DNA of 47,119 bases from Bacteroidota bacterium. Lineage in GTDB: Bacteria > Bacteroidota > Bacteroidia > Flavobacteriales_F > PHOS-HE28. The DNA is taken from the NCBI GenBank assembly GCA_018267065.1, contig JAFDZG010000100.1, positions 1-47,119 of the forward strand. Direction: 5' to 3'. The notes beneath the pieces were generated by a model. The model saw only the letters and a program-made list of their open reading frames with translations. It did no database searches and had not been told where the DNA came from. How positions within the stretch are numbered: position 1 is the first letter of the stretch; each line of letters begins with the position of its first letter. The position numbers and the translations under genes were made by a program. Of this stretch, positions 1 to 47,119 are shown one piece after another.

Positions 1-29
1 ATGGTTGACCCTTCCGGGGCACAACAGGT

Positions 30-521
30 CTACTTGCCCGTCAGCTTCTTCACCTGCTGGTACAGCTGGTTTTCGTCGCCCGGCTCATAGTTGTTGTGCT
101 GCCAGACGATGTTGCCTTTGCCGTCCACCAGGAAGGTGTGCGGCACGTTGTTCACGTTCAAGGCGCGCTTCAGGTCGCCGTTGGGGTCCAGGTACACTTC
201 ATAATCCCAGGCCTGGCCGTTCACGTAGGGCTTTACGCGGTTCATGCTGCGGCTGTCGTCGATGCTCACGGCCATCAGTTTCACGCCGGTTTCCTTTTGC
301 CAGTCCGGATAAAGGTCGTTGATGGCGTTGAGCTCGCGTTTGCACGGGGCGCACCAGGTGGCCCAGAAGTTGATGATCATGGGCTTGCCGCCGTTGCTCC
401 ACGTGGAGGTGTTCACCTTTTGGCCGTTGATGTCCTGCACGGCAACGGCGGGCAGTTTGCCGCTTTGCGCGGAAAGGAGGAAGGGCAGAGCGATGGCGAG
501 GGAAAGCAGGGTTGTTTTCAT
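30..521 (-). CDS. TlpA-like thioredoxin-fold periplasmic oxidoreductase
   Basis: A 163-residue protein with an N-terminal signal peptide ending near LLSAQS and a thioredoxin fold of the TlpA/ResA/AhpC-TSA type. The redox motif WCAPC is at residues 56-60 (Cys57 and Cys60), and the cis-Pro region is NNVPHTFLVD. TlpA-like proteins act outside the cytoplasmic membrane in disulfide reduction or exchange; the substrate cannot be told from sequence. An upstream ATG at 647 would add 42 residues without a hydrophobic signal and would cross the terminator at 605-644. The ATG at 521 is preferred because it directly gives a signal peptide. The gene lies downstream of another secreted thioredoxin-domain gene on the same strand but is separated from it by that terminator. 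Confidence 0.88.
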   Translation of the reverse strand: MKTTLLSLAIALPFLLSAQSGKLPAVAVQDINGQKVNTSTWSNGGKPMIINFWATWCAPCKRELNAINDLYPDWQKETGVKLMAVSIDDSRSMNRVKPYVNGQAWDYEVYLDPNGDLKRALNVNNVPHTFLVDGKGNIVWQHNNYEPGDENQLYQQVKKLTGK

Positions 522-604
522 GGTTCCGGAGCTTCGGAAGGTGGCGGTAGATGGAGTTGTTGCAGATTTCGGGGGGAAGTGTAGAGCGAAAAACGGGCCA
601 AAGA

Positions 605-644
605 AAAAAGGCCGACGGTTCCCAAGGGTTCCGCCGGCCTTTTT
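605..644 (-). terminator. Bidirectional intrinsic terminator
   Basis: A 14-bp stem (605-618 with 631-644, one A/C mismatch at 615/634) with a 12-nt loop, flanked by A-rich sequence on the left and T-rich sequence on the right. It lies between the minus-strand genes at 666-2114 and 30-521. It is placed to end the transcript of the secreted thioredoxin gene. Confidence 0.75.
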
Positions 645-665
645 CAAAGGAGGCTCACGCGGGGC

Positions 666-2114
666 TTATTTGTCCAGCGTGATGGTGCGGGTAACCTGGC
701 GGTTGCCGGCGTCCACCTTCAGCAGGTACATGCCGTTGCTCAGGTTGCCGAGGTCCAAGGTTTGGCGCTGCGCACCGCTGGCGGCACGCAGGTCGCGGCT
801 CATCACCACCTTGCCCACTACGTCGGTCACCGTCACCTTCATGGAAGCGGCGTTGTCAAGGTTGTACTCCAAGTTCACCAGGCCGGTGGTGGGGTTCGGG
901 TAGATGCTGAGGCTGCGGCTGAGGTCGTTGTCCGCAATACCGGAAGCGGAAGCATCGGTCTTGAAGAGCTTGTTGTCCTCAGAGGCGAACTGCCCGCCTT
1001 GCAGCACGATGTTCCCGTCCACCATCACCTTGTAGTAGCCATTGCCGTAGCTGCAGCACATGCCGTCGCCGTAGGCATCGGTCACTTGCAGTTTGTAGCA
1101 GGTAACGTCGTTCAAGGCCCAGTTATAGGTGTGTGCCACCGGAGGGTTGGAGGAGGTGGCGTTGGTATAGGGCCCGCCTTGTGCGAAGATGGTGCCGTCC
1201 GGGTTGAAGAGCTTCCAGCGGGTTTCGGAGCCGTAGTTGTCGGTCTTGATCTCGAAGGTAACGTTGGTGCTGGGAGCAATGGTGTTGCTGGTGCTCAGCG
1301 ACTGGGTGCTGTTGTTGTTGTTGGCGTTGTCGTCCGTGGAGGTGATCTGGTAGGTGATCGTGCCGCTGTTCTGGGCAACGAAGTTGCCCACCGTCACGTT
1401 GGCAACATCATAGGTGTTCAGCGTGCCGGTCCAGTTGGTGGTGCCCAGTACGGTGGTGCCTTGGCGGGCCTCGATGGTGGCGCTGGTCATGGGGCTGGTG
1501 CCCAAGTTCTGCAGGCGGGCCACCAGGTCAACACCGGAGCCTTGGCAGGTCTTGAGGCTTCCCATGGCGGGCAGCAGGGTGCCGTCCGAGGGGCTGGTGG
1601 CGGATTGGCAGGAGCTTACGGCGGACCATAGCTGCGCAGCTGACTTTTGTCCTTCTTCCTTGATGAGCCGGTTGGGGCAGACCTTATAGATGGTGGGGAA
1701 ATAGGTGATCTCCAACAGGTCGCCAATGCTGGCATCATCGATGATGGGATAGGGCGTGCCCTGGATCCAGTTGCCTTGGGAAGAGCTGGTGTTCCCTTGC
1801 AGGTCGGCCATGCCGGTGGTGCCATCACCCTCGATCATGAAGACGCGCACCGCATTGTCCGCAGTGCCCGGACCATGGCTGGTGTACAGCGTTTCCAAGG
1901 CACCGCTGTTGTGGTAGGCCCAGCAGGGCCCGCACCAAGTGGCGCTCACATCGATGAACACGGTGTAGCCCGAGTCCAGGATGGAATACAGGTTGTACGT
2001 GTTCCCGTTGATGTCCGTGCCGGTCCAGTCGGGGCAGATCGAGTTGTCCGCGATCTGTGCCGTGGCGCCCACGGAGCAAAGCGCCAAGGCAGCAATGAGT
2101 AGATTCTTCTTCAT
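666..2114 (-). CDS. Secreted thioredoxin-domain protein with type IX sorting domain
   Basis: A 482-residue protein. It has a signal peptide (residues 1-20, ending ATAQ), then a thioredoxin-like domain with the motif CGPC at residues 61-64 in the context SATWCGPCW. A central region rich in Ser, Thr, Asn and Gly follows (beta-sandwich-like, with APSTNVTFEIKTDNYG marking one module). The last ~75 residues form a type A C-terminal sorting domain that starts at SIYPNPTTG and contains YLLKVDAG. Family knowledge says such C-terminal domains direct export by the type IX secretion system, whose translocon SprA is encoded at 4584-11837. A role in extracellular disulfide chemistry is possible but is inference. 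The gene has its own upstream promoter-like element and downstream terminator. Confidence 0.88.
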   Translation of the reverse strand: MKKNLLIAALALCSVGATAQIADNSICPDWTGTDINGNTYNLYSILDSGYTVFIDVSATWCGPCWAYHNSGALETLYTSHGPGTADNAVRVFMIEGDGTTGMADLQGNTSSSQGNWIQGTPYPIIDDASIGDLLEITYFPTIYKVCPNRLIKEEGQKSAAQLWSAVSSCQSATSPSDGTLLPAMGSLKTCQGSGVDLVARLQNLGTSPMTSATIEARQGTTVLGTTNWTGTLNTYDVANVTVGNFVAQNSGTITYQITSTDDNANNNNSTQSLSTSNTIAPSTNVTFEIKTDNYGSETRWKLFNPDGTIFAQGGPYTNATSSNPPVAHTYNWALNDVTCYKLQVTDAYGDGMCCSYGNGYYKVMVDGNIVLQGGQFASEDNKLFKTDASASGIADNDLSRSLSIYPNPTTGLVNLEYNLDNAASMKVTVTDVVGKVVMSRDLRAASGAQRQTLDLGNLSNGMYLLKVDAGNRQVTRTITLDK

Positions 2115-2146
2115 TTGGGGAAAGGTTTGTTTGTGCGGTAGCGGAA

Positions 2147-2154
2147 CGAAACTA
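2147..2154 (-). promoter_or_regulatory. Candidate -7 element (TAgtTTCG)
   Basis: Read on the minus strand the sequence is TAGTTTCG, one base from the Bacteroidota -7 consensus TAnnTTTG. It lies 32 nt upstream of the start of the secreted thioredoxin gene. No clear -33 TTG was found at the expected distance. Confidence 0.4.
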
Positions 2155-2258
2155 TGCCGTTTGGCCTTACCGGTGGATGTCCAGATTGAAAGGGAATTGG
2201 ATTCCCAACCTGTGTTTCGGGGGGCCTCCCCGACGCTTCGCCGGGCTCAAGTAACGCA

Positions 2259-2266
2259 TACCTTTG
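2259..2266 (+). promoter_or_regulatory. Candidate -7 element (TAccTTTG)
   Basis: An exact match to the Bacteroidota -7 consensus TAnnTTTG, followed by C, 31 nt before the ATG at 2298. No TTG was found at the usual -33 spacing, so the call rests on the -7 element and its position. Confidence 0.55.
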
Positions 2267-2297
2267 CAAAAGCGGGAACGCACAATCCCGAAGAGCC

Positions 2298-3059
2298 ATG
2301 AAACACGCTTACCAATTGCTCCTGATCGCCGCCGGTACGGCGATGCCCTTTCTTTCATCCGCGCAGATCGTGGAGGTCCGCGACACGCTTGGCAATGTGT
2401 TGAACGGCACCAACGTGCAGGTGGTGGAACCTCTTGGTGGCGCAAGCCAGTTGATGGGCATTCCCGCCCATGTGGAGAACATCTCCGGCGTGCAGCGCAC
2501 GGTGAACGTGAAGCGCTACGAGGTGAACGTGCCCCACGGCACGGGCAACTATTTCTGCTGGGACCTGTGCTACGGCGAACGCAGCGCGGGCAATACGCCG
2601 TTGTGGATCGGAGCTGACCCGATACCGATGGCTCCCGGTTTCGTGGCCAACGGATTCCACGCTTATTACAAGCCCTACCAAATGCCGGGGGAGGCCGTTT
2701 TCCGCTATGTGTGGTATGACGTGGACAATGTCAATGACAGTACGTGGGTGGACATCACCTTCAATGCGACCATGGCCGCTGTGGCGGAAAACGCTTCGCC
2801 GGTGCTGGGTTTTGATGCCTATCCCAATCCTGCCGCCGGGGCGGATGTGACGTTGAGCTACGAGCTGGCCGCCAATACGCCGGGAACGCGTTTGGCGCTT
2901 TACAATGTGCTTGGCGAGCGCAAAATGGTGAAAGCCGTGAAGGCTGCCCAGGGCAAGGTGGTGCTGAACGCAGCCGACTTGGGTGCCGGGGTGTGGTTCG
3001 CCGTGCTGGAGCGCGATGGCAAGGCCATGGCCACCAAGCGTGTGGTGCTGCTTCGCTAA
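2298..3059 (+). CDS. Secreted protein with type IX sorting domain, function unknown
   Basis: A 253-residue protein with a signal peptide (cleavage near SSAQ, residue 23). The globular region, roughly residues 24-165, carries the motif NYFCWDLCYG (Cys87 and Cys91), and a C-terminal sorting domain starts at FDAYPNPAAG (about residue 172). The central domain type is often seen in Bacteroidota proteins that end in this sorting domain, but I cannot assign a function. The two cysteines may form an extracellular disulfide. The gene has an upstream -7 element. Its TAA overlaps the stop of the convergent sirtuin gene, and a strong terminator follows at 3083-3114. Confidence 0.85.
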   Translation: MKHAYQLLLIAAGTAMPFLSSAQIVEVRDTLGNVLNGTNVQVVEPLGGASQLMGIPAHVENISGVQRTVNVKRYEVNVPHGTGNYFCWDLCYGERSAGNTPLWIGADPIPMAPGFVANGFHAYYKPYQMPGEAVFRYVWYDVDNVNDSTWVDITFNATMAAVAENASPVLGFDAYPNPAAGADVTLSYELAANTPGTRLALYNVLGERKMVKAVKAAQGKVVLNAADLGAGVWFAVLERDGKAMATKRVVLLR

Positions 3060-3760
3060 CCTGCTTGCTTGCGCAAATATTCAGCCAGCATGGGTACGCC
3101 CATGCTGGCTTTTTGCTTCCAGTAGGTAATGCCATCCGCACGGGGGCGGGAGGCTAGGGGGAGTTTCCCAGCATCGGGGTCCACCACATGCACCTGGGCT
3201 TCCGGGCGGGCAGCATGCACCAAGCCCGCGGCGGGCCATACTTGCAGCGAACTGCCAACCACCACCAGCACGTCAGCTCGGGACAGGATCGTTGCTGCCT
3301 CATCCAACAGGGGCACCTCTTCCCCGAACCAAACGATGTGGGGCCGGAGTTGGGAACCCAACGGGCACAGGTCACCCAGGCGCAATTCGGCGCCCTGCAC
3401 CGGTAGCACGATCGCCGGATCCAACGTGCTCCGGGCCTTGAGGATCTCCCCGTGGACATGCAGCACGCGGGTGCTTCCCGCGCGTTCGTGCAGGTCGTCC
3501 ACGTTTTGCGTCACCACGTGCACATCCGCAAACTCCTCCATGCCCGCAATGGCGCGGTGGGCTTCGTTGGGCCGGGCATGCAGCACTTGGGCCCTGCGCC
3601 GGTCATAGAAGCGCAACACCAGTTCCGGGTTGCGGGCAAAGGCCTCCGGCGTGGCCACATCCTCCACGCGGTACTGTTCCCAAAGGCCCCCGTTGTCCCT
3701 AAAAGTGTTCAACCCGCTTTCGGCGCTGATGCCAGCCCCCGTGAAAAGCACGATCCGCAT
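3056..3760 (-). CDS. cobB: Sirtuin-type NAD-dependent protein deacylase (class III-like, no zinc cysteines)
   Basis: A 234-residue SIR2-family protein. NAD-binding motifs are visible: GAGISAESG (residues 8-16), the QNVDDLHERAGS segment and the catalytic-type His in HVHGE (His103). Tyr52 and Arg55 form the YxxR pair known from class III sirtuins, which remove succinyl or malonyl groups from lysine. The four cysteines that bind structural zinc in most sirtuins are absent; only Cys132 lies in that module (sequence around GDLCPLG). I recall zinc-less sirtuins in other Bacteroidota, so this is probably a lineage trait rather than damage. The start at 3760 is chosen because the protein then begins at the Rossmann strand (MRIVLFTGAG); an upstream ATG at 3913 adds 51 atypical residues. 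Its 3' end contains a terminator hairpin serving the convergent gene. Confidence 0.88.
   Translation of the reverse strand: MRIVLFTGAGISAESGLNTFRDNGGLWEQYRVEDVATPEAFARNPELVLRFYDRRRAQVLHARPNEAHRAIAGMEEFADVHVVTQNVDDLHERAGSTRVLHVHGEILKARSTLDPAIVLPVQGAELRLGDLCPLGSQLRPHIVWFGEEVPLLDEAATILSRADVLVVVGSSLQVWPAAGLVHAARPEAQVHVVDPDAGKLPLASRPRADGITYWKQKASMGVPMLAEYLRKQAG
3083..3114 (+). terminator. Intrinsic terminator inside the 3' end of the sirtuin gene
   Basis: A perfect 12-bp stem (3083-3094 with 3099-3110), a 4-nt loop TACG, and a run of five T at 3110-3114. It is oriented to terminate the plus-strand gene ending at 3059. It lies wholly inside the coding sequence of the minus-strand sirtuin, where it encodes part of the stretch KQKASMGVPMLAEY. 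Confidence 0.8.
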
Positions 3761-3957
3761 AGGGGTAAAGATGGCATTTCCCCTGTTGGGGCAAGGAATT
3801 GGTGCAAGGTGGCAACAGTTTGGCCGGGCTGATGCGGGGCAAATGTGAAAAGGTTCGAAGGTTCCGCTTATTTTGCAGCCCTTTTCCACAAACCCCGCCT
3901 TGCATAGTTCCACTTGTACCCTGTGCCCACCAAGCCCTAACCCGGTGGGAGCGTTGA

Positions 3958-4569
3958 ATGATAGACAGCCTGCGCGGCGAGCTAGTGGAACGCTCGGCCA
4001 CCCACGTGGTGGTGGAGTGTGGCGGAGTGGGGTACTTGGTGTACATCACTGCGGATGCGCTTGCGCGCCTTCCGGAAAAAGGTGCCTGCCGCATGTTCAT
4101 CCATTACAGCGTGAGCGTGGACGTGCGCAGCGGGCTGAGCGAGCACAAGCTGTACGGATTTTTGGAGGCGGAGGAACGGCACTTGTTCCGCCAGTTGATC
4201 AACGTGCAGGGCGTTAGCAGCACCATCGGCATGGCCATACTTGGGGCACGGCGGGCGGAGGACTTGCGCAGGGCGATCCTGCTGGGCGATGAAACGGTGT
4301 TGAAGAGCGTAAAGGGCATCGGGCCCAAGCTGGCACAGCGCATCGTTCAGGAGCTGGGCGGAAAACTGTTGGCCGAACCGGTCGGCAGGATTTCCCCGCC
4401 GTCCATAACCGGGGGCAATAGCTTGCGGACCGAGGCGTTATCGGCCTTGATCTCCTTGGGCTTGGACCGGGCCAAGGCGGAGCGATCACTGCAGCGAGTG
4501 CTGGATGAACGGAAGAATGATCCACCGGTGGTGGAAGAATTGATCAGGCTAGCCCTTAAGAACAGCTGA
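3958..4569 (+). CDS. ruvA: Holliday junction branch migration protein RuvA
   Basis: A 203-residue protein of normal RuvA length that starts MIDSLRGELVE. Domain order fits the family: an N-terminal OB-fold (about residues 1-62), tandem helix-hairpin-helix motifs (INVQGVSSTIGMAIL and VKGIGPKLAQRIVQEL, about 75-140), a flexible linker, and a C-terminal RuvB-contacting domain (about 155-203). RuvA tetramers bind four-way DNA junctions and recruit the RuvB motor. The gene begins 14 nt before sprA, and ruvA next to sprA is a familiar arrangement in Bacteroidota. A TATTTTG-like element at 3869-3875 is a weak promoter candidate. Confidence 0.96.
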   Translation: MIDSLRGELVERSATHVVVECGGVGYLVYITADALARLPEKGACRMFIHYSVSVDVRSGLSEHKLYGFLEAEERHLFRQLINVQGVSSTIGMAILGARRAEDLRRAILLGDETVLKSVKGIGPKLAQRIVQELGGKLLAEPVGRISPPSITGGNSLRTEALSALISLGLDRAKAERSLQRVLDERKNDPPVVEELIRLALKNS

Positions 4570-4583
4570 GCCCTTCCGGCACC

Positions 4584-7500
4584 ATGCAGCCACCGCGCCC
4601 CATCCGCTCATTGTTCCGCCTATTGGCGGCAGTGGCCTTGTTGGCCGCAGGCGCGTCAACCGCAAGGGCCGGGTGGTCCATGTCGGTAGCCTTGCAAGTG
4701 GACAGCCCCCAGATCGACCTTCATTACCCCATAGTGGACCCGCCCGGAACGGGGGACAACAACACGGGCACCATTGACCTTGGAACACCGAGCAATGTGA
4801 CCAATGACGTGGTTTACGACCCGGTGACCGGCCAGTACATCCTGCGCAGCCGCATGGGCGACAACATCGACTACCGGCCGCCGCAAAGCATGTCGCTGGA
4901 TGAGTACATGAACTACGACATGCAGAAGGCCATGAAGACCTACTGGATGGAGAAGAACCAGGAGGAAAGTGACCGTGCGGCCAAGAGCTTGATCCCGAGC
5001 ATCCAGGTGCGCAACGAAACCTTCTGCCGGATCTTCGGCGGGTGCAACATCGACATCCGGCCGCAAGGCAGCGCGGAGGTCACCTTCGGCGTAAACACAA
5101 GCAAGACGGAGAATCCGAGGATCCCGGTGGACCAGCGGAAGATCACCACCTTCAACTTCGACCAGAAGATCCAATTGAACTTAGTGGGCAACATCGGCAC
5201 CAAGCTGAAGATCAACACCAGCTACAACACCGAGGCCACCTTCGATTTCGAGAACCAGGTAAAGCTGAACTACGCCGGCAACGAGGATGATATCATCCAG
5301 AAGCTGGAGGCCGGCAACGTAAGCCTGCCGCTTACGGGCCAATTGATCCAAGGCAGCCAAAGCTTGTTCGGCCTGAAGACCGAGCTGCGCTTCGGGCGGC
5401 TCACGGCCACGGCCATCTTCAGCCAAGAGAAAGGGCAACGCAAGAACATTGCCGTGGCGGGCGGTGCACAAACCACCAACTTCCTCATCAAGGCCGATGA
5501 GTACGAGGCCAACAAGTACTACTTCCTCAGCTATTACTTCCGTGACAACTACGAAAACGCGCTGCGCACGCTGCCCACGGTGAACAGCGGCATCCAAGTG
5601 ACCAAAGTGGAAGTGTGGGTGACCAACACGCGGAGCGATTACACCAACAACCGCAACATCGTGGCGTTCACCGACCTGGGCGAAGATGCCAGCCCGGCCA
5701 GCGTGGCGGCAAACCGCGTAAGCGCCAACCTGGCCGCCGCAGGCCTGTTGGTTGACGGCACAGGCAACACGGCCTCCAACAATGCCAACAACCTTTACCA
5801 GTTGGTATCCTCCAATGCAGGCATCCGCTCCTTCACCAATGCGGCGGCCACGCTGCAGGTAATGGGGATGCAGGCCGCGCGGAACTATGAAAAGCTGGAA
5901 AGTGCGCGCCTGCTGAGCCCCAGCGAATACACCTTGAACGAACGCCTGGGCTTCATCGGGCTGAACCAGAACCTGAACAACGACGAAGTACTGGCCGTGG
6001 CCTACCAGTACACTTACCAAGGGCAAACCTACCAGGTGGGCGAGTTCAGCACGGACGGCATTGCACCGCCGAAGGCGCTGATGCTCCGCCTGCTCAAGGC
6101 CACCATTACGGACCCGCGCCAGCCGCTGTGGGACCTGATGATGAAGAACGTGTACTCGCTGGGGGCCTTCCAAGTGAACCCGCAGGATTTCCGCCTGGAG
6201 CTGTTGTACAACAACCCCACCACCGGCGTGGACCTGAACTACATCCCAAAGCCGCCCATCGATCAAGTCCCCTTGATCCAGGCATTGGGCCTGGACCGCT
6301 TGGACCAACAGGGCGCGCCCACGCCGGACGGCTCGTTTGACTGGGTGGACAACGCGGCCACGCTGGGCGGAACCATCAATGCGCAGAACGGGCGCATCTT
6401 TTTCCCCGTGCTGGAACCCTTCGGGAGCTACTTGAACAAAAAGCTCATCGGCCCGAATCCGAACGCGCCCATCCAAGACACCCTGGTGCGGAAGAACATC
6501 GTGTTCCAGCAGCTGTACGACAGCACGAAAACGGCTGCGGAAAACCTGCCGGAGCTGAACCGCTTCAAGTTGAAAGGCAGCTTCAAGAGCGCGAGCAGCG
6601 ACGTGATCAGCCTCAACTCCGTGAACATCCCGCAGGGATCGGTGAGCGTTACCGCGGGCGGCGTGAAGCTCGTGGAGAACCAGGACTACACCGTGGACTA
6701 CAACCTGGGCCGCGTGAAGATCCTTAACCAAGGCATCCTGGAAAGTGGCACGCCGATCAACATCAGCCTGGAAAGCAACTCGCTTTTCAGCATACAGACC
6801 AAGACCTTGGCGGGTGCGCGCTTTGATTACAAGGTGAACAAGGACCTGGTGCTGGGCGGCACGGTGATGAACCTCTATGAACGTCCGCTCACCCAAAAGG
6901 TGAACGTGGGTGACGAGCCCATCGCCAACACCATCCTTGGCCTGGACGCCAATTGGAAAAAGGAGAGCGGCTTCATTACCCGGATGGTGGACAAACTACC
7001 GTTCTTCGGCACCAAGCAGGCCAGCGCCATCGATGCCAGTGCGGAAGCCGCCTACCTGATCCCCGGCCACAGCAAGGCCATCGGCAATGCGGGCACCAGC
7101 TACATCGATGACTTTGAGGGCAGCGTGAGCAACATCGACATGCGCACCCAAAGCCAATGGTTCATGGCGGCAACGCCGCAGGGCCAGACCGGCGACCTGT
7201 TCCCGGAGGGCGAATACATCAACGACCTGCGCACGGGCTTCAAGCGTGCCTTGCTTTCCTGGTATGTCATCGACCCCCTCTTCTTCAACAACAACAGCCT
7301 GAAGCCGCCCTTGCCGGACGGGTCGGACACGGACAACCGCTCGCGCGAGGTACTTGAGAAGGAGGTGTTCCCCAATCGCCAATTGGCCACCGGCACGCCC
7401 AGCAACATCCCTGTGCTGGACTTGGCCTACTATCCTTCGGAACGCGGTCCTTACAACTACAACACGGACCTGGACGCCAATGGCGACCTTCCTGACCCCG

Positions 7501-10500
7501 AGGGCAATTGGGCGGGCATCGAGCGGCGCGTCACCACCACGGACTTCGAGGCCAGCAACATCGAAACGGTGCAATTCTGGCTGATGGACCCCTTCTCACC
7601 CTCGGTGAGCAACTCCGAAGGTGATCCGGCCAGCAACGTGGACGCCAACAACACCACGGGCGGCGACCTGTACATCAACCTGGGCAACCTGAGCGAGGAT
7701 GTGCTGCGGGACAGCCGGAAGAGCTTTGAGAACGGCCTGCCCAAAAGCCCCAGCGACCAGGCTGCCACCACGGCCCAAACCAACTGGGGCGTGGTGCCCA
7801 CCACCCAAAGCGTGGTGAACGCCTTTGCCATCACCGACCAAAACACCTACCGCTACCAGGACGTGGGCATGGACGGGCTGAGCAACACCGATGCCGATGC
7901 CTTCCAGCCCGGGCTCAATGAGCAAACCTTCTTCCAAGGCTACCTCAATGCGCTGAACCCGGGTGCACGCTCCCGTTGGCAAGGGGACCCCTCGGCGGAT
8001 GACTACAAGTATTTCCGCGGCAGCAGCTGGGACAGCCCGCCACAGTCCATCCTGGCCCGCTACAAGCGGTTCAACGGGCTGGAAGGCAACTCCGTCACCG
8101 ATGAGGACAGCCCGGAAGACTACCCGACGCAGGCCACCACGCTGCCCACCACGGAAGACATCAACCAGGACCAGAACCTCAGCGAAAGCGAAGCCTACTT
8201 CCAGTACCGGATCAAGCTGCGCCCGGCCAACATGGTGGTGGGCCAGAACTTCATCACGGACCGCGTACTGGGAGTTTCGCCCAGCGGCAAACAGGTTTAC
8301 TGGTACCAGTTCAAGGTGCCGGTGCGCCAACCCGAAAAGGCCGTGAACGGCATCCAGGACTTCCGCTCCATCCGCTTCATGCGGCTTTTCGTGAAAGGAT
8401 GGGCCCAGCCGGTGGTGCTGCGCTTCGCGCGGTTGGATTTTGTGCGCGGCGAATGGCGCAAATACACCCAAAGCCTGGAAGCACCCGGCGAAGTGATCGG
8501 CGGTGACCCCGACCAGACCACCTTTGACGTGGCAGCCGTGAACATCGAGGAGAACGGCAACCGCGTGCCCATCAACTACGTGCTGCCGCCGGGCATCAAC
8601 CAGGAAACGGACATTGCCAGCGCCAACCTGCGCAGCCTCAACGAGCAATCCCTGGAGCTCAGTACCTGCGGCTTGCGCGACGGTGATGCGCGCGCGGCGT
8701 TCCGCAACGTGAACTTCGACATCCGGAGCTACAAGAAGCTGCGCATGTACGTCCATGCTGAAGCCGCCGACCCCGCACACCCCATTGCATACGGGGACGT
8801 GAGTGTTTTCATTCGCCTGGGGAACGACTATGAGCAGAACTATTACGAGTATGAAGTCCCCGCCGTGCCGTCAGCGTTCTACAACAATGATCCATACAAT
8901 GTATGGCCGGATGCGAACAACATGATCATTGAGTTCGCCAAACTCAACGACATCAAGATACAGCGCAACCAAGCGGGCTTCCCGGTGAACCAGCGGTTCA
9001 CGCAGATGGACGGTGACCGGCGCGTCACGGTGGTGGGCAACCCCAATCTGAGCCAGATGAACACCATCATGATCGGCATCCGGAACCCGAAGAAGGACGG
9101 GGACCAGGCCAATCCATGGGCGAACGACGACGGCTCGGCCAAATGCGTGGAGGTGTGGGTGAATGAACTGCGCCTGACGGACTTCGATCAACGCGGCGGC
9201 TGGGCGGCAATAGCACGGGTGAACACCACCTTGGCTGACCTGGGCACCCTGAGCGTGGCGGGCAACTACAGCACACCGGGCTGGGGCGGCATTGACAAGA
9301 AGGTGAGCGAACGGCAGCGCGACACGCGCTATGGCATTGATGTGAGCGCCAACCTGGAGATGAGCAAATTCCTGCCGGAGAAGAGCGGCGTGAAAGTGCC
9401 CATGTACCTCGGCTACTCAGAGCAGGTCATCAACCCGCAGTACGACCCTTTGAACCCGGACATCGAATGGAACGATGCCACACGGTCGCTGACGCGCGAT
9501 GAGAAAAAAGCGCGCCTGAAGGAGCTGCGCACCTACACCCGAAGGCGAAGCATCAACTTCACCAACATCCACAAGGACAAAGCGCCAGGGAACAAGACCG
9601 AGCACTTCTTCGACGTATCGAACTTCGGGCTGTCCTATGCATACAGCGACCAGGAGTTCCATGACGTGAACACCCAGTATGAAAACACGCGCACGTATCG
9701 CGGCTCGCTCACCTACCAGCACAATCCGAAAGCCCGGCCGGTAAAACCGTTCGAGAACGTGGCCTTCCTTGGAAAGAGCAAATGGCTCAAGCTCATCAAG
9801 GACTTCAACTTCAACTTGGGCTTCAAGCAGATCACAGCGCGCACGGCCATCGACCGCAGCTATTTGGAACGCCTTATCCGCCCCAACCCGGACATTGAGA
9901 GCCTGCCGCCGGCGCCCACCTACAACAAGACGTTCAATTGGAGCAACCAGTACGGGTTCCGGTATGATGTGACCAAGAACCTGAAGGTGGACTTCACCGC
10001 CAATAACAACGCCATCATCGGTGAACCGGCCGGACGCGTGAACGCGGACGACCACGATGAGTACAAACTGTGGAAGGACAGCGTGCTTACCAGCCTGAAG
10101 CACTTCGGTGAAACCACCACGTACAACCACACGGCCAACGTCACCTACACCCTGCCGTTGGACAAGTTGCCGGCAACCGATTGGATCACGGCCACCGCCA
10201 CCTACGGCGCGGGCTACCAGTGGGACCGTGCACCCTTGACGCAGGACAGCGTGGGCAACACCATCCAGAATTCCAGGAACATCAATTTGAACGGGCAGTT
10301 CAACTTCGTGAACCTTTACAACAAGATCAAGTACTTCAAGAAGATCAACGACAAGGCGCGCAGCAGCGGTGGAAAGCAGGCTGCCAAGAAAGGAGCCGGC
10401 AAGAACGCGAAGGACAACAAGGAGGAGGAGAAGAACACCAAGGACGGCGGCTTGAAGATCAACCCCTTGGAGGGCTTGGCCCGCTTGCTGATGACGGTGC

Positions 10501-11837
10501 GCACCGGTACGCTCACCTACACGCAGAACAGCGGTATCCTGTTGCCCGGCTGGGACCGCGGTGCCAATGTGATCGGCATGGACAAGAGCTTTGCGGCGCC
10601 CGGCTTCGGGTTCATTTTTGGTGAGCAGAACCAAGATCTTGGGGGGAATTACATACGGGATTTTGCGGGTGAGGCCGCGGGCCACGGATGGCTGGTGCAA
10701 ACGCCGAGCATATTCAACCCTTACACCAACACCCGTACGGAAACGATCAACGGGCGGCTGAGCCTGGAACCGTTCAAGAGCATGCGGATCGAGCTGATGG
10801 CCACCCGCACCCTGAGCGAGAACCGCAGTTCGTTCTTCCGTTGGAACGCCACGGAAAACCGCTACGTGAACGACAGTCCCCGGGAGTTCGGCAACTTCAG
10901 TGTGAGCACCATCAACTGGGCCACCACCTTTACGCGGGACGACGAGAACTTCGTGAACGGCATCTTCACGCAAATGCTGGCGAACCGGCCATTGATCAGC
11001 GAACGGTTGGGCAGGGGGGACCCGCGCAGCATGCCCACGGACAGCCTGTACTGGATGGGTTACGGCGCCACCAGCCAGGATGTGGTGATCGGTTCCTTCA
11101 TGGCCGCCTACACCGGCAAGAACGCCAACAAAGTGCAGCTCAACCCCTTCAAGTTGCTGCCATTGCCCAACTGGGACATCACCTACGACGGCCTGACCAA
11201 GTTGGACCTCTTCAAGAAGTTGTTCCGCACCTTCACGGTAAAACACAGCTACCGCAGCACGTTCAACATCGGGGGCTACCAGACCAACTTGTTGTATGAG
11301 CCCGGCGGAAGCGTGCTGGACGCGGGGGGCAACTTCCTGCCGGAAAAACAGATCCAGGTGGTCACCATCTCCGAAGTGATGCATCCGTTCATCAACTTCG
11401 ATGCGACGCTTCAGAACAGCCTGCTGGCGAAGTTTGAATACAACAGGGACCGCAACCTGAGCCTCGGGCTCACCAACTTCCAGGTTACCGAGGTGCGCGG
11501 CAAGGAATATGTGATCGGAAGCGGCTACCGCTTCAAGAACGTGAAGTTCCCGTTTGAAATAGGAGGTAAGACGCCCAAGAGCGACCTGAACCTGAGGCTG
11601 GATTTCAGCTGGCGCCAGAACAACACGGTGATCCGCAAGCTGCAGGAGGAGCAGAACCAGGTGACCGCCGGCCAGGACATCATTTCCATGAAGGCCAGCG
11701 CGGACTACACCATTGACCAACGGTTGAATTTGCGTGCATTCTACGAGCGCGTGATCAACAAACCGGTGATCAGCACCTCCTTCCCGAGCGCCAACACCAA
11801 CATTGGCATCAGCCTGCGCTTCACATTAACGCAGTAA
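4584..11837 (+). CDS. sprA: Type IX secretion system outer-membrane translocon SprA (Sov)
   Basis: A 2417-residue protein, close to the length of known SprA proteins (about 2400). It has an N-terminal signal peptide (RLLAAVALLAAGAS region) and a long series of beta-rich segments consistent with the very large outer-membrane barrel of SprA/Sov. It ends ISLRFTLTQ, a typical outer-membrane barrel end. Recognisable family features are the region around NETFCRIFGGCNIDIRPQ (about residues 145-160) and repeated SVDV/GVT-type strands. SprA is the channel through which proteins with C-terminal sorting domains cross the outer membrane; three such clients are encoded in this window. A Lys/Glu-rich low-complexity insert sits at about residues 1926-1956. 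ruvA lies upstream, and gcvH and a VanZ-like gene lie downstream, as in other Bacteroidota. Confidence 0.96.
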   Translation: MQPPRPIRSLFRLLAAVALLAAGASTARAGWSMSVALQVDSPQIDLHYPIVDPPGTGDNNTGTIDLGTPSNVTNDVVYDPVTGQYILRSRMGDNIDYRPPQSMSLDEYMNYDMQKAMKTYWMEKNQEESDRAAKSLIPSIQVRNETFCRIFGGCNIDIRPQGSAEVTFGVNTSKTENPRIPVDQRKITTFNFDQKIQLNLVGNIGTKLKINTSYNTEATFDFENQVKLNYAGNEDDIIQKLEAGNVSLPLTGQLIQGSQSLFGLKTELRFGRLTATAIFSQEKGQRKNIAVAGGAQTTNFLIKADEYEANKYYFLSYYFRDNYENALRTLPTVNSGIQVTKVEVWVTNTRSDYTNNRNIVAFTDLGEDASPASVAANRVSANLAAAGLLVDGTGNTASNNANNLYQLVSSNAGIRSFTNAAATLQVMGMQAARNYEKLESARLLSPSEYTLNERLGFIGLNQNLNNDEVLAVAYQYTYQGQTYQVGEFSTDGIAPPKALMLRLLKATITDPRQPLWDLMMKNVYSLGAFQVNPQDFRLELLYNNPTTGVDLNYIPKPPIDQVPLIQALGLDRLDQQGAPTPDGSFDWVDNAATLGGTINAQNGRIFFPVLEPFGSYLNKKLIGPNPNAPIQDTLVRKNIVFQQLYDSTKTAAENLPELNRFKLKGSFKSASSDVISLNSVNIPQGSVSVTAGGVKLVENQDYTVDYNLGRVKILNQGILESGTPINISLESNSLFSIQTKTLAGARFDYKVNKDLVLGGTVMNLYERPLTQKVNVGDEPIANTILGLDANWKKESGFITRMVDKLPFFGTKQASAIDASAEAAYLIPGHSKAIGNAGTSYIDDFEGSVSNIDMRTQSQWFMAATPQGQTGDLFPEGEYINDLRTGFKRALLSWYVIDPLFFNNNSLKPPLPDGSDTDNRSREVLEKEVFPNRQLATGTPSNIPVLDLAYYPSERGPYNYNTDLDANGDLPDPEGNWAGIERRVTTTDFEASNIETVQFWLMDPFSPSVSNSEGDPASNVDANNTTGGDLYINLGNLSEDVLRDSRKSFENGLPKSPSDQAATTAQTNWGVVPTTQSVVNAFAITDQNTYRYQDVGMDGLSNTDADAFQPGLNEQTFFQGYLNALNPGARSRWQGDPSADDYKYFRGSSWDSPPQSILARYKRFNGLEGNSVTDEDSPEDYPTQATTLPTTEDINQDQNLSESEAYFQYRIKLRPANMVVGQNFITDRVLGVSPSGKQVYWYQFKVPVRQPEKAVNGIQDFRSIRFMRLFVKGWAQPVVLRFARLDFVRGEWRKYTQSLEAPGEVIGGDPDQTTFDVAAVNIEENGNRVPINYVLPPGINQETDIASANLRSLNEQSLELSTCGLRDGDARAAFRNVNFDIRSYKKLRMYVHAEAADPAHPIAYGDVSVFIRLGNDYEQNYYEYEVPAVPSAFYNNDPYNVWPDANNMIIEFAKLNDIKIQRNQAGFPVNQRFTQMDGDRRVTVVGNPNLSQMNTIMIGIRNPKKDGDQANPWANDDGSAKCVEVWVNELRLTDFDQRGGWAAIARVNTTLADLGTLSVAGNYSTPGWGGIDKKVSERQRDTRYGIDVSANLEMSKFLPEKSGVKVPMYLGYSEQVINPQYDPLNPDIEWNDATRSLTRDEKKARLKELRTYTRRRSINFTNIHKDKAPGNKTEHFFDVSNFGLSYAYSDQEFHDVNTQYENTRTYRGSLTYQHNPKARPVKPFENVAFLGKSKWLKLIKDFNFNLGFKQITARTAIDRSYLERLIRPNPDIESLPPAPTYNKTFNWSNQYGFRYDVTKNLKVDFTANNNAIIGEPAGRVNADDHDEYKLWKDSVLTSLKHFGETTTYNHTANVTYTLPLDKLPATDWITATATYGAGYQWDRAPLTQDSVGNTIQNSRNINLNGQFNFVNLYNKIKYFKKINDKARSSGGKQAAKKGAGKNAKDNKEEEKNTKDGGLKINPLEGLARLLMTVRTGTLTYTQNSGILLPGWDRGANVIGMDKSFAAPGFGFIFGEQNQDLGGNYIRDFAGEAAGHGWLVQTPSIFNPYTNTRTETINGRLSLEPFKSMRIELMATRTLSENRSSFFRWNATENRYVNDSPREFGNFSVSTINWATTFTRDDENFVNGIFTQMLANRPLISERLGRGDPRSMPTDSLYWMGYGATSQDVVIGSFMAAYTGKNANKVQLNPFKLLPLPNWDITYDGLTKLDLFKKLFRTFTVKHSYRSTFNIGGYQTNLLYEPGGSVLDAGGNFLPEKQIQVVTISEVMHPFINFDATLQNSLLAKFEYNRDRNLSLGLTNFQVTEVRGKEYVIGSGYRFKNVKFPFEIGGKTPKSDLNLRLDFSWRQNNTVIRKLQEEQNQVTAGQDIISMKASADYTIDQRLNLRAFYERVINKPVISTSFPSANTNIGISLRFTLTQ

Positions 11838-11841
11838 CGCC

Positions 11842-11849
11842 CATATTTG
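11842..11849 (+). promoter_or_regulatory. Weak -7-like element before gcvH (CAtaTTTG)
   Basis: CATATTTG matches the consensus TAnnTTTG in 5 of the 6 fixed bases and is followed by C. It lies 35 nt before the gcvH start in the short gap after sprA, so gcvH may have its own transcript as well as read-through from sprA. Confidence 0.3.
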
Positions 11850-11884
11850 CAGGGCCGGAAGCGGTACCCTACACATTCAACAAG

Positions 11885-12262
11885 ATGAACATCCCTGCAG
11901 AACTGAAATACAGCAAGGACCACGAGTGGGTCCGCGTGGAAGGCGATGAAGCCGTGGTCGGCATCACCGACCATGCGCAAAGCGAACTTGGCGATATTGT
12001 TTTCGTGGACATCAATACCGAAGGCCAGGATGTGGCCCAAGGTGAAGTGTTCGGCACGGTGGAGGCCGTGAAGACGGTGAGCGACCTGTTCATGCCCGTG
12101 GGCGGCAAGGTGCTTGCGGTGAACACCGCCTTGGCGGATGACCCGGGCTCAGTGAACAAAGACCCTTACGGGGCTGGCTGGGTCGTGCGCATCAAGCTGA
12201 AGGATGCCGCCGAACTGGGCAACCTGCTCACCGCGGACCAGTACCGGGCCACCATTTCCTAA
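11885..12262 (+). CDS. gcvH: Glycine cleavage system H protein
   Basis: A 125-residue protein of normal H-protein length. The lipoyl-attachment lysine is Lys63 in the motif TVEAVKTVSD, preceded by GDIVFVD and followed by the glycine turn VGGKVLAVN. The H protein shuttles the aminomethyl group between the P, T and L proteins of the glycine cleavage complex through its lipoyl arm. The other gcv genes are not in this window; gcvH beside sprA is a recurrent Bacteroidota arrangement without an obvious functional link. The start at 11885 (MNIPAELKYSKDHEW) agrees with the family. Confidence 0.97.
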   Translation: MNIPAELKYSKDHEWVRVEGDEAVVGITDHAQSELGDIVFVDINTEGQDVAQGEVFGTVEAVKTVSDLFMPVGGKVLAVNTALADDPGSVNKDPYGAGWVVRIKLKDAAELGNLLTADQYRATIS

Positions 12263-12287
12263 GACTGCGGATCACGCTGCCCCTTGC

Positions 12288-12656
12288 ATGAAGTGGCGGT
12301 CGCCGGTGCTGTGGGCCGCGCTTTGGGCGTTGGGCATCCTTGTGCTCACCCTGATGCCGGCAGGCGATGTGCCTGCGTGGCCATGGGCGGAACGCGTCCA
12401 GTTGGACAAGTGGGTGCACGCCTTCCTCTTCGGCGTGCAGGGCGTGTTGCTGGCACTGGCGTTTTTGCGGGTATTCCCCGGCTCACGCCGCACCGGGTTG
12501 ATGATCTTGGCCACCGTGCTTGCCATTGCCTACGGGGGAGTGATCGAAATACTGCAATCACTGATGGGCGATGGCCGCCAAGGCGACGTTATGGACCTGC
12601 TGGCCGATGCGGCCGGGGCCTTGCTGGGCTTGCTCGGGATGAAACGGCGCGGATGA
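12288..12656 (+). CDS. VanZ-like small integral membrane protein
   Basis: A 122-residue membrane protein with four hydrophobic segments: WAALWALGILVLTLMP, AFLFGVQGVLLALAFL, MILATVLAIAYGGVIEILQ and the C-terminal AAGALLGLLGM. Family features include the LDKWVHAFLF motif and the GRQGDVMDLLADAAGALLG ending, in which acidic residues sit before the last helix. VanZ-like proteins are widespread and mostly of unknown function; the name derives from a teicoplanin-resistance protein, and that role should not be assumed here. The start at 12288 follows gcvH by 25 nt; an earlier in-frame ATG at 12204 would overlap gcvH and is rejected. It is convergent with cysN, with a 7-nt gap. Confidence 0.8.
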   Translation: MKWRSPVLWAALWALGILVLTLMPAGDVPAWPWAERVQLDKWVHAFLFGVQGVLLALAFLRVFPGSRRTGLMILATVLAIAYGGVIEILQSLMGDGRQGDVMDLLADAAGALLGLLGMKRRG

Positions 12657-12663
12657 ACGCGGC

Positions 12664-13929
12664 CTACACGATCATGCCGGCCGCCACCGTCTCATTGGTG
12701 GCTTCATCCACCAGGATCAAGCTGCCCGTGTTGCGGTTGCGCGCATAATTGTCGAAGTGCAAGGGAACGGTGGTGCGCAGCAGCACGCGTCCGATGTCGT
12801 TCATGCCCACCTGCTTGTCCTCGTCCAGCTTGCGCAAGGTGTTGATGTCCATCTTGTAGGTCACCTCCTTCACCATGCAGCGGGCATCGCGGCTGGTATG
12901 CTTCAGCGCGTACTTGCCGTTGGGTTGAAGCGGCCGTTCGTTCAGCCAGCAGAGCATCACGTCAATGTCCTGGCTGCTCTTGGGCAGGTTGTTCGGGCTG
13001 ACGATCATGTCGCCGCGGCTGATGTCGATCTCATCGTTGAGGGTCATCACCACGCTTTGCGGGGCGAAGGCCTCCTGCACTTCGCGCTCGCCGAGGTGGA
13101 TGGACTTGATGGTGCTCTGGAATCCGCTGGGCAGCACTTGCACCGCGTCGCCGGTGCGGAAAATGCCCCCTGCGATCTGGCCGGCAAAGCCGCGGAAGTC
13201 ATGCCATTCATCGGTCATGGGCCGGATCACGTGCTGCACCGGGAAACGGCGGTCGATGTGGTTGCGGTCGCCCGCGATATGGATGTTCTCAAGCAGGTAC
13301 ATCAGGGTGCTGCCCTGGTACCAGTCCATGCGGCTGCTGCGGTTCACCACGTTGTCGCCCTTGAGCGCGCTGATGGGGATGAAGTTCAGATCGCGCACTT
13401 CCAACTTGCTGCTGAAATCCTCCAGTTGTTGTTGGATGTTCTTGAAAACGGCCTCATCGTAGTCCACCAGGTCCATCTTATTGATGCAGAACACAATGTG
13501 TGGGATGCCGAGGAGCGACGCGATGAAGGCATGGCGGTTGGTTTGCTCCTGGATGCCTTTGCGCGCATCCACCAAAATAATGGCCAAGTTGGCGGTGCTT
13601 GCGCCGGTGACCATGTTGCGCGTGTACTGGATGTGCCCCGGCGTGTCGGCGATGATGAATTTGCGCTTGGGCGTGGCGAAATAGCGGTAGGCCACATCGA
13701 TGGTGATGCCTTGTTCGCGCTCGGCACGCAGGCCGTCGGTAAGCAGGCTCAAGTCCACCTCGCCGTTGCCGCGCTTGGAGCTGGCTTGCTCCACGGCTTC
13801 CATCTGGTCGTCGAAGATGGAGCGGCTGTCATACAGCAGGCGCCCGATCAATGTGCTTTTTCCATCATCCACGCTGCCCGCCGTAGTAAAGCGGAGCAGG
13901 TCCATGTCCAAATATCCGTTCGTTGACAT
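12664..13929 (-). CDS. cysN: Sulfate adenylyltransferase, large GTPase subunit
   Basis: A 421-residue EF-Tu-like GTPase without a fused APS kinase domain. G motifs are clear: P-loop GSVDDGKST (residues 18-26), DTPGH, and NKMDLVD, with the switch-region REQGITIDVAYRYF typical of CysN. With CysD it makes APS from ATP and sulfate, driven by GTP hydrolysis. It is the last gene of the minus-strand arm, 29 nt after cysD. The presence of cysC just upstream means the trio together makes PAPS. The location at the end of a polysaccharide export operon suggests that the PAPS is at least partly used for sulfating the polysaccharide (inference). Confidence 0.96.
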   Translation of the reverse strand: MSTNGYLDMDLLRFTTAGSVDDGKSTLIGRLLYDSRSIFDDQMEAVEQASSKRGNGEVDLSLLTDGLRAEREQGITIDVAYRYFATPKRKFIIADTPGHIQYTRNMVTGASTANLAIILVDARKGIQEQTNRHAFIASLLGIPHIVFCINKMDLVDYDEAVFKNIQQQLEDFSSKLEVRDLNFIPISALKGDNVVNRSSRMDWYQGSTLMYLLENIHIAGDRNHIDRRFPVQHVIRPMTDEWHDFRGFAGQIAGGIFRTGDAVQVLPSGFQSTIKSIHLGEREVQEAFAPQSVVMTLNDEIDISRGDMIVSPNNLPKSSQDIDVMLCWLNERPLQPNGKYALKHTSRDARCMVKEVTYKMDINTLRKLDEDKQVGMNDIGRVLLRTTVPLHFDNYARNRNTGSLILVDEATNETVAAGMIV

Positions 13930-13958
13930 TGCGTTGGGAATGCTGCTGCTCGGTGATC

Positions 13959-14864
13959 TTAGAAATACCCTTCCTTCTTGCGGTCCTCCATGGCGGCCTC
14001 GCTGCGCTTGTCGTCCATGCGGCTGCCGCGTTCGGTGGTGCGCGTGGAGGCCACTTCCTCAATGATCTCCTCCAGGGTGGCCGCCGGGGAATCCACGGCG
14101 CCCGTGCAGCTCATGTCGCCGATGGTGCGGAAGCGCACCCGCTTCATGAAGGGCTTTTCATCGGGCTTCAGGCGCATGAAGGGGGAGTTGGCGTAGAGCA
14201 CGCCATCGCGCAGGAACACTTCGCGCTCATGGCTGAAGTAGATGCTGGGGATGGGGATCTGCTCAAGGAGGATGTACTGCCACACGTCCATCTCGGTCCA
14301 GTTGCTGATGGGGAACGCGCGGAAATGCTCCCCGGGTCGCTTGCGGCCGTTGTACAGGTTCCATAGCTCGGGCCGCTGGTTCTTGGGGTCCCATTGGCCA
14401 AACTCGTCGCGGTGGCTGAACACGCGTTCCTTGGCGCGTGCCTTTTCCTCGTCGCGGCGGGCACCGCCGATGGCGCAATCGATCTTGTTCGTTTCGATCG
14501 CTTCCAGCAGGGTGTTGATCTGCAATTTGTTGCGGCTGGCGTAGTAGCCGGTTTCCTCCTGCACTTTGCCCTCGTCAATGCTTTTTTGCACGCTGCCCAC
14601 CAGCAGGGTGGCGCCATGTTCCTTCACGAGCCGGTCGCGGAATTCAATGGTTTCGCTGAAGTTGTGGCCGGTGTCCACGTGCAACAGCGGGAAGGGCACC
14701 TTGGCCGGGAAGAAGGCCTTTCGGGCCAGGTGAAAGCAGAGGATGCTGTCCTTTCCACCGCTGAACAACAGTGCGGGCCGGTCGAACTGGGAGGCCACTT
14801 CACGCAGGATGTGGATGCTCTCGCTTTCGAGTTCCTTCAGGTGGGTTAATCGGTAGGAATGCAT
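13959..14864 (-). CDS. cysD: Sulfate adenylyltransferase, small subunit (PP-loop)
   Basis: A 301-residue CysD of normal length with the PP-loop motif SGGKDS (residues 35-40) in LLFSGGKDSILCFHLARKAF and the family block GGARRDEEKARAKERVFS. The C-terminal RFRTIGDMSCTGAVDS region is also characteristic. It adenylates sulfate to APS within the CysD-CysN complex in the cytoplasm. It starts 6 nt after cysC ends and lies 29 nt before cysN, so the three are almost certainly co-transcribed. No APS/PAPS reductase or sulfite reductase gene follows. Confidence 0.97.
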   Translation of the reverse strand: MHSYRLTHLKELESESIHILREVASQFDRPALLFSGGKDSILCFHLARKAFFPAKVPFPLLHVDTGHNFSETIEFRDRLVKEHGATLLVGSVQKSIDEGKVQEETGYYASRNKLQINTLLEAIETNKIDCAIGGARRDEEKARAKERVFSHRDEFGQWDPKNQRPELWNLYNGRKRPGEHFRAFPISNWTEMDVWQYILLEQIPIPSIYFSHEREVFLRDGVLYANSPFMRLKPDEKPFMKRVRFRTIGDMSCTGAVDSPAATLEEIIEEVASTRTTERGSRMDDKRSEAAMEDRKKEGYF

Positions 14865-14870
14865 GGGGGG

Positions 14871-15476
14871 TTATGACCGTTGAATACGGGGCAATAGAAA
14901 TTGGAGCAGTGTTTCCGCGGCTGTTTCCGCACTGCGGTTGATGGTGGTGAGGCGTAAAGCAGGGGAAGCAGGAACCTCAAATGGTGCGTTGATCCCCGTG
15001 AAGTCCTTGATTTCGCCTTTTCGGGCCTTTGCGTACAGGCCCTTTACGTCGCGGCGTTCACACTCCTCCAGCGGCGTGTCCACGAACACCTCGATGAAGT
15101 CTTCCGTGCCGATGATGGTGCGGGCTTGTTCGCGAATGGCGGCTGTGGGGCTCACAAAGCAGCAGATCACCACGGCGCCGTTCTGCACAAAGAGCTTGGC
15201 CAGTTCCGCGATGCGGCGGATGTTCTCCGTGCGGTCGGCTTCACTGAAACCCAAGTTATTGTTGAGGCCGGCGCGCACATTGTCGCCGTCCAGCACCACG
15301 CAAAAGCGGCCCGCTGCGTGCAACATGCGCTCCAGGGCAATGGCAATGGTGCTCTTTCCGCTACCGCTGAGGCCGGTCATCCATGCCGCGCAGGCACGCT
15401 GGCCCAGCAAGGCTTCCTTGTCCGCCCGTTGGAGCAGGCGGTGCGAAACAGGGTGGATATTGGCCGGGGTGTTCAT
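14871..15476 (-). CDS. cysC: Adenylyl-sulfate (APS) kinase
   Basis: A 201-residue stand-alone APS kinase. It has the P-loop GLSGSGKST (residues 35-43), the DGDNVRAGLN segment that contacts APS, the CFVSPTAAIREQAR block containing the family serine, and the FVDTPLEECERRDVKGLYAKAR region. It phosphorylates APS at the 3' position to give PAPS, the donor used by sulfotransferases, five of which are encoded in this locus. The gene begins 58 nt after the SGNH-like gene and 6 nt before cysD. A weak promoter-like element lies at 15508-15515. Confidence 0.96.
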   Translation of the reverse strand: MNTPANIHPVSHRLLQRADKEALLGQRACAAWMTGLSGSGKSTIAIALERMLHAAGRFCVVLDGDNVRAGLNNNLGFSEADRTENIRRIAELAKLFVQNGAVVICCFVSPTAAIREQARTIIGTEDFIEVFVDTPLEECERRDVKGLYAKARKGEIKDFTGINAPFEVPASPALRLTTINRSAETAAETLLQFLLPRIQRS

Positions 15477-15507
15477 GCAGGCGCCTTTGGGTGGCGCAAA
15501 CGGGCGG

Positions 15508-15515
15508 CAAAGGTC
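15508..15515 (-). promoter_or_regulatory. Weak -7-like element before cysC (GAccTTTG)
   Basis: On the minus strand GACCTTTG matches TAnnTTTG in 5 of the 6 fixed bases, 31 nt upstream of cysC. It lies in the only gap of more than 30 nt in the minus arm. If active it would let cysCDN be transcribed separately from the export genes. Confidence 0.3.
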
Positions 15516-15534
15516 GGGTTTTCCCGGCCCGGAA

Positions 15535-16557
15535 TCAAGGCAGCTTCAGGTATTGGGCGGCATCATGCCTGAAAGCCCCGCAAAAGGCCCGGGCCCCCTT
15601 GTTGTTCAGGTGGCTGCTGTTCTTGAATGCATCGTCAGGCAAAGGCATTTGCGAGTAGTCGTAGAAGTGCAGGTTGGGATGCCGTGCCTGCAAGGCGTTG
15701 AAAAGCGCGGTGATCTCGCCGAAATTGGCGATGCCCTCCACTTCACTCCAATGTTGCGGGGTGTAGGCCACCAGGAACTGTCGTTCGGGCCGGCTGGCCA
15801 CCAGTTCCTCAAAGCGGGCCACGCGGTCCCTGGGTTCGGAGAAGAGGAGGAAGGCATTGAGCATTTGCAGGCGCTTGCGGTCCTCGGCGGAGATGGCCGC
15901 TTTCACGTCGTCCCTGGCATGATCCAGCTTTTTGCGCAGGGCGATGGACCGTTGCCGGGCTGCCACTTGGCTGGCCAGCTGGGCAGGCGTGGCCGCACGC
16001 TCGGTGAACATGCCGCCCTTTACTGATTGCCGCGTGGCGGAACCGCCCTCGTCCATGCCTTTGCGGATGTATTCCTGCACGCTGCCGAAGTAGCGCAGGC
16101 CCGGCACCAGGAAACGGCGCTCGAAACGACCGTTGCGCTTGAGGAAATCGCGCACGCCGGGCAAGTGGATGTTGGGGATGAAGGTGGCCGCATCAATGGT
16201 GTGCCCCGGGGCATGGATGAAGAAGCGGTGGTTGAACTCCAAGATCACCGGGGTGGTGCGCGGCTTGGCCAGTTCGGTTTCCAGCAGGAACTCGATCACA
16301 TCGAAGTTGCTGCTCTCCATGGAATAGTTGTACACCGTGGGCCCCAAACTGTCGGGAATGAACGCGCTCCTGCCTTTGGAGCTGCCGAAGACGGGGATCT
16401 CCCGTGGACCTTCGCTTTGCACCAGGCGCCTCACTTTGGCGGGGTTGGCCCCGGGATCATTGAAGATGGCCCAGTGCTGCATCAGCAGGTCCATGCCAAG
16501 CGCCACCGCCGTGAATGCGATGATGAAAAATGCCGAACCGCGGACCAGCGTGCGCAT
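15535..16557 (-). CDS. SGNH/DltD-AlgJ-like protein, putative partner of the MBOAT acyltransferase
   Basis: A 340-residue protein with one N-terminal hydrophobic anchor (residues 6-24) and an extracytoplasmic domain. A block-I-like motif VFGSSKGRSAF places a candidate nucleophile at Ser60, and the C-terminal block SSHLNNKGA gives a candidate catalytic His316. The acidic residue usually three positions before that histidine is Asn313 here. The arrangement resembles DltD/AlgJ/AlgX proteins that complete acyl transfer started by a membrane MBOAT. It begins 2 nt after the MBOAT gene ends on the same strand. The start at 16557 is chosen over a far upstream frame opening because it gives the membrane anchor directly and does not overlap the MBOAT gene. 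Confidence 0.7.
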   Translation of the reverse strand: MRTLVRGSAFFIIAFTAVALGMDLLMQHWAIFNDPGANPAKVRRLVQSEGPREIPVFGSSKGRSAFIPDSLGPTVYNYSMESSNFDVIEFLLETELAKPRTTPVILEFNHRFFIHAPGHTIDAATFIPNIHLPGVRDFLKRNGRFERRFLVPGLRYFGSVQEYIRKGMDEGGSATRQSVKGGMFTERAATPAQLASQVAARQRSIALRKKLDHARDDVKAAISAEDRKRLQMLNAFLLFSEPRDRVARFEELVASRPERQFLVAYTPQHWSEVEGIANFGEITALFNALQARHPNLHFYDYSQMPLPDDAFKNSSHLNNKGARAFCGAFRHDAAQYLKLP

Positions 16558-16559
16558 GT

Positions 16560-17951
16560 TCAGAATTGGAAATAGATGAACTGGTTCATGGCATCGGAGC
16601 CGAAGGTGAAGATGACCAGCAGCATGCCCAGCACATACAGGTTGTCGTACTTGAAACGCAAGCTCCTGGGCAAGAGCGCGGTGGCCACGGCCAAGGCGGC
16701 AAAGAACAAGGCCATCACCATTTGGGCAAAGTAACCGGAACGGAGGTCGGCCAGTGAGAAGCGGAAATCCGTGAAGATGTGGTGGATCACGGTGAAGGAA
16801 TCCGTGGCGCTGTTGCGGAAGAAGATGCAGGAGAAGACCAGCAGGCAGCAGTTCCAAAGGGTCCAGAACACCTTCATGGGTTTGGAGTTGTTGAAGGCGC
16901 GCAGCGGCTTGATGCGGATGTACATGCGCTGGATCACCATGCAGATGCCGTGGAAAAGTCCGAAAAGGATGAAGTTCCAAGTGGGCCCGTGCCAGAACCC
17001 GATGATGACGAACACGCAGATGGTGATGATCTTGGCGCGATGGGGCTTGCTCCGGATCCAGGGCCGGTAGATGTAGTCGCCGATCCACGACGTGAGCGAA
17101 ATGTGCCACTTGGCCCATGCCGCATTGAGGTTTGTGGCCAGGAAGGGCCGGTCGAAGTTGTCCATGAGCCGCACGCCCATCAGGCGGGCGGAGCCCATGG
17201 CGATATCGGTATAGCCGCTGAAGTCGCAAAAGAGCTGCACGGTGAACAGGATGGCCGCAATGGCATATTGCAGGCCGGAAGCACTGGGCACGTTGCCGAA
17301 GAGCTGGTCCACAAAGGGGCCGATGTTGTCCGCCACCACTACTTTCTTGAAGAAGCCGAGAAGTATCTTGTTGATGCCGTACCGGATGTCGTCGATGTTG
17401 GCCGGGTTGTGCGCGCGCAACTGCGGGAGCAGATTTCCCGCGCGTTCTATCGGGCCTGCCACCAATTGCGGGAAGTAACTTACGTATAGGGCGAAATAGC
17501 CGAAGTGGTGCTCGGCCTTGTCCTTGCCCTTGTACACGTCGAAGGTGTAGCTCAGGCTTTGGAAGGTGTAGAAGGAGATGCCCAAGGGCAGGATGATGTC
17601 CAGCACGGGCGAGTCATAGTAAACCCCTGTCCATCCGAACAGCACTTCCGTGTTGTACGAGAAGAAATTCATGTATTTGAAGAAGAACAACAGGCCCAAG
17701 TTGGCCACTAGGCTGGCCGCCATGTAGTTGCGCCTTGCCTTGGGGTCCGGTGAGGCATCCATGCGGACCGCGGCCCAATAATCCACGGCGGTTGAAAGCA
17801 GCATGAAAACCGCGAAGAACGGCTTCCAGCACATGTAGAAATAGTAGCTCACCGCCAGCAGCATCACCCATCGGTGTGCCTTGGGGATCAGGTGGTACAT
17901 GACCAGTACCAAAGGCAGGAAGATGAGATAATCAACTGAGTTGAACAACAT
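16560..17951 (-). CDS. MBOAT family O-acyltransferase (AlgI-like)
   Basis: A 463-residue polytopic membrane protein. Family motifs are present: LPLGISFYTFQSLSYTFDVY (from residue 121), FPQLVAGPIER (160-170), FSGYTDIAMG (244-253), AAWAKWHISLTSWIGDY (about 277-293, with the WH pair at 282-283), FWHGPTWNF (His321) and the catalytic-type histidine His334 in FGLFHG. AlgI-like proteins pass acyl, usually acetyl, groups across the membrane for O-acylation of polysaccharides. Its gene sits between a glycosyltransferase (7-nt gap) and an SGNH-like protein (2-nt gap) in the polysaccharide arm, which supports acylation of the same polymer (inference). Confidence 0.92.
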   Translation of the reverse strand: MLFNSVDYLIFLPLVLVMYHLIPKAHRWVMLLAVSYYFYMCWKPFFAVFMLLSTAVDYWAAVRMDASPDPKARRNYMAASLVANLGLLFFFKYMNFFSYNTEVLFGWTGVYYDSPVLDIILPLGISFYTFQSLSYTFDVYKGKDKAEHHFGYFALYVSYFPQLVAGPIERAGNLLPQLRAHNPANIDDIRYGINKILLGFFKKVVVADNIGPFVDQLFGNVPSASGLQYAIAAILFTVQLFCDFSGYTDIAMGSARLMGVRLMDNFDRPFLATNLNAAWAKWHISLTSWIGDYIYRPWIRSKPHRAKIITICVFVIIGFWHGPTWNFILFGLFHGICMVIQRMYIRIKPLRAFNNSKPMKVFWTLWNCCLLVFSCIFFRNSATDSFTVIHHIFTDFRFSLADLRSGYFAQMVMALFFAALAVATALLPRSLRFKYDNLYVLGMLLVIFTFGSDAMNQFIYFQF

Positions 17952-17957
17952 CGGTGG

Positions 17958-19163
17958 TCACGATCGGCGGCCTATAAGGCCCAAGAGGTCTTCAACGTGG
18001 CTTTCCAACAGGGGGTTCCAGCTGTATGCCAATGCGGCCTTCCGGCGGGAAGCGTCCCGCAAGGATTCCCACATGGTGCGGTCGGAAACAAGGGCGAGGA
18101 TGTGGTTGGCCGTTCCAGCCGCATTATTGGCAACAAGTATTTCTTCGCCGGGCACGAGGTCCAGGCCTTCGGTGCCAAAGGAGGTGGTTACGCACGGCAA
18201 GCCCCGGTACAGGGCGGTGAGCACTTTCACTTTGGTGCCGCTGCCGAACCGCAGGGGGGCGATGAAGACCTTGCTTTTTCGGTAGAAAGGTTCCAGGTCT
18301 TCCACGAATCCATGCATCGCCACGCCAGCAGCCTGTTCCACGGCGGCTGCCAGGCGCTGGTCCGCGCCACGGCCTACGATGTCCATGGTCAAGGCGGGAT
18401 GTGCCGACCGGAGTGCCGGCCATACTTCCGCCAGGAACCAGTGCAGTCCGTCGGCATTGGCAGGCCAGCTGAGCGTGCCCACATAGAGCAAGTTGTCGGC
18501 AGCTTCCTGATACTGCAATGTTGGTGCTTCCAAGCCACTATCGTCGCCGAGGTGCAGCGTGGTGCGCAGCTTGTTTCGGGGTATGCCAAGCTTTACCAGC
18601 TCCTCCTGGTCATTGGGAGCTGCCAGCACAAGGTCTGCCTTGCGGCAGGCGGCTGCCTCAAAACGCTTTACGCGGAGCGCCTCCACTGAAAGCACGAGCC
18701 GCTCAGGCAGGTTCCTGGCCACCGACCGTGCCCTTTCCCACATTACATGCTCCGCATTGTGCTGGTGGAGCACAACGGGAATTGCCGTATTCCGGGGCAC
18801 ATACGGAAAGGCTTCCAAGTGGTCCACCAGTACCAGGTCCGCCCGTGAAATGGCGTTCGCGGCGGCCGCGTGCAGGTCCTTGTTGGCCGTACGATAGGCG
18901 TTCAGTGTGGGGGCGGACACCAGGCTGCGCAGAAAATTCAATGCGGTGCGCGGGCGTTCCACCGGGGTTGCACGGATCTTCACCCCGGGCAGTACTGCCT
19001 GCAATTGGCCCACGTGCAAGGCATCGTTGCCCTTGAGCGGGGTGATCAGTTCCACATCAAACCGGTTGGCCAAACAGGCGAGCAGCCTCCAGGATTTGAT
19101 GACGCCGCCGCTTTGCGGGGGATAGGGCAATTGATTGGTGATGAAGACCAGCCGATCGCGCAT
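17958..19163 (-). CDS. GT4-type glycosyltransferase
   Basis: A 401-residue GT-B fold protein. The N-terminal half begins with FITNQLPYPPQSGGVIKSW, typical of GT4 enzymes that open with a glycine-rich acceptor loop. The C-terminal half has the nucleotide-sugar region LLYVGTLSWPANADGLHWFL and the E-x7-E-like pattern around FGTEGLDLVPGEEILVAN. It probably adds one sugar to the lipid-linked repeat unit on the cytoplasmic face; the sugar and linkage cannot be read from sequence. It is separated by 4 nt from the co-polymerase gene and 7 nt from the MBOAT gene, so it belongs to the same transcript. Confidence 0.88.
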   Translation of the reverse strand: MRDRLVFITNQLPYPPQSGGVIKSWRLLACLANRFDVELITPLKGNDALHVGQLQAVLPGVKIRATPVERPRTALNFLRSLVSAPTLNAYRTANKDLHAAAANAISRADLVLVDHLEAFPYVPRNTAIPVVLHQHNAEHVMWERARSVARNLPERLVLSVEALRVKRFEAAACRKADLVLAAPNDQEELVKLGIPRNKLRTTLHLGDDSGLEAPTLQYQEAADNLLYVGTLSWPANADGLHWFLAEVWPALRSAHPALTMDIVGRGADQRLAAAVEQAAGVAMHGFVEDLEPFYRKSKVFIAPLRFGSGTKVKVLTALYRGLPCVTTSFGTEGLDLVPGEEILVANNAAGTANHILALVSDRTMWESLRDASRRKAALAYSWNPLLESHVEDLLGLIGRRS

Positions 19164-19167
19164 GCTG

Positions 19168-21456
19168 TCAGCTTACGGCACGGCTCCAGTTATACCGGAA
19201 GAACCGGCAGAAGCCCAATCGCTGTTCACCATTTTTCCGTGCCAGCCCGAACCATGGCAAAGCCTTGTCCTTTACACCGTCCAAGACCAGTACCACCGGA
19301 GGCAACTGCCCGTTGGCGCGGGTGGTGGCCAGCTTTTCCAGGTCGTCCTTGGTGGTTTTTCCCGGCTGGCAAACCACCAATGCTTGGTCCACCTTGCCCA
19401 CGTATGGCGCGATTGCCAGCATATCCGCGCTGGATCCTTCCACCACCACAACGTCAGTTCCGTCGGTGCCGGCTTTCTGCTTGATGCCGCCCAGGTCATT
19501 GCCGTTCATCAGGGCGATGGAAAGTCCCTGAGGCAGCGCGGCCTTGATGGGAGGCGCACCCCCATCCCGCACCAAGAGCACCTTTTTCCCGCGGTGCGCC
19601 AACATCCAAGCCAGGCGCGAAGCCAGGAGCCCGGAGGACTCACTGCCGTTCGTGCCGCATACGTGGATCACTTGGGGCGGATTTCCGCCTTGCTGTTCCA
19701 GCCAAGCCGCCAATTTGGCGATTTCAATAGTTGCCTCGCTCTTGGTGCTCGCAGTGAATTTGGCCAGGTTCAGGTTGGATGAGTATGGCACGGTGGAGGC
19801 GATGTGGGCATCGGGCAAGGCCTTGGCAAGGTCCCCCGCCCCGGTGATCTTGCCGCTCAACATGGACTTGGCCACCATATACACCAATGGTGCCATCAAT
19901 GCCAATAGGACTGCGGCAGCAAGGAGCAGCACAATGTTGGGAAAAGCCGGGTCCAGGTTGGTGAGATAGGCCGGCGTGATCACGGAGACCTCGGGGGTTA
20001 AAGCGGCGCGCTGCACGTTCAGGTCGCTTAACCTCGCCATCAGGCCGCTTGTAACGGTTTCCTGGGTGCGCTGGTCGCGTTCCCGGTCCATCAGCAAGCG
20101 GTCCAGCTTTGGTACGGCGCTTTGCTTGGCCTGGAGTTCCTTGCGTTGGGCATCCAGGTTCTGCATGTTGATGCGCGTGTTTTCACGGAAGCTCTCCACG
20201 GAATTGAGCAGGTTTTCTCGTTGCTGGTCCAGCATCTTCAGCATCCTGTTGTAGCTGGGGTTCGCCGTTTTGCCTTCCTTTCGCAGCATGGCCACGTCGG
20301 ATTGCAGCTTGGCGTAGCTGGCGGTCATGTCGTTCAACAAGGGGTCCGTAATGCTGAAGGCTTTCGGGCTGGATGGCTTGGCCTCATCCCCGCTTCGCAA
20401 TTGCTTGGACAGGTTGTCGTAGTACTTGAACTGTACACTGAGGGCTTCCCACCGGGTGTCCAGGGAGGCCACATTTTCCTGCATCAGGATGGTGGAGTGG
20501 TCCAGGTTGGTGATGTTCTCTCCTTCCTTGAAGCTCTCCAAGCGGTCGCCAAGGGTGCTGAGCTGTTGGTTGTTTTTCACTATTTCCTGCTGTACCGTGG
20601 CAATGGTCCGGTCCAGGTCTTGCTGCTGTTCGGCCAAGTGCACGGCGGTGTATTCGGCCCCGATGGCATTCAGGATGTCCAAGGTTTTTGCCCTCGGCGC
20701 CGCCGTGTACGTTACGTTCACGGTGGTTGCTTCCGCAACGCCCGGCTCCGCGGTCAGGGATGCCATCACCGTCAGGGTCACTTGGTGGGGGTCGTATTGG
20801 ACAAATCCGTAGCGGTAGGAGCCGGGGCCTTCCAGGGGGAGCTTGGCATTGGGGGCTTTCGAGATGCGCACCCGCATGGCGTCCAGGGCGATCCACTCCC
20901 CAAACTTGGCCGGTTGGTTCACGTCGATTTCTTTTTTGTCCGGCCCGTAGGTGCCGTCGCCCACCAACTGGAAATCATCCCCGCGCACCCCGTGCAGGTA
21001 AAAGGCCACGCCATAGGGCACGAGCGTGGAATTGTGCACGGAGCTGGTGTCGAGTTCCACCAGGATGGGCGAATCCTTGTACATGTCCCAATCCAGCAGC
21101 AGGCCTTCCTGCACATACTTGGTGCGCAACTTGAGCTTCTCCACTACACGGCTGATGATGGGCTGGGAAGTGATGCGCAACTGTTCGTTCAAGTAGTAGT
21201 TTTTATCCGTGCGCGCAGCAGTTTCCTTTGGTTGTACCATGCGGTTGGGGTCATCATGGCGCATGGGTGTGAGGATCACGATGCTGGTGCTTCCGGAGTA
21301 GGAAGGCTGAACGTTCAGGATGATCAGCACAACCAAGGCCAGTAGAAAAATACCGGTTACTGCCACGATGGGCCAAGAGCGCAGGTATCGTCCGAAAAAG
21401 GACTTCAGGTCGGTGTCCACGTGAACTGGTGGCGTGGTCATGGTGCTTGGGGTCAT
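19168..21456 (-). CDS. Wzc/GNVR-like polysaccharide co-polymerase with a degenerate kinase-like domain
   Basis: A 762-residue protein. A first transmembrane helix lies at about residues 29-48 (WPIVAVTGIFLLALVVLIIL). It is followed by a Wzz-type extracytoplasmic domain, a long coiled-coil-like region (about 270-490), a second transmembrane helix (about 504-528), and a cytoplasmic domain that aligns by pattern with tyrosine autokinases. In that last domain the Walker A position reads CGTNGSESSG (no GKS/T), the Walker A' position reads VLLVRDGG, and the Walker B position reads DVVVVEGS. The tail has a single Tyr rather than a tyrosine cluster. It therefore probably controls chain length or export as a structural partner of the Wza-like protein without ATP-dependent kinase activity (inference). 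It starts in a 4-nt overlap with the wza-like gene. Confidence 0.85.
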   Translation of the reverse strand: MTPSTMTTPPVHVDTDLKSFFGRYLRSWPIVAVTGIFLLALVVLIILNVQPSYSGSTSIVILTPMRHDDPNRMVQPKETAARTDKNYYLNEQLRITSQPIISRVVEKLKLRTKYVQEGLLLDWDMYKDSPILVELDTSSVHNSTLVPYGVAFYLHGVRGDDFQLVGDGTYGPDKKEIDVNQPAKFGEWIALDAMRVRISKAPNAKLPLEGPGSYRYGFVQYDPHQVTLTVMASLTAEPGVAEATTVNVTYTAAPRAKTLDILNAIGAEYTAVHLAEQQQDLDRTIATVQQEIVKNNQQLSTLGDRLESFKEGENITNLDHSTILMQENVASLDTRWEALSVQFKYYDNLSKQLRSGDEAKPSSPKAFSITDPLLNDMTASYAKLQSDVAMLRKEGKTANPSYNRMLKMLDQQRENLLNSVESFRENTRINMQNLDAQRKELQAKQSAVPKLDRLLMDRERDQRTQETVTSGLMARLSDLNVQRAALTPEVSVITPAYLTNLDPAFPNIVLLLAAAVLLALMAPLVYMVAKSMLSGKITGAGDLAKALPDAHIASTVPYSSNLNLAKFTASTKSEATIEIAKLAAWLEQQGGNPPQVIHVCGTNGSESSGLLASRLAWMLAHRGKKVLLVRDGGAPPIKAALPQGLSIALMNGNDLGGIKQKAGTDGTDVVVVEGSSADMLAIAPYVGKVDQALVVCQPGKTTKDDLEKLATTRANGQLPPVVLVLDGVKDKALPWFGLARKNGEQRLGFCRFFRYNWSRAVS

Positions 21457-22298
21457 CGGTTCAGGACGGCGTATACGCTGACAATGGAAACCAGGAACGC
21501 CAGTATGTTAATGATCGTACCGGGGTCCTTCCCGGTGAATTTGCGCCGTTTTAACGGATCCACGATCACCACATCGTTAGGTTCCAGGTAGAAGGCAGGG
21601 CTGCCCAGTAGATCCTGGTCGTTGAGGTCCAAGTGGTACAGGTGGTTCGAGCCTTCACGCGTGCGGACCACGCGGATGCGCGAGCGGTCCGCCAGCACGG
21701 TGAGGTCGCCTGCCATGGCCACCCCCTCCAACACGTTCACTTCATTGTTGTACACCGGGTAACGCCCCGGCCGGCCCACTTCGCCCAGAACGGAAATGTT
21801 GAAGTTCAACATCATGACCTTTACCGTGGCGTCCGTGTAAAAGCTGTCCGCCTTTGCCTGGATCAACTTCTCCGCATCCGGCAGCCCGATCCCTTCCACT
21901 TTCATGCTTCCCAGTTCAGGGAGGTTGATGGTTCCATCAGGGGCAACGGTGTAACCGATCAGGTAGGGGTGCTGCACGGCGCGGTACAGGTTCATTTCCT
22001 GGGTGGGCGCCTGTGGCACAATGTTCTGTACCAGTTGGGTGTGGTCCACGTTCACCATCAGCACATCCCCGGAACGGATCGTGACCGCAGGGGGGGCCGG
22101 AACCCATTTTTTGTCCACCAAGGCCTTCTGCGGCGACCCTGCATCCTTGTCCTGGAGCAGTACGATTTTCCTGTTGCCTACACAGCTGCCCAGCAGCATG
22201 GTGGCAAGTACGGCGCATGCAAGCATGGACCACGTGGATGGCCCTTGGATCGGTGCATGAGTTTGGCGGAAGGGAAGCCCTGGTGTACGGTCCGGCAT
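21453..22298 (-). CDS. Wza-like outer-membrane polysaccharide export lipoprotein
   Basis: A 281-residue protein. The N-terminal stretch ACAVLATMLLGSC ends in a lipobox, giving a lipoprotein. It is followed by the polysaccharide export domain (IRSGDVLMVNVDH through GYTVAPDGTINLPELG) and an SLBB-like region (VLGEVGRPGRYPVYNNEVNVLE). The C-terminal hydrophobic stretch NILAFLVSIVSVYAVL could be the membrane-spanning helix. The start at 22298 is chosen; 22226 (MLACAV) is an alternative closer to the signal, and a longer frame to 22652 crosses the divergent promoter region and is rejected. It leads the minus-strand arm that ends with cysN. Confidence 0.88.
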   Translation of the reverse strand: MPDRTPGLPFRQTHAPIQGPSTWSMLACAVLATMLLGSCVGNRKIVLLQDKDAGSPQKALVDKKWVPAPPAVTIRSGDVLMVNVDHTQLVQNIVPQAPTQEMNLYRAVQHPYLIGYTVAPDGTINLPELGSMKVEGIGLPDAEKLIQAKADSFYTDATVKVMMLNFNISVLGEVGRPGRYPVYNNEVNVLEGVAMAGDLTVLADRSRIRVVRTREGSNHLYHLDLNDQDLLGSPAFYLEPNDVVIVDPLKRRKFTGKDPGTIINILAFLVSIVSVYAVLNR

Positions 22299-22346
22299 GG
22301 AGGAGGGGTAATGGCCGGCCAGTATACCAGCCAGCGGATTCCGGTG

Positions 22347-22354
22347 CAAATATG
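22347..22354 (-). promoter_or_regulatory. Weak -7-like element before the wza-like gene (CAtaTTTG)
   Basis: On the minus strand CATATTTG followed by C, the same octamer as before gcvH, 48 nt upstream of the 22298 start. It lies in the 246-nt divergent intergenic region that should hold the promoters of both arms of the polysaccharide locus. Confidence 0.3.
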
Positions 22355-22521
22355 CGGCAACCTGCGCGGTAAGTCCAGCGTTAGAATTGCAAATACCCGG
22401 CCTCAAATGGGGGATCATCAACATTTTGTGCTGCCTTGGTATGCTCCATGGCGTAGGCATGATGGACATCAGGCAAGGCTGTGCGCCCTGCTGCACTTGC
22501 GTACATGGTTCCCCCATGGCT

Positions 22522-22529
22522 AATCTTTG
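22522..22529 (+). promoter_or_regulatory. Weak -7-like element before the WcaJ-like gene (AAtcTTTG)
   Basis: AATCTTTG, preceded by T and followed by C, lies 15 nt before the ATG at 22545. It matches TAnnTTTG at 5 of 6 fixed bases; with a 3-nt spacer it can also be read as TA-atc-TTTG. Confidence 0.35.
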
Positions 22530-22544
22530 CCGCCCATTTGCCTG

Positions 22545-23921
22545 ATGGCCCGTTACGAACGCTATATCTACCTGGCCCTTGAGCTGGTGGTCCTGGTCGG
22601 CTCCTTTGCATTGGCAGTGTACATCCGCCGGGGCACCTTGGTGCCGCTGCACAGCCCCCTGCTTCGGCTCATGCTGGGCTGCGCGGCGTTGATCTGGGTG
22701 ATCATCTCGCTGATCGGAGCCTTCCGCCCGATGGACCGGCGCATTACGGGCATTGACTTTTTGAAGGATTTGATTTCCTCCCTGGTCACCGCAATGGTGG
22801 GAACTTTTGCCGTCGGCTTCATGGTGGGCAAGACCGGCATCCCGGTTGGATTGATCGCGACCTATTTCGTGATCTTCACGTTGGCGGTGGGGCTTGCAAG
22901 GTTCGCCATTTGGAAAGGCATCCGCGCTTACCGCAAGGCCGGCTACAATTTCAAGCGCATTGTGATCTTGGGCTCAAACTCGACCAGTGATTCGTTCATC
23001 CATGAATTGGAGGAGCATCCGGAGTATGGCTACAAAGTGGTGGCCCGGTTCACCTTTGATGGCGACAAACAGGCTCCCGGACAGTTGCCCGCCGAGGAGT
23101 TCGAGGCTTTTGTCACGGACAAACAGGTGGACCAGGCATATGTGGTGACGGATAAGATCAATTGGCGCGTGCTGGGGATCATCCGGTACTGCTTCATGAA
23201 GAACATCCGGGTGCTGTTCATCAATCAGATGGTGGACCATTTGTACCAAGCCGGTTTCCGCGCCTACCTGGATGAATCGGGGATGACCACCTTGGTGGCC
23301 GTTGATCCAGTGAAGTACAAGAACCTTGCGGGGCGGTGGGCCAAGCGTGCCTTCGACATCGTGTTCAGCCTGTTGGTGGTCTTGTTGGTGATGCCTTTGC
23401 TGTTTCCCATCGTGGCGCTCTTGGTGAAATTGAGTTCTCCAGGGCCGGTCCTGTTCATCCAGGAGCGGACCGGGTTGGTGGACCGGCCTTTTGGCTGCTT
23501 GAAGTTCCGCACCATGCGCGTAAATGCTGATTCCGACCGCAAGCAGGCGGTAAAGGGCGATCCGCGGATCACGCGGATCGGGCATTTCCTGCGGAAGAGC
23601 AACCTGGACGAACTGCCCCAATTCTTCAATGTGCTCATGGGGCACATGAGCGTGGTTGGCCCGCGGCCGCACATGGTGGCGCACACGGAGGAGTACACCA
23701 AGTTGATCGGACCGTACAAAGAGCGGCTCTGGCTTAAGCCTGGGATCACGGGGTTGGCACAGGCCAAAGGGTTGCGCGGCGAAACCAAGGAACTGTTGCT
23801 GATGGAGCGGCGCGTGGCCACCGACCGGTCCTACATCAGGAACTGGTCGTTCTCCCTTGACCTTTACATCATCATGCTTACCATTTGGAACATGATGTTC
23901 CTTAAAAGGCAAGGCGCGTGA
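22545..23921 (+). CDS. Polyprenyl glycosylphosphotransferase (WcaJ/WbaP-like initiating enzyme)
   Basis: A 458-residue protein. About four N-terminal transmembrane segments come first, then a central Rossmann-like region (IVILGSNSTSDSFIHELEEH), then a C-terminal bacterial sugar transferase domain. That domain holds KRAFDIVFSLLVVLLVMP, the SSPGPVLFIQERTG motif, KFRTMR, RKSNLDELPQFFNVL, SVVGPRPH and LKPGITGLAQ. Such enzymes transfer a sugar-1-phosphate from a nucleotide sugar to undecaprenyl phosphate and so start repeat-unit assembly. It is the first gene of the plus-strand arm. The ATG at 22545 (MARYERY) is preferred over 22527 because of the closer promoter-like element. Its stop overlaps the GTG of the flippase gene. 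Confidence 0.93.
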   Translation: MARYERYIYLALELVVLVGSFALAVYIRRGTLVPLHSPLLRLMLGCAALIWVIISLIGAFRPMDRRITGIDFLKDLISSLVTAMVGTFAVGFMVGKTGIPVGLIATYFVIFTLAVGLARFAIWKGIRAYRKAGYNFKRIVILGSNSTSDSFIHELEEHPEYGYKVVARFTFDGDKQAPGQLPAEEFEAFVTDKQVDQAYVVTDKINWRVLGIIRYCFMKNIRVLFINQMVDHLYQAGFRAYLDESGMTTLVAVDPVKYKNLAGRWAKRAFDIVFSLLVVLLVMPLLFPIVALLVKLSSPGPVLFIQERTGLVDRPFGCLKFRTMRVNADSDRKQAVKGDPRITRIGHFLRKSNLDELPQFFNVLMGHMSVVGPRPHMVAHTEEYTKLIGPYKERLWLKPGITGLAQAKGLRGETKELLLMERRVATDRSYIRNWSFSLDLYIIMLTIWNMMFLKRQGA

Positions 23922-25273
23922 AACTCAAGAAGCTGTTGCGCAAGCTGCCTGTGAAGAAGGGCCAGCGGGAGTTGGTGGGCGGCGGTGCCGTGGCGTTTGC
24001 ATACCGCATACTTGGTTTTTTGTTCACCTACGGCCTGATGCTGGCCATTGCGCGGCGTTTTGGGCCGGAAGGCAACGGCTACTACAACCTCTTCACCGCA
24101 TGGATGGCCGTGCTGGGCGTGCTGGCCACCTTGGGGCTTAGCAGCTCCAACGTGCGTTCCGTGGCGGAATACAGCGCAAAGGGGGAATGGGGCAGGCTGC
24201 GGCCCTTGCACAACGGCGTGTTGCGCGCAGTGATCCCCTTCGCCGTGTTGCTGGGCTTGGGCTTTCTGGCATGGAGGCAATTGGCGCGGATGGGCGTGGT
24301 GGGCGACGGTGGCATTCCTTCCCCCGTGATGCTGGCCATGGCCCTGGTGGTGCCCTTCAGCGCAGCATTGCTGGTGAACGTTGAGTTCATCCGCGGCATG
24401 AAGCGCGTGGCGGTTTCCGAGCTGCTGCGCTCACCGGCCGTGCTGGGCCTTACCTTCCTGGCGGTGTTGGCCATTCCCGGCGGGCCCATGGCCCCCGTTG
24501 CCGCCAATGCGGTCATTACTGGTTGCTGCGCCTTGCTGGGCCTTTACCTGGTGCGCAGGTACCTCGGCGGGATCGAAGCCCGGCACCAAACCGAGCCGTT
24601 GCCCATCAACATGCGCGAACACTTGATGCTTGCGCTGCCCATGATCGTCACCGCACTGGCAAGCAGCCTCAACGGCCGCTTGGACACCATCATGCTGGCC
24701 TGGTACCGCCCTTCGGATGTGATCGGCATCTATGGTACCGCGGTGAAGATCTCCATCGGCATCGAGTTCGTGATCGGTGCCATCAAAACCATCGCCATGC
24801 CCAAGATCGCGGAGATGTACCACTCAGGCAGGCACAAGGAGCTCCGCGAAACCTTGGATTACGCCGCCAAGCTGGTTTTCTGGACCACGGCGCCGGTCAC
24901 CTTGGTGCTATTGGTGTTTGCACGCCCCATCATGGGCTTCGTGGGGCCGGAATTCGCAGAAGGTGCGTTGGTGCTCCGCATCATGACCCTTGCGCACTTC
25001 ATTTCTGCCAGCTCCGGCATGGTGGGTGCTTTCCTGAACATGACCGGCAGCCAGGTGGCCTTTTCACGCATCGTGGTGACTGCCGTGGCCGTGAACATTG
25101 GGCTGAACTTGCTGCTGATCCCGCCCTATGGCATGACGGGCGCGGCAGTGGCCGCAGGCACTACGCTCAGCCTGTGGAACATTGCCGGCGCCATCTTCAT
25201 CTACCGCAAGCACGGCATCAACATGTATTACATCCCCTGGCTCACCAAGCACAGACCAGCGCATGTTGATTAA
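23918..25273 (+). CDS. Wzx-like polysaccharide flippase (oligosaccharidyl-lipid transporter)
   Basis: A 451-residue polytopic protein with about 12-14 hydrophobic segments. Typical features include LVGGGAVAFAYRILGFLFTYGL at the start, the ARRFGPEGNGYYNLF motif after the first helix and the VIGIYGTAVKI segment in the middle. It belongs to the MATE-like polysaccharide biosynthesis family, which moves lipid-linked repeat units to the outer face of the inner membrane. It starts with GTG, overlapping the previous stop (GTGA), and overlaps the next gene by 11 nt, so it is translationally coupled on both sides. Confidence 0.92.
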   Translation: MKLKKLLRKLPVKKGQRELVGGGAVAFAYRILGFLFTYGLMLAIARRFGPEGNGYYNLFTAWMAVLGVLATLGLSSSNVRSVAEYSAKGEWGRLRPLHNGVLRAVIPFAVLLGLGFLAWRQLARMGVVGDGGIPSPVMLAMALVVPFSAALLVNVEFIRGMKRVAVSELLRSPAVLGLTFLAVLAIPGGPMAPVAANAVITGCCALLGLYLVRRYLGGIEARHQTEPLPINMREHLMLALPMIVTALASSLNGRLDTIMLAWYRPSDVIGIYGTAVKISIGIEFVIGAIKTIAMPKIAEMYHSGRHKELRETLDYAAKLVFWTTAPVTLVLLVFARPIMGFVGPEFAEGALVLRIMTLAHFISASSGMVGAFLNMTGSQVAFSRIVVTAVAVNIGLNLLLIPPYGMTGAAVAAGTTLSLWNIAGAIFIYRKHGINMYYIPWLTKHRPAHVD

Positions 25274-26189
25274 CCTCAATGACCGGGAGGTCCGCCTGCC
25301 GGACATCCTGTTGGTGGGCGCGGCCAAGAGCGGCACCACCACCATCGCGCACCAGTTCACCCGGCATCCCGGCATCTTCCTTCCCATGGCGAAAAAGGAG
25401 CCGCACTTCTTCTCCTTCGGCGGTGAAAAGCCGGCCTACACGGACCCGGCATTTGTGCGCACGCTGGTTTGGAAGCCGGCGGATTATGCAGCGCTCTACA
25501 GCGATGCGCCCCCGCAAGCCGTGATAGCCGATTGCTCCACCTCCTACCTTTACCGGTACCGCACGGCCGTGGCGCACATCCAGCGCGTATACGGCCCCAG
25601 GGCGGTGGAGCTGAGCATGAGCGCCATCCTGCGCGACCCCGTGGAAAGAGCATACTCCCACTGGCTGTATTTGGTGCGCAACGGCCACGAAAATTTACCA
25701 TTTGAACAAGCCGTGGACCCTGCGGTTGTGGAGCGGCGAAAGCAGAACCGTTGGGGTTTTGATTACCTCGGTTATGGCTTGTATGCGGAGGCCGTGGAAC
25801 ATTTCATTGCGGCGTTCCCGGCTTTCAAAGTGTATTTGCTGGAAGACCTGAAGGACCTGCAGGGCACATTTGACGACATCTGCGGCCGTGCGAACCTGCC
25901 AAGCAGGAAGGTGGAACCTGTGCGGTCCAATCCCGGGGGCATACCACGGAACAAGGCACTGGTGCGGACCTTGAGGCGCAATCCCGTGGTGCGCGGGTTG
26001 TCGCACTTGCTCCCTGACCGGCTCCGGAACAGCGTGCGCGCCACGCGGGACGGGTTGTTGCGGCAAGCGTTGGAAAGGCCGGAGATGCCGGTTGCCGCAC
26101 GTGAAAAGCTGAATGCGTTCTATCGGCCTGACGTGGAGCGGTTGTCCAAGGCCATCCACCGGGACCTAAGCCATTGGTGCAAGGGATGA
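25263..26189 (+). CDS. PAPS-dependent sulfotransferase 1
   Basis: A 308-residue protein of the bacterial/eukaryotic sulfotransferase fold. The 5'-phosphosulfate loop is LVGAAKSGTTT (Lys22), and the 3'-phosphate motif is ILRDPVERAYSHW. The C-terminal region contains FYRPDVERLSK, a signature shared with sulfotransferases 2 and 4 here. It is expected to move sulfate from PAPS to a hydroxyl of a carbohydrate. The start at 25263 is inferred because it gives the family N-terminus; an upstream frame opening at 25182 lies inside the flippase gene. It overlaps the flippase by 11 nt and the next gene by 4 nt (ATGA). Confidence 0.88.
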   Translation: MLINLNDREVRLPDILLVGAAKSGTTTIAHQFTRHPGIFLPMAKKEPHFFSFGGEKPAYTDPAFVRTLVWKPADYAALYSDAPPQAVIADCSTSYLYRYRTAVAHIQRVYGPRAVELSMSAILRDPVERAYSHWLYLVRNGHENLPFEQAVDPAVVERRKQNRWGFDYLGYGLYAEAVEHFIAAFPAFKVYLLEDLKDLQGTFDDICGRANLPSRKVEPVRSNPGGIPRNKALVRTLRRNPVVRGLSHLLPDRLRNSVRATRDGLLRQALERPEMPVAAREKLNAFYRPDVERLSKAIHRDLSHWCKG

Positions 26190-27100
26190 ACGCCGCAAAC
26201 CTTCCCCGCTGCATTTTCGTGGGCACGGCCAAGGCGGGCACCACCTCCATCGAGCACGCCCTTCGCAGCCATCCGCAGGTGGCCATTCCCCGCAAGGAAA
26301 CTTTCTTTTTCGACCATGAGCTCATGGGCGGTGGGCGGCTGCCTTATCCCATGCAGCGCGATCCCGGTACCATCGTTACCTCCGAAGCGGACTACCGGCG
26401 GCTTTATGCCGGGTTGGAAGGAAAGACCACGGTGGAGGTGGGCACCGGCTACCTCTACCACCATGCGGTCGCCATCCCGCGGATCAAATCCGTGCTGGGC
26501 GCGGGTACCCGCATCGGCATTGTTCTGCGCGACCCGGTGGAGCGGGCGTGGTCCTCCTACATGCATTTTGTGAAGGACATGCACGAGCCGCTCGGCTTCA
26601 GGGAATCCTTGGGGCAGGAGAAGGAACGCATGGCGCAAGGGTGGGATTTCATGTGGCATCACATCACCATGGGCAAGTATGCAGGCCAGGTTTCCGCCTA
26701 CTTGGCGGCCTTCCCGAACACGCGCGTGTTCTTCTTCGAGGACCTGCGCAGCGATCCTGCCGGTTTCCTGCGGGGGATCCATGAATTTGTGGGGGTGGAT
26801 CACCGGGAAAGCACGGTGGTGCAGGCCAGGAACCGCTCGGGTGAACCCCGCTTCCGCGGAGTGCAACGGCTGATCACCACGGAAAATCCGGTAAAGGCCG
26901 TGCTGCGCCCCTTGTTGCGCATGGTGGTGCCTGCCGGGCAACGCAGCAAGGCCAGGAAGTACCTCAAGGAAAGGAACATGAAGGCAACCGCGGGATTGTC
27001 CACGGCGGACCGCCTTTGGTTGCGCGATATTTACCGGCCCGACGTGGAAATGCTTTCGGCCGAGTTGGGCATGGACCTGATCGAAAAATGGCGCTGGTAA
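26186..27100 (+). CDS. PAPS-dependent sulfotransferase 2
   Basis: A 304-residue sulfotransferase-fold protein. The 5' loop is FVGTAKAGTTS (Lys16) and the 3' motif is VLRDPVERAWSSY. The C-terminus reads IYRPDVEMLSAELGMDL, close to sulfotransferase 4. It is a probable tandem paralogue of its upstream neighbour, having diverged strongly in the middle, which suggests a different acceptor position. It starts in a 4-nt overlap with sulfotransferase 1, and its last 13 nt overlap the polymerase gene start. Confidence 0.88.
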   Translation: MNAANLPRCIFVGTAKAGTTSIEHALRSHPQVAIPRKETFFFDHELMGGGRLPYPMQRDPGTIVTSEADYRRLYAGLEGKTTVEVGTGYLYHHAVAIPRIKSVLGAGTRIGIVLRDPVERAWSSYMHFVKDMHEPLGFRESLGQEKERMAQGWDFMWHHITMGKYAGQVSAYLAAFPNTRVFFFEDLRSDPAGFLRGIHEFVGVDHRESTVVQARNRSGEPRFRGVQRLITTENPVKAVLRPLLRMVVPAGQRSKARKYLKERNMKATAGLSTADRLWLRDIYRPDVEMLSAELGMDLIEKWRW

Positions 27101-28467
27101 CCCTTGCCCCCTTGCCACAGCCTGTCAAGGCGCTGCCATGGCCGTTCAGCAACAACCGCCTCACAGTGGGCCTGCTATCCTTTTTGGTGCTGATCCTGTG
27201 GCGCGTATGGACGGTCAGCCATTTCAGCGTGGTGATCGGGGCCATGGAACTGGTGCTGCTGGTGCCTTGCGTGGCCTGGACGGCCTGGCGCATCACGCAG
27301 CGGGCGCTGGCCAATGATTGGTCCGTCAATGGCTTTGAGCTCTATGTGCTCCTGCTGTTGATACTTCCCTTTGGATCAGCGGTCGGTGCGCGGCATGCCT
27401 TCGGCCAGCCCGTCATTTGGGGAATCATTGCCTTCAAGGACTACTACTTGCTGCTGGGCGTGTTGGCCATCGGCCACTGGTTGCGAATGGGGTGGGTCAG
27501 CTTGCACCAGGTGGAGCAGGCCTTGGTGATCGTGGCATGGGCGTGCCTGGCCTACTTCTATTTCGCCACGTTGTTCATCAACCCGGCCCCATACCAGGAC
27601 ACACCCTTGGCCGGGGCCAACGAGGTGAAAGGCGGGGGCGTGTATTACCGCTTCAACATGGGCGCCATGTATTTCGGCGCCATTTATTACACGGCGCGCG
27701 CGTTCATGCGGTCCCGCTGGGCCGACCTGCTCCCGGCGATGCTCTTTGCGGCATACATCGTGGTGTTCCGGCTGGACCGCACCTCCATGGCGGTAACGGC
27801 CATTGGCATGGCGGGCGTGGCCTTGTGGAATGCACCCTTCCAACGGATCATGAAGGTGGCATTGGCGGCCTTGCTGCCTGCGGCGGTCGCGGTCATGCTC
27901 CTGTTCACGTTTGCACCGCAGAAGGTGGAGCAGTACAAGCACATGTTCCTGGATGCCATGGATACGGTGATGGGCAATTCCGGCGACGGCACCGAAACGT
28001 CGATCCGCACGGTGGAATCGGCGATCGCGGAGCGGCAAGTGGCCAAGCACCCGTGGATCGGGAACGGCCGCATCAGCAAGTCATGGAACGAAGAAGGCTA
28101 CGACAAGTATTTCGGCTTCTTCTATCCGGCGGACATTGGGGCACTTGGCCTCGTGTTCATTTACGGTTACCCGGGGGCATTGCTGCTGTATTTGTTGTTT
28201 CCGGTGGCCTTTGTGTACGTGCTGCGGACCAAGGAACGGCGGGGAGATGTGTTCCTCTCCACGTTGCGGTTCCTGCTGTTGGCGCTGTTCCTGGACTCGC
28301 TCAGCAATGGCCAACTGACCCAGAACACCGCGCAGCCCTTGCTGGTGATGGCGCTTCTGCATTTTTACCAGCGCAGGCCGGCAATTGCCGGGGTGTCGCG
28401 CCCTTCGGTACCGGCCGTTCGTGCGATCAGCGCAAATACAACCAGAACAAGCGGCGCAGCAGGTTGA
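27088..28467 (+). CDS. Wzy/O-antigen ligase-like polysaccharide polymerase
   Basis: A 459-residue protein with about 10-12 transmembrane segments. A large extracytoplasmic loop contains the pattern TSIRTVESAIAERQVAKHPW followed by IGNGRISKSW. That is typical of the Wzy/WaaL O-antigen ligase-polymerase superfamily, as is the DIGALGLVFIYGYPG segment after the loop. It probably joins repeat units into the polymer at the periplasmic face. The start at 27088 overlaps the preceding stop by 13 nt; a longer frame from 27016 is rejected. The final ~30 residues are low in hydrophobicity, and their coding sequence overlaps the convergent sulfotransferase 3 gene by 41 nt. Confidence 0.82.
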   Translation: MALVTLAPLPQPVKALPWPFSNNRLTVGLLSFLVLILWRVWTVSHFSVVIGAMELVLLVPCVAWTAWRITQRALANDWSVNGFELYVLLLLILPFGSAVGARHAFGQPVIWGIIAFKDYYLLLGVLAIGHWLRMGWVSLHQVEQALVIVAWACLAYFYFATLFINPAPYQDTPLAGANEVKGGGVYYRFNMGAMYFGAIYYTARAFMRSRWADLLPAMLFAAYIVVFRLDRTSMAVTAIGMAGVALWNAPFQRIMKVALAALLPAAVAVMLLFTFAPQKVEQYKHMFLDAMDTVMGNSGDGTETSIRTVESAIAERQVAKHPWIGNGRISKSWNEEGYDKYFGFFYPADIGALGLVFIYGYPGALLLYLLFPVAFVYVLRTKERRGDVFLSTLRFLLLALFLDSLSNGQLTQNTAQPLLVMALLHFYQRRPAIAGVSRPSVPAVRAISANTTRTSGAAG

Positions 28468-29164
28468 GGCTGCGGTAGGCAAGGAAGGCCCGGCGGGGCA
28501 CCTTGATATGGTCCCAGGCCAGAGGGAACCGGTAGCCAAATTCCTCCATGTAGGGCCCGAACACGAATTTGGCGCGGCGTCGGGCATCGTCCGTATCGAA
28601 ATGTTCCGTGAAGGGCTTGCCCTCCTTGGCGGTTTTGTTGCCCACGGGAAGCGGGCGTGTTTGCTTTACCCCCAAGATCCGCAGCGCTTCGCTGAAATCC
28701 TCCTGCAAATGCTCGTAACGGATCACCTTGTCGAAGCGCTTGTGGTCCAAAATGCTCCAGCTGGCGTACGGTACCTTGTGGTTGCGCATGAACCATTCGG
28801 AAAAAGACAGGCCCTTTTCATTGATCTCCCGATTGCTCCTGCCGTTCCACCAAAGCATGATGTGCTTGCGCAGAAAGCCGTGCTTGATCTTGTTGGCGCG
28901 CGTGTTGCTGTAGCGCCCCTCGTGGTCGCTGCGCACCTTGAAGAAAGTGCTCACCGTGATGTCCATCGGGTTGCGCAGTCCGGATATCACCCGGTATTTG
29001 CGCTGTTCCGCATTGGCGGCCTTCAAGTAATCCGTGCGGTACAGGGCGTGCTTGAAGCAGAACTCCCGCGCCCCGTACTGGTCCACCAGTTCGCGTGAAA
29101 TGGCGGTGCTGGCGGTCTGGGGAAGGTTTACAAAAACGAAACGGTGCTTGTCACTGATGACCAT
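28427..29164 (-). CDS. Sulfotransferase 3 (family-2-like), inverted and divergent in the PAPS loop
   Basis: A 245-residue protein resembling family-2 carbohydrate sulfotransferases. The 5' phosphosulfate loop is FVNLPQTASTAIS, where the usual lysine or arginine is Gln16. The 3' motif is SGLRNPMDITVSTFF. The C-terminal part has WDHIKVPRRAF and a basic-aromatic tail. It is the only gene on the minus strand within the plus arm. The start at 29164 is chosen because the protein then begins MVISDKHRFVFV as in related proteins; 29305 would add 47 residues of doubtful coding. Loss of the basic residue could mean altered donor binding, so activity should be tested rather than assumed. Confidence 0.72.
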   Translation of the reverse strand: MVISDKHRFVFVNLPQTASTAISRELVDQYGAREFCFKHALYRTDYLKAANAEQRKYRVISGLRNPMDITVSTFFKVRSDHEGRYSNTRANKIKHGFLRKHIMLWWNGRSNREINEKGLSFSEWFMRNHKVPYASWSILDHKRFDKVIRYEHLQEDFSEALRILGVKQTRPLPVGNKTAKEGKPFTEHFDTDDARRRAKFVFGPYMEEFGYRFPLAWDHIKVPRRAFLAYRSLNLLRRLFWLYLR

Positions 29165-29428
29165 GATGGGAGCAGATCCGGTAAGGCAGGGCGCGCAAAG
29201 TTGGGCAGCGCGTACGAAGTGGCCCGTGCCGCCCGTGATGATTGTTGCGCGTTCAACGCCGCAGTGACCCGCAGGTTTCAGTAACTTGCGGCGGATCCAG
29301 TTCATTTCCGGTCCGAGTAACCTACATCTTCACAGTGCCGTTGGAACCTGCGGTGTGCCAAGGATCGCGGCCTATCCCCGGCTGGCCATGCCGGTCGCAC
29401 GGCCGGTGCCGGTACATTCACAAAACGA

Positions 29429-30436
29429 ATGATGCAAGCAACGCCGGACCGGCATGATGTTGGCGAAGCGCCTGCTTTCTGCCCGGATTTCCTTGTGGTG
29501 GGCGTGGTGAAAGGCGGTACTACGGCCTTGTACAATGTGCTTGACCGCCATCCTGGGATCTACCTGCCACCGGTCAAGGAGACCAATTTCTTTTCGCGGG
29601 CGGACATGCACCCGGCGGAATTCCTGCGTGAGTACGCGCTGGACGCCAACTTGGACGTGGCGCGGTTCATCCGCAACGGAATGAAGGAAGTGGTGCACCT
29701 TGCCCATGTGAACGACCCCGGCCAATATGCCGCCCTGTATGCACAGGCCCGCCCCGGCCAAGTGCAGGGTGAAGTGTGCCCGTCCTACGCCATTGCGCCC
29801 ACGGCGGCGGCGGCCATCCATGCGGCCAACCCGGCCGCCAAGATCATTTTCATGCTGCGCGATCCCGTGAAGCGGGCCTGGTCGCAATACATCATGAACC
29901 TGCGCGAGGGGAAAACCATGGAACGCGATTTCCTCCGCGAGGTGGAACGGGACGGCCAACAGGCCAAGCAGGGCTGGGGCATCAACCACCAGTACTTGGC
30001 CTTGGGCATGTATGCCGGGCAAGTGCAGCGGTTCCTGGAACTATTTCCGCGCAACCAAGTGCATGTGCTCCTGCACGAACGGTTTAAGCAGGACCCTGCT
30101 GGAACCGTGCGGCAGGTGCTGCAGGCCATCGGTGCCGACCCTGAAGCGGAGCTGGACCTCTCAGGCAAGTTCAACGAAGCGGCCGTGCCGCGCAATGCGG
30201 CGCTGAACCGGCTGTTGGTGCGCAGCGGTGCCATCAGCGCAGTGAAAGCCATGGTGCCCCGCCGCATGCGGGGCGGTTTCAAGGAACTGCTCTATTCGCG
30301 CCGGCACATGCCTGCATTGCCATTGGACCAAGCCAAAGCCCTGTGGGAACTTTACGCATCGGATGTGGAGCGGCTTTCCAACATGCTCGGCATGGACCTG
30401 ATGCGCTGGTGGGGACCGGACAAGTACAAGGAATGA
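29429..30436 (+). CDS. PAPS-dependent sulfotransferase 4
   Basis: A 335-residue sulfotransferase-fold protein. The 5' loop is VVGVVKGGTTA (Lys28), the 3' motif is MLRDPVKRAWSQY, and the C-terminal signature is LYASDVERLSNMLGMDL. It starts with ATGATG, giving a two-codon ambiguity only. It opens the second plus-strand group after a 264-nt divergent gap and overlaps sulfotransferase 5 by 4 nt. The gap holds no other gene, and I found no clear -7 element in it, so the promoter of this group remains unknown. Confidence 0.88.
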   Translation: MMQATPDRHDVGEAPAFCPDFLVVGVVKGGTTALYNVLDRHPGIYLPPVKETNFFSRADMHPAEFLREYALDANLDVARFIRNGMKEVVHLAHVNDPGQYAALYAQARPGQVQGEVCPSYAIAPTAAAAIHAANPAAKIIFMLRDPVKRAWSQYIMNLREGKTMERDFLREVERDGQQAKQGWGINHQYLALGMYAGQVQRFLELFPRNQVHVLLHERFKQDPAGTVRQVLQAIGADPEAELDLSGKFNEAAVPRNAALNRLLVRSGAISAVKAMVPRRMRGGFKELLYSRRHMPALPLDQAKALWELYASDVERLSNMLGMDLMRWWGPDKYKE

Positions 30437-31452
30437 CAGAACCGAAAGGCCCTTTCTTCATTGTCGGCAATTCACGCAGTGGCACCACCATGATGTTGCG
30501 CATCATGAACAACCACCCGCTGGTCCACGGCATCAACGAGCCGCATTTCTACGGCACCTACTGGGCGCCGGCGGATGATGGGAAACCCCTGGACCGCCGT
30601 GCCGCAATGGAGTTGCTCACCAAGCTGCTCACCCGCCAGCGCGACGGCTTTTTTGCGCAGGCAGTGCCGGGAAAGTACGATGGGGAAGCAGCACGGATCC
30701 TCTCCGGGCTGCCCGCCGGCCCGGACCGCAAGGACGCATATGCCGCGTTCATGGCCTACGAGACCAAGCGGAACGGCAAGCGGATCCCTTGCGAGAAAAC
30801 ACCGCAGAACGTCTTCTACATGGCGGAGATCATGCGCCATTTCCCAGGGGCAAAGATCATTGTGATGTACCGCGACCCGCGCGCGGTGCTCCTTTCGCAA
30901 AAGCGCAAATGGATGCGCAAGGACCTCGGCATGTCCGGCATGCCCGACAAGGAAGTGCGGCGCCTGCGGATGAACTACCACCCCTACACCATCGCCCGCC
31001 TGTGGAATTCCAGCTTTGATGCGGCCAAGCGCCACAAGGGTGCGCCAGGCGTGGTGGAGGTACGTTTTGAGGACCTCACCAGCGAACCCGAAGCCACGGT
31101 GCGCGGGCTTTGCCTCGCATTGAACATTCCTTTCGAGCCAGCCATGTTGGAGGTGCCGCACGCCGGAAGTTCCAGCGCCATGGACGACCCCAGCCGCAAG
31201 GGGATCCGCACCGACCGCGGCGAAAGTTGGAAGAAAGGCTTGGAGGAAGCCGAAGTGGCCATTTGCCAGCAAACCTGCGGGAGCCGCATGGCGCAATTGG
31301 GCTACGCACAAGCGGAGGTTTCGCCCGGTACGTTGAAGCTGGCGGCCGAGTGGCTGCGCTTTCCGTTCAAGCTGGCCGGTGCCTTCGTGCTCAACTTGGG
31401 CCGCATGCGCAATGTGGTGAACACGGTGCAGCGCCGGTTGATGCGGGCATGA
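30433..31452 (+). CDS. PAPS-dependent sulfotransferase 5 (family-3-like)
   Basis: A 339-residue protein of the broader sulfotransferase family, distinct from sulfotransferases 1, 2 and 4. The 5' loop FIVGNSRSGTTMM has Arg15 in place of lysine, which is common in that subfamily. The 3' motif is IVMYRDPRAVLLSQKRKW. It has a basic C-terminal tail (RNVVNTVQRRLMRA). The acceptor is unknown. It starts in a 4-nt overlap with the previous sulfotransferase and ends in a 4-nt overlap with the WecG-like gene, so all three are probably translated from one transcript. Confidence 0.85.
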   Translation: MTEPKGPFFIVGNSRSGTTMMLRIMNNHPLVHGINEPHFYGTYWAPADDGKPLDRRAAMELLTKLLTRQRDGFFAQAVPGKYDGEAARILSGLPAGPDRKDAYAAFMAYETKRNGKRIPCEKTPQNVFYMAEIMRHFPGAKIIVMYRDPRAVLLSQKRKWMRKDLGMSGMPDKEVRRLRMNYHPYTIARLWNSSFDAAKRHKGAPGVVEVRFEDLTSEPEATVRGLCLALNIPFEPAMLEVPHAGSSSAMDDPSRKGIRTDRGESWKKGLEEAEVAICQQTCGSRMAQLGYAQAEVSPGTLKLAAEWLRFPFKLAGAFVLNLGRMRNVVNTVQRRLMRA

Positions 31453-32228
31453 TGAAGCGGGTAGAGCTGTTCAACTTGCCTTTCATTGCCGCCGAAGACC
31501 ATGGCCAGGTGGTGCAGGAAGTGCTGCGCTGGCCGCTGGAACCGGAGCGCACCGGTGAACTGCCGTTGCTAAGCACGCCCAACGTGGACCAAGTGGTGAG
31601 GCTGCACCGGCCCGAACATGCGGGCCTGCTCAACCAGATCGGGCATGCACGCTATGTATTGCCCGACGGCCAGCCCATTGTGTGGGTAAGCAAATGGAAG
31701 AAGCACAAAGAGCTGCCCGCGCGCTTGGCCGGCAGTGATCTCTTTCCCGCCCTGTGGCGGCAATTGGCGGGGAGCGGCAAGCCTGTGCTCATGGTGTTGG
31801 CCAACGATTCCATCGGGGATGCACTGAAGCGGGAACATCCGGACATGCGCTGGATCGTGCCACCGTTCTATGCCGCTGGGGACCGGGTTGCTGAGCGGGA
31901 GGTGGTGGATGCCGTGCTTGCCGCGTGGGTCGCCCGGCCAGTGCCGTTGGTATTCCTGGGATTGGGCTTTCCCAAGCAGGAGCGATTGGCGCTCCAATTG
32001 ATCGAACGGCTCCGGGGGACGGCTGCACCGCTGCCCCTTTTTCTGTTGCTTGGTGCATCGTTCGAGTTCCATGCGGGGCTGAAAAAGCGTGCCCCGGTCA
32101 TCTTCCGCAAGTTGGGCCTGGAGTTCTTCCACCGCTTTCTGTCCGAACCCCGGCGCATGTTCCGGCGGTACTTTGTGGACGACCTCGCCTTCCTCGGCCT
32201 CGCCATCAAGGAGCTGCGCAAGCGCTGA
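31449..32228 (+). CDS. WecG/TagA/CpsF family glycosyltransferase (GT26)
   Basis: A 259-residue protein with family motifs LPDGQPIVWV, LVFLGLGFPKQERLAL, and GASFEFHAGLKKRAP followed by LGLEFFHRF and SEPRRMFRRY. GT26 enzymes add ManNAc, its uronate or a related sugar to a lipid-linked acceptor. Here it probably acts in building the repeat unit. Two ATG codons at 31449 and 31452 are possible starts. It closes the polysaccharide locus; deoC begins 55 nt downstream with its own promoter-like element. Confidence 0.9.
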   Translation: MMKRVELFNLPFIAAEDHGQVVQEVLRWPLEPERTGELPLLSTPNVDQVVRLHRPEHAGLLNQIGHARYVLPDGQPIVWVSKWKKHKELPARLAGSDLFPALWRQLAGSGKPVLMVLANDSIGDALKREHPDMRWIVPPFYAAGDRVAEREVVDAVLAAWVARPVPLVFLGLGFPKQERLALQLIERLRGTAAPLPLFLLLGASFEFHAGLKKRAPVIFRKLGLEFFHRFLSEPRRMFRRYFVDDLAFLGLAIKELRKR

Positions 32229-32248
32229 TCTGCGCCTTGCGTGTCCAC

Positions 32249-32256
32249 TATCTTTG
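32249..32256 (+). promoter_or_regulatory. Candidate -7 element before deoC (TAtcTTTG)
   Basis: An exact TAnnTTTG match followed by CC, 27 nt before the first deoC ATG. Its position between the stop of the WecG-like gene and deoC marks the likely boundary of the polysaccharide locus. Confidence 0.55.
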
Positions 32257-32283
32257 CCAATGGCCGCAGCCCGTTGCGCGGCA

Positions 32284-33201
32284 ATGATGAACATGGCTGT
32301 TTCCGCTTTGCAGGCTGATGTGCGCCGCCCCGCCGTGGACCAAGTGGGCATCGATGAGCGCGTGGCAAGGATCAAAACGCGCAGCATCAAGAAAGAGACG
32401 AAGGTGCAAGGGATGAAGCTCGCCTTGAGCATGATCGACCTGACCACGCTGGAAGGCCAGGACACGCCGGGCAAGGTGAAGCAAATGTGCTACAAGGCCA
32501 TGCACCTGCATGATCAGCTGCCCGGCCTGCCCACCGTTGCCGCGGTATGCGTGTATCCCACTTTGGTGAAAACGGCCAAAAAGGCGTTGGGCGACAGCGG
32601 CGTGAAAGTGGCCGCGGTGGCCACAGCCTTTCCCAGTGGGCAAGCACCCAAAGCCGTGAAACTGGCCGACACCAAGTTTGCCGTGGCCGAGGGTGCGGAT
32701 GAAATCGACATGGTGATCAGCCGGGGCAAATTCCACAGCGGTGACTACAACTTTGTGTTCGACGAGATTGCCGCGATCAAGGAAGCGTGCGGGAAGGCCC
32801 GCTTGAAAGTGATCTTGGAAACCGGCGAGCTGGGCACCTACGACAAGGTGCGTTTGGCGAGCGACATCGCCATTGCCGCCGGGGCGGATTTCATCAAGAC
32901 CAGCACGGGCAAGATCAGCCCGGCGGCCACCATGCCCATCACGCTGGTCATGTTGCACGCCATCCGCGACCACTATTTGAACACCGGCAAGATGATCGCC
33001 ATGAAGCCAGCCGGTGGCATCCGCACCAGCAAAGAGGCTTTGCATTACCTGATGATGGTGAAAGAGGAACTGGGGCCTGAATGGCTTAGCCCGCATTGGT
33101 TCCGCTTCGGCGCCAGCAGCTTGGCCAACGACATCCTGATGCAGCTGGAAAAGGAAGCCACAGGGCGCTATCAAGGTGCGGATTACTTCAGCTTGGACTG
33201 A
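32284..33201 (+). CDS. deoC: Deoxyribose-phosphate aldolase
   Basis: A 305-residue DERA. The Schiff-base lysine lies in FIKTSTGKISPAAT. Other family blocks are AAVCVYPTLVKTAKKAL, the acidic EGADEIDMVISRG segment and MKPAGGIRTSKEAL with the second lysine. It cleaves 2-deoxyribose-5-phosphate to glyceraldehyde-3-phosphate and acetaldehyde in deoxynucleoside breakdown. Two adjacent ATG codons (32284, 32287) are possible starts. It carries an N-terminal extension of about 30 residues compared with the short bacterial type, as is common in the longer DERA group. Confidence 0.95.
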   Translation: MMNMAVSALQADVRRPAVDQVGIDERVARIKTRSIKKETKVQGMKLALSMIDLTTLEGQDTPGKVKQMCYKAMHLHDQLPGLPTVAAVCVYPTLVKTAKKALGDSGVKVAAVATAFPSGQAPKAVKLADTKFAVAEGADEIDMVISRGKFHSGDYNFVFDEIAAIKEACGKARLKVILETGELGTYDKVRLASDIAIAAGADFIKTSTGKISPAATMPITLVMLHAIRDHYLNTGKMIAMKPAGGIRTSKEALHYLMMVKEELGPEWLSPHWFRFGASSLANDILMQLEKEATGRYQGADYFSLD

Positions 33202-33229
33202 AGCCGTGAGCGCTGAATTTCCAAGCTTC

Positions 33230-33646
33230 TCACCGGCCGATCAAAACCACCGTGCCTGCAATGATCAGACCTGCGCCGATGGCGGTCTTCACGGAAAGTG
33301 ATTCGCCCAGGAACAGCGCGGCCAGCAGTATGGTCAACGCCACGCTCAATTTATCGATTGGGGCCACCTGGGATACGTTCCCCAGTTGCAGCGCCTTGAA
33401 ATAGCAGAGCCAGGACAGGCCCGTGGCCAAGCCGGAAAGCACGAGGAACAGCAGGCCCTGCTTGGAAACGGCTCCGATGTCCTTGGCTTCGCCGCGCGCC
33501 AGCACAATGCACCAGATCATCACCAAGATCACGATGGTGCGGATGCCCGTGGCCAGGTTGGAATTGATGTTGGCCACGCCCAGCTTGCCGAAGATGGCGG
33601 TGAGCGAAGCGAAGAAGGCGGAAAGGAGCGCATAGGTCCACCACAT
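33230..33646 (-). CDS. EamA-domain half-transporter (single repeat)
   Basis: A 138-residue protein with four to five hydrophobic segments and one EamA repeat: MWWTYALLSAFFASLTAIF, then LATGIRTIVILVMIW, LLFLVLSGLATGLSWLCY and AIGAGLIIAGTVVLIG. The KALQLGNVSQVAPIDKLS block before the last helices is typical of EamA proteins. Most family members have two repeats in about 300 residues; a single repeat suggests function as a dimer, as in small multidrug-resistance proteins. The substrate is unknown. It lies between deoC (convergent) and dprA (same strand, downstream of dprA by 31 nt). Confidence 0.85.
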   Translation of the reverse strand: MWWTYALLSAFFASLTAIFGKLGVANINSNLATGIRTIVILVMIWCIVLARGEAKDIGAVSKQGLLFLVLSGLATGLSWLCYFKALQLGNVSQVAPIDKLSVALTILLAALFLGESLSVKTAIGAGLIIAGTVVLIGR

Positions 33647-33677
33647 CCACGTTCGGGTTTTGGGTTATGCCAAGTGC

Positions 33678-34787
33678 CTAATTCAGGGCGTACATTTTTC
33701 CCGGCAGGCTGCGCACCACACCGTTGAATTCCAGGTTGAGCAGCAGCCCGGCCGCTTTGTGCTGCGGCATCTTGCTGCGGTGGCACAGTGTGTCAATGTC
33801 GATCTTGCCCTGCATGCGGATCGCGTCCACCAGCACTTGTTCATCGGGCAGCAATTCGGTGAAAAGCGCAGCTTGGGCGGGAGTCTTTTTCTTGGCTTGG
33901 GGCAACCATTCCATCAACTTCAGTACATCCTCCGCGCAGGTCACCAAGTGTGCTTTATTCTGCTGGATCAACCGGTTGCAGCCAATGCTGCGCGCATCCG
34001 AGGGCCTGCCGGGGAAAGCCATCACCTCGCGGTCGTAGCTGTCGGCGATGTCGGCCGTGATCAATGAACCGCCCTTGGGCCCGCTTTCCACCACGATGGT
34101 GCAATCGGACAAACCTGCGATCACCCGGTTGCGCGCCGGGAAGTTGCCCGGTGCAAAGGGCGAACCGCTGGTGAGTTCGCTCACCAAGGCGCCCTGTCCG
34201 CACATTTCCTTCGCCGTTGCGGCATGTTCACCTGGATAAATGCGGTCCAGCCCGTGCGCCACGCAGCCAATGGTGGGCAGGCCGCAGCGGAGCGCCGTGC
34301 GGTGCGCGGTGATGTCGATGCCATATGCCAGGCCGCTGACGATGGAGGCGCCGCTGGCGGCGACCCCCTCCACCAGTTCCTCGCAAAGTTTTTTTCCGTT
34401 CTCGGTGGGGCTGCGCGTGCCCACGATGGACAAGCTCCGCGGCGGGTCCAGTTCGGCATTGCCGCGCACGAACAGCAACACCGGTGCATCCATGCATTGC
34501 CGCAGGCGTGCAGGGTAGCCGGCGTCCAGGTAGAACAGTGCGCGGAGCTTGTTCTTGCGGATGAAGCCAAGTTCTTTCTCGGCATCCTTGATCACTTGTG
34601 AGCCCAGGATGGAGGCGGCCAGCACGGGGCCGATCCCGGGCACCTTCCGCAGGGAACGCCGCAAGGCCTTGTCCATGAAAAGCGGCTCCACGCCGCCGCA
34701 GTATGCCACCAGATTGCGGGCGTTCACCGGCCCGATGCCTTTGAGCAGGGAAAGGGCGATGCGGTGGATCAAGTCCTGGTCATTCAT
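33678..34787 (-). CDS. dprA: DNA-protecting protein DprA
   Basis: A 369-residue protein of normal DprA length. It has an N-terminal helix-hairpin-helix/SAM-like region (LKGIGPVNARNLVAY and VPGIGPVLAASIL). The Rossmann-fold DNA-binding core follows, with SIVGTRSPTENG, IVSGLAYGIDITAHRTAL, SGSPFAPGNFPARNRVIAG and ESGPKGGSLITA. The C-terminal winged helix is at about residues 305-369. DprA binds incoming single-stranded DNA and loads RecA during transformation. The start at 34787 lies 39 nt from the divergent TonB receptor start, so the two promoters must overlap. Confidence 0.96.
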   Translation of the reverse strand: MNDQDLIHRIALSLLKGIGPVNARNLVAYCGGVEPLFMDKALRRSLRKVPGIGPVLAASILGSQVIKDAEKELGFIRKNKLRALFYLDAGYPARLRQCMDAPVLLFVRGNAELDPPRSLSIVGTRSPTENGKKLCEELVEGVAASGASIVSGLAYGIDITAHRTALRCGLPTIGCVAHGLDRIYPGEHAATAKEMCGQGALVSELTSGSPFAPGNFPARNRVIAGLSDCTIVVESGPKGGSLITADIADSYDREVMAFPGRPSDARSIGCNRLIQQNKAHLVTCAEDVLKLMEWLPQAKKKTPAQAALFTELLPDEQVLVDAIRMQGKIDIDTLCHRSKMPQHKAAGLLLNLEFNGVVRSLPGKMYALN

Positions 34788-34807
34788 TGAGGGCAGGGGG
34801 CGATCGC

Positions 34808-34815
34808 TACTTTCG
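34808..34815 (+). promoter_or_regulatory. Candidate -7 element before the TonB receptor (TActTTCG)
   Basis: TACTTTCG, the TTCG form of the Bacteroidota -7 element, ends only 10 nt before the ATG at 34826. If used, the mRNA leader would be only a few nucleotides long. Confidence 0.4.
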
Positions 34816-34825
34816 CCGTCATCGC

Positions 34826-37246
34826 ATGATGCCCAAAGTAAGCGCCCGGAAGCTTTCCCTGTTCACGGCCATCGCCTTGGCCTCTTTGCGCATCAGCGCC
34901 CAATCACCGGGCAGTGGCCGGGTGGAGGGTACCGTGCGCGATGCTACGGACCACAGCCCCATGCCCGGGGTGAGCGTAACGTTCGGAAAGGGATCGGACG
35001 CCACCACGGATGATAGCGGCCACTATGCGGTAACTGTTCCGGCAGGAGTGCGCGAAGGCATTTTCAGGTTCATCGGCTACGCGGACCTGAAGTTGCCGGT
35101 GACCGTGCTGCCGGAAGCCACGGCCAAGCTGGATGCGGACATGCACGCCTCCACCTCGCAATTGGACATGGTGGTGGTAAGTGCCAGCAAGTTTGAGCAG
35201 CGGGTGGGCGAGGTGACGCAATCGCTGAGCGTGCTGCCAGCGGCGATCATTCGGGAAAAAAACAGCACCTCATTGGACCAAGCGCTGGACCAGGTGCCCG
35301 GCATTGTGGTGATTGATGAAGACCCGCAGATCCGCGCCGGCAGCGGCTTCAGCTACGGTGCGGGCAGCCGGGTGCTGGTGCTCATGGACGCCATGCCCAT
35401 CCTCAGCGGTGACATCGGCAGGCCCAACTGGACCTTCCTGCCCACGGAGAACGTGGAACAGGTGGAAGTGATCAAGGGCGCCAGCAGCGTGCTTTACGGA
35501 AGCGCGGCACTCAGCGGCGTGATCAATGTGCGCACCGCGTGGCCGGGGGCATCGCCCTCCACCAGGGCCACCGTCTTCGGCGGCATGTACGACACGCCGG
35601 GGAACGCACCTTCAAAGTGGTGGGGCGCAAGCCCGCCGTTGACCACCGGGGCCAGCTTCATGCATGGGCAGCGGTTCAAGAAGTTCGACCTGGTGATCGG
35701 GGGCAATGTCTTCGGCGATCAAGGCTACGTGGGGCCGGAACGCGTTCCTCCTGACACCTTGGTGAAAGACCCGTACCGCCTCGGCAATGGTGGCTATGAC
35801 CACCGGGCACGCTTCAACTTTGCCACGCGTTGGCGCAACCAGAAGCTCAAGGGCCTGATGTACGGCCTGAACGGCAACGTGATGAAAAGCCACAGCACCA
35901 GCGTGTTCCTGTGGGACAACTTGAACGAAGGACTGTACCGGCCGTTGCCGGGCACCATGACCACCACGGACGGCACGCAATACTACCTGGACCCGTTCGT
36001 GGCCTATACCGGGCCGAAGGGTACGCGCCACAACCTGCGCGGGCGCTGGTTCCACCAACAGTTCAACAACAACAACGACCAGAGCAACGGCAACGACATG
36101 CTCTACGGGGAGTACCAAGTACAACAGCGGTTCCACCTGTTCGGTGAAACGGTGGTGACCGCGGGGGTCACGGGCCAGCAGGTACACAGCCGCGCCGTGC
36201 TTTACAGCGGCGGCCCCAATGCCGACGGCAACAATACGGCCACCAACTTGGCGGGATACCTGCAATTGGACAAGAAATTCATGGACCGGTTGATGGTGAG
36301 CGCCGGTGTGCGGTACGAAAAGTTCGTGGTGAACGAATTGGAGCAGGAAGAACCGGTGCTGCGTGCGGGCGCCACTTACCAACTTTTTCAAGGCACGTAC
36401 CTGCGGGCCAGCTACGGCCAGGGATTCCGCTTCCCCACCATCGGCGAGCGCTACATACGCACCTCGGTCGGTTCCCTGCACATATACCCGAATGCGGAGC
36501 TGCAGCCGGAGACCAGCGTGAACATGGAGGGTGGCGTGAAGCAGGGTTTCAAGATCGGCGGGTTCACGGGCTATGTGGACCTGGTAGCCTTCCGGCAGGA
36601 TTTTGAGCACTACGTGGAGTTCACTTTTGGGCAATGGGGCGAGGACCGGTCATTTGCCAACCTGCTCGGCTTCGGTTTCAAGAGCATCAATACCGGCGGG
36701 GCGCGGATCACGGGCACCGAGCTGGAAGTTGCCGGGAAGGGAAACGTGGGCCCGGTGGAGCTGCGCCTTCTCCTGGGATACACGCACACCCTGCCCGTAA
36801 GCACCACCCCGGAGGAAGCATACGGCTATTCGGTGAGCACCACGGGGCAAGCACAGCCGGTGAGCTACCTCTCCACCAGTTCCTACACCAAGGACGACAT
36901 CCTGAAATTCCGTGTGCAAGACCTGTTCCGCAGCGATGTGGGCGCCACCTGCAAGCGGTTTTCCGGGGGCGTCAGCTTCCGGTACAACAGCCATGTGCGC
37001 AACATCGACGAGGCCTTCATAGAATTTGAGAAGATGGGCGTGCTTGGCGACATCGGCATTGAAGAATGGATGGCCGCGCACACCACCGGTGATTGGATCA
37101 CGGATGTCCGGATCGGCTATGCGCTCACTGAACAGCTTAAAGCCTCGTTCCTGGTGAACAACCTCAGCAACGAAGTATATGCCATCCGGCCAATGTCCAT
37201 TGAGGCACCCAGAAACTTCCAGGTGCGCTTGGCCTACACGCTTTGA
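34826..37246 (+). CDS. TonB-dependent outer-membrane receptor
   Basis: An 806-residue protein. A signal peptide (LSLFTAIALASLRISAQ) is followed by a carboxypeptidase-regulatory-like beta domain (VEGTVRDATDHSPMPGVSVT to about residue 105). Then come a TonB-box-like stretch MVVVSASKFEQ, a plug domain (SLDQALDQVPGIVVIDEDPQ to GASSVLYGSAALSGVINV), and a 22-strand-type barrel ending FQVRLAYTL. The substrate is not evident; it lies beside kdsB and no SusD partner is present, so it is not a classical SusCD pair. Two ATG codons at 34826 and 34829 are possible starts. An earlier frame opening at 34787 would read into the dprA start region and is rejected. Confidence 0.92.
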   Translation: MMPKVSARKLSLFTAIALASLRISAQSPGSGRVEGTVRDATDHSPMPGVSVTFGKGSDATTDDSGHYAVTVPAGVREGIFRFIGYADLKLPVTVLPEATAKLDADMHASTSQLDMVVVSASKFEQRVGEVTQSLSVLPAAIIREKNSTSLDQALDQVPGIVVIDEDPQIRAGSGFSYGAGSRVLVLMDAMPILSGDIGRPNWTFLPTENVEQVEVIKGASSVLYGSAALSGVINVRTAWPGASPSTRATVFGGMYDTPGNAPSKWWGASPPLTTGASFMHGQRFKKFDLVIGGNVFGDQGYVGPERVPPDTLVKDPYRLGNGGYDHRARFNFATRWRNQKLKGLMYGLNGNVMKSHSTSVFLWDNLNEGLYRPLPGTMTTTDGTQYYLDPFVAYTGPKGTRHNLRGRWFHQQFNNNNDQSNGNDMLYGEYQVQQRFHLFGETVVTAGVTGQQVHSRAVLYSGGPNADGNNTATNLAGYLQLDKKFMDRLMVSAGVRYEKFVVNELEQEEPVLRAGATYQLFQGTYLRASYGQGFRFPTIGERYIRTSVGSLHIYPNAELQPETSVNMEGGVKQGFKIGGFTGYVDLVAFRQDFEHYVEFTFGQWGEDRSFANLLGFGFKSINTGGARITGTELEVAGKGNVGPVELRLLLGYTHTLPVSTTPEEAYGYSVSTTGQAQPVSYLSTSSYTKDDILKFRVQDLFRSDVGATCKRFSGGVSFRYNSHVRNIDEAFIEFEKMGVLGDIGIEEWMAAHTTGDWITDVRIGYALTEQLKASFLVNNLSNEVYAIRPMSIEAPRNFQVRLAYTL

Positions 37247-37248
37247 TC

Positions 37249-38016
37249 ATGGCACAGCGCATCCTTGGCATTATTCCGGCGCGGTACGCCAGCAGCCGCT
37301 TGCCCGGCAAGCCATTGCTGGACATCCGCGGCAAAAGCATGGTGCAGCGCGTGGTGGAGCGCGCAACAAGCACTGCCGGGCTGGTGGATGTGCTGGTGGC
37401 CACGGACGACCAACGCATCGTGGACCACGTGCATGCGTTTGGAGGCAAGGCGGTGATGACCTCCGCGGCACACGCAAGCGGTACGGACCGCTGCCTTGAG
37501 GCGCTGGAAAAGTCGGGCATTGCGGGGATCACCGGCGTGGTGAACATCCAGGGAGACGAGCCGTTCATCGCCCCGCAACAGATCGATGAGGTTTGCGCCT
37601 GCCTGGCCCAACCGGATACATCCATTGCCACCCTGGCGCAAGTGGTAACCGATGATCGCGACCTGGATGAGCCTGGGGAAGTCCTCATCACGGTAGATGT
37701 CCGCATGAACGCGCTCTATTTCAGCCGCGCCGCGATCCCATTTCTGCGCAACCCCGCGAATGGCCCGCGCCACGCACAGTTCCGCTACTTGAAGCATGTG
37801 GGGCTCTACGCCTATTCCACGGAAGCCTTGCGGCAGATCGTGGCGCTGCCTGCGTCATCGTTGGAAATGGCGGAATCCTTGGAGCAACTGCGCTGGATCG
37901 AGAACGGTTTCCGCGTACGCGTGGGCCTCACGGCGCACCCTTCCTTCTGCGTGGACACGCCTGCGGACCTGGAAGAGGCACGGCGGGTTGCTGCTGCCAT
38001 GGACAAAATTCCCTGA
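37249..38016 (+). CDS. kdsB: 3-deoxy-manno-octulosonate cytidylyltransferase
   Basis: A 255-residue KdsB with the nucleotide-binding motif IIPARYASSRLPGKPLLDI at the N-terminus, the VATDDQRIVDHV block, the NIQGDEPFI motif and RHAQFRYLKHVGLYAYS in the C-terminal half. It activates Kdo as CMP-Kdo for lipopolysaccharide inner-core synthesis. The ATG at 37249 follows the receptor stop by 2 nt, so the two genes may be co-transcribed. A GT9 heptosyltransferase for the LPS core lies 4 kb downstream. Confidence 0.95.
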   Translation: MAQRILGIIPARYASSRLPGKPLLDIRGKSMVQRVVERATSTAGLVDVLVATDDQRIVDHVHAFGGKAVMTSAAHASGTDRCLEALEKSGIAGITGVVNIQGDEPFIAPQQIDEVCACLAQPDTSIATLAQVVTDDRDLDEPGEVLITVDVRMNALYFSRAAIPFLRNPANGPRHAQFRYLKHVGLYAYSTEALRQIVALPASSLEMAESLEQLRWIENGFRVRVGLTAHPSFCVDTPADLEEARRVAAAMDKIP

Positions 38017-38111
38017 CCTTGTGCCTGCCGGCCGTCCGATCATTTGGCGCAGCCTCCTGCCCCATGGCCCGAACAAATGCACCGCAAGAGGCAACCTTTC
38101 GCGGCCTTCCT

Positions 38112-38119
38112 TAGTTTTG
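38112..38119 (+). promoter_or_regulatory. Candidate -7 element (TAgtTTTG)
   Basis: An exact TAnnTTTG match followed by G, ending 10 nt before the ATG at 38130. A nearly leaderless transcript would result. Confidence 0.5.
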
Positions 38120-38129
38120 GGCCTTGGGC

Positions 38130-39173
38130 ATGGCGCTGGAACACCACTTACATTTCCTGCTCTTTGAGCACGACTGCGTGATCCTGCCGGGTTTTGGCGG
38201 GTTCCTGGTGCACTACCGTCCGGCCCGCTTGGACCAACAGCGCAACTTGATCCACCCGCCCTCCAAGGAGCTCAGCTTCAACCGGCATTTGGTGCGGCAG
38301 GATGGTTTGCTGATCGACCGCTTGGTGACCCGGGAAGGGTTTGATTTCAATGCGGCGAAGCTCCGCGTGGAAGAGGAATTGTCAGGATGGAGAACTCTTT
38401 TGCAGCGCGATGGCCGATTGGAATTGCCACGCATCGGCACATTTTTCCGGGGCGCGGAGAACCAGCTCCAATTTGAACCGGACCGGAGGGTGAACTACCT
38501 CAAGGATGCCTATGGCCTGAGGCCGGTGGCGGCCGTGCCTGCGGTGAAACAAATGCGCCAAACACCGGTGGTTGCCGATGTTGGGCAAGCTGACGGGCCT
38601 TCGCGGCGGGCCGGGGTGCGCATTCCCGGATGGCTCGCGGCGGCGGCAAGCATTACGATCCTGGTAACGGGGGCCACCTGGTGGATGGTTGGAAGCAACG
38701 GCATGTCCACCTTGGGCGGGTTCGATATGGGCCGCGCGGCAGAGGCTGCGCTATACGTACCTCCGCCCGTTCCTCCCAGCTTCAGCACCAGCCCGGTTGA
38801 AGCATCCGTTTGGACGGCACCGAAAGACCTGTACGGCATCCATGCACAGCCCATCGCAGGCCCGGGTTCGCCCATGGTTGCGGTGAATTTGGGCCAGGCC
38901 CCGGTAAAGGCGGTGCCGGAAAGCACCGCCGTGGTGACACCATCCCCGGGGCCGCGGTTCCACATCATCGGCGGCTGCTTCCTGGAAAAGGAAAATGCCG
39001 ACCGCTTTGTTTCCGAACTGCAGGCCAAAGGATTTGCCGCCACGCTGGTGGACCGCAAGGGCGGCCTGTACCGCGTGGCCTACGGCAGCTACCCCCAGCG
39101 TGAAATGGCGCTGGAAGCGTTGAACGCCGTGCGCAAGGAGGAGGCGCCACAGGCCTGGCTGCTGGTGAAATGA
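38130..39173 (+). CDS. HU-CCDC81-like and SPOR domain membrane protein
   Basis: A 347-residue protein. Residues 1 to about 130 form two HU/CCDC81-like bacterial domains (FEHDCVILPGFGGFLVHY and GRLELPRIGTFFRG segments). A transmembrane helix lies at about 170-190 (WLAAAASITILVTGATWWMV). The C-terminal SPOR domain covers the last ~75 residues (FHIIGGCFLEKENADRFV to AWLLVK). SPOR domains bind denuded peptidoglycan at division sites. The combination suggests a protein tied to the inner membrane that links a cytoplasmic HU-like domain to the periplasmic wall, but its role is unknown. A TTG start at 38124 is possible; ATG at 38130 is preferred. Confidence 0.85.
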   Translation: MALEHHLHFLLFEHDCVILPGFGGFLVHYRPARLDQQRNLIHPPSKELSFNRHLVRQDGLLIDRLVTREGFDFNAAKLRVEEELSGWRTLLQRDGRLELPRIGTFFRGAENQLQFEPDRRVNYLKDAYGLRPVAAVPAVKQMRQTPVVADVGQADGPSRRAGVRIPGWLAAAASITILVTGATWWMVGSNGMSTLGGFDMGRAAEAALYVPPPVPPSFSTSPVEASVWTAPKDLYGIHAQPIAGPGSPMVAVNLGQAPVKAVPESTAVVTPSPGPRFHIIGGCFLEKENADRFVSELQAKGFAATLVDRKGGLYRVAYGSYPQREMALEALNAVRKEEAPQAWLLVK

Positions 39174-39226
39174 TCACGGCACCGTGAGGCACGGATGTTG
39201 GAACAAACCCTTCACAACCTTAAAGA

Positions 39227-39874
39227 ATGAAAAGCCTTTTTGCGGCCCTCGCATTGTCATGCATCACATTCAGTACGGCTGGGCAAGTGGTCCTTGTCCC
39301 TCCGGCCAAAACCATCAGCACCGGCAAGGCAGAGGTGAGCTGCCTGGCCATCGCGCCCAAGGGCGATCGCATCCTTGTGGGCACCAGCAAGGGCGCGGAA
39401 TTGTTTGACATTGAAAAAGGCAAGCGCGTGACCAGCTTCCCCTACGATGAGGACGGGAGCACGGCCGTGTACTACGCGGCATTCAATGAGAACGGCGAGT
39501 ATGTTGTGCTCATCGGTTTTGCCGGCACCCGCGAGGTGTGGGATGTGAAGACAGGCAAGCAGGACAAAATGATCGCGCGCTACAAATGGATCCCGGACGC
39601 CATCCGCACGCGCGAGCTTGGCTTGAAGAAAGGCAACTCGGACTTTGACCGGTTCTACCAGCAATCGGAAGCCGAGCACAATGGGATCACCGCGCGTGCC
39701 GGGAAGAACGGCGATGTGGTGTTCATTGATGCCGACGGCAATGCCGTGCAAAACTTGACCTACCCGGAGAACAAGGACCAGCACCACCTCGCGCCCTGCC
39801 TGTTCCACGAGGGGTGGTTCATCACGGGCACGGACAACGGCCGCGTGCTTTTCTACGACCTGGCCAAGCGCTGA
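39227..39874 (+). CDS. Secreted beta-propeller-like protein, function unknown
   Basis: A 215-residue protein with a signal peptide (MKSLFAALALSCITFSTAGQ) and WD40-like repeats. Blades can be seen at VSCLAIAPKGDRILVGTSKG, YYAAFNENGEYVVLIGF and the C-terminal GWFITGTDNGRVLFYDL. The length allows only about four blades, fewer than a closed seven-bladed propeller, so it may be partial, or it may pair with another protein. It has no type IX sorting domain. Its end overlaps the convergent peroxiredoxin gene by 22 nt. I cannot assign a function. Confidence 0.75.
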   Translation: MKSLFAALALSCITFSTAGQVVLVPPAKTISTGKAEVSCLAIAPKGDRILVGTSKGAELFDIEKGKRVTSFPYDEDGSTAVYYAAFNENGEYVVLIGFAGTREVWDVKTGKQDKMIARYKWIPDAIRTRELGLKKGNSDFDRFYQQSEAEHNGITARAGKNGDVVFIDADGNAVQNLTYPENKDQHHLAPCLFHEGWFITGTDNGRVLFYDLAKR

Positions 39875-40314
39875 TCACGCAATGCGGCCAGTGCGCCGCG
39901 CACGTGCTTGGATGCCAACAGCCGGTTGCTGATGGCGGAGCGGATCACGCCGCTGCCATCGATCACGAACGTGGCGCGCTGCTTCAAGCCCATGAAATCC
40001 TTCAGGCCGAAAGCCCGGTAGGCCGCGCCAGCGGGATCGCTCAGCAACCTGAAAGGCAACCAGTGGTGCTCCGCAAAAATCGAGTGTGATCCCGGCGGGT
40101 CCGCGCTGATGCCGATCACCATGGCACCGAGTTCAAGGAAAGCGGCATGCGCATCGCGGAACAGGCATGCCTCCTTGGTGCAGATCCAAGTGTCATCCTT
40201 TGGGTAGAAATAGATCACCAACGGGCCTTTCCCCAGGAGCGAAAAAAGGCGAACGGAACTGCCATGCCCGTCCGTCAGCGCCACATCAGGCACCGGGCTT
40301 CCCTTTCTGAGCAT
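39853..40314 (-). CDS. Peroxiredoxin (BCP/AhpC-TSA type)
   Basis: A 153-residue peroxiredoxin with the motif YFYPKDDTWICTKEACLF. The peroxidatic cysteine is Cys45 and a second cysteine is at position 50, the five-residue spacing seen in BCP-type peroxiredoxins. It reduces hydroperoxides using a thiol donor. The start at 40314 gives the family N-terminus (MLRKGSPVPDVAL). The first 29 nt overlap the end of hemJ on the same strand, so translation is probably coupled. An upstream in-frame ATG at 40398 lies inside hemJ and is rejected. Confidence 0.92.
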   Translation of the reverse strand: MLRKGSPVPDVALTDGHGSSVRLFSLLGKGPLVIYFYPKDDTWICTKEACLFRDAHAAFLELGAMVIGISADPPGSHSIFAEHHWLPFRLLSDPAGAAYRAFGLKDFMGLKQRATFVIDGSGVIRSAISNRLLASKHVRGALAALRDQRLARS

Positions 40315-40858
40315 CCTTTGCGGCGGGCTCCTTGGCCCCAATTGCCTTGATGGCCGTGAACAAGAGCAGGGCGAGCACCAGCAGGCCCAGCACGCCAATG
40401 TACCATTGCACGTCCTTGAAGGTGGAGAGGAACACGATGATCACAAGCAGCAGCACGGAGCACTGCGTCCATAGCCGCAATGAGAACACCGGCCAGACCT
40501 TTTCGCCCCTCCGCAGCCTGCCGTAGATCCGCTGGTCGAGCAGGTGGTAGGCGAACAGGAGCGCTGTGGCGCCGAGCTTGGCCTGCATCCACGGCGCCGT
40601 GAGCGTGCCCGGTTGCAGCCATACCATCCATGCGCCGGACCCGATCAAAAGCAGCAGGGACGGCCATGCCACCAAGTAGAGCAACTGCTGTTCCATCACC
40701 CCGTATTGTTTGGTGAGGATGGCGCGGTCCGGCTCCCAACGCGCCAGGGCCTGCCGGTGGAAAATGAACAGGCGCAGCAAGTAAAAGGTGCCCGCGAAAA
40801 ACGTGACCATGAAAATGAGGTGCAGCGCCACCAGCGCCGGATACCATGTGGGAAGCAT
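40286..40858 (-). CDS. hemJ: Protoporphyrinogen oxidase HemJ
   Basis: A 190-residue membrane protein with four to five transmembrane segments. The N-terminal signature LHLIFMVTFFAGTFYLLRLF contains His13 and Arg29, and His34 follows in FIFHRQ; conserved histidines of this family bind heme. Other family blocks are LITKQYGVMEQQLLYLVAWP (read as ILTKQYGVMEQQLLYL) and the SLRLWTQCSVLLLV region. HemJ oxidises protoporphyrinogen IX in heme synthesis. The start at 40858 gives MLPTWYPAL, the normal N-terminus. The C-terminus carries a Lys/Ala-rich tail (KEPAAKDAQKGKPGA). The peroxiredoxin gene follows with a 29-nt overlap. Confidence 0.88.
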   Translation of the reverse strand: MLPTWYPALVALHLIFMVTFFAGTFYLLRLFIFHRQALARWEPDRAILTKQYGVMEQQLLYLVAWPSLLLLIGSGAWMVWLQPGTLTAPWMQAKLGATALLFAYHLLDQRIYGRLRRGEKVWPVFSLRLWTQCSVLLLVIIVFLSTFKDVQWYIGVLGLLVLALLLFTAIKAIGAKEPAAKDAQKGKPGA

Positions 40859-40909
40859 GGGTGAAAGGTATTCACTCCGCAAGGGAACTTCCGGTCCGGG
40901 GGCCAAGGG

Positions 40910-40917
40910 TACCTTTG
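40910..40917 (+). promoter_or_regulatory. Candidate -7 element before the thioesterase (TAccTTTG)
   Basis: An exact TAnnTTTG match followed by C, 18 nt before the ATG at 40936, in the 77-nt gap divergent from hemJ. Confidence 0.55.
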
Positions 40918-40935
40918 CACCGCGAAAAACGGCAC

Positions 40936-41445
40936 ATGGAAGCAAAACCGACCACCATCAGCTACGTGGAGACCACCAACATGGTCCTGCCCAACGACAC
41001 CAATACCTTGGGCCATCTGTTCGGCGGGCAATTGTTGCGCTGGTTGGACATGACGTGCGCGATCAGCGCCGGGCGGCATGCCAACCGCATCTGCGTTACC
41101 GCTGCGGTGAACAATGTGAGCTTCGACGTGCCCATCAAACTGGGCGACCTGGTCATCATCAAATCGCATGTGAGCCGCACGTTCCGCACCAGCATGGAAG
41201 TATGGGCGGACGTTTGGACGGAGAACCAGTCCTCGCGCAAGCTCACCAAGTGCAACAGCGCCATTTACACCTTTGTGGCCGTGGGCCCGGATGGCAAACC
41301 GACGGAAATCCCCGCGGTGATCCCGGTAACGGACGAGGAAAAGGAACGCTACCAAAGCGCACTGCGCCGCAGGCAACTGCGCTTGGTGCTGGCCGGCAAG
41401 ATGAAGCCGGAGGAAGCGACCGAACTGCGGTCAATTTTCCCCTGA
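40936..41445 (+). CDS. Acyl-CoA thioesterase (hotdog fold, YciA/BFIT-like)
   Basis: A 169-residue hotdog-fold protein. Family motifs are LPNDTNTLGHLFGGQLLRW with the catalytic-type Asn/Asp and Gly-Gly-Gln turn, ISAGRHANRICVTAAV and FDVPIKLGDLVIIKSHV. It hydrolyses acyl-CoA to free fatty acid and CoA; chain-length preference cannot be read. The C-terminal part (residues 120-169) is a helical tail rich in charged residues. An earlier in-frame ATG at 40846 overlaps hemJ and is rejected. Its last 15 nt overlap the convergent GT9 gene. Confidence 0.9.
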   Translation: MEAKPTTISYVETTNMVLPNDTNTLGHLFGGQLLRWLDMTCAISAGRHANRICVTAAVNNVSFDVPIKLGDLVIIKSHVSRTFRTSMEVWADVWTENQSSRKLTKCNSAIYTFVAVGPDGKPTEIPAVIPVTDEEKERYQSALRRRQLRLVLAGKMKPEEATELRSIFP

Positions 41446-42441
41446 GGCAGCTGCTTCAGGTTGGCCCGCATGGGCCCGCTTGGCGATTTGCCCGAGGTCC
41501 TGCTTTTCCATGCAGCGGAAGTGGCCCTTGGGGCAGCGGTCGTAGCCGATCTTGGAGCATGGTCTGCAGTCCAACCCCTTCACCTCGCTGATGTGCACGC
41601 GCTCCGGATGTTGCGGGATGTAGGGCCCCATGCCGAATTCCGGCACGGTGTTGCCCCACACGCTCACCACGTTTTTCTTGAACGCACTGGCCACGTGCAT
41701 GGCACCGCTGTCATGGGCGATCACGCTGGAGGCCTGGCGGATCAATGAGGCCGAGCCCAGCAGGTCGTATTTCCCCGTTGCATCAAAGGCACGCGCGCCA
41801 ACGGCATTGGCAATGGCGCGGCCCACGGTCTTGTCATCCGGCCCGCCGATGATCACCATGGGCCCGCTGATCTGTTCCGCCAGTGCGATCAACTTATGCA
41901 GCGGCAGCCGCTTGGTAAAGTGGCCCGCACCGATGCACAAGGCGATGTATCCGTTGCGGTGCGTGGCGGGAAGCGTGGCGAGGTCGATCTCCTTCTCCTG
42001 CGGGATGAAGAGGTCCAAGCCTTGGCCGTCGTTCCTCACCCCCAGATGTTCCACGGTGCTTAGGTAGCGGTCCACGATGTGGATCCGGGGCAACCGGTCC
42101 TTTTTGAAATTGACGAGCAACCACTTTTCCCAATTTAACTTCGGGAAGCTCCTGGCTTTTGCGCCCAAGGCAAGTTTCACGCGGAGCGAGCGGGCGTTGT
42201 GGTGCAGGTCCACCACCAGGTCGAACTGCTCCTTCCTCAATGCCTTGATCACGGCGCCGAGGCTGTCCTGCAATCCGTGCGTGCGGTCCACATAGGGTGA
42301 ATCTTCAACCAAGGGAAGGAAACCCTCCTTGGTGAGGAAGTGGATCTCCGCACCCGGTACTTGCTGCTTGATGCAGCGCAGTACCGGCGAGGTGAGGATG
42401 ATGTCGCCGATGGAGCTGAAGCGAATGACGAGAACCTTCAT
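41431..42441 (-). CDS. GT9-family heptosyltransferase (LPS core)
   Basis: A 336-residue GT9 protein. Typical features are the start MKVLVIRFSSIGDIILTSPV, VDLHHNARSLRVK, the sugar-nucleotide region MVIIGGPDDKTVG and the catalytic-site block IAHDSGAMHVASAF followed by VVSVWGNTVPEFG. A cysteine-rich stretch near the end (DCRPCSKIGYDRCPKGHFRC) is common in Bacteroidota members. It probably adds heptose or a related sugar to the LPS core. An upstream in-frame opening at 42561 crosses the tatD promoter and is rejected. The convergent overlap with the thioesterase gene is 15 nt. Confidence 0.9.
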   Translation of the reverse strand: MKVLVIRFSSIGDIILTSPVLRCIKQQVPGAEIHFLTKEGFLPLVEDSPYVDRTHGLQDSLGAVIKALRKEQFDLVVDLHHNARSLRVKLALGAKARSFPKLNWEKWLLVNFKKDRLPRIHIVDRYLSTVEHLGVRNDGQGLDLFIPQEKEIDLATLPATHRNGYIALCIGAGHFTKRLPLHKLIALAEQISGPMVIIGGPDDKTVGRAIANAVGARAFDATGKYDLLGSASLIRQASSVIAHDSGAMHVASAFKKNVVSVWGNTVPEFGMGPYIPQHPERVHISEVKGLDCRPCSKIGYDRCPKGHFRCMEKQDLGQIAKRAHAGQPEAAASGEN

Positions 42442-42504
42442 GGAAGCGGGCGCGAAGGTACTTCCGGCCACAGCCCGCACAATCGTATTTTGGCTTGAAA
42501 CCCC

Positions 42505-42512
42505 GACCTTTG
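42505..42512 (+). promoter_or_regulatory. Weak -7-like element before tatD (GAccTTTG)
   Basis: GACCTTTG followed by C, 29 nt before the tatD ATG, in the divergent gap. It is the same octamer as before cysC, at nearly the same distance from the start codon. Confidence 0.35.
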
Positions 42513-42541
42513 CGCCGCCTTTGGCCACCGTTCGACCGAAA

Positions 42542-43309
42542 ATGTACATCGACACGCACACGCACCTTTACCACAAACAATTCGATCAGGATCGCACTGA
42601 GATGCTCCGCCGCGCACAGGATGCGGATGTAAGGAAACTCTTCCTGCCCAACATCGACATTACCAGCGTGGAGGCGATGCATGCCCTCTGTGACGAACAT
42701 CCGGACACCTGCTTCCCCATGATGGGCCTGCATCCCTGTTCGGTGGGTGAAGACCCAAGCCGCGATTTGGCCGAGGTGGAGCGCCTGCTGGGCACGGGGC
42801 GCTACTGGGCCGTGGGGGAAATCGGCATCGACCTGCACTGGGACAAGACCTGGATTGAACAGCAGAAGGATGTTTTCCGCCAGCAAGTGCGCTGGGCCAA
42901 GGACTTGGCCCTGCCCGTGGTGATCCACTGCCGCGAAAGCTTTGAGGAAGTGATGGCCATTGTGGAAGAGGAAAACGATGAGGACCTCACCGGGGTGTTC
43001 CATTGCTTCACCGGCACGGAGGAGGAAGCGCGGCGGATCATTGATCTGGGCGGGTTCAAGCTGGGCATCGGCGGGGTGATCACCTATCCGAAGAGCGGCC
43101 TTGCGGAAACCATGGCGCTGGTGGGCGCCGCGCATTGCGTGCTGGAAACTGATTCACCCTACCTGGCCCCGGTGCCCTACCGCTCCAAGCGCAACGAGAG
43201 CAGCTACATCCCGCACATCGCTGAAGCATTGGCCGCCGCGGTGGGCCTGTCCGTGGAGGAAGTGGCCCGCATCACCACGGCCAACGCCGAGCAGCTCTTC
43301 GAGGAATGA
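42542..43309 (+). CDS. tatD: TatD-family metal-dependent hydrolase (DNase-like)
   Basis: A 255-residue TatD-family protein. Metal ligands are visible in MYIDTHTHLYH (His-X-His), the EIGIDLHWDKTW block, VVIHCRESFEEV, FHCFTGTEEEA and LETDSPYLAPVPYRSKRNE. Such enzymes hydrolyse DNA or RNA ends using a divalent metal centre. The ATG at 42542 gives the correct N-terminus; a longer frame from 42329 is in the divergent GT9 gene and is rejected. Its stop overlaps the asparaginase start by 4 nt (ATGA). Confidence 0.93.
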   Translation: MYIDTHTHLYHKQFDQDRTEMLRRAQDADVRKLFLPNIDITSVEAMHALCDEHPDTCFPMMGLHPCSVGEDPSRDLAEVERLLGTGRYWAVGEIGIDLHWDKTWIEQQKDVFRQQVRWAKDLALPVVIHCRESFEEVMAIVEEENDEDLTGVFHCFTGTEEEARRIIDLGGFKLGIGGVITYPKSGLAETMALVGAAHCVLETDSPYLAPVPYRSKRNESSYIPHIAEALAAAVGLSVEEVARITTANAEQLFEE

Positions 43310-44334
43310 GCCGCCCAAAGGTTCTCCTGATCTACACCGGCGGCACCATCGGCATGGTGGCCGATGCCCGCACCGGCGCCTTGAAGGCCGTGGACCTGGA
43401 CCACTTGGAGGAACAGGTGCCCGAGTTGGTGCGCATGGGCGTGGAATTGGGCACGGTATCCTTCGGCACGCCCATCGACAGCAGCGACATGCACCCGGAG
43501 CATTGGCTGCGCATGGCGGCCATCATCGGGGAGCACTACGAGGCCTATGATGGTTTCGTGATCCTGCACGGCAGCGATACCATGGCCTACACCGCCAGTG
43601 CCCTCAGCTTCCTGCTGGAAAACCTGTCCAAGCCGGTGATCCTTACCGGGAGCCAATTGCCGTTGGGCACCATCCGCACCGACGGCAAGGAGAACCTGAT
43701 CACCGCCATTGAGATCGCCGCCGCCAAAGAAGATGGAGTACCGATGGTGGCCGAAGTGGCCATCTATTTCGAGTACAGCCTGTACCGCGGCAACCGCACG
43801 GTAAAGGTGCATGCCGAGCGCTTCGAGGCCTTCCGGTCGCCCAACTGGCCCGTACTGGCCGAGGCCGGCACGCACATCCGCTACGACCGTGCCGCGCTGC
43901 TGCGCCACTGCAGCGGGCCGTTTACGGTGCATAAGCATCTGGACAATGGGGTAGGCGTGATGCGGCTCTTTCCCGGTATCCGTGCGGCCTGGGCGGAGGC
44001 CCTGCTGCGCGATCGCGGCCTCAAGGCCGTGGTGCTGGAAACCTTCGGCAGCGGCAATGGCCCCATGGACAACGAGTTCCTGGAGGTGATGCGCGAAGCA
44101 CGGAAACGTGGCATCGTGCTGGTGAACGTCACCCAATGCGTGGGCGGCCGCGTGGAGCAGGGCCGCTACCAGACCAGCCGTGCCCTGATGGACATGGGCG
44201 TGGTGGGCGGGCACGACCTCACCACGGAGGCGGCCGTCACCAAGTTGATGTTCCTGCTGGGGCAAGGCCTGGGGCCGGAAAAAGTGGCCCGAATGATGGA
44301 ACAGCCCTTGTGCGGCGAACTGTCGGTGCGGTAG
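43306..44334 (+). CDS. ansA: Type I (cytosolic) L-asparaginase
   Basis: A 342-residue asparaginase without a signal peptide. The first active-site threonine lies in LIYTGGTIGMVAD, and the second threonine region is VILHGSDTMAYTASALSF. Other blocks are ILTGSQLPLGTIRTDGKENL and VNVTQCVGGRVEQGRYQTS. It hydrolyses L-asparagine to aspartate and ammonia in the cytoplasm. It is coupled to tatD by a 4-nt overlap. The length and the lack of an export signal favour the type I form. Confidence 0.95.
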   Translation: MSRPKVLLIYTGGTIGMVADARTGALKAVDLDHLEEQVPELVRMGVELGTVSFGTPIDSSDMHPEHWLRMAAIIGEHYEAYDGFVILHGSDTMAYTASALSFLLENLSKPVILTGSQLPLGTIRTDGKENLITAIEIAAAKEDGVPMVAEVAIYFEYSLYRGNRTVKVHAERFEAFRSPNWPVLAEAGTHIRYDRAALLRHCSGPFTVHKHLDNGVGVMRLFPGIRAAWAEALLRDRGLKAVVLETFGSGNGPMDNEFLEVMREARKRGIVLVNVTQCVGGRVEQGRYQTSRALMDMGVVGGHDLTTEAAVTKLMFLLGQGLGPEKVARMMEQPLCGELSVR

Positions 44335-44347
44335 GGGATGGAGGTAT

Positions 44348-44355
44348 TACATTCG
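44348..44355 (+). promoter_or_regulatory. Candidate -7 element before tRNA-Ser (TAcaTTCG)
   Basis: TACATTCG, the TTCG form of the -7 element, ends 29 nt before the mature tRNA 5' end. It is the same variant seen before the TonB receptor and the secreted thioredoxin gene. Confidence 0.4.
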
Positions 44356-44359
44356 CGGC

Positions 44360-44378
44360 CCGCATCCCCCGGATGCGG
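44360..44378 (+). repeat. Short GC hairpin in the ansA-tRNA gap
   Basis: A perfect 8-bp stem (44360-44367 with 44371-44378) with a CCC loop. It lacks a T run, so it is not a clear terminator. If the -7 element at 44348 is used, it would lie in the leader of the tRNA precursor. Confidence 0.5.
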
Positions 44379-44384
44379 CACGTT

Positions 44385-44471
44385 GGAGAAGTGGCCGAGT
44401 GGTTTAAGGCGCACGCCTGGAAAGTGTGTTTACCTGAAAGGGTAACGGGGGTTCGAATCCCTCCTTCTCCG
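44385..44471 (+). tRNA. tRNA-Ser(GGA)
   Basis: An 87-nt class II tRNA with a long variable arm. Acceptor arms GGAGAAG (44385-44391) and CTTCTCC (44464-44470) pair perfectly, with discriminator G at 44471. The D arm carries GGCCGAGTGGTTTAAGGC, and the anticodon stem CACGC/GTGTG encloses CTGGAAA with anticodon GGA at 44419-44421. The T loop is GGTTCGAATCC. The terminal CCA is not encoded (the next bases are CCG). It reads UCC and UCU serine codons. Confidence 0.97.
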
Positions 44472-44473
44472 CC

Positions 44474-44910
44474 GATCGGCCCCGCGAAGCGGGGCAAGAA
44501 ACAGGAAAGCCTTGGTCGTGCTTGCACGAAGCCAGGGCTTTCCTTTTTCTTGCCAAGCCCGCGCAGCGGGCAGGCCGATCGAAGCCTCCCCCCTTTGGGA
44601 TGGCGCGCCTCGGGCAATGCCTCCCACAGTTCACCGCTGCCGAGCTTGCTCGAAGCTCCGGCGTTTGGCATTTATCCGTGGCCGCGCAGCGGCCGCAGCG
44701 TTGAAGCCTCTCCGCCGTACGGCGGAAAAGCCCGCCTCGGGCAATCCCTCCCCCTTCAGGGATGGCCCCGCTGAGCATAAATGAAGTGGCGCTCCGCAAG
44801 CCGGTACGGCTGAGGAGCCGAAGCGCGCACAATCCCTCCACCGGCTCTCAACACCGAGTTTGCTCGAAGCATCCGGCCACTTCACATGGTATCAAGCCGC
44901 GAAGCGGCCG
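44474..44910. repeat. Palindromic repeat block (REP/BIME-like) downstream of tRNA-Ser
   Basis: A 437-nt noncoding block built from inverted repeats. The first part is a cruciform-like unit whose outer arms GATCGGCC (44474-44481) and GGCCGATC (44573-44580) enclose three hairpins. Four triloop hairpins recur: 44479-44495 (loop GAA), 44557-44571 (GCA), 44680-44694 (GCA) and 44896-44908 (GAA). A second motif, a small TT-loop or TTTG-loop hairpin followed by AAGC, occurs at 44516-44533, 44641-44656 and 44855-44870. A 16-bp perfect palindrome lies at 44711-44726. Direct repeats include a 19-mer at 44607-44625 and 44734-44752 (one mismatch) and GAAGCCTC at 44581 and 44703. No protein is supported here. 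This is the only gene-free stretch over 300 nt in the window. Confidence 0.8.
44494..44553 (+). terminator. Long hairpin, probable terminator of tRNA-Ser
   Basis: A 60-nt hairpin. The lower stem pairs 44494-44515 with 44532-44553 (one mismatch and one G-T pair), and the upper stem pairs 44516-44521 with 44524-44529 around a TT loop. Five T follow the GC-rich part at 44544-44548, which fits an intrinsic terminator for the tRNA transcript. It is also the middle arm of the cruciform-like repeat unit, so the terminator role may be secondary. Confidence 0.6.
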
Positions 44911-44957
44911 TGGCATGGAAGCATACTTCCTCAACCATTTCTGTTTACCTTGACTCC

Positions 44958-45194
44958 ATGGAAGAAGTTCATCCCAAGGACAAGCAGGCATTCCTGGAAG
45001 AACACTACCCCTTCACGCCCGTGGTGAAGCTCACGGATGTGTTTGTATGCATCCATTGCCGGGAAGTGATACGCGTAGCGGATTACAAGGTTTTCCGCTG
45101 GTCGAATGGGTTCTTGGCCATTTGTTGCCCCAATGCGCCTGCTTGCGATGGTACCGTGATCGACTGGATGCCCTCGGACATGTTTGACCAATGA
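44958..45194 (+). CDS. Small cysteine-rich (zinc-ribbon-like) protein, unknown function
   Basis: A 78-residue acidic protein with cysteines at positions 31, 34, 56, 57 and 63 (CIHC and CCPNAPAC), a pattern that could bind one zinc ion. Aromatic and charged residues surround the knuckles (DYKVFRWSNGFLAICC). There is no signal peptide or membrane segment. I do not recognise the family. The start at 44958 is chosen because upstream codons to 44886 run into the palindromic repeat block. A degenerate TAccTTGA sequence lies just upstream (44945-44952). It stands alone between the repeat block and a secreted-protein gene. Confidence 0.65.
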   Translation: MEEVHPKDKQAFLEEHYPFTPVVKLTDVFVCIHCREVIRVADYKVFRWSNGFLAICCPNAPACDGTVIDWMPSDMFDQ

Positions 45195-45354
45195 CCAACC
45201 GAATTGACCCAAGGCCAAGCCGTGAGGCATCGGTTGCAGCACCTGCATGAAGCGCTGTTGGCCCATCCCGGGAATGTAATCCAGCGTCTGGTACATGGCA
45301 TGCAAAGCCCGTTTGGCATGGAGACTCCAGGCATGCCAAGGGGTCGATTTGGTA

Positions 45355-45362
45355 TAGATTTG
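45355..45362 (+). promoter_or_regulatory. Candidate -7 element before the YCF48-like gene (TAgaTTTG)
   Basis: An exact TAnnTTTG match that ends 5 nt before the ATG at 45368, so the transcript would be essentially leaderless. No TTG at the usual -33 spacing was seen. Confidence 0.5.
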
Positions 45363-45367
45363 AGCCA

Positions 45368-46570
45368 ATGAAGCAGCTATACGCCTTGGCCATATTCACA
45401 TTGCTCACTCGTTCGGCCATGGGACAATGGACCCAATTCGAGGCTCCAGCGAATGCGGGCAACCTATGGTGCATTGAGTTCTCGCCTCAGGGGCCGATTT
45501 ATTCTCCCATTGGGTACATCGGTTGCGATCAAGGCCTGTTGAAATCCTTTGACGGCACCGTTTGGTTCGATGAAGGGGCCCGGTCTTATGCCGTTTATGG
45601 CCTGGCCTTTAACCCACCGGCGCATGGGTCGGCGGCATGCGCCGGTGGTCGATTGCTCGTTACCTTAAGTAGCGGTACTACTTGGGTGGAATCCAATACC
45701 GGATCAATACCTTGGGTGGATTTCCAGGCAGTTTGCCGCCCCAATGTCTCCGACGCCTTTGCCGTGGGATCATTTGGCGCGTTGTCGAGTTCGGCCAATG
45801 CTGGGAACAGTTGGGCCACGCAGTTCATGAACGGCTTTGATGGCACGTTCCACCAGGTCCAATACTTCAATGCATCCACGGGCGTGGTCGTGGGGGATGG
45901 CGGCCTCATTCTTAGGACGGAAGCCGGAGAATGGGAGCAGGCCCAAAGTGGAACCAATGCCGATCTCATAGACATGCATTTCCCCTCCAGTACGGTAGGA
46001 TATACTGTTGGTGAAGGTGGTGTGGTCCTCAAATCCATGGATGCCGGGGTGACCTGGCAAGCATTGGCCAGCCCAACGACCAATGACTTGAGTGCGGTGT
46101 ATTTCGAGAATGAACTTGCCGGATATATTGCAGGCAGAGGGGCAACACTTTGGTACACGTTGGACGGCGGGGTGACATGGGAACCAGACAACGTAATGAC
46201 CTCGCTGCCCGATGTCACGATCAACGCTTTAAAGATTCACGACGATTGGTACTACGCTGTCGGGAATGACGGGTTGATCCTCCGCCATGGCGTGCTGGTG
46301 GGGATAGAGGAGCACGGGGCGGTTCGGGAGCGACTTTTCTTATCGCCCAACCCGGCGACGGACCGGATCACCATAGTGGTTCCGGGGGAGCGTTCGGGAC
46401 AAGCCCAGCTGACCATTTTCGATCCAGCGGGCAAATGTTTGCGCACCACGCAAGCGTATTGGGATGGCCAAGGATTGGTTGCGGACATCCGGTCACTCCC
46501 GGCAGGACTGTTTTTCTGCGAAGTTCGTTCTGGAAATGGCTTCGCCATTGGCAGGTTTATTAAGGAATAG
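45368..46570 (+). CDS. Secreted YCF48/BNR-repeat protein with type IX sorting domain
   Basis: A 400-residue protein. A signal peptide (MKQLYALAIFTLLTRSAMGQ) is followed by repeated motifs of the YCF48/photosystem-stability-like beta-propeller type: GYIGCDQGLLKSFDG, VVVGDGGLILRTEAG, GYTVGEGGVVLKSMDAGVTW and GYIAGRGATLWYTLDGGVTW. A C-terminal sorting domain starts near FLSPNPATDRIT (about residue 322). It is a probable SprA client exposed on or released from the cell surface. Its function is not known; such propellers often mediate binding. Base composition looks less GC-rich than the neighbours. Confidence 0.85.
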   Translation: MKQLYALAIFTLLTRSAMGQWTQFEAPANAGNLWCIEFSPQGPIYSPIGYIGCDQGLLKSFDGTVWFDEGARSYAVYGLAFNPPAHGSAACAGGRLLVTLSSGTTWVESNTGSIPWVDFQAVCRPNVSDAFAVGSFGALSSSANAGNSWATQFMNGFDGTFHQVQYFNASTGVVVGDGGLILRTEAGEWEQAQSGTNADLIDMHFPSSTVGYTVGEGGVVLKSMDAGVTWQALASPTTNDLSAVYFENELAGYIAGRGATLWYTLDGGVTWEPDNVMTSLPDVTINALKIHDDWYYAVGNDGLILRHGVLVGIEEHGAVRERLFLSPNPATDRITIVVPGERSGQAQLTIFDPAGKCLRTTQAYWDGQGLVADIRSLPAGLFFCEVRSGNGFAIGRFIKE

Positions 46571-46625
46571 CGGGGATCAGACTTCTTGTTCGTGCTCTTC
46601 TGTGTTGCGCCGGGATCACGCGGTG

Positions 46626-46649
46626 CCGGGCAGATCAGGAGTTGCCCGG
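46626..46649. repeat. Inverted repeat upstream of dus
   Basis: A perfect 7-bp GC-rich inverted repeat (46626-46632 with 46643-46649) with a 10-nt loop and no T run. It may assist termination of the preceding gene. It overlaps the TTG of the proposed dus promoter. Confidence 0.4.
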
Positions 46650-46669
46650 GCCGCAATCCCATAGTTTTG
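46642..46669 (+). promoter_or_regulatory. Candidate promoter of dus (TTG, 17 nt, TAgtTTTG)
   Basis: A TTG at 46642-46644 and an exact -7 match TAGTTTTG at 46662-46669, 17 nt apart, 22 nt before the ATG at 46692. It is the only candidate in this window where a -33-like TTG also lies near the expected distance. Confidence 0.5.
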
Positions 46670-46691
46670 CACCGGTTCTGGCACGCCTCCC

Positions 46692-47119
46692 ATGCCCCGC
46701 ATCGGCCCCATCGCCCTCCCGGAGTTCCCCTTGCTCCTCGCCCCCATGGAGGACGTGAGCGACCCGCCCTTCCGCGCCCTGTGTAAAAAGCACGGCGCCG
46801 ACCTGATGTACACCGAGTTCATCAGCAGCGAGGGCTTGATCCGCCAGGCCGCCAAGGGCCTGAAGAAATTGGACATCTTCCCCGAGGAGCGACCCGTGGG
46901 CATCCAGCTCTTCGGCGGAAGCGAGGACGCCATGGAAGAGGCCGCCCGCATCGCCGAACAGGCCGGTCCCGAGCTCATCGACATCAACTACGGATGCCCG
47001 GTGAAGAAGGTGGTGGACAAAGGCGCGGGCGCGTGCCTGCTGCAGGACGTGGACAAGATGGTGCGCCTCACCGAAAAAGTGGTGAAGGCCGTGCAACTGC
47101 CCGTGACCGTGAAGACCCG
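46692..47119 (+). CDS. dus: tRNA-dihydrouridine synthase, 5' part (cut by the window end)
   Basis: An open frame of 142 codons running off the right edge with no stop. The N-terminal TIM-barrel features are clear: LLLAPMEDVSDPPFRALC, the FMN-contacting GIQLFGG and the catalytic cysteine Cys102 in DINYGCPVKKVV, followed by GAGACLLQD. Dus enzymes reduce uridine to dihydrouridine in tRNA D loops. Which subfamily (DusA, B or C) is not decided from this fragment. The ATG at 46692 gives a normal N-terminus. Confidence 0.93.
   Translation, partial: MPRIGPIALPEFPLLLAPMEDVSDPPFRALCKKHGADLMYTEFISSEGLIRQAAKGLKKLDIFPEERPVGIQLFGGSEDAMEEAARIAEQAGPELIDINYGCPVKKVVDKGAGACLLQDVDKMVRLTEKVVKAVQLPVTVKT

Follow-up and report, generated by a model that had tools for sequence, protein, structure and literature searches.

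A structure-conserved, three-armed palindromic element directly behind tRNA and tmRNA genes of Bacteroidota, and its decayed tandem array behind a tRNA-Ser gene

The window (the whole stretch of 47,119 nucleotides of Bacteroidota DNA that was analysed) carries on its forward strand a tRNA-Ser(GGA) gene at 44385-44473, identified with ARAGORN and Rfam model RF00005, which is the host gene of an array of hairpins. The first stem of this block starts at the base right after the tRNA end at 44473, and the block reaches to about 44922. Hairpins in 44474-44910 exceed chance expectation by a wide margin (fold z about -6), the folding energy lying 5.75 standard deviations (DNA) and 6.17 standard deviations (RNA) below dinucleotide shuffles, with 0 of 100 shuffles as low. 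Every feature that an earlier note had described here was recovered: four GNA-triloop hairpins at 44480-44494 (GAA), 44557-44571 (GCA), around 44681-44692 (GCA) and 44896-44908 (GAA); a second small hairpin followed by AAGC in three copies (44516-44532, 44640-44656 and 44854-44870); a 16-bp perfect palindrome; and, at 44474-44581, a cruciform-like unit whose outer arms are closed. Its duplicated 19-mers do exist as a repeat pair, although they are near-duplicates rather than exact copies (23 nt at 44603 and 44730, 91% identical).

The cruciform-like unit (unit 1, 44474-44581, outer stem GATCGGCC/GGCCGATC) is an intact three-armed element, recognised by its fold and by the covariance model R1 (81.4 bits, E 2.5e-13). 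It consists of a left mini-hairpin (44480-44494, CCCCGC-GAA-GCGGGG), a central arm of 62 nt (44493-44554), which has a 4-bp hairpin at its apex with a bulged AA behind it (CGTG-CTTG-CACG, then AA) and whose 3' strand holds a T5 run, and a right mini-hairpin (44557-44571, GCCCGC-GCA-GCGGGC). The remainder of the block, all on the forward strand, is made of partial units separated by joints, which hold a T-stem-like hairpin and copy part of the 3' tail of the tRNA, the stretch from A58 in the T-loop to C75 (44456-44473, AATCCCTCCTTCTCCGCC). The first joint (44582-44625) reads GCCTCCCC... and continues with a pseudo-T-arm (GGGAT-GGC-hairpin-GC-AATGCC) and a tail copy from A58 at 44616-44625. Unit 2 (44640-44708) is present as its 3' half only, from the apex hairpin CCGAGCTTGCTCGAAGC onwards (R1 25.5 bits at 44616-44702), and a half-deletion of this type also occurs in related species. 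The linker behind it contains the 16-bp palindrome, TCCGCCGTACGGCGGA, at 44711-44726. A second joint lies at 44722-44754 (hairpin GCCCG-CCT-CGGGC with tail copy AATCCCTCCCCC at 44743-44754) and a third at 44758-44842 (pseudo-T-arm AGGGAT...AATCCCT with tail copy AATCCCTCCACC at 44831-44842). The last unit (44854-44922) is again a 3' half, with the apex CCGAGTTTGCTCGAAGC, the right hairpin GCCGCGAAGCGGC at 44896-44908 and the end GGAAGC. Half-units break at the apex. The block is thus a decayed tandem array in which one intact unit is accompanied by two or more half-deleted ones and the joints bear copies of the tRNA tail, and it is not a single new local family.

The loop of the third pseudo-T-arm holds a second repeat (GCTGAGCATAAATGAAGTGGCGCTCC...GAAGC, about 44770-44829, forward strand), of which an 87% copy lies on contig C236 of the same genome. 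This repeat family, GCTGAGCATAA...GGCTGAGGAGCCGAAG, was also found away from tRNAs, its further sites in the own genome (G000) being on C236, at C242:18308-18368 and at C327:1747-1780.

Across loci the unit is about 107 bases long, starts right after C75 of the tRNA and has the same order of outer stem, left mini-hairpin, central arm of about 62 nt and right mini-hairpin. The length of the central arm is 62.4 +/- 2.4 nt in 66 units (upper limit of the stem scan, 66 nt) and its apex, AGCTTGCT with a G(CTTG)C tetraloop, is about 80% conserved. The rest is hypervariable in sequence while the pairing is kept: in an alignment of 24 units both sides had changed at 27 of 46 pairs, and the covariation score was 0.475 vs 0.134 for shuffles (0/500), with slid controls below 0.1. 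Many copies were missed by blastn because their sequence differs so much between loci. The apex hairpin motif was tried as a lone copy marker and rejected, a search of the own genome giving mainly matches without the structure. Rfam scans of the window and of other loci returned only tRNA and tmRNA at gathering score and otherwise weak chance matches, which agrees with the earlier remark that the motifs were not recognised.

In the own genome units were found behind all four tRNA-Ser genes, tRNA-Leu(GAG) and tRNA-Pro(CGG), whereas a majority of the 37 tRNA genes inspected there had no unit. With R1, a model of type-A units that misses weaker unit types, units were identified in 20 of the 45 species that represent the genus, which constitutes the whole order in the genome set. 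Copy number and unit type vary between close species, and different unit types occur within one array. In one further genome of the set (G010) an insert of 3.6 kb carrying a phage-type integrase gene separates tRNA-Ser(GCT) from tRNA-Pro (L098, 245-3867); R1 found no units in that genome.

Outside the genus R1 gave two matches in other families, both directly 3' of tRNAs. A broader covariance model (R2, which included two reverse-strand rows by mistake) gave matches in 82 of 396 Bacteroidia genomes, the 82 belonging to 48 genera, and in six more genomes from one family of another Bacteroidota class, so that the block is no local structure of single origin. R2 contains no tRNA sequence, and the tRNA adjacency of its matches is therefore not circular. 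The census figures derive from the model searches and from the stretches read, which outside the genus were the 45 best-scoring loci. Among these, 38 lie behind a whole tRNA gene (Ser, Pro, Val, Leu, Met, Cys, Arg, Asp or Lys), one follows a tmRNA gene (L287) and six follow 3' parts of tRNAs without the 5' part, so that all 45 abut the 3' end of a tRNA, a tmRNA or a displaced tRNA, as the proposed tie to tRNA 3' ends implied. The displaced parts (L268, L289, L294-L296 and L301) break near the T-loop or further upstream, and at L268 the tail adjoins a Phage_integrase gene; since the displaced end at this integrase locus keeps the element, the element accompanies the tRNA end also where the gene has been split by integration. 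The orientation check that had been suggested showed the element to be always co-directional with the tRNA. All R1 and R2 matches read lie at tRNA or tmRNA 3' ends, and none of them showed a dispersed intergenic pattern. An element of conserved structure hence adjoins the 3' ends of tRNA and tmRNA genes across Bacteroidota; in the literature searched, no description of tRNA-linked palindromes in Bacteroidota was found.

The earlier comparison with REP/BIME elements has some basis in architecture: REP, BIME and REPIN elements are likewise composed of short palindromes with inner mini-hairpins and inverted pairs, about 110 bp in all, and the GNA hairpins of our element form an inverted pair in one ~107-nt palindrome, as in a REPIN. 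Such a palindrome would be moved by a RAYT (HUH) transposase, and Y1 transposases are indeed present in 30 of 39 genomes of the genus. Nevertheless, the GTAG/CGTC tag that defines REP elements (PMC3733652) stands at the hairpin foot in just 1 and 2 of the 66 units of the genus and 0 and 1 of the 45 others, and the element shows no co-occurrence with Y1_Tnp in 377 genomes outside the genus (45/66 vs 207/311, p=0.89). The suggested search for RAYT genes was successful in the genus, yet the flanks read at 14 RAYT-like genes bear other palindromes. Together with the hypervariable sequence and the restriction to tRNA and tmRNA 3' ends, this brings membership in the REP/REPIN class close to refuted. 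Several RAYT-like genes of the genus (L117-L134) each have their own flanking REP-like palindromes.

Outside the genus both mini-hairpins are followed by a run of at least four T in 40 of 45 elements, the left one when the top strand is read and the right one when the bottom strand is read; inside it this holds for 9 of 66, and 0 of 26 type-A units of the genus have T-runs in both directions. As judged from these sequence patterns, there is about an even chance that the element is a two-way terminator and insulator of stable-RNA genes, whose T-runs have been lost and whose units have multiplied in the genus of the window. The left hairpin with its T-run would stop the tRNA transcript, the right hairpin with the T-run of the other strand would stop incoming antisense transcription, and both T-runs would belong to a single central palindrome, one to each of its strands. 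In the high-GC genus of the window most units after tRNA-Ser would have lost the T-runs and kept the fold; since the genus units mostly have no T-run, termination is not their retained function. A hairpin and T-run per strand is what bidirectional intrinsic terminators have in common with 40 of the 45 elements outside the genus. They differ from the arrangement here, in which two separate hairpins face each other across a common 62-nt palindrome with a conserved apex, and in which the T-runs are mostly lost in the genus. The terminator reading is further favoured by the constant position behind stable-RNA genes, by the covariation, by the signs of folding on the tRNA-sense strand given below, by tail copies that start at A58 and match the local isoacceptor, and by the breakage of half-units at the apex. 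Against it, termination calls for neither a 62-nt palindrome nor a conserved apex, and G.T pairs are rare.

The same T-runs bear on the possibility that the element is a structured RNA which is cut from the tRNA precursor, like the rtT RNA of E. coli, and which has a cellular function of its own. The strong covariation, the fixed arm length and the constant co-direction with the tRNA would agree with this, as would the loops on the sense strand, which are GNA/GNRA in the mini-hairpins and G(CTTG)C at the apex. GNA, GNRA and CUUG-type loops are established stable loops. However, with a T-run after the first hairpin in most carriers, the majority of transcripts would not reach the central arm, the element belongs to no Rfam family, and close species differ in copy number and unit type. 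G.T pairs are moreover rare in the central arm (49 vs 1626 Watson-Crick), which is unlike typical RNA helices and fits upkeep at the DNA level or by template switching. Those that occur favour folding on the tRNA-sense strand, G.T exceeding A.C in 17 clusters vs 6 for the reverse; the total G.T excess is weak (35 vs 20, p=0.058) and the raw G.T/A.C count of 41/15 is inflated by related sequences. We consider a dedicated RNA of this kind rather improbable.

The joints provide separate information on how the arrays formed. In Ser, Leu and Lys arrays the copied tail starts at T-loop A58 and differs from the tRNA just upstream, and the tail copies match the local isoacceptor (CCTTCTCC for GGA, CCCCCCC for GCT). 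In front of each copy in the Ser, Leu and Pro(CGG) arrays stand a T-stem-like strand and then a small hairpin, which together make up a T-arm with its loop replaced. The Val(CAC), Pro(TGG) and own Pro(GGG) arrays have as their unit a nearly whole degenerate tRNA with hairpins for the anticodon and T loops. On the preferred terminator/insulator reading, the segment of tRNA tail plus element would have multiplied in the genus, its copies joining at the T-arm; we infer that arrays would grow by recombination or slippage between T-arms, and they would decay when the long palindrome loses an arm.

A similar layout was found in E. coli K-12 at the tyrT/tyrV repeats (L259, 1286000-1288600), where the annotation names rttR and tpr. 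These are also tandem repeats behind a tRNA; at their joints a 19-nt copy of the tRNA-Tyr tail (AATCCTTCCCCCACCACCA) starts exactly at A58, the preceding complement pairs with the tail (GGGGAAGGAT/ATCCTTCCCC) to form an acceptor/T helix, and the unit contains GNA hairpins (GTTGCC-GCA-GGCAAC and CCC-GAA-GGG) like those described here. They differ in that the unit is 178 bp long and encodes Tpr, its predicted fold has no three arms and there is no sequence similarity. The tyrT repeats yield rtT RNA, and the model of this RNA (RF00391) had no match in the window at Rfam gathering score or at 19 other loci at E<0.5. As far as the sequences tell, the arrays are alike in layout and not homologous in sequence.

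Site-specific recombination would account for the joints in another way: a tyrosine recombinase would cross over in the T-loop between 57 and A58, each unit of ~150 bp being a gene-less insertion with its own tRNA tail (a cassette or a scar) and the pseudo-T-arm being the attachment site. The start of the tail copies exactly at A58 in the Ser, Leu and Lys arrays is an exact direct-repeat, att-like boundary, the same boundary recurs in the E. coli tyrT repeats, tRNAs in this phylum are known to be split by DNA that bears an integrase gene (L268) and different unit types share one array. Integron attC sites also combine a hypervariable stem with a conserved fold and extrahelical bases; the element differs from them in being three-armed and without cassette genes, and no integron integrase was found at the arrays read. 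We nonetheless regard such recombination as unlikely, for no recombinase was seen linked to the arrays read, displaced tRNA halves still bear the element, which is thus older than the islands, the tail is always that of the local isoacceptor, as local duplication equally predicts, and a degenerate, almost entire tRNA serves as the unit in the Val, Pro(TGG) and Pro(GGG) arrays.

A neutral origin would combine replication template switching, which perfects hairpins beside tRNAs, with slippage, which builds arrays, and would involve no function. Template switching yields perfect stems and instant double changes (PMC8794818), and the stems here vary yet remain Watson-Crick perfect, while loops of tRNA copies have turned into hairpins. 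A neutral process would however fix neither the arm length and the AGCTTGCT apex, which are conserved across many families, nor the lack of the element at most other tRNAs of the same genome, and we therefore judge it quite improbable. More tentatively than the terminator/insulator reading, we consider that the element may be a 3' module dedicated to tRNA and tmRNA genes, phylum-wide and absent from Rfam, which some factor would read via the fixed-length arm and the AGCTTGCT apex; tail copying from A58 would then be a general mechanism common with the E. coli tyrT repeats.

No part of bacterial genomes is better annotated than the stable-RNA genes, and yet a large, exactly placed folded module lies behind them in dozens of Bacteroidota genera, where roles in termination, insulation, RNA processing and recombination can be tested directly. 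The A58 boundary, common to both, links the element to the tyrT repeats of E. coli, which have long lacked an explanation, and allows definite predictions on how tRNA-tail copies arise.

Tail copies with a plain terminator and without the three-armed element were seen behind tRNA-Glu(TTC) (L077) and tRNA-Lys(TTT) (L188 and L191), and tail copying is thus independent of the element. The tandem degenerate tRNA copies at L245 (Val CAC), L241 (Pro TGG) and L233 (own Pro GGG) have perfect loop-replacing hairpins, and the Val copies at L245 carry a Pro-like anticodon arm.
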